A stretch of DNA of 64,000 nt. Source: Chryseobacterium aahli (GTDB taxonomy: Bacteria > Bacteroidota > Bacteroidia > Flavobacteriales > Weeksellaceae). Of this stretch, positions 1 to 64,000 are shown piece by piece. The notes beneath the pieces were generated by a model. The model had not been told where the DNA came from and ran no database searches. It was given only the letters and a program-made list of their open reading frames with translations. A program made the translations under genes and the position numbers. Within the stretch, counting starts at the first letter, position 1; the number at the start of each line of letters is the position of its first letter. Location: the NCBI RefSeq assembly GCF_022699665.1, contig NZ_JALDNB010000003.1, positions 124,001-188,000 on the forward strand, read 5' to 3'.

Positions 1-101
1 ACATAAAGGATACCGTCTTGCTCCTGAACCTGAAGATTTGAAACTCCCGCAGACTGAGCTGCAGAAACCACACTTGAATATTTATCTTGTAATGTGCTCA
101 T
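1..101 (-). CDS. BON/LysM-type protein, partial (N-terminus only)
   Basis: Only the first 33 codons lie in the window; the gene continues past the left edge. The visible start reads MSTLQDKYSSVVSAAQSAG, with no signal peptide. This resembles the start of the BON-plus-LysM proteins related to E. coli Kbp (YgaU), which bind potassium and peptidoglycan. That identity rests on the N-terminus and on the neighbour, because the LysM part is not visible. The ATG is 6 bp downstream of the stop of the BON lipoprotein gene, so the two are probably co-transcribed. Confidence 0.6.
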   Translation of the reverse strand, partial: MSTLQDKYSSVVSAAQSAGVSNLQVQEQDGILY

Positions 102-107
102 CTCTAA

Positions 108-599
108 TTATTTTACAGTATAGTTAAAGTTTACTTTTCCAACTTTCAAAGCATCTACAGATTCTTTGATTTTTCTAGCTTGTACAGAAGATGCAGTTCC
201 TGTAAGAGTCAATTCTCCATTCACTACTTCTACTTTCACAGATGGGAAATCTTTCAAAGCATCTTTCACTTTTTGCTGAACCATAGGATCTACAGCAGCC
301 GTAGTTGCTACCGGTGGTGGAGGTGGAGCTACCTCAGCGATAGTCGCCATATCGTGTACGTCTTTTACACCTTTGATTTCTTTTAGAGATTTGATAGCTG
401 CATCTTTTTCAGCTTGTGAAGCGAATGTTCCTCCTAAATGAGCAACACCTTCTTTTACTTCTACTGTTGCAGTAGGATTAGCAGCAACAATTGTAGTAGC
501 TGAGGTCTGAAGATCAGCATCAGATACTTTCTTTTTACACGAAATAGATCCAAACGATACTGCCAAAGCTAAGGCAGACATTGCGATTGTTTTTTTCAT
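108..599 (-). CDS. BON domain lipoprotein, two BON repeats
   Basis: A 163-residue envelope protein. A lipoprotein signal ends in the lipobox-like SFGSISC, with the lipidated Cys near residue 21, followed by lysines. Two BON-type modules follow, at about residues 28-90 and 105-162. Each has an alternating hydrophobic pattern with a conserved Gly (VAHLGGTF and ELTLTGTA). They are separated by a Pro/Ala-rich linker (APPPPPVATTAA). BON domains are thought to bind membranes or lipids in the periplasm; no enzyme activity is expected. The gene heads an operon with the BON/LysM-type gene at the left edge, and a TAnnTTTG box lies 32 bp upstream of its start. Confidence 0.85.
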   Translation of the reverse strand: MKKTIAMSALALAVSFGSISCKKKVSDADLQTSATTIVAANPTATVEVKEGVAHLGGTFASQAEKDAAIKSLKEIKGVKDVHDMATIAEVAPPPPPVATTAAVDPMVQQKVKDALKDFPSVKVEVVNGELTLTGTASSVQARKIKESVDALKVGKVNFNYTVK

Positions 600-630
600 A
601 ATTGATTTAATTTAATGTTTTAATTAGACT

Positions 631-638
631 CAAATGTA
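631..638 (-). promoter_or_regulatory. -7 promoter box for the BON operon
   Basis: On the minus strand this reads TACATTTG, an exact match to the Bacteroidota -7 consensus TAnnTTTG. It lies 32 bp upstream of the BON lipoprotein start. No clear -33 TTTG is seen. Confidence 0.55.
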
Positions 639-782
639 ATAATAAAATCTATACCATTTATCTAAAAAATAAATAAATATATCAATGTTTTAATTTAATT
701 GTTTCATTATCTGTATATTAATTTTTTCTCATTGAATTTTAAGTAATTTTAACATAAGTTTAGGCTTCATCAATAAAACCAT

Positions 783-790
783 TATATTTG
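783..790 (+). promoter_or_regulatory. -7 promoter box for the symporter gene
   Basis: TATATTTG matches TAnnTTTG and lies 19 bp before the ATG at 810, leaving a very short leader. This spacing recurs at several other genes in the window. Confidence 0.55.
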
Positions 791-809
791 TGGCTATTGA
801 ACTCTATAT

Positions 810-2060
810 ATGAAAGGACAGAATAAATTATTTATAGCAATTATCATTGCATTGGTAGTGGGTGTTGCAATTGGTGGATTTGTACACATTCAGTATCCTG
901 AAAGTGCGAAACCATTCTCTCAAAACATCAAACTTTTGGGAACCATTTTCATCAGATTGGTACAGATGATCATTGCACCATTGGTTTTTACAACTTTGGT
1001 GGTGGGAATTGCCAAAATGAGTGACATCAAAATGATCGGAAGAGTAGGGTCAAAAGCAATGCTTTGGTTCATTTCAGCTTCTCTCGTTTCATTATTTATA
1101 GGTTTGATTTTGGTGAATTGGCTTGAACCAGGCCACGTAACGAAACTTCCTATTCAGGATGCAGCGTCTGCTGACGAACTTTTAAAATCGAGCAAAGGTT
1201 TCTCAATGGAAGATTTTGTGAAACATGTTATCCCTAAAAGTATTTTTGAAGCTTTTGCAACCAATGAAGTTCTACAGATTGTAGTTTTCTCTATTATGTT
1301 CGGAGTTGCTCTGGCGAATTTGGGTGACGAATATGCTCAACCTGTCATCAAATTATTTGATGTCATTGCTCATGCAATACTGAAAATGGTAGGTTATATC
1401 ATGTGGTTTGCGCCGCTTGGAGTTTTAGGAGCAATTGCAGCAGTTGTTGCGACCAATGGTTTTGAAATTTTTAAAGTCTACGCAATTTATCTCAGAGACT
1501 TTTTCTTTGCGATAGCCGTATTATGGGCTGTGCTTTTATTGGTTGGATATTTGATTTTAGGCAAACGTCTTTTTGAATTATTAAGAAGAATAAAATCTCC
1601 ATTATTAATTGCTTTCTCCACAACAAGTTCTGAAGCTGTTTTTCCTAAATTGGTTGAAGAATTAGAAAGATTTGGGTGTAACAATAGAGTAGTGTCATTT
1701 ATTTTACCTTTAGGATATTCATTTAATTTGGATGGAAGTATGATGTACATGACGTTTGCATCAATTTTCATTGCTCAGATCTACGGAATCGAAATGTCTA
1801 TCGGACAACAAATCACCATGCTTTTGGTTTTAATGTTAACTTCAAAAGGGATTGCCGGAGTTCCGAGAGCTTCTTTAGTTATTATCGTGGCAACATGCTC
1901 AATGTTCGGAATTCCGCCTGAGGGAATTGCTTTAATTTTACCAATCGATCACTTCTGTGATATGGCGAGAAGTATGACGAATGTTTTAGGAAATGCTTTG
2001 GCAACTTCTGCGGTTTCTAAATGGGAAGGGCAGCTTGATAACCATGGAGGAGATCTATAA
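810..2060 (+). CDS. Dicarboxylate/amino acid:cation symporter (DAACS family)
   Basis: A 416-residue inner-membrane transporter of the GltP/DctA type, which couples uptake of glutamate, aspartate or C4-dicarboxylates to Na+ or H+. The family's signature elements are present: re-entrant loop HP1 (AFSTTSSEAVFPKL, about residue 270), TM7 (SFNLDGSMMYMTF, about residue 305), loop HP2 (GIAGVPRASLVII, about residue 350) and the TM8 substrate motif (DHFCDMARSMTNVLGN, about residue 380). Length is normal for the family. Whether it takes amino acids or dicarboxylates cannot be read from sequence alone. It stands alone, with its own -7 box at 783. Confidence 0.92.
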   Translation: MKGQNKLFIAIIIALVVGVAIGGFVHIQYPESAKPFSQNIKLLGTIFIRLVQMIIAPLVFTTLVVGIAKMSDIKMIGRVGSKAMLWFISASLVSLFIGLILVNWLEPGHVTKLPIQDAASADELLKSSKGFSMEDFVKHVIPKSIFEAFATNEVLQIVVFSIMFGVALANLGDEYAQPVIKLFDVIAHAILKMVGYIMWFAPLGVLGAIAAVVATNGFEIFKVYAIYLRDFFFAIAVLWAVLLLVGYLILGKRLFELLRRIKSPLLIAFSTTSSEAVFPKLVEELERFGCNNRVVSFILPLGYSFNLDGSMMYMTFASIFIAQIYGIEMSIGQQITMLLVLMLTSKGIAGVPRASLVIIVATCSMFGIPPEGIALILPIDHFCDMARSMTNVLGNALATSAVSKWEGQLDNHGGDL

Positions 2061-2131
2061 ATATGAATGATGTGCAATTGGTAATGAGTAATACGAGCAG
2101 AGAACTTTGACTCAAAAAAATTAAACTTACA

Positions 2132-2848
2132 ATGTTGAATTTACAACAACATAAAAATACAATTGCTGATAAAGGATTTTCCGTTATCAGCAATGTTTTT
2201 TCTACGGAAGAAATTGGAAAAATAAGTAAAGTCATTCAAAGTATTGACACTTCAAAAGAAACGTTTAGGAAATCGGAAGACCTTTTTGCGATACGTCAGT
2301 TTTTAAAGGAGATTCCTGAAGTAAGAGACTTGATTTTTAATGAAAATTTAAAAACAATCATCAGAGAAATTTTTGGCGAAAACTATTTTGTTGTTAAAAG
2401 TATTTACTTCGATAAACCAGAAAAGTCAAACTGGTACGTTGCCTATCATCAGGATTTAACAATTTCGGTTGATAAAAAAGTTGAACTGGAAAATTTTGGT
2501 CCGTGGACAACGAAACAGAATCAGTTTGCCGTTCAGCCACCTTTGGATATTCTTGAAAATATTTTTACCATAAGAATTCATTTAGACGATACTGATGAAA
2601 ATAATGGAGCCTTAAAAGTAGTTCCAAAATCTCACGCAAAAGGAATTTACAGACCCGAAACCATCGATTGGGATGTGGAAACAGAAAATATCTGCAACGT
2701 TGAAAAAGGCGGAGTTATGATTATGAAACCGCTTCTTCTTCACGGTTCAAACCGCACAACGAATGGAAAGAAAAGGAGAGTCATTCATATTGAATTTTCG
2801 GATAGAAAATTGCCTGAGGAGTTGAATTGGTCGGAAAGAATGAATTAA
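2132..2848 (+). CDS. Phytanoyl-CoA dioxygenase (PhyH) family protein
   Basis: A 238-residue predicted Fe(II)/2-oxoglutarate-dependent dioxygenase. The facial triad is visible: H106 and D108 in YHQDLTI, and H204 in LLLHGSNRTT. Arginines at 215-216 are well placed to bind 2-oxoglutarate. These cytoplasmic enzymes hydroxylate small molecules; this one's substrate is unknown and the neighbours do not suggest a pathway. A small membrane-protein gene follows 11 bp after the stop. The family assignment is firm and the function is open. Confidence 0.85.
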   Translation: MLNLQQHKNTIADKGFSVISNVFSTEEIGKISKVIQSIDTSKETFRKSEDLFAIRQFLKEIPEVRDLIFNENLKTIIREIFGENYFVVKSIYFDKPEKSNWYVAYHQDLTISVDKKVELENFGPWTTKQNQFAVQPPLDILENIFTIRIHLDDTDENNGALKVVPKSHAKGIYRPETIDWDVETENICNVEKGGVMIMKPLLLHGSNRTTNGKKRRVIHIEFSDRKLPEELNWSERMN

Positions 2849-2859
2849 GAAAAATAAGA

Positions 2860-3456
2860 ATGATAAAAAGAAACTGGCTTTTAATTCCAATGCTGATTAT
2901 TGGATTTTATTATAATCTGTGGAGAATTCAAAATGCGGATACTGAAATGGTGTTTCAGGAGTTTATTTATGGATTTCTGCTTTTGTTATTTTTAATTTTT
3001 CTTGGCTTTAGTATCAATAAAGATTTAAAAAAATATAACATTTCAAAATCATTTAAGAGTTTTACTCCTTCAATTATCGGTTTTTTGATATTAATATCCT
3101 TTGCAATTAATGCTTTTGTTCTTAGCTTGAGAGATAATTCTCCTGTTCTAATTCAGGCAAGTTACGACGGAGATTATAATGGTGCTTGGTTTGAATTTAG
3201 GAAAGATGGCACTTATAAATTTGTAGACCATGCTGGTGTAGGAGCAGATATTACAAGAGGGAATTATCAGATGAAAGACTCAATCATTATTCTCGATAAA
3301 AATGAAATTGGAAATATAATTGTTTCAAATACTTTGTTGTTTCGAGAAGAGAATTATGGGGATTCTAAATTTAAAGTTTTATATCAGATTAATAAAAATC
3401 ATATAATTATAAATCCAAATTTTAAATTTTTAGTTAACGATGATTTACAAGATTGA
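2860..3456 (+). CDS. Hypothetical membrane protein
   Basis: A 198-residue protein I do not recognise. I chose the ATG at 2860; an in-frame TTG at 2827 overlaps the dioxygenase gene and would add 11 residues. The N-terminal half has three hydrophobic segments at about residues 5-20, 30-48 and 68-90. The C-terminal half (about 95-198) is a soluble beta-rich domain with a pattern like small lipocalin-type modules (GAWFEFRKDGTYKF ... GNYQMKDSIIIL). The gene is directly downstream of the PhyH gene and upstream of a bidirectional terminator. Confidence 0.7.
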   Translation: MIKRNWLLIPMLIIGFYYNLWRIQNADTEMVFQEFIYGFLLLLFLIFLGFSINKDLKKYNISKSFKSFTPSIIGFLILISFAINAFVLSLRDNSPVLIQASYDGDYNGAWFEFRKDGTYKFVDHAGVGADITRGNYQMKDSIIILDKNEIGNIIVSNTLLFREENYGDSKFKVLYQINKNHIIINPNFKFLVNDDLQD

Positions 3457-3477
3457 AACTATATGAAAGCATAATAA

Positions 3478-3508
3478 AAAAACCTCTTTCCAATCGAAAG
3501 AGGTTTTA
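3478..3508. terminator. Bidirectional rho-independent terminator
   Basis: A perfect 10-bp stem (AACCTCTTTC with GAAAGAGGTT, 5-nt loop) has A's on the left and T's on the right. It can serve both the plus-strand gene ending at 3456 and the minus-strand GH92 gene ending at 3530. Confidence 0.85.
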
Positions 3509-3529
3509 CTGTATAAGATATCTGAATTT

Positions 3530-6334
3530 TTACTTCACAGCAATCTCATCCACGAAAATATACGCATCTCCACCAGCTCCTTGATGCCATTCCGGAAGTT
3601 TTCCAAAGTGATAGGCTTTTACCTTTAGATAACGAGCTTCGGTTGGAAGAACTTCAGTTGAGAAATCTTTCACCTGAACTGTTTCATCCTTCGCATCAAT
3701 GTTATTTTCCAAAGTTTTCAGAAGAATGAATGTTTTCCCATCCATTGAAGCGTAGTATTCCACTTTTTTAGGCATTAAAATCCATGCTCTGCTGTCCTGT
3801 AAGTAGGTTGAAGAAATGTGATTGATTTGCTGAGGTGATTTAAAATCAATAATCGCTTCTACAGTTTGTCCCTGATAACCTTGCCATTCGCCTTTTCTCC
3901 AATTTACATCACCGTTGATGCCGTCGATGATAGACAGTTTTCCACCTGCTGTGTATTGAGGATTAACGTTAGCATTGATAGTAATATCCCAATGGTTTGG
4001 TCTTCTGTTGAAATTGGCTGTGGTGATTCCGCTTTTCTCGCCATTTCTTTCGGCGTACGTTGAAACCTGTGTCGTTTTACTGATCGTGAAAGGTTCTTTA
4101 TAGACTTTAAAAGTTTTTCTAACGTTAGCATCATTTTCATCCATTGTCATGTAATAGACTTTATCTTTTTCGTTCAAAGGTTTGATTTTCACCTGAGTCG
4201 TAAAATCAAACAGTCGATCCGCAGCAATTACCGGAGATGCGGTTTGTTCTGTATATTTTAAATCTTTAGCAGCTTTTACATTTTCAAAACCTAAATGTTT
4301 AAGTTCACTTTTTGGAGTGCTTTTCGTAATAACTCTTGTCGTTCCATCTTCCAAATGAAGTTTAATTTCATCAAAATAAGGCGTTACGGTTTCCCATTCA
4401 GGTTTCCCTGGAGTAACTGAATAAATTCCCATTGAGCTTAAAATAAACCATGCGCTCATCTGTCCGCAATCTTCATTTCCAATCAAACCATCTGGTGTGT
4501 TTTTGTAGAAATTATCAAGAATATATTTGATTTTTTCTTCAGTTTTTTGAGGTTTATCAACAAAATTATAAAGATAAGCGATGTGATGACTCGGTTCATT
4601 TCCTTGAGCGTATTGTCCCATCAATCCAGTTATGTCCACCTGTTCTCTCCCTGTCGTTTTATCGGGAGCTGCGAAAATAGCATCAATAAATTGTTCAAAT
4701 TTTTCTTTTCCGCCATGAGCTTCAATCAAGCCCGGAATATCCTGCGGAACGAAGTAAGAATAATGCCACGAATTTCCTTCTGTGTAATTGTTATTCACTT
4801 CTCTCGGATCAAACGGCTCATACCAGTTTCCGTTCTTTCTGGCCTGCATAAAACCATTGTTTGGATTGTAAAGATTTTTCCAGTTTTGAGAACGTTTCAT
4901 GAAGTATTCGTAATCTTCTTTTTTGTTTAAAATCTTCGCCATCTGAGCAATACACCAGTCATCATAGGCATATTCGACAGTTTTAGAAACGCTTTCATGC
5001 TCATCATCAATACTGATGTAGTTATTTTGTTTGTAAGCATTTAAACCAAAAATATCCTTCATTGCTGAATTTTTTGAAGCTTCAAACGCTTTTTCATAAT
5101 CAAAACCTGTAATTCCTTTAGCCATTGCATCTGCAATCACAGAAACACCGTGATAACCAATCATACATTCGGTTTCGTTGGAAGCAAGTTCCCAGACAGG
5201 AATTCTTCCACCTTGTTCACGTTGCTTAATGAAAGTATTCACAAAATCAGCAGTTCGTTTTCTGTCGATTAATGTCATTAAAGGATGTTCGCCTCTGAAA
5301 GTATCCCAAAGCGAAAAAACGGAGTAGTATCCGAAATCTTTCGCCATGTAAAATTTGTTGTCTCTCCCGCGGTATTTTCCGTCGACATCCATATTGATAT
5401 TGGGTTGCGTGAAAACGTGATATAAAGCGGTGTAGAAAACTGTCAGTTTGTCTTTGTCGGCAGATTTGACTTCAATTTTGGATAGTTCTTTGTTCCAATC
5501 TGCAACTGCTTGATTTTGAATTTCGTTAAAATCATTCGATTTTCCTTCAGCAAGCATGTTTTTTCCGGCACCTTCATAATCGGTTGGAGAAATCGCCACT
5601 TTCACGCTGATTTTTTCGCCACTTTTAACAGCAGTTGTGAAAGCTAAAGCTAATTTAGTCCCAGAGAAAGTATTATTTTCATTTTTACCGTTGAAATCTT
5701 TTTTTGAGATTTTCATAGGTTTTGAAAACTCAATTCTTGCATAAATATATTGATTGGTTGCCCAAGCTTCACTTCTTCTGAAAACTTCGATGGTTTTGCT
5801 GTCGATGATTCTTACTTCACCTTCCAGCAATTTATCTCTGTGATTTAAATCTAAAATAATATTGGCGTTTCCAGTTTTATTAAATTTATATTCATGATAA
5901 CCGACTCTTTTTGTCGTGGTCAAACGTACATCAATATTGTGTTTATCTAATTTAACCGAATAAAATCCAGCCGTAGCTTTCTCGTTTTTATGAGAAAATT
6001 TTGATGAATATTCTTTCGGGGCCAGTCCCGGAACTCCCATTGTCGGCATCAGCATAATATCTCCGTAATCCGAAACTCCCGTTCCGTTCAGATGGGTGTG
6101 CGAAAATCCGTAAATCACCGAATCTGAGTAGTGATAACCGCTACAGCCATCCCAACTTCCGTCAATTCTGGTGTCGGGTGAAAGCTGAACCATCCCAAAA
6201 GGCACAATTGCACCGGGAAAAGTATGACCGTGACCGCCTGTTCCGATAAACGGATTAACGTATTGAGAATAATTCTGAGCCTGTAAATAAAGGGTGAAAA
6301 TAGAAAAAAAAAGTACGAATTTTTTAGAACTCAT
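3530..6334 (-). CDS. Secreted GH92 family alpha-mannosidase
   Basis: A 934-residue exo-alpha-mannosidase of family GH92, a calcium-dependent family that trims alpha-1,2 and related mannose links from N-glycans. I chose the start giving the signal peptide MSSKKFVLFFSIFTLYLQAQ. An upstream in-frame ATG at 6394 would put 20 extra residues before it, and the -7 box at 6376 lies inside that extension. Family motifs: the N-terminal NPFIGTGGHGHTFPGA, YTEGNSWHYSYFVPQD (about residue 520), and GNEDCGQMSAWFILSSMG (about residue 620). After about residue 730 come a chitobiase C-terminal-like segment and a discoidin (F5/8C)-like domain, probably for glycan binding. No SusC/D partner lies beside it and no T9SS tail is visible. 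Confidence 0.9.
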   Translation of the reverse strand: MSSKKFVLFFSIFTLYLQAQNYSQYVNPFIGTGGHGHTFPGAIVPFGMVQLSPDTRIDGSWDGCSGYHYSDSVIYGFSHTHLNGTGVSDYGDIMLMPTMGVPGLAPKEYSSKFSHKNEKATAGFYSVKLDKHNIDVRLTTTKRVGYHEYKFNKTGNANIILDLNHRDKLLEGEVRIIDSKTIEVFRRSEAWATNQYIYARIEFSKPMKISKKDFNGKNENNTFSGTKLALAFTTAVKSGEKISVKVAISPTDYEGAGKNMLAEGKSNDFNEIQNQAVADWNKELSKIEVKSADKDKLTVFYTALYHVFTQPNINMDVDGKYRGRDNKFYMAKDFGYYSVFSLWDTFRGEHPLMTLIDRKRTADFVNTFIKQREQGGRIPVWELASNETECMIGYHGVSVIADAMAKGITGFDYEKAFEASKNSAMKDIFGLNAYKQNNYISIDDEHESVSKTVEYAYDDWCIAQMAKILNKKEDYEYFMKRSQNWKNLYNPNNGFMQARKNGNWYEPFDPREVNNNYTEGNSWHYSYFVPQDIPGLIEAHGGKEKFEQFIDAIFAAPDKTTGREQVDITGLMGQYAQGNEPSHHIAYLYNFVDKPQKTEEKIKYILDNFYKNTPDGLIGNEDCGQMSAWFILSSMGIYSVTPGKPEWETVTPYFDEIKLHLEDGTTRVITKSTPKSELKHLGFENVKAAKDLKYTEQTASPVIAADRLFDFTTQVKIKPLNEKDKVYYMTMDENDANVRKTFKVYKEPFTISKTTQVSTYAERNGEKSGITTANFNRRPNHWDITINANVNPQYTAGGKLSIIDGINGDVNWRKGEWQGYQGQTVEAIIDFKSPQQINHISSTYLQDSRAWILMPKKVEYYASMDGKTFILLKTLENNIDAKDETVQVKDFSTEVLPTEARYLKVKAYHFGKLPEWHQGAGGDAYIFVDEIAVK

Positions 6335-6375
6335 TGTAAATAATTTGATGTAAAAATGGTAGTAATTGATTTTAA

Positions 6376-6383
6376 CAAATCTA
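6376..6383 (-). promoter_or_regulatory. -7 promoter box for the GH92 gene
   Basis: TAGATTTG on the minus strand matches TAnnTTTG. It lies 42 bp upstream of the chosen start at 6334 and inside the longer alternative reading frame, which supports the shorter start. Confidence 0.5.
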
Positions 6384-6516
6384 ACAAAAATCAACTACAT
6401 ATTCCAGATTCGTAAATAAATTTTATAATCTGGTAGGTAGGAAATCACCATAAAGTAGTATATCAATCAATCTATAAATTACTTAAATTTGATTATAACT
6501 AATAATAATCAACGCC

Positions 6517-7461
6517 ATGAACTTTAAATTAATTGAAGTCGCCATCGGGCTTATCTTCGTGTATCTGCTACTCAGTATTTTTGCGATGGTTTTTATGGAA
6601 ATGATCTCTACGTTTCTGCGAATGAGAGGCGAATTGCTGAAAAGTACAATTGAAAAAATGCTCTTCAACAAAAATGAAAATCCTGAAAAAATCAACAAGT
6701 TTTATGATCAGCCGCTCGTTCTTTTTCTGGGTGATGATGTGACAACGTGGTCGTTTCTGGATCGATTTATTTCAAAAAAATTTAAAAAGCTTCCCAGTTA
6801 TCTTAAGTGTGAAGATTTTTACAACACGTTTCTCACTTTTATTAATGATGAGAAATTCTCAGATTCTCTTACAGTAATCGAAGCGAAAATCTCTGCAGCT
6901 CCTTTTGCTGAAAATACAAAATCACATCTCCGTTTTCTAATTCAGAAATCTAAAGGTGATGTCGTGAACTTTAAGAAGGAAATCTCTGCATGGTTTGAAG
7001 AATGTATGGCTCGTGCAAACACCTGGTATTCCAGAAAAGTACAGTATATCCTACTTTTCTTGGGTTTTGTAATTGCTGTTTCGGTAAATGGAGATACTTT
7101 GAGAATGATTCAAAAACTTAATAACGACGAAAAATTAAGAAATGAACTGGTACAATCTGCTAGTGATTACATCAAGGAAAATCCTGATGCTCCGAAAGCT
7201 AAAACAGATGTGATTAAAAAGAAAATAGGAGAAGAGTATAACAGCCTCATCAGCGAATCTCATCAATTGTTAGGTTGGGAAAAGAATTTGGATAAAAAAT
7301 ATTTTGATGATCACTTCGATTTTCAGAATATTTTATCCAAATTTTTTGGATTTTTACTTACCGCAGTTGCCATAAGTCTGGGTTCAAATTTTTGGTTTGA
7401 TCTGCTCAAAAGGCTTTTGAATATAAGAACTTTAGGAAAGCCAACACAAATAAACCAATAA
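6517..7461 (+). CDS. Conserved membrane protein, unknown function
   Basis: A 314-residue inner-membrane protein. Predicted membrane segments lie at about residues 5-28, 172-190 and 268-288. Two blocks recall a widespread uncharacterised family: WYSRKVQYILLFLGFVIAVS followed by NGDTL (about 170-195), and FFGFLLTAVAISLGSNFWFD (about 270-290). The soluble parts at about 35-165 and 195-265 are charged and probably helical. The metallophosphoesterase gene begins 14 bp after the stop, so the two likely form an operon and may work together at the membrane. I cannot assign a function. Confidence 0.75.
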   Translation: MNFKLIEVAIGLIFVYLLLSIFAMVFMEMISTFLRMRGELLKSTIEKMLFNKNENPEKINKFYDQPLVLFLGDDVTTWSFLDRFISKKFKKLPSYLKCEDFYNTFLTFINDEKFSDSLTVIEAKISAAPFAENTKSHLRFLIQKSKGDVVNFKKEISAWFEECMARANTWYSRKVQYILLFLGFVIAVSVNGDTLRMIQKLNNDEKLRNELVQSASDYIKENPDAPKAKTDVIKKKIGEEYNSLISESHQLLGWEKNLDKKYFDDHFDFQNILSKFFGFLLTAVAISLGSNFWFDLLKRLLNIRTLGKPTQINQ

Positions 7462-7475
7462 TAAAAACGAAGGTC

Positions 7476-9536
7476 ATGAATTATATTATTATACTCCTCA
7501 TTATTGTTGCGTTCGTTGTGGTAATGTTGATCTTAATTAAAATTTGGGAGGTCAGATTTTTTAAGCCCAAGCACATTGAAATTTCTCTTTATAAAGACGA
7601 ATTGGATGAGTTGATGAATGAGCCTGAGAAAAAGATAACAAGCAGCTATTATTTTATCCCAAGAAATAGTGTTGAATGGTTTAATCTTCCAGGACTTCTC
7701 AATACTTTCAAAAGAGTGTCGCTTTCTACTGATACACTCTCTATCATTGATAAAAGAGAGGTTCAGGACAGTTTCGGAAAAGATTTTAGTGATGTCCCGT
7801 TTCAAAGGCAATTAGACAACAAATCGAATGGCGAAAAAGCTTTCTGGTTTGATTTTACGGCAGATACTGGAGATGGTTTTGATTCTACAATGAACGTTTT
7901 TTATCCGCTTACACGCAACAAAATTTCTTATCAGTACGGAACAGGTTTTTTAGAGCTTGACAGAGCAGATATGTTGGTTGTTGGAGGAGATTTGGTGTAT
8001 CCAGATGCTACTGAAACCAATTATATTGATCGTTTTAAAGGACCTATCAGATTGTTATTTCCATCTGATAAACAGAATGTGAAAGGTGGACGTTTTGCTA
8101 AAAATAATACCTTACTTGTTGCCACTCCCGGTAATCACGATTGGTATGATGGTCTGAATGCTTTTTTCAGAATGATGTGCCAGCAGAAAAGGGTAGGATA
8201 TTACCAGACGATTCAGCAAAGAAGCTATTTTGCATATAAACTTACCGATAGAGTCCATATTTTGGGTGTGGATAATCAATTAATGGGAGATGTGGATATT
8301 CCTCAATTGGAATATTTTGTAAGATACATCGTAGATTTGGCAAAAACGAAAACCAAAATTAAGCAGTATTTCATTCTTTTGATTGCTGAACCCAATTGGT
8401 ACGGCTATGTTGGTGAAGACCGTGGGAAAAGAAGACAAAGGATGGATAGCTTAGAGTATTTTATCATGGAAATGAAAAAGACTGCTCAATATTCTCATGT
8501 ATTAGAAGAAAATCCAGATTTTGAAATAGAATTTAAAATGATTTTGTGCGGAGACATACATCATTACGCTCATTACGAATTTTTTCCAAAAAGCGAAGAA
8601 GAAAAAATTGACATCCAGCATTTGGTAACTTCTGGCGGAGGTGGTGCTTTCGGGCATTTTACAGATTTTCTGCAGGAAAAGATAAGAATTCCTGATTTTA
8701 CCACCCGATTCGGTGAATTTGTCAATTATAAATTAAAGAAAACCTATCCAGATAAAGAAAATTCTAAGAAATTAAACCATTATAATTTACTTTTCCCATT
8801 TTATAATATTTGGTTTACTGTAATGCTTATCGGCATTGCATTTTTCAGCAGCTATATTTATGTGCATAATGATGGCTTTTTTCTTCGCACTCTTGCTTTG
8901 CTTTTAATGCCTGTCATCGTAACATTTATTGTATATAAAGTTGCCTCGCCAGAACGATCTAGCAAAGAAATCTGGATCGATAATTTTTTGTACAGCATTA
9001 TGTTTTTATCTTCATTTTGCCTGCAGATTTTTATGATGAGAGATTTATACGACAGTATGAAAATAGATAATGTTAATATAGGAACTTTTTTAAGTAATAA
9101 AATTCCACAATTATTCAATCTTTTCAATTTAGATGAAGAAAAAACAAATGACTTTTTAAATTTTAATGAAAGAAGATCTATTGTGTTTATTGTTTTAGGT
9201 CTTTTGCAATCATTTTTCTTCGGTTTTTATCTCTGGTTCTGTTATCGTTTTTTCGGAAAACACGTTACAGAAGCTTCAAGCAGCAGAGTATTAAAACATA
9301 AGAGAAATTTTTTAAAGTTTAAAATCACCGATTCACAAATTACCGTTTACACTATTGGAATTGAAAAGTGTTATCCCTGGAAATCGCTTTTAAAAGGTAA
9401 AAAAGCTGTCGATCTGCAAAAAGAAATTTATAAATCACAGGAAAATCCCGAAGTGTTTCTTAAAGAAAAATTCGGAGATATGTACGATAAAAGCGATTAC
9501 AAAATCATTGATAAATTTAGTATTGAATTAAATTAA
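7476..9536 (+). CDS. Membrane-bound metallophosphoesterase
   Basis: A 686-residue calcineurin-like phosphoesterase held in the membrane. There is one N-terminal hydrophobic segment (about 3-22). The catalytic domain (about 90-420) carries metal-binding motifs in order: GGDLVYPDA (about 170), TPGNHDWYDG (about 215) and CGDIHHYAHYE (about 360). The first Asp of the classical D-x-H motif is not obvious; FDFTADTGDGFDS near 125-137 is the likely equivalent. Four hydrophobic segments follow (about 445-470, 475-495, 515-530, 565-590), then a charged C-terminal tail. The substrate is unknown. The preceding membrane-protein gene is 14 bp away. Confidence 0.82.
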   Translation: MNYIIILLIIVAFVVVMLILIKIWEVRFFKPKHIEISLYKDELDELMNEPEKKITSSYYFIPRNSVEWFNLPGLLNTFKRVSLSTDTLSIIDKREVQDSFGKDFSDVPFQRQLDNKSNGEKAFWFDFTADTGDGFDSTMNVFYPLTRNKISYQYGTGFLELDRADMLVVGGDLVYPDATETNYIDRFKGPIRLLFPSDKQNVKGGRFAKNNTLLVATPGNHDWYDGLNAFFRMMCQQKRVGYYQTIQQRSYFAYKLTDRVHILGVDNQLMGDVDIPQLEYFVRYIVDLAKTKTKIKQYFILLIAEPNWYGYVGEDRGKRRQRMDSLEYFIMEMKKTAQYSHVLEENPDFEIEFKMILCGDIHHYAHYEFFPKSEEEKIDIQHLVTSGGGGAFGHFTDFLQEKIRIPDFTTRFGEFVNYKLKKTYPDKENSKKLNHYNLLFPFYNIWFTVMLIGIAFFSSYIYVHNDGFFLRTLALLLMPVIVTFIVYKVASPERSSKEIWIDNFLYSIMFLSSFCLQIFMMRDLYDSMKIDNVNIGTFLSNKIPQLFNLFNLDEEKTNDFLNFNERRSIVFIVLGLLQSFFFGFYLWFCYRFFGKHVTEASSSRVLKHKRNFLKFKITDSQITVYTIGIEKCYPWKSLLKGKKAVDLQKEIYKSQENPEVFLKEKFGDMYDKSDYKIIDKFSIELN

Positions 9537-9685
9537 AAGAATTCGTTGTTCGATTTTAACAAAAGTAATTTTTATCTTTTTTTTGATATAGGATTTAATT
9601 AAAAACTTTGAAAATAAGTAAAAACAATCTATAAAAGAATTTGTCTATCTGTCTCTTTATTGATTCTAAATAGCTAAAATTTCCG

Positions 9686-9693
9686 TAAATTTG
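9686..9693 (+). promoter_or_regulatory. -7 promoter box for mrp
   Basis: TAAATTTG matches TAnnTTTG and lies 18 bp before the ATG at 9712. A TTG at 9660-9662 is 23 bp upstream and could be the -33 element. Confidence 0.6.
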
Positions 9694-9711
9694 TAGACAA
9701 TTTATATTTTT

Positions 9712-10815
9712 ATGTTGACTAAAGAAAAAGTTCAGGATTTCCTTAAAGAAATAGAAGTAGATGATTTGGTGAGTAACTTTCAGGTAATGGGCAGCGATGT
9801 GTATATCGACATGACCGCTCATTCACCGGCAATGCACGAAAAGAAGAAGCTTGAGGCAGCAATGAAACAGGCTTTTGCAAGTGAATTTGGAGAAGAGATT
9901 AATTTAAAACTAAAAATAGTTTCTCCGGAGCCAAGCGAAGTTCAGCTAAGTCAGATCAAAGGAAAACAAATCCCTGGAATTCAAAATATTATTGCCATTG
10001 CATCCGGAAAAGGAGGTGTTGGTAAGTCTACGGTTGCTGCTAATCTTGCAGTAACTTTAGCAAAAATGGGTTTCAAAGTCGGAATTTTAGATGCCGATAT
10101 TTACGGGCCGTCTGTTCCAACCATGTTTGATACAGAAGGTCAAAAGCCGATTTCTGTAGAAATTGACGGGAAAAATTTGATGAAACCTATCGAAAACTAC
10201 GGTGTGAAAATGCTTTCCATCGGATATTTCTCAGGAGCAAATCAGGCGGTAGTTTGGAGAGGACCAATGGCTTCAAAAGCTTTAAACCAGATGATCAGAG
10301 ATGCAGCTTGGGGAGAATTAGATTTCTTGTTGATCGACCTTCCTCCTGGAACTGGTGATATTCATTTATCTATCATTCAGGAAGTTCCGGTAACAGGAGC
10401 AGTGATTGTAAGTACACCTCAACATGTTGCTTTGGCGGATGTGAGAAAAGGTATTGCAATGTTTAATATGGAAAGTATCAACATTCCTGTTCTTGGATTG
10501 ATAGAAAATATGGCATATTTTACGCCGGAAGAATTACCTGACAATAAATATTATATCTTTGGAAATCAGGGAGCGCAATATTTGGCAGATGATTTAAATA
10601 TTCCTGTTTTGGGTGAAATTCCGTTGATTCAGAGTATCAGAGAAGCGGGAGATGTGGGAAGACCTGCAGCGCTTCAGGAAGGCACTAAAATTGCAGAAAT
10701 TTATGTAGAAACTGCAAGAAAAATGGTAGAGAGTTTAGTAGAAAGAAATAAGTTTCTACCGCCTACAGAAGCCGTGAAAATCACGACAATGGCAGGTTGC
10801 TCACCAAAAAAATAA
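9712..10815 (+). CDS. Mrp/ApbC-type iron-sulfur carrier ATPase
   Basis: A 367-residue P-loop protein that delivers iron-sulfur clusters to apoproteins in the cytosol. An MIP18-like domain (about 1-85) precedes the MinD-like ATPase, with the deviant Walker A GKGGVGKST at 99-107 and Walker B LIDLPPGTGD near 205. Oddly, the CxxC cluster-binding pair of well-studied ApbC/Nbp35 proteins is absent: after the ENMAYF motif the sequence reads TPEELPDNKYYIFG. The only late cysteine is near the C-terminus (AGCSPKK). Co-location with the NifU-type scaffold gene 41 bp downstream supports a role in iron-sulfur assembly. Confidence 0.9.
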   Translation: MLTKEKVQDFLKEIEVDDLVSNFQVMGSDVYIDMTAHSPAMHEKKKLEAAMKQAFASEFGEEINLKLKIVSPEPSEVQLSQIKGKQIPGIQNIIAIASGKGGVGKSTVAANLAVTLAKMGFKVGILDADIYGPSVPTMFDTEGQKPISVEIDGKNLMKPIENYGVKMLSIGYFSGANQAVVWRGPMASKALNQMIRDAAWGELDFLLIDLPPGTGDIHLSIIQEVPVTGAVIVSTPQHVALADVRKGIAMFNMESINIPVLGLIENMAYFTPEELPDNKYYIFGNQGAQYLADDLNIPVLGEIPLIQSIREAGDVGRPAALQEGTKIAEIYVETARKMVESLVERNKFLPPTEAVKITTMAGCSPKK

Positions 10816-10856
10816 ATAATGATTTCAAATTAATTTTTGAAAAACCAAATTCGAAT

Positions 10857-11105
10857 ATGGAGACAAATATAGCACACGAACAAACTGTAACCAAGGTATT
10901 GGAAGCTCTTGAAAGCATCCGTCCGTTTTTAAACAAAGACGGTGGCGATATTGAGCTTTTGGATGTAAAAGATAATACCGTTTTCGTAAAACTTCTGGGA
11001 AACTGTTCAGGTTGCTCTCTTAATTTCTCAACACTGAAATTAGGGGTAGAAAATACCATCAAACAACACGCTCCCGAAATTGAAAAGGTAGTGAATGTAG
11101 AATAA
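10857..11105 (+). CDS. NifU C-terminal domain iron-sulfur scaffold
   Basis: An 82-residue stand-alone NifU C-terminal (Nfu-type) domain. The cluster-binding CxxC is C50-S-G-C53 (LLGNCSGCSLNF), and the family block RPFLNKDGGDIELL is at about 22-35. I chose the ATG at 10857; a longer frame from 10797 overlaps the end of mrp and adds 20 non-conserved residues. It follows mrp as the second gene of the operon and ends at a strong terminator. Confidence 0.9.
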   Translation: METNIAHEQTVTKVLEALESIRPFLNKDGGDIELLDVKDNTVFVKLLGNCSGCSLNFSTLKLGVENTIKQHAPEIEKVVNVE

Positions 11106-11128
11106 AAAATACGACGATATATTTTTTG

Positions 11129-11160
11129 AAGACAGATTTCTTTTGAAGTCTGTCTTTTTT
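11129..11160 (+). terminator. Rho-independent terminator after the nifU-type gene
   Basis: A 12-bp stem with one G-T pair (AAGACAGATTTC with GAAGTCTGTCTT), a TTTT loop, and a run of T's after it. Confidence 0.85.
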
Positions 11161-11204
11161 TGCTTTTGATATTATATACTAATTTTTTTTATAAAGGTTT
11201 TTTG

Positions 11205-11486
11205 TTAGTTTAATTTTTTTGCTGCTACCATTTTTATGAATTGTAATTCCTTTTCTTCATTAAAAGTTATACAAGTTAGATGTGGAAAAAAATCAGCAAA
11301 TTCAAAATTAATTTTAGCTTTTACTTCTTTCAAAACTTCGTAGTTGTTGTAAATTATTAAAATATCAATGTCGTGATAATTTTTTCGTTTTAGACTTGAA
11401 CCAAATAAATAAAATTCAAAATCAGTACAATTAATTTTATGCAAAAACTCAAGAAATTTTTTTTCAAAAAGTACTACTTCCCCCAT
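11205..11486 (-). CDS. Minimal nucleotidyltransferase (MNT-type)
   Basis: A 93-residue protein. The nucleotidyltransferase active-site signature is clear: FGSSLKRKNYHDIDILI at about residues 28-44, with the GSS turn and the D-x-D metal pair. Nothing is left for a second domain, so this is the minimal type known from HEPN/MNT pairs and small antitoxins rather than a CBASS cyclase. It is the last gene of a three-gene minus-strand cassette and overlaps the gene before it by 13 bp. What it modifies is unknown. Confidence 0.75.
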   Translation of the reverse strand: MGEVVLFEKKFLEFLHKINCTDFEFYLFGSSLKRKNYHDIDILIIYNNYEVLKEVKAKINFEFADFFPHLTCITFNEEKELQFIKMVAAKKLN

Positions 11487-12133
11487 TTAGAATTTAATTT
11501 TCCCAAAAAAATTCCCCATTTGCAAATATCAATTCTTAATTTGTCACCGACTACAGTAGCTTGATCTGTAATTGAACCATTAGGGTTTGTCTTGACAACT
11601 ACATGAAAATCGCCATATAGGTCAACGGCAAATCTAATTGATTCTGCTGTAATGTCATAATCGTTTATCATAATTACAACTATTGTAGGTAGTCCAATCC
11701 GTGTAACTCTAATTCTTCTATTGTCTAATCTTTCAAAGCTTTTGACTTTTTTGTGTTGTCTTAATCCTCTAGAAACAAAAGAAAATTCTTTATCAATCAA
11801 AATATTATTATCTCTCTCATTACAGTATCTCATGAAATCTCCTAAACTACCAAATGAGATATTTTTATCATTTAGAAATTTTGTTGTTTTTGCAGATATA
11901 TTATACTGCTTTTTTATATTAACAATAAAATTTAAATCAGAATATTTTTCACAAATTTCTTCTATTTTTTCATGCTCTACTATTTCCAAAGAAAGAATAA
12001 AACTATGAAAGTTGATACCTTTTTTTCGCTCTATCTCTATTAGATTTTGATCTATTGATATTATTTTTTTTGCAGAATTAAAATCTTTTAATTTTTCTAT
12101 GAGAAAATTTTTTGACCAATTATCACTATACAT
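11474..12133 (-). CDS. Unknown protein, middle gene of the HNH/NTase cassette
   Basis: A 219-residue protein I do not recognise. It has no signal peptide or membrane segment. The N-terminal half (about 1-105) is Lys/Glu/Ile-rich and probably alpha/beta (repeated beta-strand patterns such as FIVNIKKQYNIS). The C-terminal half has a basic stretch (VSRGLRQHKKVKSFERLDNRR, about 122-142) that could contact nucleic acid, followed by beta strands. It overlaps the HNH gene by 8 bp and the nucleotidyltransferase gene by 13 bp, so the three are almost certainly translated together. The DNA is visibly more AT-rich than the flanking genes. Confidence 0.7.
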   Translation of the reverse strand: MYSDNWSKNFLIEKLKDFNSAKKIISIDQNLIEIERKKGINFHSFILSLEIVEHEKIEEICEKYSDLNFIVNIKKQYNISAKTTKFLNDKNISFGSLGDFMRYCNERDNNILIDKEFSFVSRGLRQHKKVKSFERLDNRRIRVTRIGLPTIVVIMINDYDITAESIRFAVDLYGDFHVVVKTNPNGSITDQATVVGDKLRIDICKWGIFLGKLNSKWGK

Positions 12134-12815
12134 ATATCGAGACTATTTCTTTTGGAAAACGAATTCCAGTCGTTGTTGAATTAAAAATATGTTTTGCTTC
12201 AAAATCATTTATGTGTTGTTTAAAATTTTGAAATTTTTCTTTTTCATTATCATGTAGTAAATGATAATTAGCTTCAATTATATTCAAAATTTTTCTATTA
12301 TTTGGTATTATGATAGTTCTTATTTTGTTTAACCAAAGTTCAGGCATTTCACTTTCAGGGTTAAATCTTTCTTCAGTTTCAGGACCATATACATCAAAAA
12401 TAGTTTTATTCTCCAAAAATAAAGGGTCTATGATTTGTTTAACGGCTGCTCTATTATCAAATTTTTTAATTGAAAAAACTTTTGCTAAATTTTCTTCATG
12501 ATTGAATTTCCATTGTAAAATTAATGATTCTGGAAAATCTTCTTCATTTTTATCGATTACTGTGTGACATGTGGGACATAATAAAATCAAATTATTGTAA
12601 TTACCTTTATCTACTGATTTCATAACACTATTTTTTCTTGCACCCTCGTTGACGCTTATAATATGTGCAATTTCAGCAATGTGGATTTCTTTCGAAGAAA
12701 ATGTTTTAAATAACGGTTGATTGCAATCAGGATTTTGGCAATAACCGCCTGAGTTTGCAAATAATTTAATTTTTGTAAAATTGTTTGGATTTGCTTTTCC
12801 TCTCGAACATGTCAT
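12126..12815 (-). CDS. HNH endonuclease
   Basis: A 229-residue predicted nuclease. An HNH/zinc-finger fold spans about residues 20-95: a CxxxxC pair (YCQNPDCNQP), the first histidines in HIAEIAHIISVNEG, then the Asn and second metal pair in NLILLCPTCHTVIDKN. The remaining ~130 residues are charged, mostly helical and unassigned. The first gene of the cassette, it overlaps the next gene by 8 bp. HNH nucleases of this size occur in restriction and other defence modules, but the family alone does not prove such a role. Confidence 0.82.
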   Translation of the reverse strand: MTCSRGKANPNNFTKIKLFANSGGYCQNPDCNQPLFKTFSSKEIHIAEIAHIISVNEGARKNSVMKSVDKGNYNNLILLCPTCHTVIDKNEEDFPESLILQWKFNHEENLAKVFSIKKFDNRAAVKQIIDPLFLENKTIFDVYGPETEERFNPESEMPELWLNKIRTIIIPNNRKILNIIEANYHLLHDNEKEKFQNFKQHINDFEAKHIFNSTTTGIRFPKEIVSIYV

Positions 12816-12847
12816 TTAAGTATAGTATTTTATAATTCCAATTACTT

Positions 12848-12855
12848 CAAATGTA
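12848..12855 (-). promoter_or_regulatory. Possible -7 promoter box for the HNH cassette
   Basis: TACATTTG on the minus strand matches TAnnTTTG, 32 bp upstream of the HNH start. It is the only such match seen before the cassette. Confidence 0.45.
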
Positions 12856-12942
12856 CAAAGTTTTTAACAATATTCAAGCTTAACTCAAAATGTAAAGAAA
12901 TATTTATAGGTTAATTTATTTGGAGACATTTTCTATATTAAA

Positions 12943-12970
12943 AAGCCCCGGAAAATCCCGAGGCTTAACA
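12943..12970 (-). terminator. Terminator of the delta-60 T9SS gene
   Basis: On the minus strand an AAGCCTCGG / CCGGGGCTT stem is followed by T's. It is almost the same as the terminator at 14541-14567 after the next T9SS gene. Confidence 0.8.
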
Positions 12971-12988
12971 AAATCAAATATGAAAATT

Positions 12989-14368
12989 TTACTTTACAAT
13001 TACTCTCTTCACTTCTCCTTCTGAAGTTTTAATTAAATAAACTCCGATGTTTAGTTTGGAGGTGTCGATGGTTAAGGCAGATTTTTCTTTTCCAAGAATT
13101 TTTCCGCTCATATCGTATAACTCGTAGCCCTGGGTTTTGTTGAAATGTAAGTTTTTTCCTTTATTTACAGGATTCGGGAAGATGTTGAACGTTGCTTTCT
13201 CGGACTTCACTTCGTTAGCTGACAGGCTTGCATTTGAAATATTATATTTAGCAATAATGTAGTATGACGTATTGCCTGTGTATTTGTCTCCTGCCGCGTA
13301 GATAGAATTATTTTTTACAATTAGAGAGGTGTAAGACCCATCAACGCCTGTTTCTTTGTATGAATTTTGATTATTGATTTGCACCAAATTCCCCGAATTA
13401 TTATAATGAGAAATAAAAGGATGCTCAGAGGTTGTTCCTCCTACAAAATAAAATTCGTTTCCATGATTAACAAAATTACTGTAGAAATCAAGAGTATTAT
13501 TATCATTGGTCAGATTAATAGTATTCGATAGACTTCCCGCCGTGTTGATGTTATAAAATAGGTTGTTGTCTAGATCCAAAGAATTAATATTTCCATTGAC
13601 GTCAATTTTTGAAAAATAATAACTTGATGCCGGATAAGTAAAGTTTCCATTTAGACCAAAACTGTTTACAATTGTTCCTGTTAATGTTGTTTTACTTATT
13701 TTATCATTATGAAAATTTAGTATTTCTGAACCAGATCTTAGTATATAACCATTATTGTTTTGTACAATAATTCCATTATTTCCGTAGCTGTTATCCGTTG
13801 TGCCGTTTGATAAAAGCTTAATAAATCTTGTACCTGTAGATAATAAGATTGAACTATCCGATAAAACTACGGTGTTGTTGTTGCGGAAACCGTTCGCTCC
13901 GTTAAAAGTAGTGGTAAATTCTCCAGCAGTACCAAATGTAGTATCTAGTGATCCGTCATTTAGATTATATCTTCTGATACTTATTTGTGCTGATGAATCT
14001 TCCGACGTTTTTTGAAATGAAACTAAAATTTTATCCGATCCTTGAGGTATTATTGTGAAATCGCTCACATAATTTGGTAGCGTTAAAGTACCACCAATCC
14101 CGAAAGAATTATCATAGCTTCCATCTAAATTAAGTTTGTAAATTTTATTTGGAGTTAATGAAACAGATGAAGGAACGTCTTTTCCGTAAACAAAAAGTTT
14201 ATTGTCGGCACTTTCTATAATCTGCAAATCATCAGCTTCACCAGTTAATGGTATTGAAACTATTCCATTATTTCCAAAAGTTGTATCTAAATTGATGGTT
14301 TGTGCGTTCAAATTTAAATAAAAAGTGGAAATCATTGCGATGGCCGTAATAGTAATTTTTGTAGTCAT
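12989..14368 (-). CDS. T9SS-secreted protein with delta-60 repeats
   Basis: A 459-residue surface or secreted protein. After a signal peptide (ITAIAMISTFYLNLNAQ) come delta-60-type repeats marked by LDTTFGNNG, YDNSFGIGG, LDTTFGTAG and TDNSYGNNG; this repeat type forms beta-propeller-like folds. The last ~70 residues are a type A T9SS sorting domain (NIFPNPVNKG ... YELYDMSGKIL ... GVYLIKTSEGEVKRVIVK), which routes the protein through the outer membrane and attaches it to the surface. The tail and the downstream terminator are near-duplicates of those of the next gene. The function of the propeller part is unknown. Confidence 0.85.
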   Translation of the reverse strand: MTTKITITAIAMISTFYLNLNAQTINLDTTFGNNGIVSIPLTGEADDLQIIESADNKLFVYGKDVPSSVSLTPNKIYKLNLDGSYDNSFGIGGTLTLPNYVSDFTIIPQGSDKILVSFQKTSEDSSAQISIRRYNLNDGSLDTTFGTAGEFTTTFNGANGFRNNNTVVLSDSSILLSTGTRFIKLLSNGTTDNSYGNNGIIVQNNNGYILRSGSEILNFHNDKISKTTLTGTIVNSFGLNGNFTYPASSYYFSKIDVNGNINSLDLDNNLFYNINTAGSLSNTINLTNDNNTLDFYSNFVNHGNEFYFVGGTTSEHPFISHYNNSGNLVQINNQNSYKETGVDGSYTSLIVKNNSIYAAGDKYTGNTSYYIIAKYNISNASLSANEVKSEKATFNIFPNPVNKGKNLHFNKTQGYELYDMSGKILGKEKSALTIDTSKLNIGVYLIKTSEGEVKRVIVK

Positions 14369-14540
14369 AAAGTCTATTAATTTTTTGCGCGAATTTAGTT
14401 GTTTTTTAGTTTTTTTATCTGTTGTACATCTAGAACTTTGTTGTACTAGAGTAAGTAAAACTGCTGAGTAGATAGGATTAAACGGCTGTATTTATAGTAA
14501 AATGAAATGTTCTATTTTCGAAAAATCTTTGTTTGAAAAA

Positions 14541-14570
14541 AAGCCCCGGAAAAAATTACCGAGGCTTCAT
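14541..14570 (-). terminator. Terminator of the choice-of-anchor I gene
   Basis: On the minus strand an AAGCCTCGG / CCGGGGCTT stem precedes a T run. It is closely related to the terminator at 12943-12970. Confidence 0.8.
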
Positions 14571-14592
14571 TAAAATCAAATATTTATAAAAA

Positions 14593-17500
14593 CTACTTTA
14601 CAATTACTCTTTTTACTTCACCTTCTGAAGTTTTAATTAAATAAACTCCGGTGTTTAGTTTTGAGGTGTCGATTGTTAAGGCAGATTTTTCTTTTCCAAG
14701 AATTTTTCCGCTCATATCGTACAATTCATAACCCTGAGCTCTGTTGAAATATAGGGTATTTCCTTTGTTCACAGGATTCGGGAAGATGTTGAATGTTGCT
14801 TTCTCGGTTTTAACTTCACCCGTAGATAACGTTGGCGAAAGGGCAACTTCGTACATCGACAAAGTTCCGCTGATCTCGTTGGCAACGATAACGTAACCTT
14901 TTCCATTATTCATATTTACGGACGGAATATAAGTAATTCCCTCTGGACCGTTGTCTCCTCCAAATGCAGAAGTTGATCTTGAATGTTTGTAATCTACAAA
15001 AGTCACGTTGTTCGGATCTGTAACGTTATAAACCATCACGCCTCCGGTTCTTTCCAAAGTGATAAATGCGAAAGTTTGTCCATTAATAGTTCCTAAAGTT
15101 ACACCTTCAGGTTCAGGACCTTTTGCACGACTTCGGGTTTTGGCTCCGTTGGCTTCGTTATCGGCATTGAAAATCAATGGATGGTAGGCTGCAACATGTC
15201 TTTCAAACTGATCTCCGCTATCGAAAACCAACTGTTTGGTGTCTGTATTGAAAATTGAGAATGATCTTGCTCCCAAAGCGTGAATTTCTTCGTATTCAGC
15301 ATCACCATCTGTATTTCCATTTACACTTGTCGTTCTGAATCTTCCTAAATTATGCGAAGCTTTTAAAATCGAAGCATTCGGGAAAACCGTTGAATCTAAA
15401 GTATATCCATTGGCTCCAACAGTTGTTCTTTCACTAAATCCGCCTAAATCTTTTTCGTCTCCTTCGTTTGCAGTAACCAGATAATTGGTGTTTCCTATTT
15501 TATAAGATGCCATTGCATCCGGATTGTAATACGCTTTCACTGGCCAGTTGGCAATTAAAACTTCTCCATTATTGTCTGAAGCGTCGAAGCCGTTTCCTGG
15601 AAGGCTCATATCTTTTTTACCTAATCCCCAAATTCCAGTCAATGCTTTTGTCGCTAAATTAACCTCAATGATCGCATTGTTTTCCTGACAAGAAACCCAT
15701 GCTTTCTGACTGTCCGGACTGATGGCAATATATTCAGGTTCTAAATCCTGCGCCAAAGTGCTGGTCGACTTTACTTTTCTTCCTCCGGTCGCTGCCAAAG
15801 TAGTTTCCATTCCGTTAAATTGCGTGAAACCAAGTGTGGTAACATTCGTCTGCGTTAAAGCCTGAATTCCTGCTACCGTCAAAGTAGGCACATCAATAAT
15901 GCTGATTGAGCCTTCAGGATCTACCGTGTACGCATCGTTGGGTTCGCCCTCGTTTGCGGTCATCACTTTTGTTCCGTCTGGTGTAAATGTAATCATGTCT
16001 GGTAAAACACCAACATTTAGTTGTTTCAGGAAAACTCCATTGATGTCGAAAAATACAACCGAACCATTTCCTTGAGGATTCGTTCCGTTCGGAGAAGCTA
16101 CTGCGATAATTCCGTTCTTTACTGCGATGCTCGTAATTCCTCCGTAAGGCGCCATATTAACAGTTTGAATAACTGTTGGTGTAGTCGGATTTGAGAAGTT
16201 AATGATATCAAAAACATCTGTCAAAGAACTGATCGTAAATAATCTTTGTGTTGCAGCATCATGAACTACTATTTCTGTCGAACTTGTGCTGTTTCCTGAA
16301 GGATCAAAACTTCCGATATAATTTAACTGAATCTGATTGGAAGCAACCGGTGCGGCTTTATCATTATCAATAATATAAATCGTAGAATTGGCATCGCCTG
16401 TAATCGTTGCACCGACCGGATTCTCAAGACCAACCACAAAATATTCAGCCTGCTGTTCTTCCAAAGTATCGTCGATGATCGGAATATTAACTGTGACGCT
16501 TGTCGTTGAAGGCGTAATATTGATGGTTTGATTAGCTAAAGTAAAATCACTGCTGTTAGCGGTGTTGAATGAAGCAGATTTTACTACCAAATTCACAGTT
16601 GCATTCGAAGGGTTGGTCACATTGATTTTAAATGCTAATGTACCTGCATTTTCATTGACTTTAATTAAATTTTTATCTAAAGCAATGCTTGTTGCTGCCG
16701 TTGTGAAAGTACTTGAAGTAGCTGTTGTTACTGCATTGTCGCTGGTATCTTCAACTAAATTAGGTTTTAAAGCTAAATAATAAGCCTGATTCGGAACCAA
16801 ACCAGCCGTTGGAATTACCGTTATTGTATTGTTGACGAAAGTCGTGGTGAAAGGAACAACAGTTCCCGTTGCGTTGTTCAATCTTAATTCAACTAAACTC
16901 TGAGCGTTAGCAGAAGTAATCGTAGAATTGTCAATCAATCTTACATTTTCATTGAATGTGATTGTAGGATTTACCGTTGTAGAAGCGTTGTTCAAGTTGT
17001 TTGCAGGCAAATATGCAACGGTCGGTGGAGTAGTATCAACACCTCCGGCTGGAGTGGCATCAACGGTGAAGTTATCAAATCTGTTGTTTCCAACAGCTCC
17101 TCCGCTACCTTGAGAGAATTCTACTTTTAACTTAAAATTTGGGTTGTTTGAAACTCCTGCAATTGCTGAAAAATCAAATGTAATCAATTGTGGGTTGGCA
17201 TCTTGTGAGGTTACCGTCTGGTAAGGTACAAAAGTAGTTCCGTCTAAAGAGTAAAACCAGTTTTGATTTCCTGCCCCGGAACCCGATCTTCTAGTAGTAA
17301 ATTTTACGACAACATTGTTATATCCTGTAGTTGGTAAAAGAAACTGCACATTTCCGTTGATCGGATAATTATATCTTAAATGCGTTCCGGAAGCGTCGCC
17401 GTTTCTTGCGTTTAAATTATCGACATTGAAATTTTGATTGGTACCATTTGAAAAATCAATGTAAGTATCAGTATTTCCTGTTCCGGTAGACACTGCTGTG

Positions 17501-17661
17501 ATTGAACCATTCAAAAGCGATGATGTAGGAGCAGTAATTGCTGCAAGAGATGTACTATTGTTAAAGTTCCAGTAATGAACTAATGTGGTCTGTGCAGTAA
17601 GCGCGCCGTGAAATAATGCAGCGATAGGCAGTAAACCTCTCAAAAGATATTTGTTCTTCAT
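14593..17661 (-). CDS. T9SS-secreted choice-of-anchor I family protein
   Basis: A 1022-residue surface protein. In order: signal peptide (LRGLLPIAALFHGALTAQ); an N-terminal lectin-like beta region (about 25-205); an Ig-like Big_5-type module beginning DTTPPTVAYLP (about 208-325); a Calx-beta-like module (about 330-430, ending in YIIDND); a large seven-bladed-type region (about 445-940) of the choice-of-anchor I/phytase-esterase-like family; and a type A T9SS sorting tail (about 950-1022). Proteins of this build have been linked to extracellular phosphatase or esterase activity, but no catalytic residue is certain here. The tail is nearly identical to that of the downstream T9SS gene. Confidence 0.85.
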   Translation of the reverse strand: MKNKYLLRGLLPIAALFHGALTAQTTLVHYWNFNNSTSLAAITAPTSSLLNGSITAVSTGTGNTDTYIDFSNGTNQNFNVDNLNARNGDASGTHLRYNYPINGNVQFLLPTTGYNNVVVKFTTRRSGSGAGNQNWFYSLDGTTFVPYQTVTSQDANPQLITFDFSAIAGVSNNPNFKLKVEFSQGSGGAVGNNRFDNFTVDATPAGGVDTTPPTVAYLPANNLNNASTTVNPTITFNENVRLIDNSTITSANAQSLVELRLNNATGTVVPFTTTFVNNTITVIPTAGLVPNQAYYLALKPNLVEDTSDNAVTTATSSTFTTAATSIALDKNLIKVNENAGTLAFKINVTNPSNATVNLVVKSASFNTANSSDFTLANQTINITPSTTSVTVNIPIIDDTLEEQQAEYFVVGLENPVGATITGDANSTIYIIDNDKAAPVASNQIQLNYIGSFDPSGNSTSSTEIVVHDAATQRLFTISSLTDVFDIINFSNPTTPTVIQTVNMAPYGGITSIAVKNGIIAVASPNGTNPQGNGSVVFFDINGVFLKQLNVGVLPDMITFTPDGTKVMTANEGEPNDAYTVDPEGSISIIDVPTLTVAGIQALTQTNVTTLGFTQFNGMETTLAATGGRKVKSTSTLAQDLEPEYIAISPDSQKAWVSCQENNAIIEVNLATKALTGIWGLGKKDMSLPGNGFDASDNNGEVLIANWPVKAYYNPDAMASYKIGNTNYLVTANEGDEKDLGGFSERTTVGANGYTLDSTVFPNASILKASHNLGRFRTTSVNGNTDGDAEYEEIHALGARSFSIFNTDTKQLVFDSGDQFERHVAAYHPLIFNADNEANGAKTRSRAKGPEPEGVTLGTINGQTFAFITLERTGGVMVYNVTDPNNVTFVDYKHSRSTSAFGGDNGPEGITYIPSVNMNNGKGYVIVANEISGTLSMYEVALSPTLSTGEVKTEKATFNIFPNPVNKGNTLYFNRAQGYELYDMSGKILGKEKSALTIDTSKLNTGVYLIKTSEGEVKRVIVK

Positions 17662-17825
17662 TTTTACAATTTATTATTTGTGCAAAAATGAAGGTTGTAG
17701 GTTGTGAGGGTTTTAAGGGAAGGTTATGAAATGGTTAATTATTTGTTTGGAATGTGATGTAATTTTAAATTACTGTTAAAGATTTAAAAAATTAGTACCA
17801 AAATGTCCGTCTGCAGAAGTGTTTT

Positions 17826-18608
17826 TTATTTTTTTTCAAAACACTGTGAACCAATTGCGCCACCACCGTATTCCAGAACAATGTTATCTTTATAAAAAAT
17901 ATATTGACAATTGTTGTTATATTCTATTTTTTCTTTCTCGTTAAGGGGTTTGTCGAAAATTTTATATGAATACTTTCCCATTCCGCTCCTTGCGAAACCT
18001 ATATTTGTAATCTTTCCGTTTTGTATCGAAATACAATTTGCTTGATTTAAAAGTTTTTTAATTTCATCAAGAGTTTGATGTGTCCATCCAATCGACTTAA
18101 GAATTTTTTCCAACTCATTAGAATTTGGTTTCAAATTCCAATTTTGAGAAATAACCTTTAAATCATTAGTTCTTTGAATATCATCTGAATTTTCCTTTTC
18201 ACTCTTGTATTTCAATTTGTAGATTTTAATACTAATTTCTTCTGTAATTGTAAAAATTTTGTTCTCTGGTTTAAATTCGATATCCACTATATAACTTTTA
18301 GGTATAAGTTTCTGATATTCTACCTTCAATATTTGAATCTCTGATTTTTTGTGCTCAAAATTTTCTATTAGTTCTTTTTTACTACTCTCAGGCATTGAAG
18401 CCATAAATAGTAAAAATTCCTTTTCTTGTTCATTTCCACTCTTGTATGTTTTAATGAAATCCTCATGCATTTCAGCAGGTAGTTTTTCAACAATAACATT
18501 GAACAAAGAATCTTTGTCAATATTTTCTCTAAATTTTATATTTTGAGCATTTAAATTTATTGCCGAATAAAGCAAAGTTAGAATAATTGTAATTCGTCTC
18601 ATAGTCAT
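17826..18608 (-). CDS. Hypothetical secreted protein
   Basis: A 260-residue protein I do not recognise. It has an N-terminal signal peptide (ITIILTLLYSAINLNAQ), then a charged helical region (about 25-95) and a mixed alpha/beta C-terminal part. The ATG at 18602 is two codons inside the one used and fits equally well. It ends in CFEKK with a single late Cys and no T9SS tail, so it is probably periplasmic. It stands between the T9SS gene and ppx without tight linkage to either. Confidence 0.65.
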   Translation of the reverse strand: MTMRRITIILTLLYSAINLNAQNIKFRENIDKDSLFNVIVEKLPAEMHEDFIKTYKSGNEQEKEFLLFMASMPESSKKELIENFEHKKSEIQILKVEYQKLIPKSYIVDIEFKPENKIFTITEEISIKIYKLKYKSEKENSDDIQRTNDLKVISQNWNLKPNSNELEKILKSIGWTHQTLDEIKKLLNQANCISIQNGKITNIGFARSGMGKYSYKIFDKPLNEKEKIEYNNNCQYIFYKDNIVLEYGGGAIGSQCFEKK

Positions 18609-18757
18609 TTTTGCTATCTCTCAAATTTATGCATTGCCAAGCAAAAATTACATAACATTACCTAAATTCAGTCTATGTATTTAACAAATATTTCTCATTC
18701 GGATGTTTACATTTGAATTTTGTTTTGATGACGTAATTACTGCTAAATTTCAAGAAA

Positions 18758-19642
18758 TTATTCCTCCCCCAAAACTCTCTCATAAATATTATGAATCAAT
18801 CCATCCGCAACAGAAATTTTCGGAACAAAAATCTTGTTGATATCTGCCCAATGCATCACGAAATTGTAGATTTTCAAAGCGTGAGCCAAAACATCGGCTC
18901 TGTCTTCTCTGAAACCGTATTTTGTCATTCTCTCCTCAACAGTCAGACTATTAAATTCTTTGTAAGCATTTTTTAAATAGGCAATTGACATAGGTTTGCC
19001 GTCTTTGGTTTTGCTCATCGAGAATACTTTATTGATGTTTCCGCCGGAACCGATGGCTACAATTTGTTTTTTGCTGCTGATGTTGGCTTTTATTTCTTCT
19101 TTCATTTCTTTCCAATTGTCTTCTGTCACGAGATTGTTGAGAAGACGAATCGTTCCGATGTTGAAAGATTTTTCGTAGACCATTTGATCGTTTTCGTAGA
19201 AGGTAAGCTCTGTAGAACCACCGCCAACATCTACATAAAGATAGGCGAAATCTTTGTCAAGACCTTCTGCAACGTGGTTTTCGTAAACCAAAGTCGCTTC
19301 TTCATCCCCAGAAATAATTTCGATGGAAAGATCAGCAAGATTTTTTACTTTTTCAATAATTTCCTTTCCATTTTCAGCATCACGCATTGCGCTCGTGGCG
19401 CAGGCTCTGTAATGTTCAACTTTATAAATTTTCATTAAATCACTGAAAATTTTCATCGAATCTAAGACCATTTTTTCTCTTTCAACCCCGATTTTTCCAA
19501 GGGTGAATACATCCATTCCTAATCGCAGAGGGATTCGCAGGAGATTTAATTTAATAAATTCAGGTTTTCCGTTTTGAATTTTTACCTCGTTGATTAAAAG
19601 TCGGGCTGCATTACTTCCTATGTCTATCGCTGCAATGATCAT
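18758..19642 (-). CDS. Exopolyphosphatase, Ppx/GppA family
   Basis: A 294-residue cytoplasmic phosphatase of the ASKHA fold, which removes phosphate from polyphosphate ends or from pppGpp. Motifs: the N-terminal AAIDIGSNAARLLI, the acidic phosphate-binding GDEEATLVYE (about 112) and YVDVGGGSTELT (about 133). It is the short form, lacking the C-terminal HD-like domain of E. coli Ppx, which is common in this phylum. The neighbouring ppk1 gene on the same strand points to polyphosphate turnover, although 277 bp separate the two. Confidence 0.9.
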   Translation of the reverse strand: MIIAAIDIGSNAARLLINEVKIQNGKPEFIKLNLLRIPLRLGMDVFTLGKIGVEREKMVLDSMKIFSDLMKIYKVEHYRACATSAMRDAENGKEIIEKVKNLADLSIEIISGDEEATLVYENHVAEGLDKDFAYLYVDVGGGSTELTFYENDQMVYEKSFNIGTIRLLNNLVTEDNWKEMKEEIKANISSKKQIVAIGSGGNINKVFSMSKTKDGKPMSIAYLKNAYKEFNSLTVEERMTKYGFREDRADVLAHALKIYNFVMHWADINKIFVPKISVADGLIHNIYERVLGEE

Positions 19643-19919
19643 TTTAGATTGTATTTTATTGAATTTCAGTTGTTTAATTTAAAATCGAATGTTTTTAAAA
19701 AACGAATGTACAAAAATTAATTCTTTATGTTAATTTCAGAGCTGATTTAATATTCATTCTTGAAAATTTTAAACCATTAAGAACATTGAAGGATTAAGAT
19801 TGATTTAGGATCAATAAAATTGATTTAAGTGTCCTGCTTAATAATTTTACCTTGGTAAAACTTAAAAAATCTGAAGCTTATTTATCCTTAAAGATTTAAT
19901 ATCCTTAATGTTTCAAAAT
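19643..19919. repeat. Intergenic imperfect inverted repeat between ppk1 and ppx
   Basis: Two arms of about 35 bases (19766-19800 and 19884-19919) are imperfect inverted copies, both built around ATTAAGGA-like blocks. A near-palindrome (TTTTACCTTGGTAAAA, 19845-19860) lies between them. The right arm abuts the ppk1 stop codon. No gene is visible in this gap. Confidence 0.45.
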
Positions 19920-21989
19920 CTATTTCCCAGTCTTTGCTTTCAGATATTTATATGTTTCAATTTGAGAGCGGCATTCTTTCTGGTCGTTGCTGATGTATTC
20001 GTTGCTCAGTTTTTTATCTAGAATTCTCGCTTTCACATTATCTCTTAATTGAATATCAAGAATATCTTTCAGCTCTTTTTTTAGATTTTTATCAGTAATT
20101 TTTGCGGCGGCTTCAATTCTGTAGTCTAGGTTTCTGTTCATCCAGTCGGCAGATGAAATATAGATGTCTTCAGCACCTTTGTTGTAGAAATACATTACTC
20201 TTGCATGCTCAAGATATTCGTCTACAATACTGATGGCTTTTATTTTTTCTTTAAAATCTTTCTGATTAATGGCACAATAAATTCCACGTACAATTATTTT
20301 AATCACTACACCGGCTTCTGCAGCTTCGTACATTTTTAAAATCAATCCACGATCACTTATAGAATTGGCTTTTACGATCATTTGTGCTTTTCTTCCCGCT
20401 TTTGCTTCTTCAATTTCTTTATCGATATGCTGCACAATTTTTTCACGCATAAATTGCGGACAGACCATTAGATTTTTGCAGGTTTTCAACACCGAAAGAT
20501 AATCTTCTTTCGGTTTTTTAAGAACGGTAAAAACTTTATTAATATCTGCCATAATGCCTCTGTCAGAAGTCATTATCAAGTGGTCACCATATATTCTTGC
20601 TGTTTTTTCGTTGAAATTTCCTGTGCTTACAAAACCATATTGTAACGTTTTGTTATGTACACGTTTTTTAATAATACACAGTTTAGCGTGAACCTTCTTA
20701 TCTGGAATTCCTATTAAAACTGTGATTCCTTCAGGTTCAAACATTTCTTTCCACATCAGATTCGATTCTTCATCAAATCTTGCCTGAAGCTCAAGCATTA
20801 CCGTCACTTCTTTACCGTTTCGAGCAGCGTAAATTAAAGCGTTGCTTATTTTTGAGTTGCTGGCTAAACGATAAGCGGTGATCTGGATAGATTTTACATC
20901 AGGATCCATTGCAGCTTCACGTAGCAAATCGATTACTGGTGTGTAAGTGTGATAAGGAAAACTTAATAAGACATCTTGTTTCAAAATTACATCGGTTACT
21001 CTTTCACCGTGCTCAAAAGCCTGATGCGTAAATGAAGTTCTTTCAACAGGTTTTTTATAATATTCAAAAACATCCGGGAAATCCATAAAGTGTTTGAAAT
21101 TATGAATCTTTCCACCGGGGATGATGCTGTCTTTCTTGCTTAAATTTAATTTTCGGATGAGCAGTTCGAGCAAAGCCTTATCCATATCTTTATCGAAAAC
21201 AAAACGGGTAGGTTTTCCTTTTCGTCTGTTTTTAAGACCTTTTTCTATTTTCTCGGCAAAATTGGTTTTGATGTCATTATCGATGTCCATTTCTGCATCT
21301 TTTGTGACTTTAAAAGAATTGGCAGAAAACTCGTCATATCCGAAATAGGAAAAAATGTGTGGCAAGTTAAATGTAATGACATCTTCTAAAAGCATGACAT
21401 TTTTTTCTTCTAAATCTTCCGTAGGCAAAAGGACAAATCTTCCCACAAAACGGGATGGAATCTCAATAATTGCATAATTGCTGTGATATTGCCAGTCTTT
21501 TTTCCTCATCGCCACACCCAGATACAAACTTTTGTCTCTATAGTAAGGCATCGGCGTATTTTCGTGAAGAAGAATAGGAATAACATTAGATTCTACCACT
21601 TCATCAAAATATTGTCTTACAAATTCTTTCTGTCTGGCCGTAAGGTTTTTTGAAGTTTTAATGAAAACTTTCTGGTCTGCCATTTCAACCTGAATTTTTT
21701 TCCAGGTTTTGTCGAAATCTGCCTGTTGGGTGATGACAATTTCGTTAATCCTCTGAAGAATTTTTGATGGCGGCTGATAGAAAGATTCGGCAATTACTTT
21801 TTCCTTAAAATCCATGGCACGCTTAAGACCGGCTACACGCACTCTGAAAAATTCATCTAAATTGTTGGAAAAAATCCCAAGAAACCTGATTCTAAGATGC
21901 AAAGGCACATTTTCGTCCATTGCTTCCTGTAAAACTCTTTCATTAAACGCCAACCAGGTAATATCTCTGGGATTAAAATGTACAGACAT
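19920..21989 (-). CDS. ppk1: Polyphosphate kinase 1
   Basis: A 689-residue cytoplasmic or membrane-associated kinase that reversibly adds the gamma-phosphate of ATP to polyphosphate. The four-domain family layout is intact: N domain (from FNPRDITWLAFNERVLQEA), head domain, and two phospholipase-D-like catalytic halves. The autophosphorylated His is in KVHAKLCII (about residue 430), and a basic second half contains SADWMNRNLDYR (about 610). Length matches the family. It is upstream of ppx on the same strand. Confidence 0.95.
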   Translation of the reverse strand: MSVHFNPRDITWLAFNERVLQEAMDENVPLHLRIRFLGIFSNNLDEFFRVRVAGLKRAMDFKEKVIAESFYQPPSKILQRINEIVITQQADFDKTWKKIQVEMADQKVFIKTSKNLTARQKEFVRQYFDEVVESNVIPILLHENTPMPYYRDKSLYLGVAMRKKDWQYHSNYAIIEIPSRFVGRFVLLPTEDLEEKNVMLLEDVITFNLPHIFSYFGYDEFSANSFKVTKDAEMDIDNDIKTNFAEKIEKGLKNRRKGKPTRFVFDKDMDKALLELLIRKLNLSKKDSIIPGGKIHNFKHFMDFPDVFEYYKKPVERTSFTHQAFEHGERVTDVILKQDVLLSFPYHTYTPVIDLLREAAMDPDVKSIQITAYRLASNSKISNALIYAARNGKEVTVMLELQARFDEESNLMWKEMFEPEGITVLIGIPDKKVHAKLCIIKKRVHNKTLQYGFVSTGNFNEKTARIYGDHLIMTSDRGIMADINKVFTVLKKPKEDYLSVLKTCKNLMVCPQFMREKIVQHIDKEIEEAKAGRKAQMIVKANSISDRGLILKMYEAAEAGVVIKIIVRGIYCAINQKDFKEKIKAISIVDEYLEHARVMYFYNKGAEDIYISSADWMNRNLDYRIEAAAKITDKNLKKELKDILDIQLRDNVKARILDKKLSNEYISNDQKECRSQIETYKYLKAKTGK

Positions 21990-22458
21990 AGGTATTAGTA
22001 AAATTTATCAAAAATAATAATAAAACTCATGTTTTATCTGATTCTAAAGTTAATTCTTAATTAAATTTTTAGTTGAAGAAAAAGTCATTAAAACAGTGAA
22101 ATTATTTTTTAGACACATAATTCACATTAGATTACAGAAAATGTTTGAAAGCAACAGAAGACTTCGGCAGGCTCAGCCTGACACCGGCGATGATTAAAAA
22201 AATCTAAATAATGTCATCTGAGCTTATTGAAGGATTTTGTAAACTTTTTAATAATAAGCTTTTTAAAAATCTTTGTCATTTTTGAGGTGAAAAAACAAGT
22301 TGATTACTGTCATCTTAGAACATATTATGTTTAAAATTTGTCTCGGTTTTTATTTAAAAATAATTGAAACTGTCAATTTGTCACAAAAATTCTAATGGTA
22401 CAGATATTGAGAAAGTGAGAGTGTAATTAAACTTTAAAATTAGAAAAATATAAATATT
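21990..22458. other. 469-bp intergenic region with inverted repeat elements
   Basis: The gap between divergent ppk1 and dnaK contains no convincing gene. It holds an inverted pair of a repeat also found near 52.9 kb: CTTCGGCAGGCTCAGCCTG (from 22162) and, in the opposite sense, TGTCATCTGAGCTTATTGAA (from 22212). The dnaK promoter should lie in the last 100 bp, but I see no perfect TAnnTTTG box there and no heat-shock CIRCE element. Confidence 0.5.
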
Positions 22459-24345
22459 ATGAGTAAAATAATCGGAATTGACTTAGGTACTACCAACTCT
22501 TGCGTTGCAGTAATGGAAGGTAAAGATGCTGTAGTTATCCCTAATGCAGAAGGAAAAAGAACAACGCCTTCTATTGTAGCGTTTACAGAAGATGGTGAAA
22601 GAAAAGTGGGTGATCCTGCAAAAAGACAGGCTGTAACAAACCCTACAAAAACTGTATATTCTATCAAAAGATTCATCGGGACACATTTCAAAGATGATGC
22701 TTCTGAAGTTTCAAGAGTACCTTACGCAGTTGTAAGCGGCCCAAATGATACTGTAAAAGTAAAAATCGACGACAGAGAATATACACCACAGGAAATTTCT
22801 GCAATGATTCTTCAGAAAATGAAGAAAACTGCTGAAGATTATCTTGGACAGGAAGTAACAAGAGCGGTAATTACTGTTCCGGCTTACTTTAACGATGCTC
22901 AGAGACAAGCTACTAAAGAAGCTGGTGAAATCGCAGGTCTTAAAGTAGAAAGAATCATCAATGAGCCTACAGCAGCAGCTTTGGCTTATGGTATGGACAA
23001 GTCTCACAAAGATCAAAAAATTGCAGTTTACGATTTAGGAGGTGGTACTTTTGACGTTTCTATTCTTGATTTAGGAGACGGCGTTTTCGAAGTATTGTCT
23101 ACAAATGGTGATACACACTTAGGAGGTGATGACTTTGATGATGTAATTATCAATTGGATGGCAGACGAATTCAAAGCTGAAGAAGGTGTTGACTTAAAAT
23201 CTGATGCAATCGCATTACAAAGATTGAAAGAAGCAGCTGAAAAAGCAAAAATCGAATTGTCTTCTTCTCCTCAAACTGAAATCAACCTTCCTTATATCAC
23301 AGCTACAGCTACGGGTCCTAAACACTTAGTGAAGCCTTTGACTAAAGCTAAATTTGAGCAATTATCTGCTGACTTGGTAAGACGTTCTATGGAGCCTTGT
23401 AAAAAAGCGCTTTCTGATGCAGGTCTTTCTATCTCAGATATCGACGAAGTAATCTTGGTTGGTGGTTCTACAAGAATCCCAATCATTCAGGAAGAAGTTG
23501 AAAAATTCTTCGGTAAAAAACCTTCAAAAGGTGTTAACCCAGATGAGGTTGTAGCAATTGGTGCAGCTATTCAAGGTGGAGTTTTAACTGGAGATGTGAC
23601 AGACGTACTTTTATTAGACGTTACGCCACTTTCTTTAGGTATCGAAACTATGGGTTCTGTTTTCACTAAATTAATTGATGCAAACACTACAATTCCAACT
23701 AAAAAATCTGAAGTATTCTCTACAGCTTCTGATAACCAGCCGGCTGTAAGCATCAGAGTAGGACAAGGTGAAAGACCAATGTTCAACGATAACAAAGAAA
23801 TCGGTAGATTTGACTTGACAGATATTCCACCAGCACAAAGAGGAGTTCCTCAAATCGAAGTAACTTTCGATATCGATGCAAACGGAATCTTGAGCGTTTC
23901 TGCTAAAGATAAAGGAACCGGTAAAGAGCAGTCTATTAAAATTCAGGCATCTTCTGGTCTTTCTGACGAGGAAATCGAAAGAATGAAAAAAGAAGCTCAG
24001 GAAAACTCTGCAGCAGATAACAAGAGAAAAGAAGAAGTTGAAATCTTCAACAAAGCTGATGGATTGATCTTCCAGACTGAAAAGCAATTGAAAGAATTTG
24101 GTGATAAATTGTCTGCAGACAAAAAAGCAGCGATCGAAACTGCTCACACAGAATTGAAAACCGCTTTCGAAGCTAAAAATGGTGACGATGTAAAAGCTAA
24201 AACCGAAGCTCTAGATGCAGCTTGGATGGCAGCTTCAGAAGAAATGTATGCACAAGGTCAAGGCGCTGAAGCAGGAGCACAAGATCAAGGTCAGGCAAAC
24301 GGAGCAGAAGATGTTCAGGATGCAGATTTTGAAGAAGTTAAATAA
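22459..24345 (+). CDS. dnaK: Chaperone DnaK (Hsp70)
   Basis: A 628-residue cytosolic chaperone that binds unfolded peptides in an ATP-driven cycle with DnaJ and GrpE. The ATPase domain (1-380) has [17 protein letters not shown] and [14 protein letters not shown]. The linker [16 protein letters not shown] (about 383-398) is intact. The substrate domain follows, and a Gln/Ala/Gly-rich tail ends in EEVK. The length is normal. It is monocistronic here: neither dnaJ nor grpE is adjacent, and a strong terminator follows. Confidence 0.98.
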
Positions 24346-24370
24346 GACTCAGCGAGTCAAGCAATAATAG

Positions 24371-24402
24371 AATCCCCGAGCTTAAGAGCTTGGGGATTTT
24401 TT
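24371..24402 (+). terminator. Rho-independent terminator after dnaK
   Basis: AATCCCCGAGCT and AGCTTGGGGATT pair around a TAAG loop (one mismatch) and are followed by a T run. Confidence 0.9.
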
Positions 24403-24437
24403 GTTATTTTGTAGAGTATTAAAAAAATATATTTTCT

Positions 24438-25250
24438 ATGATGAAGAATCTATTGAATAAAAACCTGATTTATTTAGGATTGTTTTTTGTTGGTGTTATA
24501 TTGCTTATAGTTTTTTTCACTAAAATTAAAAAAACTGATGAAGATGTTCATCAAAGTAAATTTGAGGAGACGAAAAAATATATAAAAGGTTCGATAGCAA
24601 ATGTAAATACAAGTCAAGTATATATTTTAGAGCCAACTCCTGAATATTCTATAAAAAAACCACTTATTCTTAAAGTTGTTGATGTCAAAACAGATACAAT
24701 AAAGATGATGAGGTTTTCGAAAGATAAATTCATAAATCTTAATCCTTACTTATCTGTAAAGGAATTACTTAAAGAAGAAAATAATGGAAGGACTGTTTCA
24801 CTTTCCAAGCAAGATTTAATAAAAGCGATAAGAAATACAGACGAAGTTGTTGCATCTCCAAAATCTGATTTTCTTTTTGAAGGGGCAAAGTATTGGATTT
24901 CGACTGTTTATAATATGGGAAGCCCATTCTTTGAAGTAAGAAAGTTTCGGAAAGATTTATATAGTGGAAAGGATGGTGGTTTTGTTATAATAAATTATGG
25001 AGGAAGCGGTAAAATTTTATCAATAAAACCTATTGAAAATGAAGTGAGGATAATTACCCAGTTTCCCAAAAAAATATCATATTTTGATAATAATGGAATT
25101 CAAAATGCTTTTATAAAAGTTGAAGCAGAAAATCTTTATTATGATAAATATTACAATTTTAATATGGAAGTTTTAGATTCACTTAATCATAAACTTTTAT
25201 TCAAAATTCGTTTGAAGTCAAATGATAACTATATTTATCAATTTAAATAA
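24438..25250 (+). CDS. Hypothetical membrane-anchored protein
   Basis: A 270-residue protein I do not recognise. Tandem ATGs at 24438 and 24441 are both possible starts. One hydrophobic segment (about 13-29, IYLGLFFVGVILLIVFF) would anchor it with the rest in the periplasm. The soluble part is Lys-rich with beta-strand patterns (about 50-90 and 180-265) and no catalytic motif. It has its own terminator at 25290. The DNA is markedly AT-rich compared with dnaK. Confidence 0.65.
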   Translation: MMKNLLNKNLIYLGLFFVGVILLIVFFTKIKKTDEDVHQSKFEETKKYIKGSIANVNTSQVYILEPTPEYSIKKPLILKVVDVKTDTIKMMRFSKDKFINLNPYLSVKELLKEENNGRTVSLSKQDLIKAIRNTDEVVASPKSDFLFEGAKYWISTVYNMGSPFFEVRKFRKDLYSGKDGGFVIINYGGSGKILSIKPIENEVRIITQFPKKISYFDNNGIQNAFIKVEAENLYYDKYYNFNMEVLDSLNHKLLFKIRLKSNDNYIYQFK

Positions 25251-25583
25251 AGAATAGAATATCAATTATCAACCAATTATTAATAAATGAATCCCCATGC
25301 GAAAGTTTGGGGATTATTTTTTGTTTACAAATGAAGCATTTCAGACTCCTTTTGCGATTTACATATATTAATGAATTGTTAAGTATTTTATAATGAGTTG
25401 TTTATTGTTTATTCTTTCCACTGAAATCTGAGCAGGTAACTGCAGGATAGCAGAAATTTATGATAACTATACTTTTAAGAAAATTAAAACATGAGAAATA
25501 TCATGTCTTTAGGATTTAACCTTTCTTAAGTTTTAATTTAAATACAAGCATCAAGTAAATAATCAATAATCACCAATCTTAGA
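25251..25583. other. 333-bp intergenic region before susC
   Basis: It contains the terminator at 25290-25320 and, further on, AT-rich leader sequence for the SusC/SusD operon. No ORF, riboswitch-like fold or exact TAnnTTTG box was recognised. No sigma/anti-sigma gene pair lies upstream, as is often seen for such operons. Confidence 0.4.
25290..25320 (+). terminator. Rho-independent terminator
   Basis: AATCCCCA and TGGGGATT form an 8-bp stem with a 10-nt loop, followed by ATTTTTTG. It closes the preceding hypothetical gene. Confidence 0.75.
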
Positions 25584-28502
25584 ATGAAGAAATCTATAGT
25601 AACTCTGGGTATTTTATTAAGTACCACAAGTTTTATCTTCGCACAGGAAAAACAACCGACCGGTACGACCAAGAATCAAGATACGATACAATCCAATAAT
25701 AAAACTAAGGATATCGAAGAAGTAGTTATCATTGCCTACGGTACCCAAAAAAGAGGAGAAGTTACCGGTTCTGTGGGTAGAGTAAGTGCTGAAAGCTTTA
25801 AAGATCGTCCAATTTCGAGAGTCGACCAGGCATTAACTGGTCAGATTGCAGGGGTTAAGACGCGTGCTACTTCAGGAAAACCTGGCGAACCATTAGAAAT
25901 CAGAGTTCGTGGTACCGCTTCAATTTCTGCAAGTAATTCACCTGTTTATGTTGTTGATGGGATGGTTGTAGACGATATGGCAAACGTTTCTCCTGATGAT
26001 GTGCAATCGATTGAAGTATTAAAAGATGCTGCTTCTACAGCAATGTACGGCTCTCGTGGTTCAAATGGTGTAGTGATCGTCACAACAAAAAAAGGAACGA
26101 CAGGAAAACCATCATTCACTTTCTCACAGTATTATGGTGTACAAACTATCGAAAAAAAGCTGGATATTATGACCAGCTCAGAATGGATAGATTATGCAAC
26201 TGAATCGATCAACAAAAGGTGGGTTGCATTAGCGCCGGGTAATTCAGCATCAGATAGTTACGAAGTAAGGGCTAAGTATTTTAACTTAGCAAATACGACC
26301 AACTACAATTTGGCTAATGTTCAATATATGATTGATCCTCGATGGGGGACCAATCAGGTCGCTAATATCGATTGGCAGGATGCGTTTTACCGTCCGGCAT
26401 CCATTCAAAATTATCAATTGGGAGTGCGAGGTGGAAATAAGAATGTGAAATATGCTATTTCAGCTGCGTATTTCGATCAGGAAGGTTTGGCGCTCAATAC
26501 CGGATTCAACAGGTTTAATTTAAGCGCTGTGGTTGATGTCAATATTTCAGATAAGTGGAAAGCTGGAATTGCATTGAGACCAAGTTATTCTCAAAGTTAC
26601 GGAGCAGCAGTAGACGGAAAAGACAATGAAGCGCACAAAATGCTCTCGATGGTTCCTGTGGCAGAATTGTCGGCAGGTCTTTATACAAATTTCTGGAAAA
26701 ACGACCGATACCGATGGGCAAGTTCTTCACAGAGTCCGATTGGGGCACTAGAAAACACGACCAATAATACCAATGAATTCAGGTTACTATCCAGTTTATA
26801 TATGTCTTATGATATTTTGCCAAGTTTAAACTTAAAAATTTCAGGAGGGGCAACCAATAACTTTAATCTGAATAACGGATATACACCAACTTTTAACTTA
26901 GTGACCAATATTCCGGGGCAGGTAAGCATCGCCAGCCGTAGAACGGTGAATTATAACCGCTATTTAGGAGAAGCTTTATTATCATATAAAAAAACTTTCG
27001 GAGATCACAGTGTTAATGCAATTGCAGGTTATAGTGCTGAAAATTACAGAACAACAAGTCAATATAACCGGAACAGAGGATTTCCTAATGATGATCTAAA
27101 GACCTTTAACTTCACACAATCTGCATCTGTACTTAACTCAGAATATACCGCTTCAGAATGGATGTTGGTTTCTATGTTTGGTCGTGTGAACTATGATTAC
27201 AAAAAGAAATACATGTTGTCTGCCAGTATTCGTAGAGATGGATCTTCGAGATTTGGGTGGAATAATCTTTGGGGAACATTTGCAGCATTCGGAGGTGCTT
27301 GGAAAATAGATGAGGAAGAATTTTTAAAGGATTCAAGCTGGTTAAGCAATCTAAAACTTAGATACAGCTGGGGTGAGAACGGAAATAATTCTATTGGCGA
27401 CTACAGAGCATTTGGAACACTTGCAGGCGGAAATTACTCATTTGGCGGAAATCTTTCAAATGGTTTGATTCCAAATACAATTCCCAATCCAGATTTAACT
27501 TGGGAAAAAACAAGATCTTCAGATTTTGGTTTTGAATTAGGATTATTCAACAGAATTGATTTTACAGCCGATTATTATATCAAAAAAACCAATGACCTTC
27601 TTTTGCAACAGCCAATACCATACGTTACAGGGTATAACATCATGTGGAAAAACGTAGGTTCAGTGCAGAACAAAGGTTTGGAATTAGATTTAACGACAAA
27701 AAATTTAACAGGAGCTTTCAAGTGGAATACATCTGCTAATATCGCATTTAATAATAATAAAGTATTGCAGTTAGGAACTGATAATGCACCTATTTATACA
27801 GGTTTTAGTAACAGTACCAATATTATTCAGGTAGGAGAAGAGCTTAATTCATTTTACTTGTATGAAGCAATAGGCGTGCTTTCTAGCGCAGATATTGCCA
27901 ATGCAGGTATTGCTAAAACCAATGGCGCAATCGCTGGTGATACAAAATACAGAGATGCAAACGGTGACGGAATTATCAATGAAAACGACCGTCATATTAT
28001 CGGAAGTCCAACTCCTGATTATTACTGGGGTTTTACCAACACTTTTTCTTACAAAGGATTTGATCTTTCTGTATTTTTCCAGGGACAAAAAGGTGGGTAC
28101 AGCTATGCTTTGCTAGGTCGCGCAATTGACCGTCCAGGAATGGGTACTACAACCAATGTGATGGGGAATTGGGCAAACCGCTGGCGTTCTGATGCAGAAC
28201 CAGGAGATGGAAGAACTCCAAGATTAGATGGTACAACAGGGAGTTTGCTAGATACAAGATGGCTGTACGATGCAACTTATATTCAGCTTAAAAATATTAC
28301 TTTAGGATATAATTTTGAGCAGGATTTAGTGAATAAATTAAAAATTTCTAACCTTAGAGTGTATGTCAGCTTAGAAAACGTCTGGAGAAAAGACAACTAT
28401 TATGGTGGCTACAACCCAGAATCTGTACAGTCAGACGGTACCGATTACGGAGCATATCCGAATGCGAAAGTGTATATGATGGGCTTAAACTTTAACTTCT
28501 AA
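25584..28502 (+). CDS. SusC/RagA-type TonB-dependent outer membrane transporter
   Basis: A 972-residue outer-membrane import channel. A signal peptide (IVTLGILLSTTSFIFAQ) and a short linker lead straight to the TonB box/plug start (IEEVVIIAYGTQKRGEVTGS, about 45-64). The plug has the SusC signatures PVYVVDGMVVDD and SIEVLKDAASTAMYGSRGSNG (about 125-160), and the 22-strand barrel runs to the C-terminal Phe. The ~90-residue carboxypeptidase-D-like domain that usually precedes the TonB box in SusC proteins is absent. The susD gene follows 11 bp downstream. The substrate is unknown: no glycosidase, peptidase or regulator gene is linked. Confidence 0.95.
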   Translation: MKKSIVTLGILLSTTSFIFAQEKQPTGTTKNQDTIQSNNKTKDIEEVVIIAYGTQKRGEVTGSVGRVSAESFKDRPISRVDQALTGQIAGVKTRATSGKPGEPLEIRVRGTASISASNSPVYVVDGMVVDDMANVSPDDVQSIEVLKDAASTAMYGSRGSNGVVIVTTKKGTTGKPSFTFSQYYGVQTIEKKLDIMTSSEWIDYATESINKRWVALAPGNSASDSYEVRAKYFNLANTTNYNLANVQYMIDPRWGTNQVANIDWQDAFYRPASIQNYQLGVRGGNKNVKYAISAAYFDQEGLALNTGFNRFNLSAVVDVNISDKWKAGIALRPSYSQSYGAAVDGKDNEAHKMLSMVPVAELSAGLYTNFWKNDRYRWASSSQSPIGALENTTNNTNEFRLLSSLYMSYDILPSLNLKISGGATNNFNLNNGYTPTFNLVTNIPGQVSIASRRTVNYNRYLGEALLSYKKTFGDHSVNAIAGYSAENYRTTSQYNRNRGFPNDDLKTFNFTQSASVLNSEYTASEWMLVSMFGRVNYDYKKKYMLSASIRRDGSSRFGWNNLWGTFAAFGGAWKIDEEEFLKDSSWLSNLKLRYSWGENGNNSIGDYRAFGTLAGGNYSFGGNLSNGLIPNTIPNPDLTWEKTRSSDFGFELGLFNRIDFTADYYIKKTNDLLLQQPIPYVTGYNIMWKNVGSVQNKGLELDLTTKNLTGAFKWNTSANIAFNNNKVLQLGTDNAPIYTGFSNSTNIIQVGEELNSFYLYEAIGVLSSADIANAGIAKTNGAIAGDTKYRDANGDGIINENDRHIIGSPTPDYYWGFTNTFSYKGFDLSVFFQGQKGGYSYALLGRAIDRPGMGTTTNVMGNWANRWRSDAEPGDGRTPRLDGTTGSLLDTRWLYDATYIQLKNITLGYNFEQDLVNKLKISNLRVYVSLENVWRKDNYYGGYNPESVQSDGTDYGAYPNAKVYMMGLNFNF

Positions 28503-28513
28503 ATTTTAAAAAA

Positions 28514-30049
28514 ATGAAAATCACTAAAATAAATACTTCCCTTTTACAATTAAATATGAAATCTCTTACAAAAGCATTGATTTGCGGAACTATAATGCTT
28601 GGGATGCTCAGTTGCGAAGATGATTTAATGCTGGAACCTGAAAATAATATTACCCAAAATTCTTTTTATACTACCGAATTACAGATTCAGCAGGCTTTGT
28701 CCGGAGTATATTCAGCAATGGTGAATGCTTCATCAAGAGGAGGGTATGATGTTAATTTTTATCTATTGGCGTCAGAAGTTCGCTCAAATAATTTTAATGC
28801 AATTTCACAAAACGGAAACAGAGATTATTACGCAATCAACCGTTTTCAGGATACTTCTTCCACTGATGAGATGGAAATTCTTTGGGAAGATGCTTATCAG
28901 CAGATCTCTTACGCAAATACGCTTTTAGCGAGAATAGATGCAGTGCCGTTTGCAAATCCGGCAACTAAAGAACAATACCGTTCTGAAGCTCGTTTCTTAA
29001 GATCTTACGCATATTTTGAGTTGATGAGAAGTTTTGGAAAAGTTCCATTAATCGATAAACCTGTGAGTCCTGAAGAGGCGGCTAAAATACCAAGAACAGA
29101 TCTTGCGACACTTTACAATTTCATTACATCAGAAATTGAAGCATCGGTAGCAGGTTTGAAAGATGTATATGACGCCGCAAATAAAGGAAGAATTACGAAG
29201 TCTGCAGCTCACGCCATGTTGGGGAGAATTTATCTTACAGGATCAGGATATCCGCTAAATAACGGTTCTTATGTAGCGAAAGCAAAAGATCATTTGTCTG
29301 CAGTGATTCAGGGTGAAGGTCAGTTCGTGACTTTTGCTCCTAATTATGCAGATCTTTTTAAAAGTGTAAATGATAATAAGTATCACATTTTTGAAATTCA
29401 GCATATCGGTGGAGGTTTGTCTCAGGGTTCTTATTTGCCAAGTTATGTTTCACCGAATTTTGGTTCTGCTGATCCCTATTACAATGCACAAGGCAGTTTA
29501 TTCAGTTCTGCTGAATTAGGTGTTTCACAATCATTGATTGATACTTATGAGCCGGGAGATTTAAGACTTCCTTTAACGATCAAAACAAGTTTTATTGGGA
29601 CAAACGGACAACCTGATCAGGCGAAATTTTTCGTAAAATTCCGTGAAAAAGGAATTGTTCTCAGTAACCGTTACGACTGGCCAATTAACTTCCCGATTAT
29701 ACGATATGAAGATGTTATGTTGATGTATGCCGAAATTTTAAATAATGAGGGAAGTACAAGTGCAGCTGTTTTTTATTTAAACAAAATCCGTCAGAGAGCA
29801 GGCCTTGCACCAGTTTCTGCATCGATATCTGCTGCTAATTTTACTACAGCACTTCGTAAAGAAAGAAGAGTAGAGTTTGCTGGGGAAGGTGTGTATTGGC
29901 ATGATTTAGTACGTTGGAATACCGGAGTTACGGTTATCAATCAGGCTGCTGCCCAGCTAAACTATAATTACACCATTACAACCAATGATTATTTGTATCA
30001 GGTACCTTTATCTCAAATTCAGGTAGCGGGATATGATCAGAATCCCTAA
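28514..30049 (+). CDS. SusD/RagB-type nutrient-binding lipoprotein
   Basis: A 511-residue outer-membrane lipoprotein that forms the lid of the SusC channel. The lipobox is LGMLSC. An internal ATG at 28556 would give a more typical 20-residue signal (MKSLTKALICGTIMLGMLSC), so the true start may be there. TPR-type helices (about 130-240; SEARFLRSYAYFELMRSFG) and the C-terminal SusD motif ALRKERRVEFAGEGVYWHDL (about 455-475) are clear. It is co-transcribed with susC and followed by two hairpins. Confidence 0.93.
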   Translation: MKITKINTSLLQLNMKSLTKALICGTIMLGMLSCEDDLMLEPENNITQNSFYTTELQIQQALSGVYSAMVNASSRGGYDVNFYLLASEVRSNNFNAISQNGNRDYYAINRFQDTSSTDEMEILWEDAYQQISYANTLLARIDAVPFANPATKEQYRSEARFLRSYAYFELMRSFGKVPLIDKPVSPEEAAKIPRTDLATLYNFITSEIEASVAGLKDVYDAANKGRITKSAAHAMLGRIYLTGSGYPLNNGSYVAKAKDHLSAVIQGEGQFVTFAPNYADLFKSVNDNKYHIFEIQHIGGGLSQGSYLPSYVSPNFGSADPYYNAQGSLFSSAELGVSQSLIDTYEPGDLRLPLTIKTSFIGTNGQPDQAKFFVKFREKGIVLSNRYDWPINFPIIRYEDVMLMYAEILNNEGSTSAAVFYLNKIRQRAGLAPVSASISAANFTTALRKERRVEFAGEGVYWHDLVRWNTGVTVINQAAAQLNYNYTITTNDYLYQVPLSQIQVAGYDQNP

Positions 30050-30073
30050 AATATCTTTTAAAAAACTTAAATA

Positions 30074-30106
30074 TAAAATCCCCGAGCATAGGCGAGGGGA
30101 TTTTTA
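30074..30106 (+). terminator. Rho-independent terminator after susD
   Basis: AAAATCCCC and GGGGATTTT form a 9-bp stem, with T's after it. Confidence 0.85.
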
Positions 30107-30141
30107 GAGAAATATCTAAATAATATTTATTTAAATAAAAC

Positions 30142-30174
30142 GACTGCGCCCAAGCTAAAAGCTTGGGCGCAGTC
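30142..30174. terminator. Perfect 15-bp hairpin between convergent genes
   Basis: GACTGCGCCCAAGCT and AGCTTGGGCGCAGTC pair perfectly around a 3-nt AAA loop. It is GC-rich against an AT-rich background and lies 11 bp beyond the stop of the convergent minus-strand gene. It has A's on its left (T's for minus-strand transcripts) but no strong T run on the right, so it probably ends the minus-strand transcript. Confidence 0.65.
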
Positions 30175-30185
30175 TATTGCAAAAT

Positions 30186-30584
30186 TTAATTCTTCTTAAA
30201 CATAATCTCATCCAGTCTCGTCTGGTTAAGATAAATCTGTTGAAATTCTACCGGCATATACTGATACAGAATGTTCCATTGTTGGCTGTCAGTATGTTTT
30301 TTTAAGCTTCCGAATGACCTGATAAATAGATTTTCGATAATGTGTTTTACATTGAAAGTTCCGTTTTTGTAAATCCATTCCATCATTTTGATGTTTCTGT
30401 TGACAATGTTGATTTTAGATTCCTTTAAAAGAACTTTTAGATAATCAACGGTCGACTGAATAATGCCCGGAAAATTGTTTTGTGCAGAAAGCTGCGAAAT
30501 TTCGTTCTGAATTGATGGATAAAATATTTTTAAATGCTCGATTGCCTGAGTTTCATTAATAGTATCCGCTTCAAAATTCTTCAT
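30186..30584 (-). CDS. Hypothetical cytoplasmic protein
   Basis: A 132-residue, mostly helical protein with no signal peptide, membrane segment or recognised domain. A central block (VNRNIKMMEWIYKNGTFNVK, about 60-80) and YMPVEFQQIYLNQTRL near the C-terminus look like conserved positions of an uncharacterised Bacteroidota family, but I cannot name one. It is monocistronic and ends at the 30142 hairpin. Confidence 0.65.
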   Translation of the reverse strand: MKNFEADTINETQAIEHLKIFYPSIQNEISQLSAQNNFPGIIQSTVDYLKVLLKESKINIVNRNIKMMEWIYKNGTFNVKHIIENLFIRSFGSLKKHTDSQQWNILYQYMPVEFQQIYLNQTRLDEIMFKKN

Positions 30585-31304
30585 TGTTAAAATATTTTTT
30601 TAAACATTCTAAGAGTTACTAAAAGTGTACCAAAACCATCAGGAAAAAATTAAAAAAAATTAATGTTGTTTAATTTAAAATTAAAAACGATAATGGTTAA
30701 TAAACTCTTTGTTGATGAATGTTTTGAATACTTTGGCTAAAATAACTTTTTGCTAACTGATTGATTTTTAAATCTATTTTAAAATGTTGTTTTTGATCAG
30801 GATGTAACGAAACCTTTAAAATATGTAATGAAATGGAAATGGTGATCTCAGAGAAATAATTTTTTGCTGACAATTTCCATAATTATTAATGTCTCTTCTA
30901 TAATTATTGTGTCAATTTCAAAATGATAAGTGACAAAATGTTTAACTGAAAATAATAAAAGCTTTCTGACAATGTTTTGATGTTCAATTTTCATCTTTAA
31001 AAATTTTCAATAAAAATGAGTTCCAAAGTATCGTAGAAAAAGGACGAGAAAATACATCCAAAGCAATTGCTGTATAAAGCATGAGAGTTAAAACCTTAGC
31101 TGACTTCGCTGAGTGAAACGCCTTTGCGAACGATTAAACAGTATGATTTTAAAAAAACTTTGTGTACTTTGCGTTTTAAAAAAAGCTGCAATACTATTAT
31201 AAATCCCAAGCAGTTCTGCATTTTAACACAAAATTTTGAAAAATTATTTTTTGTCGTTTTTAATCCTCAGATTGAATATCTTTGCAGTCCACAAAAAATC
31301 AAAG
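30585..31304. other. 720-bp intergenic region, repeat remnants, no gene seen
   Basis: This is the longest gap in the window. Most of it is low-complexity AT-rich DNA. From about 31085 to 31200 it contains degenerate versions of a common flavobacterial intergenic repeat (CTTTGTGTACTTTGCG near 31160, and CTTAGCTGACTTCGCTGAG near 31096). Short ORFs crossing this part have repeat-derived sequence and no protein-like features. The end of the gap carries the promoter of the nucleoid-associated protein gene. Confidence 0.5.
31250..31284 (+). promoter_or_regulatory. Promoter of the nucleoid-associated protein gene
   Basis: A TTTG (-33 type, 31250-31253) and TATCTTTG (-7 type, 31277-31284) are 23 bp apart. 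The ATG at 31305 follows 20 bp later, which supports that start over a longer upstream frame. Confidence 0.6.
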
Positions 31305-32318
31305 ATGTTTTCAAAAATTGCAGTACACAGAGTCGGAAATAAAATCAACGGTGAATCACTTATTCTTTCTCAGGAAGAACTTCAGCTGGATGAAGGAACC
31401 GTAGAATTGTTGGAGAATTATTTTTTAGGTTCATTCAAAACCGAAGAAACTTACCAGTTTTACAGTGATTCTTATTTGGTCAATAATCCCGTATTCAGTT
31501 CAGTGTCAGAAATTTTTGAAGACAAAGCGAAGTTCCTTTGGGAATCTGAAAACCTGGCAAAGCATCTCTTTGAAGCTGCCGAAAACCCACGAGTTCAGGG
31601 TGGCGAATTGTTTGTTGTTTATTTTGAAGACGACAGAGAAGGTGACGACAAAGTGGATAAAATCGGGATTTTTAAAACCGAAAAAAGAGAATCTTTCCTA
31701 AAGATTTTCCCTAAAAATGAATCATTCGAAATAGATAAAGATCAGGGAATAAGCCTTTCAAAAATCGATAAAGCAGCATTGATTTACAACAGCAGTAAAG
31801 AAAGCGGTTACGTACTTTCTGTAGTTGATAATAACAAAAATGGCGACATGTATTATTGGTTCGAAGATTTCCTGAAAGTGAAGCAGCGTGACGATGAATA
31901 TTTTCACACCCAAGAGGCGTTGATGGTTTATAAAGATTATATCATCAAGCAGCTTCCTCAGGAATTTGAGGTTTCAAAGGCAGATCAGGCAGATTTTCTG
32001 AATCAGTCGATTAATTTCTTTAAAGAAAAAGAAGAATTTAAGCTGGATGATTTTGCGGCTGAGGTTTTGAAAGATGAGCATGTCATTGAAAGCTTTAATA
32101 ATTTTAAAACCGATTACGAGCAGGAGATGCAGATCAATATTGCAGAAGAATTTCCAATCAGTGAAGCGGCAGTTAAGAAAACGCAGAGACATTTTAAAAG
32201 CATTATTAAATTAGATAAAAACTTCCATATTTACATTCACGGAGACCGAAAAATGCTGGAGCAGGGTCAGGATGAAAAAGGAAAATATTATATGCTTTAC
32301 TTTGATAAAGAGGTTTAA
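31305..32318 (+). CDS. Nucleoid-associated protein, NdpA/YejK (37-kDa) family
   Basis: A 337-residue cytoplasmic protein. The N-terminus (MFSKIAVHRVGNKINGES) and the segment GGELFVVYFEDDREGDDKVDKIGIFKTEKR (about 100-125, read in parts) match the layout of the nucleoid-associated protein family related to E. coli YejK. These bind DNA in the nucleoid, though their exact role is poorly known. The start was set by the promoter just upstream; a frame running from 31236 would add 23 residues that overlap it. Confidence 0.82.
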   Translation: MFSKIAVHRVGNKINGESLILSQEELQLDEGTVELLENYFLGSFKTEETYQFYSDSYLVNNPVFSSVSEIFEDKAKFLWESENLAKHLFEAAENPRVQGGELFVVYFEDDREGDDKVDKIGIFKTEKRESFLKIFPKNESFEIDKDQGISLSKIDKAALIYNSSKESGYVLSVVDNNKNGDMYYWFEDFLKVKQRDDEYFHTQEALMVYKDYIIKQLPQEFEVSKADQADFLNQSINFFKEKEEFKLDDFAAEVLKDEHVIESFNNFKTDYEQEMQINIAEEFPISEAAVKKTQRHFKSIIKLDKNFHIYIHGDRKMLEQGQDEKGKYYMLYFDKEV

Positions 32319-32514
32319 AAAAGATGAGTAATTTAATATTGTAAGGTATAGAATATTATGCATATCACAGAATATTTTAATAAAAATTAACTGTTATGCT
32401 TTGATAATCAGATACTCATGTTAAATTACTATTAAAAAGTGATAATTTTTATTAATAATCAGTACAAATTTCAACTTGGGTACCACAATGTATTTATCGG
32501 GCAGTAAAAATGAT

Positions 32515-32522
32515 TAACTTTG
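32515..32522 (+). promoter_or_regulatory. -7 promoter box for the phytochrome operon
   Basis: TAACTTTG matches TAnnTTTG and lies 18 bp before the ATG at 32541. This supports the ATG over the GTG at 32532. Confidence 0.55.
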
Positions 32523-32540
32523 ATTCTTTAAGTGTTATTT

Positions 32541-34751
32541 ATGAATTTTGTTGAGTGTCATGATGAGCCCATCCATATACCGGGCTACATACAAAGTTTT
32601 GGTTATCTGATTGGCATCGATGCAGTATCTCATACCATTACATTTTTCAGTGAAAATATTACAGATATTTTTAATACCGAAAATTCTGAAATCTTTTTTG
32701 GGAAGAAATTGACAGATTTTCCGGAGCTTTTTCAGACTGTTATGACTTCTGATATTTTCGAATCTTTAGAAAACCTTACCCGCAGAGACAACGAAACATA
32801 CTTCGATAAAATTTTTATCGGAGATCAAGAATATCACTTCTCGATTTTTAAAAGCCAGAATCAGATTTTTTTGGAATTTGAAGCACTTTTAAAAAATCAT
32901 GAAAAACGAATCACCAATAAGTACGATAATTTCTACATCATCGATAATGATCAGGAAATTTGGGATCAGCTTTTAAGCACGCTTTTCAATATCATCAACT
33001 ATGACCGAATCATGGTCTACAAATTCATGGAAGATGGTTCCGGTAAAGTGATTGCCGAAAAAGCCAATGATAGTCTTGAAAGTTATTTAGGCTTACATTA
33101 TCCCGAATCTGATATTCCGAGACAGGCTCGTGACCTTTATAAAAAGAAAAGAAAAAGGATTTTCAGTAATGTGTATGCAGAGCCGGTGAAGTTGGTCAGC
33201 AAAACGATTGATACCATTGATCTTACTTTTGTAGCTTCACGTGCAATGTCGCCTATTCATGGGCAGTACATCAAAAACTCAGGCGCTTCTTCAAGTTTCA
33301 GTGTGTCAATTATTATTGATGACAAACTTTGGGGCTTGGTGACTTGTCAAAATTCTGAACCCAAACATATTGATCTTGAAGACCGTGTGCAGGCCGGCAT
33401 TTTTACAGTGCTGGCATCCAATGCCTATTCTTCATTTAAATCAAAAAAAGAATTAGAATATCGTTTAGATTTAAATTTAAAAGCATCACAGCTTAAATCT
33501 GAATTTTTAAAGCATAATACCTTATTCGAATCGCTTATAGAAAACAAATCTGAAATCAGAAATCTTCCTGAAGCAGACGGTTTGGCAGTAGTTTCAGAAA
33601 ATTATGTCGTGACCGACGGTGTTACTCCCCAGCGTGATGTTATTCACAAAATCGTCGATTGGGCATATCGAAATACTGAAGAAACCATATTCATGAGCCG
33701 TAGTTTTCTAAAAGATTTCGGTAATGAATTGGGTCTTGATGAAACAGCAGGTGGTATAGTCATTTATTTTGTTGAAAAAAGCAAAAATGAATTACTGATC
33801 TGGTTCAGAAAAGAATTTGACGACCACATCAATTGGGCAGGAAAACCCGAAAAGAAAATCGAAGTATTTTCTCAAAACGGAGAAGAAAGAAATATCATTT
33901 CACCGAGAACTTCTTTTGAAGCTTTTAAAGAAGAAATAAAGGGGAATTCCAGAAGATGGAGCAGCAGAAACGAAATTGCGATACAATCAATTCGTGATGT
34001 GATTTTGGAGACTTCTCACCGACAGTACGTCACCATCAAAAGACTGAACGAGCAGCTTAAAAAAGTAAATGAAGAATTAGACAGTTTTTCATATACGATT
34101 TCGCATGATTTGGGAACTCCGTTGACAGTAATGAAACTGAATGCGCAGATGTTGCTGAAAAGTCTTTCAGATATTTCTGATAAAAACAAACATAAAATCA
34201 GTTCTATTATTGACGAAATCGACAATATGGCTGAAATGATGCATGACGTTTTGCAATTAAGCAGAGCCAAGCACAGCGAAATTGAGCTGGAAGATTTAGA
34301 AACACAGCATACCATTGGAAAAATCACCGAAAATGCAAAAATGACTTTTGACACTCCGAAAAGCGTAGTAGTGGTCAAAGATTGTCCAAACGTTATGGCT
34401 GACAAAACTTTATTGCATCAGGTGTTTTTAAATATAATCAATAATGCAATCAAGTATTCATCCAAACAGGATCAGCCTGAAATTCTGATAGAAGGAATGG
34501 AAGATGGAGAGCAGGTTATTTACAAAATCACCGACAACGGTATCGGAATTCCTGAATCTGAAAAGCACAGAATGTTTAAGATTTTCAACAGGATGGATAA
34601 TGCCAGAAAATTCAAAGGAAACGGAATCGGTCTTTCAATTGTTCACCGAATTATGAATAGAATTGGCGGAAATGTCGATTACGAAAGCAGTATTAACGGA
34701 ACTTGTTTTATTTTAACGTTTCAAAACCCTAAATTTGTGAAACAACTTTAA
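32541..34751 (+). CDS. Bacteriophytochrome sensor histidine kinase
   Basis: A 736-residue cytosolic red/far-red photoreceptor kinase. Order: PAS (about 1-115), GAF (about 130-310), PHY (about 320-500), HisKA (about 510-580) and HATPase (about 610-730). A Cys at position 6 sits just before DEPIHIPG, where bacteriophytochromes bind biliverdin. The chromophore pocket motif ESDIPRQ is at about 191. The PHY tongue keeps SPRTSFEAF, and the kinase has ISHDLGTPLT, NNAIKYS, DNGIGIP and GNGIGLSIV. The CHH motif of the GAF domain, which supplies a histidine near ring D, reads CQN here. The biliverdin-making heme oxygenase gene follows 14 bp later. No response regulator gene is adjacent. Confidence 0.93.
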   Translation: MNFVECHDEPIHIPGYIQSFGYLIGIDAVSHTITFFSENITDIFNTENSEIFFGKKLTDFPELFQTVMTSDIFESLENLTRRDNETYFDKIFIGDQEYHFSIFKSQNQIFLEFEALLKNHEKRITNKYDNFYIIDNDQEIWDQLLSTLFNIINYDRIMVYKFMEDGSGKVIAEKANDSLESYLGLHYPESDIPRQARDLYKKKRKRIFSNVYAEPVKLVSKTIDTIDLTFVASRAMSPIHGQYIKNSGASSSFSVSIIIDDKLWGLVTCQNSEPKHIDLEDRVQAGIFTVLASNAYSSFKSKKELEYRLDLNLKASQLKSEFLKHNTLFESLIENKSEIRNLPEADGLAVVSENYVVTDGVTPQRDVIHKIVDWAYRNTEETIFMSRSFLKDFGNELGLDETAGGIVIYFVEKSKNELLIWFRKEFDDHINWAGKPEKKIEVFSQNGEERNIISPRTSFEAFKEEIKGNSRRWSSRNEIAIQSIRDVILETSHRQYVTIKRLNEQLKKVNEELDSFSYTISHDLGTPLTVMKLNAQMLLKSLSDISDKNKHKISSIIDEIDNMAEMMHDVLQLSRAKHSEIELEDLETQHTIGKITENAKMTFDTPKSVVVVKDCPNVMADKTLLHQVFLNIINNAIKYSSKQDQPEILIEGMEDGEQVIYKITDNGIGIPESEKHRMFKIFNRMDNARKFKGNGIGLSIVHRIMNRIGGNVDYESSINGTCFILTFQNPKFVKQL

Positions 34752-34765
34752 ATTTAAAACAAAAA

Positions 34766-35317
34766 ATGGTATCTGAATATTTAAAACAAAACACCGCTGA
34801 GTTTCATGATGCAGCTGAAAAATTATTTAGTTCTGATAAAATTTTCAGCAAAACGTTCACTTTAGAAGATTATAAGAAAATCATCAATACCAATTATCTG
34901 ATGCTTCTTCACAGTGAAAACAAAATATTCAGTAACCTTTCAGCAAAATTTTCAGAAAAACTTCATTTAGATAAAAGAGTCAAACTTCCGTTGATTGAAA
35001 AAGATTTGGCGAGTTTAGACTTAGACAATCAAACGGCTTCTCACGATCTTGAATTTGCCAATGAGCATGAAGCTTTGGGAGCAATGTACGTGATTGAAGG
35101 TTCTACTTTGGGTGGAAACGTAATCGCAAAGCAGCTTTCAAAAACTGAAGGTTTTGATGATGTTACATTCAACTTTTTCGGATGCTATCAGGAAAATACA
35201 GGACCGATGTGGAAGAACTTTAAAGAGGTTTTGGATACTGAAGTTACCGAAGAAAATTACAACGAAGTATTGTCAGGAGCTAAGAAACTCTACACTTTTT
35301 TATTAAACGTTAATTAA
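34766..35317 (+). CDS. Biliverdin-producing heme oxygenase (BphO type)
   Basis: A 183-residue soluble enzyme that opens heme to biliverdin, CO and iron. The proximal heme ligand is H14 (NTAEFHDAAE). The distal-helix motif YVIEGSTLGGNVIAKQL, at about 112-128, is typical of bacterial BphO/HemO proteins. It sits 14 bp after the phytochrome gene and before a shared terminator. The natural reading is that it supplies the phytochrome chromophore. Confidence 0.92.
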   Translation: MVSEYLKQNTAEFHDAAEKLFSSDKIFSKTFTLEDYKKIINTNYLMLLHSENKIFSNLSAKFSEKLHLDKRVKLPLIEKDLASLDLDNQTASHDLEFANEHEALGAMYVIEGSTLGGNVIAKQLSKTEGFDDVTFNFFGCYQENTGPMWKNFKEVLDTEVTEENYNEVLSGAKKLYTFLLNVN

Positions 35318-35336
35318 TTTCCTTAAATAATAATTA

Positions 35337-35372
35337 AAATTCCCGAAAGATTGCCCAATTTTTCGGGAATTT
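35337..35372 (+). terminator. Terminator of the phytochrome/heme oxygenase operon
   Basis: AAATTCCCGAAA and TTTCGGGAATTT form a perfect 12-bp stem. The mdh promoter begins in its loop, so stopping one transcript and starting the next share the same DNA. Confidence 0.8.
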
Positions 35373-35381
35373 GTACATTTG
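35351..35381 (+). promoter_or_regulatory. mdh promoter, nested in the upstream terminator
   Basis: TTG (35351-35353) and TACATTTG (35374-35381) are 20 bp apart, an excellent Bacteroidota -33/-7 pair. The mdh ATG follows at 35425. Confidence 0.65.
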
Positions 35382-35424
35382 GGAAGCAAAAATTAAAGCT
35401 AACAAAATAAACAATAAATATATT

Positions 35425-36351
35425 ATGAAAGTAACCGTAGTAGGTGCAGGTGCTGTAGGAGCAAGTTGTGCAGAATACATCGCAATGAAAGACTTCTGTT
35501 CGGAAGTAGTTTTAGTAGATATCAAAGAAGGTTTTGCTGAAGGAAAAGCAATGGACTTGATGCAGACTGCATCTTTGAACGGATTTGATACAAAAATTAC
35601 AGGTACTACAGGAGATTACAGCAAAACAGCAGGTTCTCATGTAGCGGTAATCACTTCTGGTATCCCAAGAAAACCGGGAATGACAAGAGAAGAATTAATC
35701 GGTATCAACGCAGGAATCGTAAAAGAAGTTACTGAAAACTTAGTTAAAAATTCTCCTGAAGTAATCATCATCGTGGTTTCTAACCCAATGGATACTATGG
35801 CTTATTTGGTACACAAAACTTCAGGTCTTCCTAAGCACAAAATCATCGGTATGGGTGGTGCTTTAGATTCTGCAAGATTCAAATACAGATTAGCTGAGGC
35901 TTTAGAAGCTCCAATTTCTGACGTAGACGGTATGGTAATCGCTGCTCATAGTGATACAGGGATGCTACCATTATTAAGCAAAGCAACAAGAAACGGAGTG
36001 CCTGTAACTGAATTCCTTGATGACGCAAAACAAAAATATGTAATAGAAGAAACTAAAGTAGGAGGTGCTACCTTAACTAAATTGTTAGGTACTTCAGCTT
36101 GGTATGCACCAGGTGCAGCAGTTTCTGTAATGGTTCAGGCAATTGCTTGTGACCAGAAGAAAATGATCCCTTGTTCATTAATGCTTGACGGAGAATATGG
36201 CGAAAGCGATATCTGCTTAGGCGTTCCAGCAATCATCGGTAAAAACGGTGTTGAAAGCATTGTAAACATCACATTGACTGCTGACGAACAATTAAAATTT
36301 GCTGAAGCTGCACAAGCAGTAAGAGAAGTAAATGGTGATTTGAAGTTTTAA
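35425..36351 (+). CDS. mdh: Malate dehydrogenase
   Basis: A 308-residue TCA-cycle enzyme that interconverts malate and oxaloacetate with NAD. The dinucleotide fold begins VTVVGAGAVGASCAEYIA. Substrate-binding arginines lie in GIPRKPGMTREEL (about 82-94). NPMDTMAYLV (about 118-127) and the region around IAAHSDTGMLPLL (about 172-184, with the catalytic His) are family hallmarks of the LDH-like malate dehydrogenases. I used the ATG at 35425: a longer frame would start inside the promoter. A GC-rich terminator follows. Confidence 0.95.
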   Translation: MKVTVVGAGAVGASCAEYIAMKDFCSEVVLVDIKEGFAEGKAMDLMQTASLNGFDTKITGTTGDYSKTAGSHVAVITSGIPRKPGMTREELIGINAGIVKEVTENLVKNSPEVIIIVVSNPMDTMAYLVHKTSGLPKHKIIGMGGALDSARFKYRLAEALEAPISDVDGMVIAAHSDTGMLPLLSKATRNGVPVTEFLDDAKQKYVIEETKVGGATLTKLLGTSAWYAPGAAVSVMVQAIACDQKKMIPCSLMLDGEYGESDICLGVPAIIGKNGVESIVNITLTADEQLKFAEAAQAVREVNGDLKF

Positions 36352-36376
36352 TTTTTATTAAACTTTTAATATAAAA

Positions 36377-36407
36377 AAAACAGCGTGCCCTTTGGGCGCG
36401 CTGTTTT
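36377..36407 (+). terminator. Rho-independent terminator after mdh
   Basis: AAAACAGCG and CGCTGTTTT arms, with inner CCC/GGG pairing around TTT, are followed by T-rich sequence. Confidence 0.85.
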
Positions 36408-36491
36408 CGTTGTTACAATCTTGATAAGTACGTTTCTAATTTTGTATTTGCTTATTGGAAAAAGCTTCTAAAGTCTTTTATTAATAGGGGT

Positions 36492-36617
36492 GGGCTTTAG
36501 CCCGACCACAATTGAAAATTTCAAATTTGGCTTTAGCCAAAACTTATTCTTGGAGTTAATTCAATGAGGGTTTACGATAAAAAAAGCTCTCGATACGCTT
36601 TGCTACTCGAGCTGACG
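36492..36617. repeat. Cluster of short palindromic intergenic repeats
   Basis: Three repeat-like units sit side by side between mdh and ridA: GGGCTTTAGCCC (36492-36503), TTTGGCTTTAGCCAAA (36526-36541), and an element with CTCGATACGCTTTGCTACTC inside 36585-36617. The first two share a GGCTTTAGCC core. Such units are commonly scattered between genes in this group. No gene is visible here. Confidence 0.55.
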
Positions 36618-36647
36618 ATGTATTGAATATCTCTCTTTTAAAGAAAA

Positions 36648-37037
36648 TTACTTCACAACGGTCGCTTCCATTTCCACTTTCAGCGTTTCAAACAGAGTTT
36701 TAACTTCAATTACTGTGCTTGCCTGCTTAATGCCATGCTTTGTAATCCAGTTTTGCCAGATGTCGAAATTCTCAAAAAATGCGGGATGGTCTGTTGTATA
36801 AACATTTAATCGAACAATGTTTTTCAATTCAAATTCAGCCTGTAAAATAATTTTCTCAATATTTTCCAGGGTTTTGATGATTTGAGTTCTCATGTCAGCA
36901 TCACTTGTAATTCCGTTATCGTCAATGGCGGTTTGCCCTGAAACGTAAAGCGTGCTCTGAATATTTTTAACTTCCACAGCTTGTGCATAATTTCTGTCGT
37001 CCTGCCAAGTCCACGGGTTGATGATTCTTTTTTCCAT
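36648..37037 (-). CDS. RidA family enamine/imine deaminase
   Basis: A 129-residue small trimeric-type enzyme that removes reactive enamine or imine intermediates, or a relative with another substrate. Family blocks: QSTLYVSGQTAIDDNG (about 27-42) and NIVRLNVYTTDHPAFF (about 77-92, with the conserved Arg of the active site). It is the last gene of a minus-strand group after a Crp regulator and a TrxR-like gene; spacing to the regulator is 75 bp. Confidence 0.85.
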   Translation of the reverse strand: MEKRIINPWTWQDDRNYAQAVEVKNIQSTLYVSGQTAIDDNGITSDADMRTQIIKTLENIEKIILQAEFELKNIVRLNVYTTDHPAFFENFDIWQNWITKHGIKQASTVIEVKTLFETLKVEMEATVVK

Positions 37038-37112
37038 GTTGAAATATTTTAATTAAATTAATGAAACAAAGTTCGGCAGAACTGAAATTTTATACTGTGA
37101 CCTGCGTCACAA

Positions 37113-37682
37113 TTATTTTGATTCCAGAAAAAAGCGGCTTAAAGTTTCGCGTGACAGACCTAGGTAAGCGGCCAAAGTGATTTTTGGTATTCTCTGCAAA
37201 AGAGAAGGGTAGTATTTCAGAAACTGTTCGTAGCGTTCTTTTGCGCTCATCGTCATCAGTGAAAGAATTCTTCTTTGGTTTGAAATATGTCCGCCGATGG
37301 CTTTTTTCAAAAAGAAATCAGTCATTTTGGGAACTTCAGTCAGAAGTTGTTGATAATCATTAAAAGAAAGTTTTAAAACTATCGTATCTTCCAGACATTG
37401 CAGTGACTTAGTAGCTTTTGATTGTGTGTAAAATGCTGCATAATCGCTTTCCCACCAATCTTCCATTGAAAACGAAATGATGTGTTCTTTGGCTTCAGCG
37501 TCAGTGTAAAAAAGTTTTAGAAGACCTGAAACAATAAAATAGACATGGTCTACCTGATCATTTTCGCTGATGATCATTTCACGTTTTTTGAAATGCTGTT
37601 CCGTGAAAAATGATTCAACAACCGAAAATTCTTCGTCTGTCAAAGGAATTGTTTTGTTTATATGGTCTTTGAGGATGTTCAT
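37113..37682 (-). CDS. Crp/Fnr family transcription regulator
   Basis: A 189-residue regulator. A cyclic-nucleotide-type sensory beta-roll (about 10-120; VDHVYFIVSGLLKLFYTDAE) is followed by a winged helix whose recognition part is ITLAAYLGLSRETLSRFF near the C-terminus. It has no cysteine cluster like Fnr. The ligand and targets are unknown. It lies between the TrxR-like gene (42 bp) and ridA (75 bp), which suggests it controls one or both. Confidence 0.88.
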   Translation of the reverse strand: MNILKDHINKTIPLTDEEFSVVESFFTEQHFKKREMIISENDQVDHVYFIVSGLLKLFYTDAEAKEHIISFSMEDWWESDYAAFYTQSKATKSLQCLEDTIVLKLSFNDYQQLLTEVPKMTDFFLKKAIGGHISNQRRILSLMTMSAKERYEQFLKYYPSLLQRIPKITLAAYLGLSRETLSRFFLESK

Positions 37683-37724
37683 TAGGTTTAATTTAATAAA
37701 TAGATTGAATAATCTATCTTAGTT

Positions 37725-38633
37725 CTAAAAACAATCCGTCACCAATTCCATATTCACCATTGCGCCAGCTACATTTCCTGTCATCACAGCGTTGGAAACC
37801 GAACGCATCATCGAAGAATTGTCACCGCAAACAAAGAGCCCAGGAACATTTGTTTTCTGAAACATATCTGTTTTGATATGACCCATTTCTGTGAGCTCGC
37901 AACCTAAACTTTCAGGGATATCAGAATGTTGCTGAAAAGGAAAAGCTCCATAAACCGCTTCAAAATCGATTTCTTTTTCATCATCAAAAACAAGGCTTTT
38001 TACATACCCATTTTCATTTTTCAACTCTGAAATTTCTGTTTCAATAATGTCAATCTGATTGTTTTTAAGTTTTTCAAATTGTTCAGAAGTGAAATTGGCT
38101 TTTCCTCTTGTCATAATCGTAACATTTTCTGTCAGATTTTTTACTAAAGAAGCGATGTGAACAGCCTTATCTCCATTCGCAATAATTCCAGTTTTCTTGC
38201 CTTTGTATTCATAACCATGACAATACGGACAGTGAATAAGCGAAATTCCCCATGATTCTTTAAAACCTTTGATGTTTGGAACTTCGTCAATTATTCCAGT
38301 GGCAACAATGATTTTTTTTGATTTAAAAGTTTCACCGTTTTCTGTTTGAATTTCGAATCCGAAGTCTGTTTTTTGAGCTGAAACCGCTTTACCATCATAA
38401 AAATCAACCGTATCATATTCTTCAACCTGACTTTTAGCTATTGTTGAAATTTTGGCAGGTGAACTTCCGTCATGAGTCAGAAAATTATGCGAATGAGGCG
38501 TTTGTTCATTACAAGGTTTTCCACTGTCGATGACCAAAGTCTTTCTTAAAGATCTTCCTAAAGCCATTGCGGCAGATAACCCTGAGTAACTTCCCCCGAT
38601 AATGATAACGTCAAATAAATTAGGCTGTTTCAT
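37725..38633 (-). CDS. NAD(P)/FAD-dependent oxidoreductase, thioredoxin reductase-like
   Basis: A 302-residue flavoprotein. The FAD-binding motif is at the N-terminus (VIIGGSYSGLSAAMALGRS), the redox-active CxxC is HCPYCHGYE (about 135-143), and the final FAD motif is GLFVCGDNSS (about 270). The CPYC pair differs from the CATC of true thioredoxin reductases; such proteins form a broad group whose partner is often unknown. It leads the group with the Crp regulator and RidA and is divergent from the fur gene. Confidence 0.85.
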   Translation of the reverse strand: MKQPNLFDVIIIGGSYSGLSAAMALGRSLRKTLVIDSGKPCNEQTPHSHNFLTHDGSSPAKISTIAKSQVEEYDTVDFYDGKAVSAQKTDFGFEIQTENGETFKSKKIIVATGIIDEVPNIKGFKESWGISLIHCPYCHGYEYKGKKTGIIANGDKAVHIASLVKNLTENVTIMTRGKANFTSEQFEKLKNNQIDIIETEISELKNENGYVKSLVFDDEKEIDFEAVYGAFPFQQHSDIPESLGCELTEMGHIKTDMFQKTNVPGLFVCGDNSSMMRSVSNAVMTGNVAGAMVNMELVTDCF

Positions 38634-38717
38634 ATGATATAACTGATTTTTCTTGTTTAAATTCTTGCCAAAGTTAGAATAATTTTTTATTATTGCAACA
38701 TAATCGCATTAATAAAA

Positions 38718-39092
38718 ATGAAACGAAGAAGTACACCTACCAAAGAAGCCGTTCTTACATTGCTCACCAATACCCGGAAGGCGATGAGTCAGGATGCGAT
38801 CGAAAAAAATATTGATGTGAATATGGATCGTGCTACAATTTACCGTGTGCTCAACCGTTTTTGTGAAGACGGAATTCTCCACCGCATCGTTGCAGAAGAT
38901 GGCAAACAGTATTTTGCAGTCTGCATCAAATGTGAAGAAAAGAAACTGGCAGACCATCATTTTCATTTCCGATGTACGAATTGTCTGACGATAGAATGTC
39001 TGCCGGTTCCGGTGCAGTTTTCTTTACCACAAGGATATCAGGTAGCAACTGTAAATTGTATTTTGACGGGTGTTTGTAAAGATTGCGCTTAG
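38718..39092 (+). CDS. Fur family metal-dependent regulator
   Basis: A 124-residue regulator. A winged helix (about 10-75; ATIYRVLNRFCEDGILHRI) precedes a dimerisation domain with metal-site residues: HHFHFRCTNC (about 85-94) and the C-terminal CILTGVCKDC, giving two CxxC-type zinc pairs. Whether it senses iron, zinc or peroxide cannot be told from sequence. Divergent from the TrxR-like gene, with about 85 bp of shared promoter region. It ends 4 bp before the convergent SDR gene. Confidence 0.88.
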   Translation: MKRRSTPTKEAVLTLLTNTRKAMSQDAIEKNIDVNMDRATIYRVLNRFCEDGILHRIVAEDGKQYFAVCIKCEEKKLADHHFHFRCTNCLTIECLPVPVQFSLPQGYQVATVNCILTGVCKDCA

Positions 39093-39096
39093 GACT

Positions 39097-39888
39097 TTAT
39101 ATAGTTTTCAAAACACCACCATCTGCTCTCAGACTCGCTCCGTTTGTTGCAACAGATAATGGACTAGAAAGATATGTTGCAAGATTGGCAATTTCTTTTG
39201 GATTAATAAATCTTTGGAGCAAAGAATCTGGATTGGTTTGTTGTATGATTGCAGCTTTCATCTGATCTACAGTGATGTTTTGAACTTGTGCAAAATGTTC
39301 TATGGTCGAAGCCACACCATCAGAATAAGTCGGTCCGCCAAGGATTGTATTGACAGTGACTTCCGTGCCTTTGGTTAATTTTGATAAACCGTTGCTGATT
39401 GCCATCATCGAAGCTTTTGTCATTCCGTAATGGATCATATTTCCCGGGATGTTTACTCCAGATTCACTGCTGATGAACAAGATTCTTCCCCAGTTTTTTT
39501 CCAACATTTTGGGCATAAGCTTTCTTGATAATTTTATGGAGCTCATCACATTCACTTCAAAAATATGATACCAGTCTTCATCGGAAATAGTTTCAAAATT
39601 TTTCAGCTCAAAAATTCCGACATTATTAATTAAAATATCAATATCATTTAGCTGTTCAAGCAAATTGTTTACTTCATTTTTATTGGAAAAATCGGCAGGA
39701 ATTCCTGAAACTTTTGCGTCAGGAAATTGTTCTGTTAGTTGTAAAACTGCTTTTTCAGTTTTTTCTTTTTGTCTTCCGTTGATGATGACTTCTGCGCCTT
39801 CCTGTAATAACTGTTGCGCGATTGCATATCCAATTCCCTGTGTTGAACCGCTGATAAAAGCTTTTTTTGATGTTAATTCTAAATTCAT
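39097..39888 (-). CDS. SDR family oxidoreductase
   Basis: A 263-residue NAD(P)-dependent short-chain dehydrogenase. The cofactor motif is ISGSTQGIGYAIAQQL (about 12-27), with NNVGIFE (about 88), the catalytic Ser in LFISSESG (about 140) and the Tyr/Lys pair in HYGMTKASM (about 155). The substrate is unknown. The TetR gene lies 51 bp upstream, and the same operator-like sequence precedes both genes, so this SDR is probably the TetR target. Confidence 0.88.
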   Translation of the reverse strand: MNLELTSKKAFISGSTQGIGYAIAQQLLQEGAEVIINGRQKEKTEKAVLQLTEQFPDAKVSGIPADFSNKNEVNNLLEQLNDIDILINNVGIFELKNFETISDEDWYHIFEVNVMSSIKLSRKLMPKMLEKNWGRILFISSESGVNIPGNMIHYGMTKASMMAISNGLSKLTKGTEVTVNTILGGPTYSDGVASTIEHFAQVQNITVDQMKAAIIQQTNPDSLLQRFINPKEIANLATYLSSPLSVATNGASLRADGGVLKTI

Positions 39889-39904
39889 TGTAACTAAATT
39901 TTAT

Positions 39905-39926
39905 TTTTGTAATGATTAATCCAAAA
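39905..39926 (-). promoter_or_regulatory. Operator-like site before the SDR gene
   Basis: TTTTGTA, an 8-bp spacer ATGATTAA, and TCCAAAA form an imperfect inverted repeat 16 bp upstream of the SDR start. Nineteen of 22 bases match the site before tetR (40527-40548). Confidence 0.6.
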
Positions 39927-39939
39927 ATGGATAAAAAAA

Positions 39940-40521
39940 TTAGCTGAGAACAGCCAATTGCATTTCTATTTGTTGAGACAAGATTTTTTTATCGGGATAC
40001 ATTCGTCTTAAGGTATTCAGACCGCACCAAAAAGTGATGAGGTATTTTCCTAAAATAGATGCCTCAGTTTTATTTTTTAATTCTCCTTTTTCTTGAGCTT
40101 CTCGGATCGCTTTAGTGTACATTTCTTCAACTTCTTTAAGGATTTGTACGGCTTCTTTTTCCAGATTCTCATCAATGTAAGTCATTTCTACAACTGTATT
40201 TGCGATGATGCAACCTTTTAAATGAGCAGGTTCGTTTTCATCAGCAATTGCCCGGAAGAAATCTTTAATCAGTTCAATGGGGGTGTTATTTTTCTCCAGA
40301 TTATTTTTAAATTCAGCAAAAGCCAGTCTTCTCTGGTTGATTACTTCTTTGAAAACCTGCTTTTTTCCCCCTTTAAATGTATTGTAAAAACTTCCGCTTC
40401 CTGCTCCGGTAACGGTTAACAGGTCATTCAGTGAAGTCGCAGTATAACCTTTTTTCCAAAAAATATCCTGTGCCTTATTAATGAGTTCTGCATTGTCGTG
40501 AATGTTGGGTCTTCCTCTCAT
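39940..40521 (-). CDS. TetR/AcrR family repressor
   Basis: A 193-residue one-component regulator. The N-terminal helix-turn-helix region reads INKAQDIFWKKGYTATSLND, continuing LLTVTGAGSGSFYNTFKGGK (about 13-52). The C-terminal helices form the ligand domain. It is upstream of the SDR gene on the same strand, and its own promoter overlaps an operator-like inverted repeat, so autoregulation is likely. The ligand is unknown. Confidence 0.9.
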   Translation of the reverse strand: MRGRPNIHDNAELINKAQDIFWKKGYTATSLNDLLTVTGAGSGSFYNTFKGGKKQVFKEVINQRRLAFAEFKNNLEKNNTPIELIKDFFRAIADENEPAHLKGCIIANTVVEMTYIDENLEKEAVQILKEVEEMYTKAIREAQEKGELKNKTEASILGKYLITFWCGLNTLRRMYPDKKILSQQIEMQLAVLS

Positions 40522-40526
40522 TTTAT

Positions 40527-40551
40527 TTTTGTAATGATTGATACAAAATTA
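40527..40551 (-). promoter_or_regulatory. tetR promoter with overlapping operator
   Basis: The inverted repeat TTTTGTA-ATGATTGA-TACAAAA (40527-40548) lies 5 bp upstream of the tetR start. The minus-strand -7 box TAATTTTG (40544-40551) overlaps its edge, so a bound repressor would block this promoter. Confidence 0.62.
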
Positions 40552-40623
40552 GCAAAATATATTTAACAACAAACATTTTCATAAAAAAACATATTGAAAT
40601 GTGTTTTAATATTTGGAATAATT

Positions 40624-41328
40624 TTAATTTTTGTCTTTTAAAGAATCTACTTTCGGTTTTTCTTCGACAATAGACATTTTATTTTCAAAAGGTTTAGCTT
40701 CTAAAACTGTAATGCTGGTCTGTTCTTTTCCAAGATTGTATTGTACGAAAACGGTTTTCTCAGTACTGCGGATGATGTAGGTGTTTACGTTTTTCCAGTT
40801 GTTGCAAGAGTGCATATATCCTAAATTATATGCTTCTGGATCTTCTTTTTTCAGGCGTTCTTCTTCACCTTCTCTTAGCGGTTCGCCGGTATTTATTTTT
40901 ACACCACCCACATTTTTTATCAGCTCATCAAAACTCTTCTGAATCTCGAGCGGAGAGAATTTTTTGTCTTTAAATTCCTCAGATATTCTTATTTCTGCTT
41001 TAAAGGTTTTTCCTTCCATTACAGTGTACGTTCCGTGATCATAGAAGTATTCTTTATCAAAATCTTTGGTTTGTCCGTTACCATGATATAAGCTGGGGTC
41101 GGTAAATGCATAACCTTCCGGAAGCTTAAAATAAGGGAAGATTCCATGAAATTTATCGGTCACCGGAATTTTACTGATGTTGTAACCCGTATCTGAAATT
41201 GCTTCTCCTGAGTTATCTGTAACGGAAGTCACAGTGGTAGAATCTTGCTGAGGTGCCGGTTGCTCTTTTTTATTGCATGACCACAAAGTAAGTGCCGACA
41301 AGGCATTTAGTAAAAGGATATTCTTCAT
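40624..41328 (-). CDS. Hypothetical lipoprotein
   Basis: A 234-residue probable lipoprotein. The signal ends at ALSALTLWSC, with the lipidated Cys near residue 18, followed by a Lys/Glu/Pro-rich linker with many Gln and Thr. The globular part (about 55-215) has no motif I recognise. It ends with a charged Lys/Glu tail. Isolated between the tetR and S41 peptidase genes on the same strand. Confidence 0.7.
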   Translation of the reverse strand: MKNILLLNALSALTLWSCNKKEQPAPQQDSTTVTSVTDNSGEAISDTGYNISKIPVTDKFHGIFPYFKLPEGYAFTDPSLYHGNGQTKDFDKEYFYDHGTYTVMEGKTFKAEIRISEEFKDKKFSPLEIQKSFDELIKNVGGVKINTGEPLREGEEERLKKEDPEAYNLGYMHSCNNWKNVNTYIIRSTEKTVFVQYNLGKEQTSITVLEAKPFENKMSIVEEKPKVDSLKDKN

Positions 41329-41437
41329 AATTCAATCTATTGAGAGGTGTCGTTATGCTTTTCTGTGGTAGCAAAATTGGTGCTAAAGAGGGTGAAGACT
41401 ATTTAAAATTATGTTAAATAGTAAATAAGGTGATTAA

Positions 41438-43177
41438 TTATTTCAAATCATTCAAAACCCTTTCAAACTCTAAGTCTTTTTTATCTAAAATATCCTGGTC
41501 TTTATATTTTATCAATTCATTGATTCTGACTCCTATTTGCTGGGTTTGGGAGTTGTCTGGGTAAAAGATTCCGTTTCCTGTAAATTCTAAAAGGTAATCT
41601 CCGGGTAGTTTTACTTTCACCAAATCACCATCTCCACCGGAAGTTTGCTGGCCAATGGTTAATGATTGAGGAAATATTTTCTGCAGACTCATAGAGTACC
41701 ATTCGCTTGCACTTCGGGTTTCAGAATTGACGAGAATAAAAACTTTTCCTTTGTAATTGTATGTTGTTTTATCTTTAATTTTTGGAAAATAATTAGCAGA
41801 ATCTTCCAGATAAATAAATGTGCCTATATTTTTGAGATTCGGAGCGTAATACTTAGAAAAATAATTTTCTACAGGCGAAAAGTATTTGTAGATGTAATGG
41901 AATGGAAAACCACCCCAATCCGGATAAGCTCTCATGTCAAAAACAATGGCTTTTTTCTTTGCAGCACTTCCTAAAATACTATCCATTTTTGCATCTATCT
42001 TGTCGTCATCTACATTGTTGATAAAGGCTAATGTTTCGTTGATTTTAAAGTAAGCAACGTCCTTATGAGTGATTTTACGGCTTTCTAGCTTCTTGATTTT
42101 ATCTTGAAGATAATTAACAATAATCTCATACTTTTCCTTATTGGAAGTGTCGATCATATCAATTTTTGTAGAAACTTTCTTGTTACTCTTAGCTGATTTT
42201 AGTTCTAAAATTTTTTGCGGAAGATCATCGGGCCAGATGAGATTATTTTCATATTTCGAAAGAACATACACCAACTTTTCTCTGTTTGAAGTAGATAAAA
42301 GTTCTCCTTTTTCTTTAATGATTTGAGAAATGCTTTTTCCATTGACGGATGTGATTTTGTCGCCCACGTTAATTTGAGCTTTTGAACATATTTCAGGTAA
42401 AATAAGATGCGTTACCAAAATGTGATCATTAATAATCTGGAAATCAAATGGCGCAAGATAGGTCATGTGATAAATATCTTTCCTGTAATTCAGCTGTTTG
42501 TAAAAGCTAAACGCATGGCTGTCTTTAAATTTTGAAACCAATTTGGCTAAAATAACTTCAAAATCTTTTCTCGAATTTATCTTTGAGTTTTCATCTAAAC
42601 TATTGTTGAAATATTCATCAAAGCCTTTGTCCATGATATACTTATGTGGGAAGAGGTAATCTACAACTCCCTGTATTTTCACCAGAGCCAACAAACGATA
42701 TTCTAAAGGCAAATTTTCTGTTTTGGAGAAAGAATATTCTTTTTCATCACTGACCAGTTTACCTTTTGGCAGGTTTTCAAAATTGTATCGATGCTTATAA
42801 ATATTGTTGAGCAAATCTTTATTGCCAGCGCTTATTTTTTTGTTCTTCCGAAACCAGTCAAAATTCTGATTCTGCAACATCAGATCCTTTGAAGTCTCAG
42901 CGGGAGCAGGTGTAATGAAATTCTTATTCAGCTTCGACGTTAATTTATTGATGACGGCATTGAAATCATCATCAGTATTGATACCTTTTACATTTGCCAA
43001 AAACAAACTGTCGGCATTTACTTTTCCGCTGGCAAGATCGGGATGATAATATTTGAGGAAGTTCCAGGTTTTGAAAAAGATAAATTGTTGTTCGGTTTGT
43101 GCGAACAGGTTTTGTTGGAAAAGGAATAATACTAAGGAAAAGATTATTCTCTTCAGATGAAACTTAGATTTAGGCAT
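41438..43177 (-). CDS. Secreted S41 family (tail-specific/C-terminal) peptidase
   Basis: A 579-residue serine protease exported by the signal peptide FHLKRIIFSLVLFLFQQNLFAQ. An upstream ATG at 43201 would add eight residues. An N-terminal helical part (about 30-230) is followed by a PDZ-like segment (AQINVGDKITSVNGKSI, about 270-290) and the S41 core (about 385-565). In the core, VFDMRAYPDWGGFP is followed by LVNSETRSASEWYSMSLQK, where the Ser of SASEW is the predicted nucleophile. The Lys of the Ser/Lys dyad is not certain. The natural substrate is unknown. Divergent from pafA. Confidence 0.85.
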   Translation of the reverse strand: MPKSKFHLKRIIFSLVLFLFQQNLFAQTEQQFIFFKTWNFLKYYHPDLASGKVNADSLFLANVKGINTDDDFNAVINKLTSKLNKNFITPAPAETSKDLMLQNQNFDWFRKNKKISAGNKDLLNNIYKHRYNFENLPKGKLVSDEKEYSFSKTENLPLEYRLLALVKIQGVVDYLFPHKYIMDKGFDEYFNNSLDENSKINSRKDFEVILAKLVSKFKDSHAFSFYKQLNYRKDIYHMTYLAPFDFQIINDHILVTHLILPEICSKAQINVGDKITSVNGKSISQIIKEKGELLSTSNREKLVYVLSKYENNLIWPDDLPQKILELKSAKSNKKVSTKIDMIDTSNKEKYEIIVNYLQDKIKKLESRKITHKDVAYFKINETLAFINNVDDDKIDAKMDSILGSAAKKKAIVFDMRAYPDWGGFPFHYIYKYFSPVENYFSKYYAPNLKNIGTFIYLEDSANYFPKIKDKTTYNYKGKVFILVNSETRSASEWYSMSLQKIFPQSLTIGQQTSGGDGDLVKVKLPGDYLLEFTGNGIFYPDNSQTQQIGVRINELIKYKDQDILDKKDLEFERVLNDLK

Positions 43178-43278
43178 ATTGATTTTTGTGATTGGAATCA
43201 TTTTTAGCTGTGATTTAAACTAAAAGTTAGTGTGTCAAATTTAAATAAAATTTCACATACCAAAACCCTGAAAACCCG

Positions 43279-43286
43279 TAAATTTG
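43279..43286 (+). promoter_or_regulatory. -7 promoter box for pafA
   Basis: TAAATTTG matches TAnnTTTG and lies 22 bp before the ATG at 43309. Confidence 0.55.
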
Positions 43287-43308
43287 TGGTCACAAAAAAA
43301 GTTATTCA

Positions 43309-44952
43309 ATGCTAAGGAAAATTACGATTGCTGCAGTTACTTTCATTTCTTTAATGACGGTGAACGCTCAGAAAAGCAAGAAATCACAGTTGGAAAGACC
43401 AAAATTGGTAGTAGGTTTGGTAATCGATCAGATGAGGTGGGATTATTTGTACCGTTTTTATGACAAATACGGCGATGATGGTTTCAAAAGATTGCTGAAC
43501 AAAGGTTTTTCTTTTAATAATGTAATGATTCCTTATGTTCCTACGGTTACAGCGATTGGTCATACCACCATTTATACGGGTTCAGTCCCATCCATTCACG
43601 GGATTGCCGGAAACGACTGGACAGATAAGGCAACCGGAAAAAATGTGTACTGTACGACAGATGCTGAAGTAAAAGGTGTGGGAACAAATGATAAGATTGG
43701 TGGTCATTCGCCAAAGAATCTTTGGAGTACAACAATTACCGATCAGTTGAGAATTGCAAGCAATTTCCAGTCGAAAGTTGTCGGAGTTTCATTGAAAGAC
43801 CGGGCGTCTATTTTGCCGGCAGGTCATAATCCGACCGGAGCTTTTTGGTTTGATGAAACGAACGGGAATTTTGTGACAAGTTCTTATTATATGAGCAGTT
43901 TGCCGGATTGGGTAAACAAGTTTAACGATCAGAAATTAGCTGAAAAATTGGTTGCTAACGGATGGAATACGTTATTGCCTATTAATCAATATACAGAAAG
44001 TACAAGAGACGATGTGCCTTGGGAAAAACCTGTAGGAACTGCGAAGAATCCAACTTTTCCTTACAGCAATCTTGCCGCAGATTTTGCAGTAAATAAAGGT
44101 GTCTTAAGAACTACACCATTTGGAAATACCTACACTTTAAAGTTTGCTGAAGCTGCCATCGATGGATATCAGTTAGGGGAAGATCAGATTACAGATTTTC
44201 TAGCTGTAAATATTGCGTCTACAGATTACGTGGGTCATGCCTATGGACCGAATGCCATTGAAGTGGAAGATACCTATTTGAGATTAGATATTGAATTGGC
44301 GAATTTCTTCAAAATGCTTGACAAAAAAGTAGGGAAGGGCGAATATTTGGTTTTCCTTTCGGCAGATCATGGTGGCGCTCATGCTGAGGGTTTCATGAAA
44401 GAAAATAAAATGATGACCGGATTTTTTGATGATGGTTTAGAGAAAAATCTCGGTGCAGAATTAGAAACAAAATACGCTTCAAGTAAACTGATTTTAGGGA
44501 TTGATAATTACCAGATTTATCTTAATCATCAGCTGATTACAGAGAATAAATTAGATGAAGTTGCCATCAAAAAAAGCATCATTGAAAATCTAAATAAAGA
44601 TCCACGTGTTTTATACGCAGTTGATTTGAAAGACGTAGCCAATGCTCCTATTCCTGAGCCAATTAAAACCAGAGTAATCAACGGATACAACTGGCAGCGA
44701 AGTGGTGATATTCAAATCGTTTCTCATGACGGAATGCTGCCTACCTATGCTAAAAAAGGAACAACACACAGTGTCTGGAATTCTTATGATGCACACATTC
44801 CTCTCATATTTATGGGTTGGAAAGTTCCTCATGGCGAAAGCAATGCTTCGCATTTTATGACCGATATTGCACCCACCATCGCTCAGTTTTTAAGAATTGA
44901 AAACCCAAGTGGAAATGTAGGACAACCACTAATGGAAGTTTTAGGAAAATAA
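43309..44952 (+). CDS. pafA: PafA-type alkaline phosphatase
   Basis: A 547-residue periplasmic or exported phosphatase of the alkaline phosphatase superfamily, close to the well-studied PafA of Elizabethkingia meningoseptica. The signal peptide is ITIAAVTFISLMTVNAQ. Zinc-site and nucleophile residues line up: D40 (VIDQMRWDY) and T81 (VPTVTAIGHTT), two positions later than PafA's D38 and T79, then DYVGHAYGPN, SADHGGAHAEG and THSVWNSYDAHIP. It hydrolyses phosphate monoesters to supply phosphate. Monocistronic; a poly-G/C hairpin follows. Confidence 0.93.
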   Translation: MLRKITIAAVTFISLMTVNAQKSKKSQLERPKLVVGLVIDQMRWDYLYRFYDKYGDDGFKRLLNKGFSFNNVMIPYVPTVTAIGHTTIYTGSVPSIHGIAGNDWTDKATGKNVYCTTDAEVKGVGTNDKIGGHSPKNLWSTTITDQLRIASNFQSKVVGVSLKDRASILPAGHNPTGAFWFDETNGNFVTSSYYMSSLPDWVNKFNDQKLAEKLVANGWNTLLPINQYTESTRDDVPWEKPVGTAKNPTFPYSNLAADFAVNKGVLRTTPFGNTYTLKFAEAAIDGYQLGEDQITDFLAVNIASTDYVGHAYGPNAIEVEDTYLRLDIELANFFKMLDKKVGKGEYLVFLSADHGGAHAEGFMKENKMMTGFFDDGLEKNLGAELETKYASSKLILGIDNYQIYLNHQLITENKLDEVAIKKSIIENLNKDPRVLYAVDLKDVANAPIPEPIKTRVINGYNWQRSGDIQIVSHDGMLPTYAKKGTTHSVWNSYDAHIPLIFMGWKVPHGESNASHFMTDIAPTIAQFLRIENPSGNVGQPLMEVLGK

Positions 44953-44963
44953 GATTTTAAATA

Positions 44964-45079
44964 TACCCAACAGAATCGGGGGGGGGGCACACACGCCCCC
45001 CTCTGATGTGTGTTTATTTTTGAAAAAACCCCCCCCCCCGCCGGGCCCCCCCCCCCCCCCCCCCCGATTCTGTTGGGTA
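44964..45079. other. Poly-G/poly-C hairpin after pafA
   Basis: A perfect 14-bp inverted repeat (TACCCAACAGAATC at 44964 and GATTCTGTTGGGTA at 45066) encloses a run of 10 G's (44978-44987), then 11 C's (45029-45039) and 20 C's (45046-45065). No other such runs exist in the window. It may be the pafA terminator with an extended GC-rich core, or a mis-assembled stretch where reads failed on a strong hairpin. Confidence 0.7.
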
Positions 45080-45132
45080 ATGATTTCCTCTATAGGAAAC
45101 CTTGAAGGTTTAATTCTGTCGTAAATAATTTA

Positions 45133-45450
45133 TTACTCAGTTGTTTCATCTTCATCAGAAGCCCCTTCTTCATCGTCATACTGTTCCAGATAATATGCAA
45201 AAGAAAAATCTTCCACATCATCTTCCGTGTCTTCTAAAGTAGTTAGTAAGTCTTCGAAGATTTCTAGCTGATCTACACTCATATTGACAAACTCTAAATG
45301 CAGAGGCATTTGCAGTTCACCAGAAATAACATCTGAAAGTGCGTCGAGATTATCCCCGAAATGAGCGGGAAGTTTAATTTTTTCTTTAAGCTGAGTATAA
45401 AAATCTTCGTAATCTCCGAGGTCTGCGAAGTCGATGTATGTTGTATTCAT
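45133..45450 (-). CDS. Barstar family RNase inhibitor
   Basis: A 105-residue cytoplasmic immunity protein that binds and blocks barnase-type RNases. The binding-helix segment LPAHFGDNLDALSDVISG (about 27-44) aligns with the barstar signature. D36 and D40 match barstar D35 and D39, which plug the RNase active site. Barstar's contact Trp38 is replaced by Ser39. It ends in a long acidic tail. I used the ATG at 45450; an upstream one at 45477 adds nine residues. The cognate barnase gene lies about 500 bp upstream on the same strand, with a GIY-YIG gene in between. Confidence 0.88.
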   Translation of the reverse strand: MNTTYIDFADLGDYEDFYTQLKEKIKLPAHFGDNLDALSDVISGELQMPLHLEFVNMSVDQLEIFEDLLTTLEDTEDDVEDFSFAYYLEQYDDEEGASDEDETTE

Positions 45451-45518
45451 AATTTTATTTAAATTTTTACTGTGCAAATGTATGGGTTTTTATGTCATTG
45501 AAAGACTGTAGTGGTTAC

Positions 45519-45552
45519 TGTCATTGCGAGAAGCGTAGCGACGAAGCAATCT
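45519..45552. repeat. Left inverted repeat of the GIY-YIG cassette
   Basis: A 34-base element begins TGTCATTGCGAGAAGCGTAG and ends GACGAAGCAATCT. Its inverted, near-identical partner is at 45915-45949. It lies 68 bp upstream of the barstar start. Confidence 0.8.
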
Positions 45553-45580
45553 CGCAGCGAATCTTGAGACATCTCTAATT

Positions 45581-45889
45581 TCAGAAACGATCCATAATAT
45601 TTTGAATATCATCCTTCAAATCTCTCCAATCAGAATTTAATGAATTTATTAAATTTAATTTCTTTTGTCTTGAACCTGCTTTTATCTGTTTTTCCCGAAA
45701 GATTGCATCTCCAATTTCCTGAAATGCTTCCCAATATACCAACTTATTAACATTGTATTTTGCACTGAAACTCTGCTCGTGAAACTTTTCTTTATGTTCC
45801 TGAACTCTTTTCGGGAGATTTGAAGTAACACCAGTATAAAGAACGGTATTGTTTTTATTGGTCATGATATAGATAAAGCCGGATTTCAT
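45581..45889 (-). CDS. GIY-YIG nuclease family protein
   Basis: A 102-residue single-domain protein of the small GIY-YIG (UPF0213-like) group. The active-site region reads GFIYIMTNKNNTVLYTGVTS (the GIY and YIG equivalents being FIY and YTG), followed by Lys/Arg-rich helices; a conserved Arg near residue 28 and the Glu in REKQIK (about 67-72) are the usual catalytic neighbours. It could nick DNA. It is enclosed by inverted repeats of 34-35 bp about 25-30 bp beyond each end, and sits inside the barnase/barstar operon. Its host role is unknown; the layout suggests a small mobile element. Confidence 0.85.
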   Translation of the reverse strand: MKSGFIYIMTNKNNTVLYTGVTSNLPKRVQEHKEKFHEQSFSAKYNVNKLVYWEAFQEIGDAIFREKQIKAGSRQKKLNLINSLNSDWRDLKDDIQNIMDRF

Positions 45890-45914
45890 TTGTGTTATTT
45901 TAATATTATTTAAA

Positions 45915-45949
45915 AGATTGCTTCGTCGCTTTCGCTCCTCGCAATGACA
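45915..45949. repeat. Right inverted repeat of the GIY-YIG cassette
   Basis: The plus strand starts AGATTGCTTCGTCGCTTTCG and ends CTCGCAATGACA. It is the inverted partner of 45519-45552, differing by a few bases and one extra base. It ends 2 bp before the barnase stop codon. Confidence 0.8.
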
Positions 45950-45951
45950 GA

Positions 45952-46434
45952 TTACTGCTTCTCAAAGCTCTTATAATGATTTTTAGTTAAATAAACCTCT
46001 CCATTTTTAGTAAAAACAATTCGATCGCCATTTCTGTTTCCACAGCTGTAATTAACATCGGCTTCAAAGTATTTCACCCCTTTCGGCAGCTTTCCTTCTC
46101 GGTTTCCAAAGTAATCTCCACCAATTGCTTTTTCGGGAAGAACTTCACAAAGATTTCCCTGAGAAGGATTCCATCCCGCTTTCTTGGCTTCATTTTTAGT
46201 GATGTAATAATCAGGAAGCTGATGGTTTTGTTTGACGTAATTAATTACTGTATTTTCTTTGGTAAGTTCATCAATTGATTGCCTGTCAGATTGGCTTTTT
46301 GAAGCTTTCGAGGCATTCTCAGTTTTAATGGGCGTTTTCTTCTCAGCAATGAAATTATTATAAATATACATCACCGACATTCCGAAAAGAAGTCCCATGC
46401 ATGCAAAAAGTACAGAACGGATTTTAGAATTCAT
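45952..46434 (-). CDS. Barnase-family ribonuclease, membrane-anchored or secreted
   Basis: A 160-residue guanyl-specific-type RNase. An N-terminal hydrophobic segment (VLFACMGLLFGMSVMYIYN, about 8-26) is a signal anchor or uncleaved signal, followed by a Lys/Ser-rich linker. The RNase domain (about 62-160) aligns along its length with Bacillus barnase: LPDYYITKNEAKKAGW, IGGDYFGNREGKLP and YFEADVNYSCGNRNGDRIVF. The catalytic E73, R83, R87 and H102 correspond to E124, R134, R138 and H153. I used the ATG at 46434; one at 46464 would add ten residues within a repeat region. The barstar gene follows after an inserted GIY-YIG cassette. Confidence 0.9.
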   Translation of the reverse strand: MNSKIRSVLFACMGLLFGMSVMYIYNNFIAEKKTPIKTENASKASKSQSDRQSIDELTKENTVINYVKQNHQLPDYYITKNEAKKAGWNPSQGNLCEVLPEKAIGGDYFGNREGKLPKGVKYFEADVNYSCGNRNGDRIVFTKNGEVYLTKNHYKSFEKQ

Positions 46435-46446
46435 AGTTAAAATTTT

Positions 46447-46535
46447 AATGTACCAATGTAACAATCTAGCAATGTACTAATCCAGAAATATTACAACTCA
46501 TTGGTAAACTGTTATATTGGTAAATTGTTAAATTA
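46447..46535. repeat. Intergenic repeat of the AATGTAACAATCTACC family
   Basis: The left half contains AATGTACCAATGTAACAATC and the right half CATTGGTAAACTG-type sequence ending AATTGTTAAATT, together an imperfect inverted repeat. Related copies lie at 49333-49403 and 51055-51093. Between nadE and the barnase gene. Confidence 0.6.
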
Positions 46536-47327
46536 ATCAACCCTCCATTCTTCCGGAATATCGCACACCGGAATCGGGTTGATCTTATGCTGTGCCGCTT
46601 TATTCATTCTACTGAAAATCTTAAACACTTCCAAATCTCTTCCGCTGTAGTCTGCTTCTGTTTTAGTACCCCATTCTTTTTGGATTTTCTCCAATTCAGG
46701 ATAGGTTGCGCCAATCTGCATTTCGTCGGTTCTTTCAGCATCCCAAAGTCCGTCGGTCGGAATCGCTTCCTGAATGTTTTTAACTAAGTTTAAAGCTTTC
46801 GCCAATGCATAAACTTCAGTTTTATAAAGATCTGCGATAGGAGAGACGTCTACACCACCATCACCGTATTTGGTGTAAAAACCAATCCCGAAATCTTCCA
46901 CTTTATTTCCTGTTCCGCAAACCAAAAGTCCGTTGATTTGTCCATAATAATAGAGAGTAAGCATTCTCAACCGCGATCTTGTGTTGGCAAAAGCCAGTTT
47001 TTCGTTAGGGAATTCGTCGTCGTGAACATCAAAAGTTTTGTACAATTCCTCAAAAGCTGGCGTAAGATTCACAGACATCGCTTCAACATTCGGGAATTTA
47101 GATTTTAAATCATTCATATGTTCCCAAGCTCGGTTTACCTGATCTTCTTTTTGACGGATCGGCATTTCGATGAGCAAAGTTTTCAAGCCGGTCATCGCTG
47201 CCAAAGTAGAAACCACTCCAGAATCTACACCACCGGAAACTCCCAATACGTACCCTTTAACTCCGGATTTTTCGGCATAATCTTTTAGCCATTGCACAAT
47301 ATGATCGATTACTTTTTGTGTCTGCAT
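46533..47327 (-). CDS. nadE: Ammonia-dependent NAD synthetase
   Basis: A 264-residue cytosolic enzyme that makes NAD from deamido-NAD with ATP and ammonia. The ATP-pyrophosphatase loop is VSGGVDSGVVSTLA (about 30-43). KVEDFGIGFYTKYGDGGVD (about 142-160, with substrate-contacting residues) is also typical. There is no glutaminase domain, so it is the short form. It lies 12 bp after the GNAT gene on the same strand and divergent from gldB, a neighbourhood seen in related gliding bacteria. Confidence 0.93.
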   Translation of the reverse strand: MQTQKVIDHIVQWLKDYAEKSGVKGYVLGVSGGVDSGVVSTLAAMTGLKTLLIEMPIRQKEDQVNRAWEHMNDLKSKFPNVEAMSVNLTPAFEELYKTFDVHDDEFPNEKLAFANTRSRLRMLTLYYYGQINGLLVCGTGNKVEDFGIGFYTKYGDGGVDVSPIADLYKTEVYALAKALNLVKNIQEAIPTDGLWDAERTDEMQIGATYPELEKIQKEWGTKTEADYSGRDLEVFKIFSRMNKAAQHKINPIPVCDIPEEWRVD

Positions 47328-47339
47328 TGTATATTTTTA

Positions 47340-47867
47340 TTATTTAAAATTTTCTTTTTTAAGTTCGTACCAAAAACAATGGTCGCCTTCATCAATGAAT
47401 GTTTCTTTTTCCTCGAAACCTAATTTTCTCAAAACATGATTTGATGCATCGTTTTCTACGTCAGCGTAGGCGAAAACTTGGTCAAGCTTCATTTCGTTAA
47501 AAGCGTAATTCAAAACGGCAATAGACGTTTCTGTAGCATAACCTTTTCCCCAATACTCCGGTGTGAAACGGTAGCCAAGATCGTGAATATTCTGATGATT
47601 GTTGATTTCTTTAATAAGTTTTAAACCGCTCCAGCCGACTAGTTTTCCGTCTTCTTTTCGAATGACAGCCCATCTTCCGATTCCGTTTTCTGTATACTGA
47701 TTTCGGATGCTTTTAATCATTTCGGCACTTTGGCTGATGTCGGTTAAAGGTTGTATTCCAACATATTTTACGACTTCCGGATTGCTGTCCAGCGCAAAAA
47801 AAGCTTCAACGTCTTCGGGAACGATCTCCCTTAAGATCAATCTTTCGGTTTCAAGATAAATATTCAT
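47340..47867 (-). CDS. GNAT acetyltransferase, RimJ/RimL type
   Basis: A 175-residue cytoplasmic acetyl-CoA-dependent transferase. The start LETERLILREIVPEDVEAFF, the central LGYRFTPEYWGKGYATETS (acetyl-CoA loop, about 95-113) and HVLRKLGFEEKETF (about 145-158) are the marks of the RimJ/RimL group, which acetylates protein N-termini or small amines. The substrate is unknown. It is likely co-transcribed with nadE, 12 bp downstream. Confidence 0.88.
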   Translation of the reverse strand: MNIYLETERLILREIVPEDVEAFFALDSNPEVVKYVGIQPLTDISQSAEMIKSIRNQYTENGIGRWAVIRKEDGKLVGWSGLKLIKEINNHQNIHDLGYRFTPEYWGKGYATETSIAVLNYAFNEMKLDQVFAYADVENDASNHVLRKLGFEEKETFIDEGDHCFWYELKKENFK

Positions 47868-47956
47868 CGTTTGTATGGTCTTATTTTAAAGATTTTAATA
47901 TAATTTTTATAGTCACAAAAAAATCCTTTTTCGGTATAAGTTTATATTTATATCCT

Positions 47957-47964
47957 TATTTTTG
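47957..47964 (+). promoter_or_regulatory. -7 promoter box for gldBC
   Basis: TATTTTTG matches TAnnTTTG and lies 25 bp before the gldB ATG. Confidence 0.5.
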
Positions 47965-47989
47965 TAAACTTAAATTTCATGTAAAAATA

Positions 47990-48976
47990 ATGAAGATTTT
48001 TAGAATTGCCGCACTTTCATGCCTTTTAGTTTTAAGTTTAAACTCTTGTAAAAAAGAACAGGAAACTGATTGGAAAGTAGAAATAAAAAATCCTGCCGAA
48101 AAGGTAGAGGTTACCGATATCTCAAAAGAGTTTTATGACCAGAATGTTTCGTTAGAGCAGTTCACGGCTAAGTTTCCTTGGTTTCAGGGCACCGTTCCTG
48201 ATGAAGATTTTGGGAAAAGAAGAGCTGATGCTCAGGAAATAAAAATCTACAAAGAAGCGATTAACAAAATTGATCAGAAGAAATTGCAGAATGAGCTTCA
48301 GGATTTGTTTTCGCACATTAAATTTTATTTTCCACAATTTAAAAGTCCAAAGATTTTCCTTTTTTCATCGGCTTTACAGATGATTCAGGATCCTCTTTTG
48401 TATGATGATAAAACAAATTTCCTGTTTATTGATATTACAGGATTTATGGGTGATAAAAATCCAAACTATAGAGGTTTGGAACTGTATTTTCAGAAATCTA
48501 TGAACCCGAGCAACATTGTTCCTAAAGTATCAAGAATGTTTGCCGAAAACATTGTTCCATATACAGGAAACAGTCAGAAATTCATTGATTTGATAGTGTA
48601 TAATGGTAAAATAATGACTTTACAAGATGCATTTTTAACCGAGACTCCAGATTATCTGAAAATGGATTACACCAAAGAGCAATATGATTGGTCAGCTGCA
48701 AATGAAGCCAATATTTATAATTATTTTGTTGAAAATAACCTGATTTTTGGTGATGATCATCGATTAGCAGAACGTTTCATTGCTCCCGGGCCGTTTTCAA
48801 AATTTTATACAGAAATTGATAATAATTCGTCTCCAATGGTCGGAATTTACACTGGATGGCAGATTTGCAAAGAATATTTAAAAAAGAAGCCTGAAACAAA
48901 ACTAGTAGATTTCCTAAAAATGGATGCTACACAAATTTTTAATGAAGCAGGTTACAAACCGAAATTAGAAGAATAA
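47990..48976 (+). CDS. gldB: Gliding motility lipoprotein GldB
   Basis: A 328-residue envelope lipoprotein needed for gliding motility in Flavobacterium johnsoniae. The lipobox is LSLNSC (Cys near residue 20). The body is mainly helical, with PWFQGTVPDEDFGKRRADAQ (about 64-83) and GLELYFQKSMNP (about 160-171). Its exact role is not known. gldC follows 23 bp downstream and nadE is divergent, the usual gene order, so I am confident even though no enzyme motif is present. Confidence 0.9.
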   Translation: MKIFRIAALSCLLVLSLNSCKKEQETDWKVEIKNPAEKVEVTDISKEFYDQNVSLEQFTAKFPWFQGTVPDEDFGKRRADAQEIKIYKEAINKIDQKKLQNELQDLFSHIKFYFPQFKSPKIFLFSSALQMIQDPLLYDDKTNFLFIDITGFMGDKNPNYRGLELYFQKSMNPSNIVPKVSRMFAENIVPYTGNSQKFIDLIVYNGKIMTLQDAFLTETPDYLKMDYTKEQYDWSAANEANIYNYFVENNLIFGDDHRLAERFIAPGPFSKFYTEIDNNSSPMVGIYTGWQICKEYLKKKPETKLVDFLKMDATQIFNEAGYKPKLEE

Positions 48977-48999
48977 TAAAGTTTAGAAAAAATAGAAAA

Positions 49000-49326
49000 A
49001 TGAGAAAGACTCAAATCACGATAGATGTAGAGCTGGATGAAAATCACATTCCTGAACTAATCACTTGGAATGCAGCAGATGGCGGAGTAGAGAAAGAGGA
49101 GACAAAAGCAGTAATGATTTCCGTTTGGGACGAAAAAGCATCGGAAGCTCTAAGAATCGATCTTTGGACAAAAGAAATGCCTGTTGATCAAATGAAAATG
49201 TTTATGCATCAGATTCTTATCTCTATGGGAAGCACCTATCAAAGAGCAACAGGCGAAGATGATGTAGCAGCATGGATCGAGCAGATTGCTGAAGAATTTG
49301 CGGTGAAATCAGCGATAAAAATGTAA
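49000..49326 (+). CDS. gldC: Gliding motility protein GldC
   Basis: A 108-residue soluble protein. The N-terminus (TQITIDVELDENHIPELITW) and its position 23 bp after gldB identify it as GldC, an accessory protein that makes gliding more efficient. It has no signal peptide or membrane segment. A repeat element follows. Confidence 0.9.
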   Translation: MRKTQITIDVELDENHIPELITWNAADGGVEKEETKAVMISVWDEKASEALRIDLWTKEMPVDQMKMFMHQILISMGSTYQRATGEDDVAAWIEQIAEEFAVKSAIKM

Positions 49327-49332
49327 ACAATT

Positions 49333-49403
49333 AATGTAACAATCTACCAAAGTAGCAATGTAACAATCATTGGTAAACTGGTACATTGATACATTGTTAA
49401 ATT
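49333..49403. repeat. Intergenic repeat of the AATGTAACAATCTACC family
   Basis: Starts AATGTAACAATCTACC and ends with GTACATTGATACATTGTTAA. The two halves are imperfect inverted copies. Related to 46447-46535. It lies immediately before the metB-type gene and may carry part of its leader. Confidence 0.6.
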
Positions 49404-49411
49404 ATAATACA

Positions 49412-50551
49412 ATGAATTTTAATACAAAAGTTATACACGGAGGACAACATCACGAATCTGCAACAGGTTCTGTGAATGTTCCTGTTTTTTTAACATCAAC
49501 TTTCGCACAAAAAAGTCCGGGAGTACATTCGGGATACGAATATTCGAGAGCGGCAAACCCTACAAGACAGGCTTTGGAAGACTCTTTGGCAAGCATTGAA
49601 AACGGAGCGAGAGGTTTAGCTTTCGGTTCTGGTTTGGCTGCGATTGACTGTGTTTTAAAATTATTAAATCCGGGCGACGAAGTTGTTGCTGTGGACGACT
49701 TATATGGTGGAACGTACAGAATGTTTACCAGACTTTTTGAAAAATATCAGTTGAAATTTACTTTCGTTAATTTTGATGATGTCTCAAAAATTGCAGACGT
49801 AATTACAGATAAAACCAAATTGATTTGGGTGGAAACTCCAACTAACCCATTGATGAAATTAGTTGATATTAAAGCAGTTGTAGAAATCGCAAAAGGAAAA
49901 GATATTTTAGTTGCGGTTGATAATACGTTTGCAACACCATATCTTCAAAGACCAATCGATCTGGGAGCTGATATTGTAATGCACTCTGCAACGAAATATT
50001 TAGGTGGTCACTCTGACGTTATCGCCGGAGCTTTGATTGCCAAAGATGCTGAATTAGGAGAAAAACTTCACTTCATTCAGTTTGCAAGTGGTGGAATTTT
50101 AGGTCCGCACGATTCTTATTTGGTGTTGAGAGGAATTAAAACCTTAGCATTAAGAGTTCAGAGGCATTCTGAAAACGGAATGGCTGTGGCGAAATACCTT
50201 GAATCTCATCCGGCAGTTGCACAGGTAATTTATCCAGGATTGGAATCTCATCCGCAATATGAATTGGCAAAATCTCAGATGAAAGATTTCGGAGGAATGG
50301 TTTCTTTCACTTTCAAATCGGGTAAAAAAGAAGATGCGATTAAGTTTTTAGAGAAAGTGAGAGTGTTCACTTTGGCTGAATCTTTGGGCGGAGTAGAATC
50401 TTTGGCTAATCATCCTGCTTTAATGACCCACGCTTCCATTCCTGCTGAAAAACGTGCAGAATTGGGAATTACAGATGATTTAGTTCGTCTAAGTGTCGGA
50501 ATTGAAGATGCGGAGGATCTGATTGCAGATTTGGAGAAAGCATTCTCTTAA
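49412..50551 (+). CDS. Cystathionine gamma-synthase/lyase-type PLP enzyme
   Basis: A 379-residue cytosolic PLP enzyme of sulfur amino acid metabolism. The start is FNTKVIHGGQHHESATGSVN; the SRAANPTRQALEDSLASIE block (about 50-70) and the PLP lysine in MHSATKYLGGHSDVIAG (about 190-206) define the Cys/Met-metabolism family. Synthase (MetB) and lyase (CTH) activity cannot be separated by eye. I used the ATG at 49412; a frame beginning at 49370 would start within the repeat. A terminator follows. Confidence 0.92.
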   Translation: MNFNTKVIHGGQHHESATGSVNVPVFLTSTFAQKSPGVHSGYEYSRAANPTRQALEDSLASIENGARGLAFGSGLAAIDCVLKLLNPGDEVVAVDDLYGGTYRMFTRLFEKYQLKFTFVNFDDVSKIADVITDKTKLIWVETPTNPLMKLVDIKAVVEIAKGKDILVAVDNTFATPYLQRPIDLGADIVMHSATKYLGGHSDVIAGALIAKDAELGEKLHFIQFASGGILGPHDSYLVLRGIKTLALRVQRHSENGMAVAKYLESHPAVAQVIYPGLESHPQYELAKSQMKDFGGMVSFTFKSGKKEDAIKFLEKVRVFTLAESLGGVESLANHPALMTHASIPAEKRAELGITDDLVRLSVGIEDAEDLIADLEKAFS

Positions 50552-50564
50552 AATAATAAATTAT

Positions 50565-50597
50565 AAGCATCCGTTTTTATAACGGATGTTTGTTTTT
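50565..50597 (+). terminator. Rho-independent terminator
   Basis: AAGCATCCGTT and AACGGATGTTT pair (one G-T) around a 5-nt loop and precede a T-rich run. It closes the metB-type gene. Confidence 0.8.
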
Positions 50598-50610
50598 AAT
50601 TGAATTTAAA

Positions 50611-51057
50611 ATGGAAAATACAAGAAAAGCTACCATTAAGGATTTGTCTCAATTAGCCGAATTGTTTGATCAATACAGGATTTTTTATCATAAAGAATCT
50701 GATATTCCTGCAGCGGAAAGTTTTTTAAAAGAAAGAATAGAAAAAGCTGATTCTGAAATTTTCGTTGCAGAAAATGATGATAAATTAATTGGTTTTGTTC
50801 AGTTATATCCATTGTTTTCTTCCACAAGAATGAAACGGTATTGGTTGTTGAATGATTTGTTTGTCAACGAAAATTACAGAGGCAAAGGTTTTTCAAAAGA
50901 ATTAATCGAAGAATCCAAAGAATTGGCAAAGTCTACAAATGCAGCTGGAATTCTTCTGGAAACCGGAAAATCAAACGACGTCGGAAATAAATTATATCCA
51001 TCTTGTGGATTCGAGATTTACGATGAGGTGAATTTCTACGAATGGACGAATAGATAA
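50611..51057 (+). CDS. GNAT family acetyltransferase
   Basis: A 148-residue cytoplasmic acetyltransferase. The start TRKATIKDLSQLAELFDQYR and the acetyl-CoA loop LFVNENYRGKGFSKELI (about 85-101) are typical. The target is unknown. I used the ATG at 50611; a TTG-started frame would overlap the terminator. An inverted repeat begins at its stop codon. Confidence 0.88.
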   Translation: MENTRKATIKDLSQLAELFDQYRIFYHKESDIPAAESFLKERIEKADSEIFVAENDDKLIGFVQLYPLFSSTRMKRYWLLNDLFVNENYRGKGFSKELIEESKELAKSTNAAGILLETGKSNDVGNKLYPSCGFEIYDEVNFYEWTNR

Positions 51058-51093
51058 TGTAACAATTTACCAATTTTTTTAATTGTTACATTA
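51055..51093. repeat. Perfect 13-bp inverted repeat at a GNAT stop codon
   Basis: TAATGTAACAATT and AATTGTTACATTA pair around a T-rich 13-nt loop. The left arm includes the TAA stop at 51055. It is related to the AATGTAACAATCTACC repeats at 46447 and 49333, and could also act as a weak terminator. Confidence 0.6.
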
Positions 51094-51133
51094 AAATATT
51101 ACACATTACCAATTACTTATTACTCATATTAAC

Positions 51134-51637
51134 ATGACAGATTTTCAAAAATACATTCAAAGATATTTAGATTTAATTCCATCTGAAAACTGGCTGGAAG
51201 AATTGAAAAAATCGGGAGAAAAAACTATTTCTTTATTTTCATTTTTAACTGAAGAGCAATCAAAATTCGCTTATGCAGAAGGAAAATGGACTTTAAAAGA
51301 AGTTTTGCTTCATTTATCAGACACCGAAAGAGTTTTTCAATATAGAATTTTAGCTTTTGCAAGAGGTGAAAAATCTGAATTGCCCGGTTTTGATGAAGAA
51401 AGTTACGCTGCCAATTCTTTTGCGAACGGGAGAAGTTTAGAATCTTTGTTGGAAGAATATCAATTAGTAAGAAATTCTTCTCTGATTTTATTGGAAACAT
51501 TAAATCCGAAAGTTTTAAACAATATTGGAAGTGCGAACGGAAACCAGATTTCTGTGGAAACGATTTGTAAACTGATTGTGGGACATAATATTCATCATTT
51601 GAATGTGGTGGAAGAGAGGTATTTACCGGAATTGTAA
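51134..51637 (+). CDS. DinB family protein
   Basis: A 167-residue four-helix-bundle protein of the DinB/YfiT metalloenzyme superfamily. The metal-binding histidines are likely those in LLHLSDTERVFQYR (about 60) and VGHNIHHLNVVEERY (about 150-164). Family members include thiol-dependent transferases, but this one's function is unknown. Not obviously linked to the neighbours. Confidence 0.85.
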   Translation: MTDFQKYIQRYLDLIPSENWLEELKKSGEKTISLFSFLTEEQSKFAYAEGKWTLKEVLLHLSDTERVFQYRILAFARGEKSELPGFDEESYAANSFANGRSLESLLEEYQLVRNSSLILLETLNPKVLNNIGSANGNQISVETICKLIVGHNIHHLNVVEERYLPEL

Positions 51638-51678
51638 GGTAGAAAGACTATTAATCATATTTTTTTAAAAATATAGTT

Positions 51679-52296
51679 TTGATGAGTAGTAATGTTAAAA
51701 TATCAATACAGTATTTGTTGTTTGTATTTCTGTTTATTGGGATTTCATTTTTCAACGCTTATTTTTTCTGGTGGCGAATTGATAATGGAACAGAAGAATT
51801 TTTTATTATTGTGTCTTCTGTGATGATTTGTTGGATTGGAATAGGTTACTTAAGTACTATGATAAGTGGGAAAATTGTATTTAAAGATCTTAAAGAAGTT
51901 GGTTTTATGTCTCCATTTACATTAGTGTTGAATGGGTTTTTATATGAAAAAAAAGGATTGCAGATAGCTAAGAAATTTAAAACTACATTTTCAGCGTTTG
52001 CATTTCCAATACTCATCTTTTTTATTTTTTTGTTTTACCAAATTGTACATCTTGTAGAAAAAAACGATTTGGCACATTATAGAATTGAAAAACAAGCAAT
52101 AATTGAAGAAATTTCATATTACAAAGGTTCTAAGAGAGGACGTGTGGTTTTTAATTTTGATAAAAAAAAGATTAGAAAAGTAATTTATTTGAAAGATAGT
52201 TTTAAAAACAAAGGCGATTATGAAGCTATAGTTTTTTCTTCAAGAAATCCTTACATAGCTAAAAGTAAAGCAGAATATGAAGAAAATTTAAAATAA
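51679..52296 (+). CDS. Hypothetical membrane protein
   Basis: A 205-residue protein I do not recognise. Hydrophobic segments lie at about residues 9-30, 37-60 and 107-128. A short C-terminal domain (about 133-205) has beta strands (IEEISYYKGSKRGRVVFNFD) and is rich in Lys and Ser. The stop is 3 bp before the tsaC start, so the genes are co-transcribed. Confidence 0.7.
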   Translation: MMSSNVKISIQYLLFVFLFIGISFFNAYFFWWRIDNGTEEFFIIVSSVMICWIGIGYLSTMISGKIVFKDLKEVGFMSPFTLVLNGFLYEKKGLQIAKKFKTTFSAFAFPILIFFIFLFYQIVHLVEKNDLAHYRIEKQAIIEEISYYKGSKRGRVVFNFDKKKIRKVIYLKDSFKNKGDYEAIVFSSRNPYIAKSKAEYEENLK

Positions 52297-52299
52297 TTT

Positions 52300-52848
52300 A
52301 TGGAAAACATCATCAACATATTAAAATCCGGTGGTACGATTCTTTACCCAACAGACACCATCTGGGGAATCGGTTGCGACGCCACAAACATAGACGCCAT
52401 CAATAAAATTTTCGAGATCAAGAAGCGCGAGAAAACTAAATCGATGATTATTTTGGTGGAAAATGAGAAGCGATTACAAGATTTGGTGGACGTTCCGGAA
52501 ATGGCTTGGGAAATTATGGATTTAAGCGAAAAACCTGTAACATTGGTTTATCAGAATCCCAAAGGTTTACCGAAAGAATTGCTTGCAGAAGACGGAAGTA
52601 TTGGAATTCGCCTTGTAAAAGATCTTTACTGCAAAAAACTGATTACAAAACTGAATAAACCTTTAGTTTCAACTTCTGCCAATTTCAGTGGCGATAAAAG
52701 TCCGTTGAAGTTTTCTGATATTTCAAAAGAAATTATTGATTTGGTTGATTTTGCGGTGGAAGAAGACAGAGAAAAAGTGTCACAATATTCAGGCTCTTCA
52801 GTGATCAAAATCTGGAGTGATAACAGAATAAAAGTTTTAAGGGAATAG
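52300..52848 (+). CDS. L-threonylcarbamoyladenylate synthase (Sua5/YrdC/TsaC)
   Basis: A 182-residue cytosolic enzyme that makes threonylcarbamoyl-AMP from threonine, bicarbonate and ATP, the first step of the t6A37 tRNA modification. The family motif GGTILYPTDTIWGIGCDATN is at about 12-31, and STSANFSGDKSP is at about 124-135. The size fits the TsaC/YrdC type without the Sua5 C-terminal extension. It follows a hypothetical membrane gene by 3 bp. Confidence 0.92.
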   Translation: MENIINILKSGGTILYPTDTIWGIGCDATNIDAINKIFEIKKREKTKSMIILVENEKRLQDLVDVPEMAWEIMDLSEKPVTLVYQNPKGLPKELLAEDGSIGIRLVKDLYCKKLITKLNKPLVSTSANFSGDKSPLKFSDISKEIIDLVDFAVEEDREKVSQYSGSSVIKIWSDNRIKVLRE

Positions 52849-53157
52849 TTTTTTGTCTCACAGATTTTCACAGATTTTTAAATCGATATGTTTGTTTTGG
52901 AGCTTTTAAAATTCTTATAAATCCTTAGACAAGCTCAAAATGACATTATTATAAAGATTTTTATTGATCAACATTGTCAGGCTGAGCTTGTCGAAGCCTC
53001 CAGACTTATGTGTTCTTCTTTTTAAACGCATTTTAACTAAAACTCATGTGACTCATGTGTTAAAAATCTTTTGTGACTTTTGTGGTTTAAAAAAATACTT
53101 TTAATGTAAATATTTATCTTTGCAAAATTAATTCATCCAACATCCAGCATCAAAAAA
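52849..53157. other. 309-bp intergenic region with repeat elements
   Basis: No gene seen. It holds an inverted pair of the repeat also found near 22.2 kb: GACAAGCTCAAAATGACA (52928-52945) and, in the opposite sense, TGTCAGGCTGAGCTTGTCGA (from 52975). A second repeat-like stretch (TCATGTGACTCATGTG near 53045, TTTTGTGACTTTTGTGG near 53070) follows. The cca promoter ends the gap. Confidence 0.55.
53115..53122 (+). promoter_or_regulatory. -7 promoter box for cca
   Basis: TATCTTTG matches TAnnTTTG, 35 bp before the ATG at 53158. Confidence 0.55.
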
Positions 53158-54582
53158 ATGTTCATCAACCTCAATCAAAATCAAAATTTAAAACTTTTCA
53201 AACTCATTTCTGAAGTCGCTGCGGCAAATAACCAGTCGGTGTATATCGTTGGCGGTTTTGTGCGTGACCTTTTAATGAAAAGAAAAGCGTCTACCGATAT
53301 TGATTTTGTGACAGAACAAAGCGGAATTGAACTTGCCCAAAATGTGGGAAAGGAAATTGATCCTAAAATGAAGGTTTCGGTTTTTAAAACGTACGGAACG
53401 GCGATGATCAGATATAAAGATCTTGAATTGGAGTTTGTGGGTGCAAGAAAAGAAAGCTATACCGAAGACAGCCGCAAACCCGAAGTGGAAGGCGGAACGA
53501 TTGAAGATGATCAGAAAAGAAGAGATTTTACCATCAATGCGATGGCGATTTCTTTAAACAAAGATAATTTCGGGGAACTGATTGATCCTTTTGACGGAAT
53601 TGGTGATTTACAAAAAGAAATTCTAAGAACACCTTTAGAACCTGCACAAACCTACTCAGATGATCCGTTGAGAATGATGAGAGCAGTTCGTTTTGCTTCA
53701 ACTTTAAATTTTACGATCGAAGAGAACTCTTTAAACGCCATCAAACAAGAAGCGGAAAGAATCAAAATTGTTTCTATGGAAAGAATCATGGTTGAATTTA
53801 ACAAAATCATGGTTTCAAAAAAGCCTTCAATTGGTCTAAAATTAATGGAAGAAACAGGTTTAATGAAATTAATTATTCCTGAATTAATTGACTTAAAAGG
53901 AGTAGAAGAAGTAGAAGGACAAACGCATAAAGATAATTTTTACCACACGTTAGAAGTGGTAGACAATATTTCTGAAAATACCGATAATCTGTGGCTTCGT
54001 TGGGCAGCATTGCTTCACGACATCGGAAAAGCACCGACAAAAAAATTCGTTGACGGAACAGGTTGGACTTTTCACGGTCACGAGTTTTTAGGCTCAAAAA
54101 TGGTAAAAATATTGTTTCAAAAACTGAAATTGCCATTGAATGCTGACATGAAATATGTTCAGAAAATGGTGAAACTTTCATCGCGTCCGATTGCTTTGAT
54201 TACAGATGATGCTTCTGATTCTGCATTGAGAAGGCTTCTGTTCGATGCTGGAGAAGATATGGAAGATTTGTTCACGCTTTGTAAGGCAGATATCACGACC
54301 AAAAATTCTAAAAAACAAGATAAGTTTAAAAAGAACTTCCAATACGTTGCTGTTAAAATAAAAGAGGTTGAAGAGAAAGATCAGGTAAGAAACTTCCAGC
54401 CACCGATTTCCGGGGAAGAAATTATGGCAATGTTTAACCTAAAACCTGGCAGAGAAATTGGGATTTTAAAGGAAAAAGTGAAAGAAGCAATTTTGGAGGG
54501 TGAAATTGCCAATGACAGTGAAGAAGCTAGGAATTTTGTTATTGTAGAAGCCGAAAAGCTTGGACTGAAAATCCTTTCTTAG
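53158..54582 (+). CDS. CCA-adding/poly(A)-type tRNA nucleotidyltransferase
   Basis: A 474-residue class II nucleotidyltransferase, probably maturing tRNA 3' ends. The head domain has VYIVGGFVRDLLMKR and STDIDFV with the two catalytic Asp residues (about 27-58), followed by RRDFTINAMA (about 122). The C-terminal half carries an HD domain (LLHDIGKAPTKK, about 286, and HGHEFLGS), which may hydrolyse phosphodiesters. Whether it adds CCA or poly(A) cannot be fixed from sequence, though the bacterial CCA family with HD is the better fit. Confidence 0.9.
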   Translation: MFINLNQNQNLKLFKLISEVAAANNQSVYIVGGFVRDLLMKRKASTDIDFVTEQSGIELAQNVGKEIDPKMKVSVFKTYGTAMIRYKDLELEFVGARKESYTEDSRKPEVEGGTIEDDQKRRDFTINAMAISLNKDNFGELIDPFDGIGDLQKEILRTPLEPAQTYSDDPLRMMRAVRFASTLNFTIEENSLNAIKQEAERIKIVSMERIMVEFNKIMVSKKPSIGLKLMEETGLMKLIIPELIDLKGVEEVEGQTHKDNFYHTLEVVDNISENTDNLWLRWAALLHDIGKAPTKKFVDGTGWTFHGHEFLGSKMVKILFQKLKLPLNADMKYVQKMVKLSSRPIALITDDASDSALRRLLFDAGEDMEDLFTLCKADITTKNSKKQDKFKKNFQYVAVKIKEVEEKDQVRNFQPPISGEEIMAMFNLKPGREIGILKEKVKEAILEGEIANDSEEARNFVIVEAEKLGLKILS

Positions 54583-54611
54583 AAAAGTAAAAAAGATTTA
54601 ATTTAAAAATA

Positions 54612-54647
54612 AAAAACCTCTTTCAAATAATCTTGAAAGAGGTTTTT
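54612..54647. terminator. Bidirectional terminator between cca and the B12 operon
   Basis: AAAAACCTCTTTCAA and TTGAAAGAGGTTTTT form a perfect 15-bp stem with a 6-nt loop. It can end both convergent transcripts. Confidence 0.88.
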
Positions 54648-54664
54648 ACTATTTTAAACTCATC

Positions 54665-55672
54665 TTATTTTGAGATAATCAACTTAAGATTTTGTTTATT
54701 GGAATTATTATCAATTTGAATGATGTAATTTCCATTCGATAAATCTGAAACATTCAATGTCTTATTAACGGTTTTCCCTTGTTTTACAAGAGCTCCGTTT
54801 ACACTGTAGATTTTCACTTCAACATCTTTGTTTGTATTGATTTTAATGAAATCTGATGCAGGATTCGGGTAAAGACTGATTTTGGTTTCTGCCTTTTGAT
54901 TTTCTGCAGTTGATAATACAATAAATTCATTAATCACACCCACAGCATCCAGATCAAATCCTGAAGAACCACCAGGAGTTGGGAAAGGGTCTATCGCAAC
55001 ATTTCCGAAGCTGTCGTATGTTCTGTAGGTGTCAATGTTTGTGCCTATAACATCAATTATTTTGACATGAGTAATCTTTGTTTTATCTAAAAGCGGGTTG
55101 TCCGGAAGATCGCTGATGTCGAAAGGAGTTCCGAAGCCAGAGGTATATTTTCCTGCAAAATTATTAAGATATGTGGCATCCATTGTTGCAAAACCTGGAC
55201 CTCCCATATCCGTAGTATTCTGAACGAAATTTGCAGGATATTGATTATGAGAAGGGAAACGGAAGAAATTAACACCATCTGAACTCACTTCTACAAAAGC
55301 CAATTCTAAAAATGCTCTGCCAGACTGGCCAGACATAAATCCGTTTTCAAATACGGCAAAGTCAAAACCGCTTCCGTTGGTGATTGGTTTTGCAAAAGTA
55401 AGTATAGCATTACCTCCGTCTCCCAGACTTACAATAGATCCGTTAGAAGGCCCAATTGCATTAGCATCAACACCAGCATTAGCAACTGCAGATACTGCGG
55501 TGTTGATTTGCTGGTAACCACGTAGAACAGTAGCACCTGTTGCCCAAGATTTAAAAAGATTACTGTTGGCAGGAATTGCAGTAGAACCCGCAACGCCGGC
55601 TTGTGGAGCATAACTTTGAGCCATCAAAAAATGAGCAGAAAGAAACGCCGCCGCGATAAATATATTTTTCAT
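54665..55672 (-). CDS. T9SS surface protein, last gene of the cobalamin operon
   Basis: A 335-residue protein. Signal peptide (FIAAAFLSAHFLMAQ). The body (about 20-245) is a beta-rich fold marked by DFAVFENGFMSGQSGRAFLE and FVEVSSDGVNFFRFPSHNQ. The C-terminal ~75 residues are a type A T9SS sorting domain (ISLYPNPASDFIKIN ... NGNYIIQIDNNSNKQ). Surface proteins with similar features occur beside BtuB/BtuG in Bacteroidota B12 loci, so I infer a role in capturing cobalamin or its carriers; the sequence itself does not prove it. Fourth gene after the riboswitch. Confidence 0.75.
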   Translation of the reverse strand: MKNIFIAAAFLSAHFLMAQSYAPQAGVAGSTAIPANSNLFKSWATGATVLRGYQQINTAVSAVANAGVDANAIGPSNGSIVSLGDGGNAILTFAKPITNGSGFDFAVFENGFMSGQSGRAFLELAFVEVSSDGVNFFRFPSHNQYPANFVQNTTDMGGPGFATMDATYLNNFAGKYTSGFGTPFDISDLPDNPLLDKTKITHVKIIDVIGTNIDTYRTYDSFGNVAIDPFPTPGGSSGFDLDAVGVINEFIVLSTAENQKAETKISLYPNPASDFIKINTNKDVEVKIYSVNGALVKQGKTVNKTLNVSDLSNGNYIIQIDNNSNKQNLKLIISK

Positions 55673-55695
55673 TTTTATTTAAATTTTATATCCAA

Positions 55696-56985
55696 TTACT
55701 TGATGATGAATTTCTCAGTTTGCTGAACATTCTTACCTGAAATCTGAATAATATAATTTCCTTTGTTCAAGTCTGAAACTGTAATTCCGTTTTGGTAAAC
55801 GCCAGATTTTACAATTCTTCCTGAAAGATCAACGATTTTATATTGTGCAGAATTCGCATTTTTGATATAAAGGATGTCTGATACCGGATTTGGATAGATT
55901 GAAATGGTATTGTTTAGTTTTGTTTCTGTTGTTGAAAGACTGGCTGGGGTAAACACATTTTTATAAACATTGTTGGCACCTACTGTAGTGGTAAATGTAT
56001 TCAACAGAGTTCCGGTTTGGCTGTAAACATTTAAAGTCGAAGTAGGACCGAAATCATTAGCATTCCCCTGAAAAATTTTCCCGTCAATCGCTGCAAAACC
56101 ATAAAAATCTCCGTTAAATGTACTTGCAGTTGTAGTAAAAACAGGAGTGCTGCTGAATGTTGCTAAATCTGTATTTAAAGAATATACATTAGTACCTCCG
56201 GCAATAAAAAGTTTTGTACCTTCTGAAGTGAATTTTAGTGCTTCATATTGAGATGGTGGTATAACGGAAGTATTTGCTATACTTGCTGTCACCGTATCTG
56301 TAGTTGTATTGATTTTATAAACTGTAGATCCTGTAGCTCCTGTACATAAGGCGAAAATATCGTTTCCAACAACCGTGATAGACTGCAATCCAGCACTAAG
56401 AGTAATAGTGCTCATAATTGCATTTGTAGCAGGATTGATCACTTCAATACTGTTTCCTGCTCTGTAAGAAGATTTATTCACGTATACTTTTCCGTTCACG
56501 GTAACGATCTCTTCAGGTTCTTCGCTTAAAGGAATGCTGGTGATGTACGCTAAAGTTGCTGCATCATGTACAGAAACAAAATGTACTGTATCACCATAAT
56601 CGCCAGCATTGGTGGTGAAAATCTTCCCGTTTACAATGGTAGTAGATCTTGGTCTGTCTATGTTACTGGTAATTACAGCAGACTTTACAAAGCTTGCCCT
56701 GTTGGCAACGACTATTTTGTTTGAATTATTTAAAACTAAATAAGATTTATCTCCGTTAAAATAAATAGACTGTAAAATATCTCCCAAAGCCTCACCATTA
56801 TTTGCTAAATGATATACATTATTGGTAATGTTGTTGTTAGCATCAATGTAAGAAATCTCTCCGGTAGGAGTACCATAGTTTCCTTCATTAGATACGATGT
56901 AACCGTTCGAGTATTGTGCAGATGTCAGTGCAAAACCAGCCAATGCAAAACTTAGTTTTAAAAATTTAGAGTAAAAATGTTTCAT
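55696..56985 (-). CDS. T9SS-secreted beta-propeller, BtuG-like paralog
   Basis: A 429-residue surface protein. Signal peptide (LKLSFALAGFALTSAQ), then a seven-bladed-type propeller (about 25-350) with repeated blade motifs such as GYIVSNEGNYGTPTG and TTIVNGKIFTTNAGDYG, and a T9SS sorting tail (NTISIYPNPVSDILYIK onwards, about 360-429). The propeller resembles the lipoprotein encoded by the upstream gene, suggesting duplication. One copy is lipid-anchored and this one is exported by T9SS. A cobalamin-binding role is inferred from that similarity and from the riboswitch-led operon. Confidence 0.78.
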   Translation of the reverse strand: MKHFYSKFLKLSFALAGFALTSAQYSNGYIVSNEGNYGTPTGEISYIDANNNITNNVYHLANNGEALGDILQSIYFNGDKSYLVLNNSNKIVVANRASFVKSAVITSNIDRPRSTTIVNGKIFTTNAGDYGDTVHFVSVHDAATLAYITSIPLSEEPEEIVTVNGKVYVNKSSYRAGNSIEVINPATNAIMSTITLSAGLQSITVVGNDIFALCTGATGSTVYKINTTTDTVTASIANTSVIPPSQYEALKFTSEGTKLFIAGGTNVYSLNTDLATFSSTPVFTTTASTFNGDFYGFAAIDGKIFQGNANDFGPTSTLNVYSQTGTLLNTFTTTVGANNVYKNVFTPASLSTTETKLNNTISIYPNPVSDILYIKNANSAQYKIVDLSGRIVKSGVYQNGITVSDLNKGNYIIQISGKNVQQTEKFIIK

Positions 56986-57009
56986 TTTTTTTGAATTATT
57001 TTTTTTGAA

Positions 57010-58134
57010 TTATTTGTATAAAAAAGTTAAATGTCCCGGAATGTCTCCTGTTTTGACTTTCCATTTTAATTTTCCGAATTTGTTGTAGCAGAAAAGTTCG
57101 CCGGAAGAAGTATAGTCTTTAGCGTCTGAAATAAAAATATCACCATTGACAGGGTTTGCAGCAATGCCGTATGGAATGACAATTTTGGTATCTGTTCCGT
57201 CTGTTATAAAATTGCTGCTTGTTTTTTCTAGCATGTCAGTATTAATGATTCCGTAGCTGCTTACAGTTCCTCCGGAAGTCCATTCATAGCTGATATAGTA
57301 GAGTCTGTTTTCTACAATTGAAAAATTACTTACAGGAATATTAAACTCTTTGATAACCTGATCAGTCTGAGGATTTAAAACATAAGTTTTTGGAGGGATA
57401 TTTCCGAAGTTTCCTCTAGAGGTTATCCAAAGCTTTCCAGTGTCATCTTTTTTAATTTTACTTAAATTGATGGCAACAGGTATTTTTTTAATCTCGGTAA
57501 AAGTATTCAGATCAATGACAGAAACAGTATTATCATAATCAGGACCACTGTATGCACCGGAATTTGCAACGTATAATTTATCTCCTACGACTTCAAGTTC
57601 GTCGGGTTGTTTCCCAACATAGAGCTTACCGACAATTTGCAGGGTATTGACGTCTACTTTTACCACATATCCAGTTTGTGATGCTCCCACGGCACCACCG
57701 TAAGATGTAATATAAGCGTAATCTTTATGGAAATTAATGTATCTACAGTTCTGAATCTGGATTTCACCAATGTGTTTAGCTGTTTTGGCATCCATCACTT
57801 CAATATAATTGGAAAGATTGATAACCGCATACAGTTTATCCTTATATGTTTTAATATCATTACCCACATCTCCCAGACTGCCTACAACATTAGGATTTTG
57901 AGCATTGTAATAATTTTCTGTAAAAACTCCGGTAGAATAATCAAAAAAGTCAATCGAAGCTTTGTTGCTTCCCATATTGCCTTCATTAAGTACATAAAGA
58001 CCTTTGATGTTGATGTCTTCCGGCTCCTGAACTCCCGTGTAGATTGCACCGTAGTTAATGTAATCATAATCTTCCCTACAAGACTGAGTTGTAAGAATTA
58101 AAAAGAAAACTAAGAATAAATATATTTTTTTCAT
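57010..58134 (-). CDS. BtuG-like surface lipoprotein (YncE/DUF5074 propeller)
   Basis: A 374-residue lipoprotein. The lipobox is LTTQSC; the next residues (REDYDY) are charged, as in signals that send flavobacterial lipoproteins to the cell surface. The body is a beta-propeller (about 45-370; GLYVLNEGNMGSNKASIDF, PDELEVVGDKLYVANSG). Bacteroides BtuG proteins are surface propellers that bind cobalamin very tightly and pass it to BtuB. The gene is 12 bp downstream of the TonB receptor gene in a cobalamin-riboswitch operon, which fits that function. Confidence 0.82.
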   Translation of the reverse strand: MKKIYLFLVFFLILTTQSCREDYDYINYGAIYTGVQEPEDINIKGLYVLNEGNMGSNKASIDFFDYSTGVFTENYYNAQNPNVVGSLGDVGNDIKTYKDKLYAVINLSNYIEVMDAKTAKHIGEIQIQNCRYINFHKDYAYITSYGGAVGASQTGYVVKVDVNTLQIVGKLYVGKQPDELEVVGDKLYVANSGAYSGPDYDNTVSVIDLNTFTEIKKIPVAINLSKIKKDDTGKLWITSRGNFGNIPPKTYVLNPQTDQVIKEFNIPVSNFSIVENRLYYISYEWTSGGTVSSYGIINTDMLEKTSSNFITDGTDTKIVIPYGIAANPVNGDIFISDAKDYTSSGELFCYNKFGKLKWKVKTGDIPGHLTFLYK

Positions 58135-58146
58135 GTCTGAATCTCA

Positions 58147-60171
58147 TTAAAAGGTTACTCTCAGGCTGACTCTGTAATTTCGTCCTGGCATTGGGTAATT
58201 CTGGATAACGCTGTAATTCTGATCCAAAAGATTATTTACTTCCAGGCCTAATCTGAATTTCCAGTCTTTCATATTAAATTCTTTCGTTCCGGAAATATCG
58301 CTCGTGTACCAAGGCTGTTCGTAGTTTACCGGAATGTTTTCAGACATATTGTACCGTTCGCCAACGTAGACGAAACTGTAATTAAGCTGCCAGTCTTTAT
58401 AAGTGAGCCCCAATAATGCGCTTGCATTATTCTTTGCGGTGTAAGGAATCTGATGCCTGTAGTAAGAAGTAATATTAGTTTTGCTAATATTTGAAGCTTC
58501 TGTAAAAGTATAAGTAAAACGGTTGCTCAATAATAAATTTTCTGAAAGAAGCCAGATTGTCTGAGCCGAAAGATCAACTCCTTTTATTTCCACCTCACCC
58601 AAATTCTCCATCGTCCAGCGGAATTGTTGTCCTTTTGGATAAGCTATAATTTTGTTCTGAACACGATTGTAATAAGCATCAGCAATCAGGTTGATGTTTT
58701 TTAAAACACTTGAATTAAAATCTTTGTTAAATGTAAATCCTAGATCGTACTGATTGGTAAATTCAGGTTTCAGTTGCGAACTTCCGACTTCCGTGTAATA
58801 CAAATCATTGAACGTAGGCATCCTGAAAATCCTTTTATAAAAACCGTGAACTTTAAATTCTGCGGAAAACGGCTGATAAGAAGCGAATACCGTAGGCGTA
58901 AATTCAGAACGGTTTTGAGGTGTCGAAAATAGGGTGTTTTCTATTTTTTCCTGCACAAAAGTTCCTAAAACGCTTCCCTGTATTTTAAATTTTTTAAAAT
59001 CAAACTGTGAAGCCAATGCCACAAGCTCTGTATTTCTTTCGGGATAGGCAAACTGTCTTAAATTGGCATCCAAAGTATTAAATTGGTAATCTACAGATAA
59101 ATTGATTTTCCAAAATTTATAAGGAGAATATTGGTGTGCGGTTGATATATAAACCTCCTGCTGTTTGTATGTATTATCGATGAAAAGTGGCGTTCCGCCT
59201 GGGTTATCATTGTAATAATGAGTGTAGTCATCAGCAAATTTTGAACTGATGAGAAATTTATATTTAGGAGAAATTTCTTTTTCAAAACTTCCCTGTACAA
59301 AGAAATTTTTATCCCACTGTCGGCTCGAGAAAATATCATTGTATTTTGTCACGGCGCCAGGAACTCCTCTTTCAGAATCGTAATAATAGGTTTTCAGTTT
59401 CCAAGTTCCGTTATTGATTTTACCGAAAACTCCTGCTTCAGCCCTTAGAGCTTCCACATCACCATTCGTTCTTGTACCTTGGCGTTCCCAACCGAGGCTT
59501 CCATCGGGTAAAGCAACTCTCTGATGAAATTTATATTCGCCATTTGCAGTAAGATATTCTGTGCTTAAGGCAACGCTTATATTGTCATTAAGTTTTTGTT
59601 CAAGCAATACTGATGGGTTAATTATTCCAAAAGATCCCGAGCGGAAGTGAAGATTCATATTGGTTTTTTTAGAATCTTTAAAAACCGGAGTTCTGCTTTT
59701 CAAATAAATTGATCCTGAAGAACCAAAGTCTTTCGCGGACTGAAAAATTTCGCTCTTTTGGCCGTTGTACAATGAGATTGATTCTAAATTGTCTAAAGAA
59801 AATCTACCCAAATCTACCGTTCCGTTTTGTGCATTTCCAAGTGCAATTCCGTCGTAGAAAACACCAACGTGCTGTGTTCCCATCGCCCTGATATTTACTG
59901 TTTTCATTCCGCCAATTCCGCCATAATCTTTCAATTGGACTCCAGAAAAATACCTCACAGCATCTGCAACAGAAGTACTGTTCAGTTTTTCAAGCTCGGC
60001 ACCGGAAAGTTTTTGTGAAGAAATAACACCGGTTTCCTGACGCTTCATATTGAGGATAAGAGCCTTGATTGTTTCAGTACGAATGCTGTCACTTTCTTTT
60101 TCTTGCGAAAAAAGAGAAACAGGTGTAGCCAACAAAAACAGCAGCGAAGCAGAGTAAAAATATGTATTCAT
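58147..60171 (-). CDS. BtuB-type TonB-dependent cobalamin receptor
   Basis: A 674-residue outer-membrane transporter that should import vitamin B12 or other cobamides. Signal peptide (YSASLLFLLATPVSLFSQ), plug domain (about 45-160; DAVRYFSGVQLKDYGGIGG and HVGVFYDGIALGNAQNG), then a 22-strand barrel ending in an aromatic residue (VSLRVTF). It has no SusC-type N-terminal extension. Ligand assignment rests on the cobalamin riboswitch 5' of the gene and on the BtuG-like neighbour. First gene of a four-gene operon. Confidence 0.88.
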   Translation of the reverse strand: MNTYFYSASLLFLLATPVSLFSQEKESDSIRTETIKALILNMKRQETGVISSQKLSGAELEKLNSTSVADAVRYFSGVQLKDYGGIGGMKTVNIRAMGTQHVGVFYDGIALGNAQNGTVDLGRFSLDNLESISLYNGQKSEIFQSAKDFGSSGSIYLKSRTPVFKDSKKTNMNLHFRSGSFGIINPSVLLEQKLNDNISVALSTEYLTANGEYKFHQRVALPDGSLGWERQGTRTNGDVEALRAEAGVFGKINNGTWKLKTYYYDSERGVPGAVTKYNDIFSSRQWDKNFFVQGSFEKEISPKYKFLISSKFADDYTHYYNDNPGGTPLFIDNTYKQQEVYISTAHQYSPYKFWKINLSVDYQFNTLDANLRQFAYPERNTELVALASQFDFKKFKIQGSVLGTFVQEKIENTLFSTPQNRSEFTPTVFASYQPFSAEFKVHGFYKRIFRMPTFNDLYYTEVGSSQLKPEFTNQYDLGFTFNKDFNSSVLKNINLIADAYYNRVQNKIIAYPKGQQFRWTMENLGEVEIKGVDLSAQTIWLLSENLLLSNRFTYTFTEASNISKTNITSYYRHQIPYTAKNNASALLGLTYKDWQLNYSFVYVGERYNMSENIPVNYEQPWYTSDISGTKEFNMKDWKFRLGLEVNNLLDQNYSVIQNYPMPGRNYRVSLRVTF

Positions 60172-60249
60172 TCAATTCTAATAAAGCCTTAATGATGGCT
60201 TTGTGAATGTAATGAATAGAAGGAATTAACCTATTATTGTTTGATACAA

Positions 60250-60412
60250 ATAGGTTTTTAAACCGACTACGCCTCACTCCACGAAAGCTTCATCTATGTA
60301 ATAAATTTAAAAAGGTGTCTGACTTGTGTATGTTTTCTTAATATAATCAAACATCACTTACAGTAGCGGGTCTGCTTCGGATTTTCACCGAATTCCCTTT
60401 TTTAAATCAGGG
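60250..60412 (-). promoter_or_regulatory. Cobalamin riboswitch
   Basis: The minus-strand RNA carries the conserved core of B12 riboswitches: GGGAATTCGGTGAAAATCC, then CAGACCCGCTACTGTAAGTG, and later CAAGTCAGACACC. A paired stretch before the gene (AGTCGGTTTAAAAACC) is a plausible expression platform. B12 binding would lower expression of the downstream receptor operon. The 5' and 3' limits are approximate. Confidence 0.93.
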
Positions 60413-60629
60413 CAAATTTAAGTTTTTAATTCATAAGAGGCAATGAGAAATTGTTAATTTTTACGATGGTTTTTTAAAAATTCTATAAAACATCAATTGA
60501 GAGAATTTTCTCGCACAATGATTTGAAATTAAATTTTGAGAATAATTTTTATATGTGCAAATTTGCATAATCTGTGGGGTTTGCACTTATTTTTTTAACC
60601 TAAGTCTCAGCCTTAACCTTATCCTCAAT
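60413..60629. other. Intergenic region upstream of the riboswitch
   Basis: Most of the gap between btuB and cdd is taken by the riboswitch; the rest is AT-rich and has no gene. A perfect 12-bp palindrome, TGCAAATTTGCA, lies at 60556-60567. Confidence 0.45.
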
Positions 60630-61112
60630 CTACAAAAATGTCGAGTCAAAATAAAACGGTAGCAAATCTTTTATAGAATTTACCTTAAAAACTTCTTCAT
60701 TTAAATTTGAAAAATAAACATCAATATTTTCATTCTGCTTCGTTTCATATTCCATCAGACTTTGTCTGCACGCTCCACAAGGCGGAATGGGTGGAGTTTT
60801 TTCTGAAAATTCTCTCGGTCCGCCAATAATGAATATTTTCTGTATGATCTGATTAGGGAAATTAGCGCCAATCCAAAACAGAGCGGTTCTTTCCGCACAA
60901 AGTCCTGATGGAAATGCTGCGTTTTCCTGATTGTTTCCCGTGTATATTTCTCCATTTTCCAGCAAAACCGAACATCCTACCAAAAAGTTGGAGTAGGGTG
61001 CATAGCCATTTTCACGTGCTTGTTTTGCTTTTTCAAAAAGCAGTTTTTCTGTTTCAGTCAGTTCGCTGATGCTTGTGAAATGTTCGTAACCGATTTGTAT
61101 ATCTTTTTTCAT
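60630..61112 (-). CDS. cdd: Cytidine deaminase
   Basis: A 160-residue zinc enzyme of pyrimidine salvage that turns cytidine or deoxycytidine into the uridine form. The catalytic motif is NAAFPSGLCAERTALF, with the Cys and Glu of the CAE core (about 80-95), and the second zinc pair is PCGACRQSLMEYE (about 112-124). The length suits the small homotetrameric type. Divergent from the OYE gene. Confidence 0.93.
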   Translation of the reverse strand: MKKDIQIGYEHFTSISELTETEKLLFEKAKQARENGYAPYSNFLVGCSVLLENGEIYTGNNQENAAFPSGLCAERTALFWIGANFPNQIIQKIFIIGGPREFSEKTPPIPPCGACRQSLMEYETKQNENIDVYFSNLNEEVFKVNSIKDLLPFYFDSTFL

Positions 61113-61182
61113 TTTGTCGCCGTAAAAAGGGCGATAAATGTAATCCTTTTTAGGGAAGCTGGCAATATCTTTGTTACGATAC

Positions 61183-61190
61183 TAAATTTG
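61183..61190 (+). promoter_or_regulatory. -7 promoter box for the OYE-family gene
   Basis: TAAATTTG matches TAnnTTTG and lies 29 bp before the ATG at 61220. Confidence 0.55.
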
Positions 61191-61219
61191 TAATTTTAAA
61201 CTTTTAAAAATTCAATTCA

Positions 61220-62272
61220 ATGTTATATACTCCGATAAAATTTAGAAATGTAGAGTTGAAAAACCGTTGGGTGATGTCGCCAATGTGTATGTATTCTTGC
61301 GAAAACGGATTGGCTAATGATTTTCATTATGTGCATTACGGAAGTCGTGCCCAAGGTGGAACAGGTTTAATCATGGTGGAAGCTACAGGTGTAGAACCTC
61401 GCGGGCGAATTACCAATTACTGCATGGGAATCTGGAACGATGAGCAGGCTGAAAAACTTCAGAAAATCGTAGAATTTGTGCACAAAAACTCAGATTCAAA
61501 AATTGGAATTCAGATTGCTCACGCAGGCAGAAAAGGTTCAACCTGGGAAAATAAACAAATTTCTTTGGAAGAAGGCTGGGAAACGATTGCTCCAAGCCCG
61601 ATTCCGTATCATCCTACGGAAAGAATTCCGCATGAATTGTCTGTGGAAGAGATAAAAGATTTAGTTCAGAATTTTAAAGATGCTGCAAAAAGAGCAGTAC
61701 ATGCAGGTTTTGATGTTATTGAAATTCATGGTGCCCATGGATATTTAGTTCATCAGTTTTTATCACCGCTTTCAAACGTACGAACTGATGAATATGGCGG
61801 AAGTTTTGAAAACAGAAGTAGATTTTTATTGGAAATAGTCGATGCTGTAAACGAAGAATTGAATGAAAATGTTGCGCTCTTCGTGAGAATTTCCGGAACT
61901 GAATATGCTGAAAACGGCTGGGATATCAATGATAGCGTAGAATTAGCTAAAATTTTAAAGAATCATGCTGTAGATTTAGTAGACGTTTCAAGCGGAGGAA
62001 ATATTCATGGTGCGAAAATTTCTGTTTTTGACGGTTACCAAGTTCCATTTTCTTCGCAGGTTAAAAATGAAGCAGATGTTAAAACAGGAGCTGTTGGTTT
62101 GATTACTTCAACTTCTCAGGCTGAAGAAATTTTGCAAAAAGGCGAAGCTGATCTTATTTTTGTGGCAAGAGAGATTCTCAGAAACCCATATATTGCGGTT
62201 CAAGGTTCTTTTGAAATGAATGAAGAAAGTTTTTTTCCGCATCAGTACCTCAGAGCGAAAATTTCTTCTTAA
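61220..62272 (+). CDS. Old yellow enzyme family NADPH dehydrogenase (YqjM/NamA type)
   Basis: A 350-residue FMN-dependent enoate reductase that acts on activated C=C bonds and some nitro compounds. The N-terminal SPMCMYSCENG contains the Cys that tunes the flavin in YqjM-type enzymes. The substrate-binding residues appear in EIHGAHGYLVHQFLSPLSN (about 170-188). The C-terminal phosphate-binding region is around LIFVAREILRNPY. The physiological substrate is unknown. DUF2752 and CCC-motif genes follow. Confidence 0.92.
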   Translation: MLYTPIKFRNVELKNRWVMSPMCMYSCENGLANDFHYVHYGSRAQGGTGLIMVEATGVEPRGRITNYCMGIWNDEQAEKLQKIVEFVHKNSDSKIGIQIAHAGRKGSTWENKQISLEEGWETIAPSPIPYHPTERIPHELSVEEIKDLVQNFKDAAKRAVHAGFDVIEIHGAHGYLVHQFLSPLSNVRTDEYGGSFENRSRFLLEIVDAVNEELNENVALFVRISGTEYAENGWDINDSVELAKILKNHAVDLVDVSSGGNIHGAKISVFDGYQVPFSSQVKNEADVKTGAVGLITSTSQAEEILQKGEADLIFVAREILRNPYIAVQGSFEMNEESFFPHQYLRAKISS

Positions 62273-62303
62273 TTTTAGCCTCATCAAAATCACAAAATAA
62301 ATT

Positions 62304-62585
62304 ATGAAGATTGAAGACTATATGTTGCCTTGCCCAAGCAAAAAATTCTTAGGGATAGAATGCTTCGGATGTGGTACCCAAAGGGCAATTGTATTAGTTT
62401 TTAATGGTAAGTTTACCGAAGCATTCCACATGTTTCCTGCAGTATATACTTTGCTCTTGTTTTTTGGTTTTGTAGCCCTCAATTTTATTGATAAAAAAAG
62501 AAATTATGGTCAGATTTTAATATTTTTAGCAATTATTAACTCACTAATCATGGTATTTTCTTACTTTTATAAACATTATTTTTAA
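62304..62585 (+). CDS. DUF2752 membrane protein
   Basis: A 93-residue protein with the DUF2752 signature: CPSKKFLGIECFGCGTQRA (about 10-28), holding three cysteines, followed by two hydrophobic segments (about 45-62 and 70-88). Function is unknown. The CCC-motif gene follows 32 bp later, a pairing I recall from related genomes. Confidence 0.85.
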   Translation: MKIEDYMLPCPSKKFLGIECFGCGTQRAIVLVFNGKFTEAFHMFPAVYTLLLFFGFVALNFIDKKRNYGQILIFLAIINSLIMVFSYFYKHYF

Positions 62586-62617
62586 ATCAAAATATTAAAC
62601 ATTAAAAAAATCAAATT

Positions 62618-62938
62618 ATGAATCAAAAACTGCCAAACGCACAAACAGTGCTAATCTTGGGAATCGTGTCAATCGTTGGAACTTGTTGTTGTACAGGTTT
62701 AGTAGGTATTATCTGCGGACTTATAGGATTAAACAAATATAAAAGTGATAAGCTTTTGTATGATCAAAATCCATCAGAATATTCAGATTTCAGCAATTTG
62801 AATACGGGAAGAATTTTATGTATTATTGGGCTTGCCTTAGGAGCAATTCAGCTTATTTATACTATTTTCATTCTTGCAACTGTAGGAGTAGACGGTTATA
62901 TGCAACAATATGATCAACTAAAAAATATGGGTAGATAA
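62618..62938 (+). CDS. CCC motif membrane protein
   Basis: A 106-residue protein with two membrane segments (about 12-38 and 68-92). The first contains the consecutive cysteines of the family, in GTCCCTGLVGIICGLIGL. Related to DUF4190-type proteins. Function is unknown. Closed by a terminator. Confidence 0.85.
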   Translation: MNQKLPNAQTVLILGIVSIVGTCCCTGLVGIICGLIGLNKYKSDKLLYDQNPSEYSDFSNLNTGRILCIIGLALGAIQLIYTIFILATVGVDGYMQQYDQLKNMGR

Positions 62939-62964
62939 TCATCTTGTATAGGTTATACTAAAAG

Positions 62965-62989
62965 AAACCGCAGCAATGCGGTTTTTTTT
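62965..62989 (+). terminator. Rho-independent terminator
   Basis: AAACCGCA and TGCGGTTT form an 8-bp stem with a GCAA loop, followed by a T run. It ends the DUF2752/CCC pair. Confidence 0.85.
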
Positions 62990-63078
62990 ATGCTTGACTA
63001 TTTTCGGAAAAATCTACTAAAGCATAAGAGTAAATCTTATATTTGATTTATATTTAAAAACTTCAATTTTATTTCAGA

Positions 63079-63264
63079 ATGAAAAAAAGCACTTTCGTTT
63101 TAGCAATCATCAGCATATTCGTGCTCACAATTGGCTCTTTTATTTTTATTAAAAGTGAAAATGATCATAAAGAATGCAGTCAGAAAATTGAATTTTCAAT
63201 AGGTGAAAATGGAGAAAAAATAAAAACAGAAAGGCATATTTGTAAGGAGAAGTTTAATTTTTAG
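63079..63264 (+). CDS. Small membrane-anchored or secreted protein
   Basis: A 61-residue protein. An N-terminal hydrophobic segment (FVLAIISIFVLTIGSFIFI, about 5-23) is followed by a short Lys/Glu-rich tail with two cysteines (about 33 and 56) that could form a disulfide. I do not recognise a family. Start and composition look protein-like, but such small ORFs are easily spurious. Confidence 0.5.
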   Translation: MKKSTFVLAIISIFVLTIGSFIFIKSENDHKECSQKIEFSIGENGEKIKTERHICKEKFNF

Positions 63265-63470
63265 ACTTGCTAATTTGAAGAAGTTTTAAAACAAATCTTA
63301 ACTGAGGTAAGGGCTAAAATTCAAAATAAATAGATTTGAAATTACTATTGAATTCTAAAAACACTCACACTCTCAAATAAACCATTATTAATTTTAGTGA
63401 TTGACAAAAAAAACTTATTTTAGTTACACCAAAATAAAATGTCACCACAAATATTAATATTGAAAAATAA

Positions 63471-64000
63471 ATGGGAGTATTAGTTACCAACGAAACAGTA
63501 AAACAACTTTTTCACATCGCCCAGTCCATTGCGAGAGAGAATTACAATGCGACATACGGCGGTCCACACATTCTTCAGGCTTTAATGCATAAAGATATCG
63601 GACTCAATGAATTCTTAAAAAACATTGATAAAGATCCCGGATATTTCTACGAATGGGCAGACGTCCGAATCGAAGATTATCCAAAAACCACACATCTTCC
63701 TGCTGAGGTAGGTGAGGGCGAATTTGTAAACCAGATTCTTGAAGAGGCCGATGATATCAGGTTAAAATTAGGCTTAGATGAGATCACTCCGATTTGTATT
63801 CTGACTGCAATTGTAAAACCGCAGGTTGCTTTCACATTACAACAACTTAAGTCTTTGCCTCTTAGGGAGCACGAAATATTCAATTTGTACAGAAAAGATA
63901 CGCCTTACGCTTCATCTGAAAACAGTGAAATTTCTTCACTTTTTTCTAATGGATCTGATTATTCAGACAATTCTTTTCCTTCCATTAAAAGTTATTGCAT
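63471..64000 (+). CDS. Clp-type AAA+ ATPase, TssH/ClpV-like, partial
   Basis: The open frame runs to the window edge (176 codons visible). The start (VTNETVKQLFHIAQSIAREN, about 5-24) and YGGPHILQALMHKDIGLNEF (about 29-48) form a Clp N-terminal (double-Clp) domain, with ILEEADDIRLKLGLDEITPI (about 86-105) the second repeat. No ATPase motif is in view yet. The domain resembles the ClpV/TssH subunits of Bacteroidota type VI secretion (T6SSiii), but ClpB or ClpC cannot be excluded until the rest is seen. Confidence 0.7.
   Translation, partial: MGVLVTNETVKQLFHIAQSIARENYNATYGGPHILQALMHKDIGLNEFLKNIDKDPGYFYEWADVRIEDYPKTTHLPAEVGEGEFVNQILEEADDIRLKLGLDEITPICILTAIVKPQVAFTLQQLKSLPLREHEIFNLYRKDTPYASSENSEISSLFSNGSDYSDNSFPSIKSYC

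What the first reader, a model, noticed from the sequence alone, without database searches (positions are those of the whole stretch)
45133..46434. Barnase/barstar pair split by a GIY-YIG cassette
A membrane-anchored barnase-type RNase with all four catalytic residues (E124, R134, R138, H153) and a barstar with the two key aspartates (D36, D40) lie on one strand. Between them, in the same orientation, sits a GIY-YIG gene bounded by inverted repeats. The right repeat ends 2 bp from the barnase stop. Taking out the 431-bp cassette would leave about 70 bp between toxin and immunity genes. So an ancestral operon seems to have been interrupted, which could change the toxin/immunity balance or add a third component.
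Basis: partly seen in the sequence, partly recalled or inferred. Interest (0 to 1): 0.75.

Follow-up and report, generated by a model that had tools for sequence, protein, structure and literature searches.

The report
Swappable gene between barnase and barstar
A small DNA-cutting enzyme gene, framed by two copies of a hairpin-forming repeat that is probably its own target, sits between a ribonuclease and its inhibitor, in the very slot where close relatives carry a protease gene instead.

Summary
In detail: barstar (45133-45450), GIY-YIG gene (45581-45889) and barnase (45952-46434) on the minus strand, repeats at 45518-45552 and 45915-45950. The reading is half right. Barnase is in 172 of 173 genomes of the genus; of 150 loci examined, 42 carry GIY-YIG sequence between it and barstar (12 of the 42 broken or partial), so the cassette is not fixed. 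But the slot is often filled otherwise: an M54-type metalloprotease in 85 of 150, also in the window's nearest sister. Outside one clade, protease and cassette are alternatives: 42 and 18 of 96 loci, never both. In one pair of genomes the flanks are 99.7-99.8% identical and only the piece from barnase stop to barstar start differs. Barnase and barstar show no stop in the parts checked, in 150 of 150. The nuclease-repeat pairing recurs over many phyla (inward repeats on both sides in 52 of 80 loci) and the repeat keeps a covarying inner stem. This fits the Ssn/NTS single-strand nucleases, which I recall but could not read here. New variant of a known kind; moderate interest.

The parts
45133..45450 (-). 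barstar-family inhibitor, 105 aa, D36 and D40 present, acidic C-terminal tail
   Evidence: PF01337 62.9 bits; solved barstar E 5.8e-6; D36/D40 in 150 of 150
45475..45482 (-). TACATTTG, matches a Bacteroidetes -7 box (TAnnTTTG, consensus recalled) 24 nt upstream of the barstar ATG; possible own promoter
   Evidence: read; such a motif lies within 100 nt of barstar in 27 of 150 loci (4 of 22 nuclease-only, 6 of 65 protease, 17 of 43 neither, 0 of 20 both) against about 6 expected from letter shuffles; no transcription data
45518..45552 (+). one arm, copy of the hairpin repeat (CTGTCATTGCGAG...GACGAAGCAATCT)
45581..45889 (-). GIY-YIG nuclease gene, 102 aa, open frame; Y7, Y18, G20, R28, H32, E66 kept
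   Evidence: PF01541 58.6 bits; invariant columns in 8 aligned sequences; median dN/dS about 0.09 among intact copies
45915..45950 (-). inverted second arm, one extra base in the loop, 1 base from the barnase stop codon
45518..45950 (-). whole cassette: arm - GIY-YIG gene - arm, 433 bp; stands where relatives have an M54-type metalloprotease gene
45952..46434 (-). barnase-family RNase, 160 aa, N-terminal hydrophobic stretch (signal anchor or signal peptide, read by eye), E124, R134, R138, H153
   Evidence: PF00545 55.1 bits; solved barnase E 3e-31; residues in 150 of 150

Best explanation
The window holds one of several alternative forms of a barnase-X-barstar locus. Barnase (probably exported RNase) and barstar (its inhibitor) are the fixed outer genes. 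X is an M54-type metalloprotease, or a GIY-YIG cassette, or both (one clade), or nothing. The cassette is a nuclease gene between two copies of a hairpin repeat that is probably its own target; the nuclease most likely nicks or cuts these hairpins when they are single-stranded (during DNA uptake or replication), as I recall for the Ssn/NTS nucleases. The nuclease gene is not a proliferating transposon: one copy per genome, nearly always at one of two syntenic slots. In this lineage the cassette form stands where the nearest sister has the protease form, most simply through recombination across the conserved barnase and barstar genes between cells carrying different forms. Shown here: the alternatives, one near-perfect swap pair, the nuclease-repeat pairing, the covarying inner stem. 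Inferred: target recognition, single-strand action, recombination as the route, any effect on the RNase.
For: States in 150 loci: protease 35 scarless + 30 with extra DNA, cassette only 22, both 20, neither 15 + 28 with extra DNA. Outside clade X, 96 loci: protease 42, cassette 18, both 0, neither 36; probability of 0 both if independent 7e-6, relatedness ignored. G076 versus G077: 582 of 583 bases equal up to the barnase stop, 299 of 300 from the barstar start, nuclease versus protease between. Nuclease-or-protease scatters on the barnase+barstar tree like shuffled labels (16 changes; shuffled mean 15.8), while each form's own sequence tracks the flanks (outside X: nuclease r 0.81, 18 loci; protease r 0.80, 41 loci). 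In clade X all 23 protease loci without nuclease have extra DNA, 15 with a recognisable arm core. Nuclease-repeat pairing: both sides inward in 52 of 80 relatives. Inner stem covaries. 54 places in 53 of 173 genomes at E 1e-30: 39 at barnase, 14 between dinB-like and sua5 genes, 1 elsewhere.
Against: No strain series within one species was available, so polymorphism inside a species is inferred. The tree is from parts of two short genes by FastTree (an IQ-TREE run failed) and may itself carry recombination. The node joining the barnase-site copies is weak (88/63) and takes in the odd G017 copy; the root of that tree is a very long branch. So repeated insertion is not excluded. The swap pair shows no donor flank tract, which also fits a site-specific event. 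In clade X TTTTGAAAA stands both at the barnase end and at the protease start behind the cassette, which could be a target duplication. Short paired-repeat elements do occur at unrelated places. Two of the five single-strand folds beat shuffles, but not those of the window's own arms. 12 of 42 nuclease genes at the site are broken or partial. The described nuclease family could not be read here, and there are no cleavage data.
Confidence: 0.6

Rival explanations
1. The cassette is a mobile element that inserts on its own by its terminal inverted repeats, and hit an ancestral operon here.
For: Inverted repeats at both ends, open nuclease frame, dispersed solo repeats, two syntenic slots and one odd place. 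Short paired-repeat elements without a gene: a 164-bp one in G063 and one in G119 share 85% of their inner part over 93 bases while 500-base flanks do not match, so such elements have moved. In clade X TTTTGAAAA recurs on both sides of the cassette.
Against: 54 places in 53 of 173 genomes, i.e. one nuclease copy each bar one genome; no clean target-site duplication seen by eye at the other junctions; cassette divergence tracks the flanking genes (r 0.84); nuclease and protease replace each other, which simple insertion does not give.
Confidence: 0.2
2. The GIY-YIG gene is a free-standing homing endonuclease: it cuts the form of the locus that lacks it and is copied in by repair, replacing the protease gene.
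For: Precise replacement between conserved flanks; weak matches to a group I intron endonuclease model (24.6 bits, cut-off 56) and a homing endonuclease model (17 bits); state scatters on the tree.
Against: The same kind of repeat flanks relatives in many phyla, so the likely target is the repeat, which the scarless protease form mostly lacks; protease forms are commoner (42 against 18 outside clade X), which continuous homing would not be expected to leave.
Confidence: 0.12
3. One ancestor carried barnase - cassette - protease - barstar and lineages lost one or the other; no exchange between cells is needed.
For: Clade X has both in 20 of 54 loci (two of these proteases are short tails and one nuclease is a remnant); losses are frequent; G118 and some neighbours keep a solo arm after the protease.
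Against: In clade X the nuclease-less protease loci all carry extra DNA (23 of 23), yet 35 loci elsewhere are scarless by the length rule, with the protease start overlapping the barnase end in the 30 printed.
Confidence: 0.2
4. The three genes of the window act together: the nuclease is a third component of the RNase-inhibitor system.
For: Same strand, close spacing, purifying selection on the nuclease (median dN/dS about 0.09).
Against: Nuclease absent in 108 of 150 loci and broken or partial in 12 of 42; the same nuclease sits between dinB-like and sua5 genes in 14 genomes.
Confidence: 0.06

Closest known systems
Ssn site-specific single-stranded GIY-YIG nucleases with NTS repeats (recalled: Chenal et al., Nature Communications 2025; not held in the library, nothing of it seen)
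   Same: Small GIY-YIG protein; paired with a dispersed repeat; repeat keeps a hairpin stem; paralogues beside other repeats
   Different: Cleavage, single-strand specificity and effect on transformation untested here; lies inside a barnase-barstar locus as an alternative to a protease gene
Barnase/barstar of Bacillus (PF00545/PF01337)
   Same: All four catalytic RNase residues and the two key inhibitor aspartates
   Different: A variable third gene between the two; N-terminal hydrophobic stretch; inhibitor with an acidic tail; binding untested
REP/RAYT systems (recalled)
   Same: Single-copy nuclease gene between copies of a dispersed palindromic repeat
   Different: GIY-YIG nuclease instead of a Y1 HUH transposase
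Free-standing GIY-YIG homing endonucleases such as phage T4 Seg proteins (recalled)
   Same: Free-standing GIY-YIG gene between conserved genes; neighbouring DNA replaced
   Different: Repeat-flanked in many phyla; no sign of one-way spread

Membership tests
GIY-YIG nuclease superfamily | GIY-YIG catalytic domain above the Pfam cut-off with conserved Tyr, Gly, Arg and Glu | tested here: met
   58.6 bits against 22.6; Y7, Y18, G20, R28, E66 invariant in 8 aligned sequences; which residues are catalytic is recalled
Ssn/NTS (definition recalled) | gene flanked by, and genome dotted with, a cognate repeat | tested here: met
   own genome 9 repeats, 2 of them the arms; 52 of 80 relatives with inward cores on both sides; other paralogues beside other repeats, exact inverted match of 12 nt or more in 12 of 19 loci against 3 of 114 control windows
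Ssn/NTS (definition recalled) | specific cleavage of the repeat as single-stranded DNA | not testable with these tools
   needs an enzyme assay; stem covariation is only indirect
Ssn/NTS (definition recalled) | sequence relation to the characterised Neisseria protein | not tested
   paper not held; no sequence of it was compared
Transposon with terminal inverted repeats | several copies at unrelated sites | tested here: not met
   nuclease gene: 54 places in 53 of 173 genomes, 53 of 54 at two syntenic slots; gene-less paired repeats do occur at unrelated places
Transposon with terminal inverted repeats | target-site duplication | tested here: inconclusive
   none clear by eye; TTTTGAAAA on both sides in clade X could be one
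Barnase | PF00545 with Glu, two Arg and His | tested here: met
Barstar | PF01337 with the two aspartates | tested here: met
Barstar | binds and inhibits its RNase | not testable with these tools
   needs a binding assay

The most novel reading that the evidence does not exclude
The nuclease and its hairpin arms form an exchange module: by cutting single-stranded arms during DNA uptake it steers recombination so that the piece between barnase and barstar is swapped as a unit, and the nuclease form and the protease form have been kept as a long-lived, trans-species balanced polymorphism at an exported-RNase locus.
Probability: 0.15. Interest if true: 0.8.

Novelty: new variant of a known kind. 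Interest (0 to 1): 0.5.

Why it matters
It offers a replicated natural experiment on how the gene between two conserved genes is swapped in bacteria, beside a nuclease that carries its own probable hairpin target. It also links an RNase-inhibitor pair to a metalloprotease gene in 85 of 150 loci, which could bear on how such RNases are released. The pairing of this nuclease type with the repeat GTCATTGCGAG...AAGCAATCT in many phyla makes a testable proposal for why that repeat is so common.

Tried and rejected
Recent transposition of the nuclease gene: disfavoured, because copy number is one per genome and cassette divergence tracks its flanks. Bare two-gene ancestor: not supported, because the nearest sister and 4 of 17 loci from other genera carry the protease; 11 of those 17 have barstar without a protease hit, and 2 show no barstar in the stretch, so the two-gene form is old too. 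Simple loss from a both-genes ancestor: disfavoured by the extra DNA in clade X. Thermodynamic folding: the window's two arms and one other repeat were no better than shuffles (z 0.29, 0.77, 1.06); two other repeat families were (z -2.27, -2.25). Pair counts: paired cells, cells changed on both sides and the covariation score beat all 500 shuffles, but the number of pairs changed on both sides (102 of 500) and of pair types (100 of 500) did not. A first, narrower repeat pattern (78 of 173 genomes) was replaced by a wider one because clade X arms differ. Outward-facing cores were found near 46 of 80 relatives, so inward arms are not the only arrangement. The barstar promoter motif was found in only 4 of 22 nuclease-only loci. 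PADLOC gave only weak matches. The IQ-TREE run failed for a thread setting; FastTree was used. Literature: ten word searches of the open library gave no paper linking GIY-YIG proteins to dispersed repeats in what was listed; two searches listed 15 of 309 and 12 of 62. No paper was opened.

Full report
What is there. On the minus strand lie a barnase-type RNase (45952-46434), a GIY-YIG gene (45581-45889) and a barstar (45133-45450); each passes its Pfam cut-off. Two copies of a repeat, CTGTCATTGCGAG...GACGAAGCAATCT, face each other at 45518-45552 and 45915-45950. The cassette is 433 bp; one base lies between its right arm and the barnase stop codon; 68 bp of the interval lie outside it.

Where it comes from. 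The window's assembly has 4.47 Mb in 20 contigs. The genus is Chryseobacterium: contig lengths and positions of G041 and G086 equal those of Chryseobacterium records named. That identification is mine, by matching.

The locus in relatives. Barnase is in 172 of 173 genus genomes. I classified 150 of these 172 loci, the best-scoring ones. Of the 22 left out, seven were looked at apart: protease in G011 (part only), G012, G028 and G163, nuclease in G144 and G026, neither in G041. Barstar follows barnase in all 150; the last 120 codons of barnase and the first 88 of barstar have no stop in any. Between them: an M54-type metalloprotease alone 35; the protease plus extra DNA 30; GIY-YIG alone 22; both 20; neither 15; neither but with extra DNA 28. 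The split by extra DNA is a length threshold. Two of the proteases counted under both are short tails (G078, G153). The protease matches Peptidase_M54 (41.7 bits, cut-off 24.4); of 82 long single-frame copies all keep HE-GH, one has a stop, and 65 have a loose lipobox-like motif. In the 30 protease loci printed a likely TTG start lies inside the last codons of barnase (read by eye). In 17 loci of other genera and three divergent genus members GIY-YIG was found in 0 of 20, the protease in 7 of 20 (4 of the 17) and barstar in 18 of 20. Left arms start about 1 to 17 nt after the barnase stop in 39 of 42 cassette loci; in 3 no left arm was recognised.

Alternatives, not additions. On a FastTree tree of barnase plus barstar 54 loci form clade X (support 0.96), where the cassette or extra DNA lies before the protease: both 20, protease with extra DNA 23, nuclease only 4, neither 7. 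Outside it, of 96 loci 42 have the protease, 18 the nuclease, 0 both, 36 neither. The window (G000) and G133 have the nuclease; G118, slightly nearer to the window than G133 in barnase+barstar (0.042 against 0.054), has the protease and a solo arm. The clearest case is G076 against G077: 582 of 583 bases equal up to the barnase stop, 299 of 300 from the barstar start, 618 of 620 after that; only the piece between differs, nuclease in one and protease in the other. Which of the two a locus has is random on the tree (16 changes in 60 loci; 1000 shuffles mean 15.8, sd 1.4, 661 at or below 16). Yet the sequences of both track the flanks: nuclease r = 0.81 (18 loci outside X), 0.79 (23 in X), 0.84 (41 together), 0 of 2000 permutations as high; protease r = 0.80 (41), 0.83 (41), 0.87 (82), 0 of 500. 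Two old forms exchanged between near relatives, or kept together within species, would do this. That is an inference.

How the nuclease gene is lost. In clade X all 23 protease loci without the nuclease carry 50-183 bp between barnase and protease start. In 15 of 23 an 8-base arm core was found allowing one mismatch, a permissive search without control; several are single hairpins that look, by eye, like a fusion of left and right arm at the shared ATTGC. So the scarless protease loci elsewhere are probably not products of loss.

The cassette elsewhere. At E 1e-30, GIY-YIG proteins of this type are in 53 of 173 genomes at 54 places: 39 at barnase, 14 between a dinB-like and a sua5 gene 5-10 kb from barnase, 1 elsewhere (G017). 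G133 has both slots filled, its barnase copy frameshifted. In the window the dinB-sua5 slot holds a 205-aa ORF instead. In a tree of 58 copies the barnase-site copies fall together with weak support (88/63) and with the odd G017 copy among them; the dinB-site copies are not one clade, but the root is a very long branch.

The repeat. A wide pattern finds the repeat in 123 of 173 genus genomes, 9 times in the window's own genome, with 0 for the reversed pattern. Arms were collected from cassette loci by a fuzzy match (up to 8 edits): 113 arms, 94 of 33 nt, 52 distinct; 19 of other lengths were dropped, among them one of the window's two arms. On the 52, positions 14-20 are G-C 32, A-T 17, G-T 3 and never unpaired; positions 15-19 have one change on both sides and three unpaired cells; covariation 0.179 against 0.112 (sd 0.010), 0 of 500 shuffles as high; slid controls reach 0.034 at most; two of the five measures do not beat the shuffles. 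The outer stem hardly varies and, having been used to find the arms, says little.

Beyond the genus. The core GTCATTGCGAG (one mismatch allowed) faces inward on both sides in 52 of 80, on one in 21, on none in 7; outside Chryseobacterium 33, 19 and 7 of 59. Control stretches at the start of the longer loci: 0 both, 1 one. Outward-facing cores occur near 46 of 80, so extra copies are common. In 68 arms from 41 of the 59 loci the inner part forms longer stems than shuffles (mean 3.18 against 2.13; 0 of 500 sets as high), with differing stem letters; about half of the arms alone are not exceptional. Other GIY-YIG paralogues of the genus have other repeats beside them: exact inverted matches of 12 nt or more in 12 of 19 loci against 3 of 114 control windows.

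How it most likely works. A small nuclease gene between two copies of its probable hairpin target, single copy, under purifying selection (median dN/dS about 0.09 in 121 pairs of intact copies, barnase 0.08 in 71 pairs; 30 of 42 copies intact). I recall a 2025 description of GIY-YIG nucleases (Ssn) that cut their repeat (NTS) only as single strand and modulate natural transformation in Neisseria; the paper is not in the library and I could not check it. Natural competence is reported for Riemerella columbina and R. anatipestifer but not found in Flavobacterium johnsoniae (PMC7965970, abstract in the listing); that Riemerella is close to Chryseobacterium is recalled. If the same holds here, the enzyme acts on arms exposed as single strand. 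For the RNase pair the cassette seems neutral in coding terms; whether barstar expression changes is open. A TAnnTTTG motif (consensus recalled) stands 24 nt before the window's barstar.

Verdict. Observation confirmed; the interruption reading is partly supported. It is a new variant of known kinds.

Noticed in passing
window 44964-45079: A 24-nt perfect inverted repeat with runs of 10 G, 11 C and 20 C; in G133 and G118 the same place is a clean terminator-like hairpin, so the homopolymers in the window look like a sequencing or assembly fault at a strong hairpin.
   Followed up: partly
window 51637-52300: Slot between a dinB-like and a sua5 gene: here a 205-aa ORF, in 14 relatives the same GIY-YIG cassette; in G118 the matching gene is split over two frames.
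   Followed up: partly
L013 1982-2578 (G118) and 85 of 150 loci: M54-type metalloprotease between barnase and barstar, start overlapping barnase in many; possible processing or release factor of the RNase.
   Followed up: partly
window 52976-53000: Solo copy of another dispersed repeat (TGTCAGGCTGAGCTTGTCGAAGCCT), like the one beside a different GIY-YIG paralogue in L171 and L176.
   Followed up: no
L186, L187, L199, L203, L204, L212 (G119, G063): Paired inward repeats 151-167 bp long with no gene between. One pair sits at the same place in both genomes with inner parts 100% alike over 85 bases and flanks 85-90%; one pair is 85% alike inside but at unrelated places; one pair is at the same place with unlike inner parts. 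G063 has 30 repeats but no nuclease of this type at E 0.001.
   Followed up: partly
L002 (G000 C12:278826-279104) and L003 (G000 C10:136587-136850): Two more GIY-YIG paralogues in the window's own genome beside other repeat families; the match in L002 ends in a TAA stop.
   Followed up: partly
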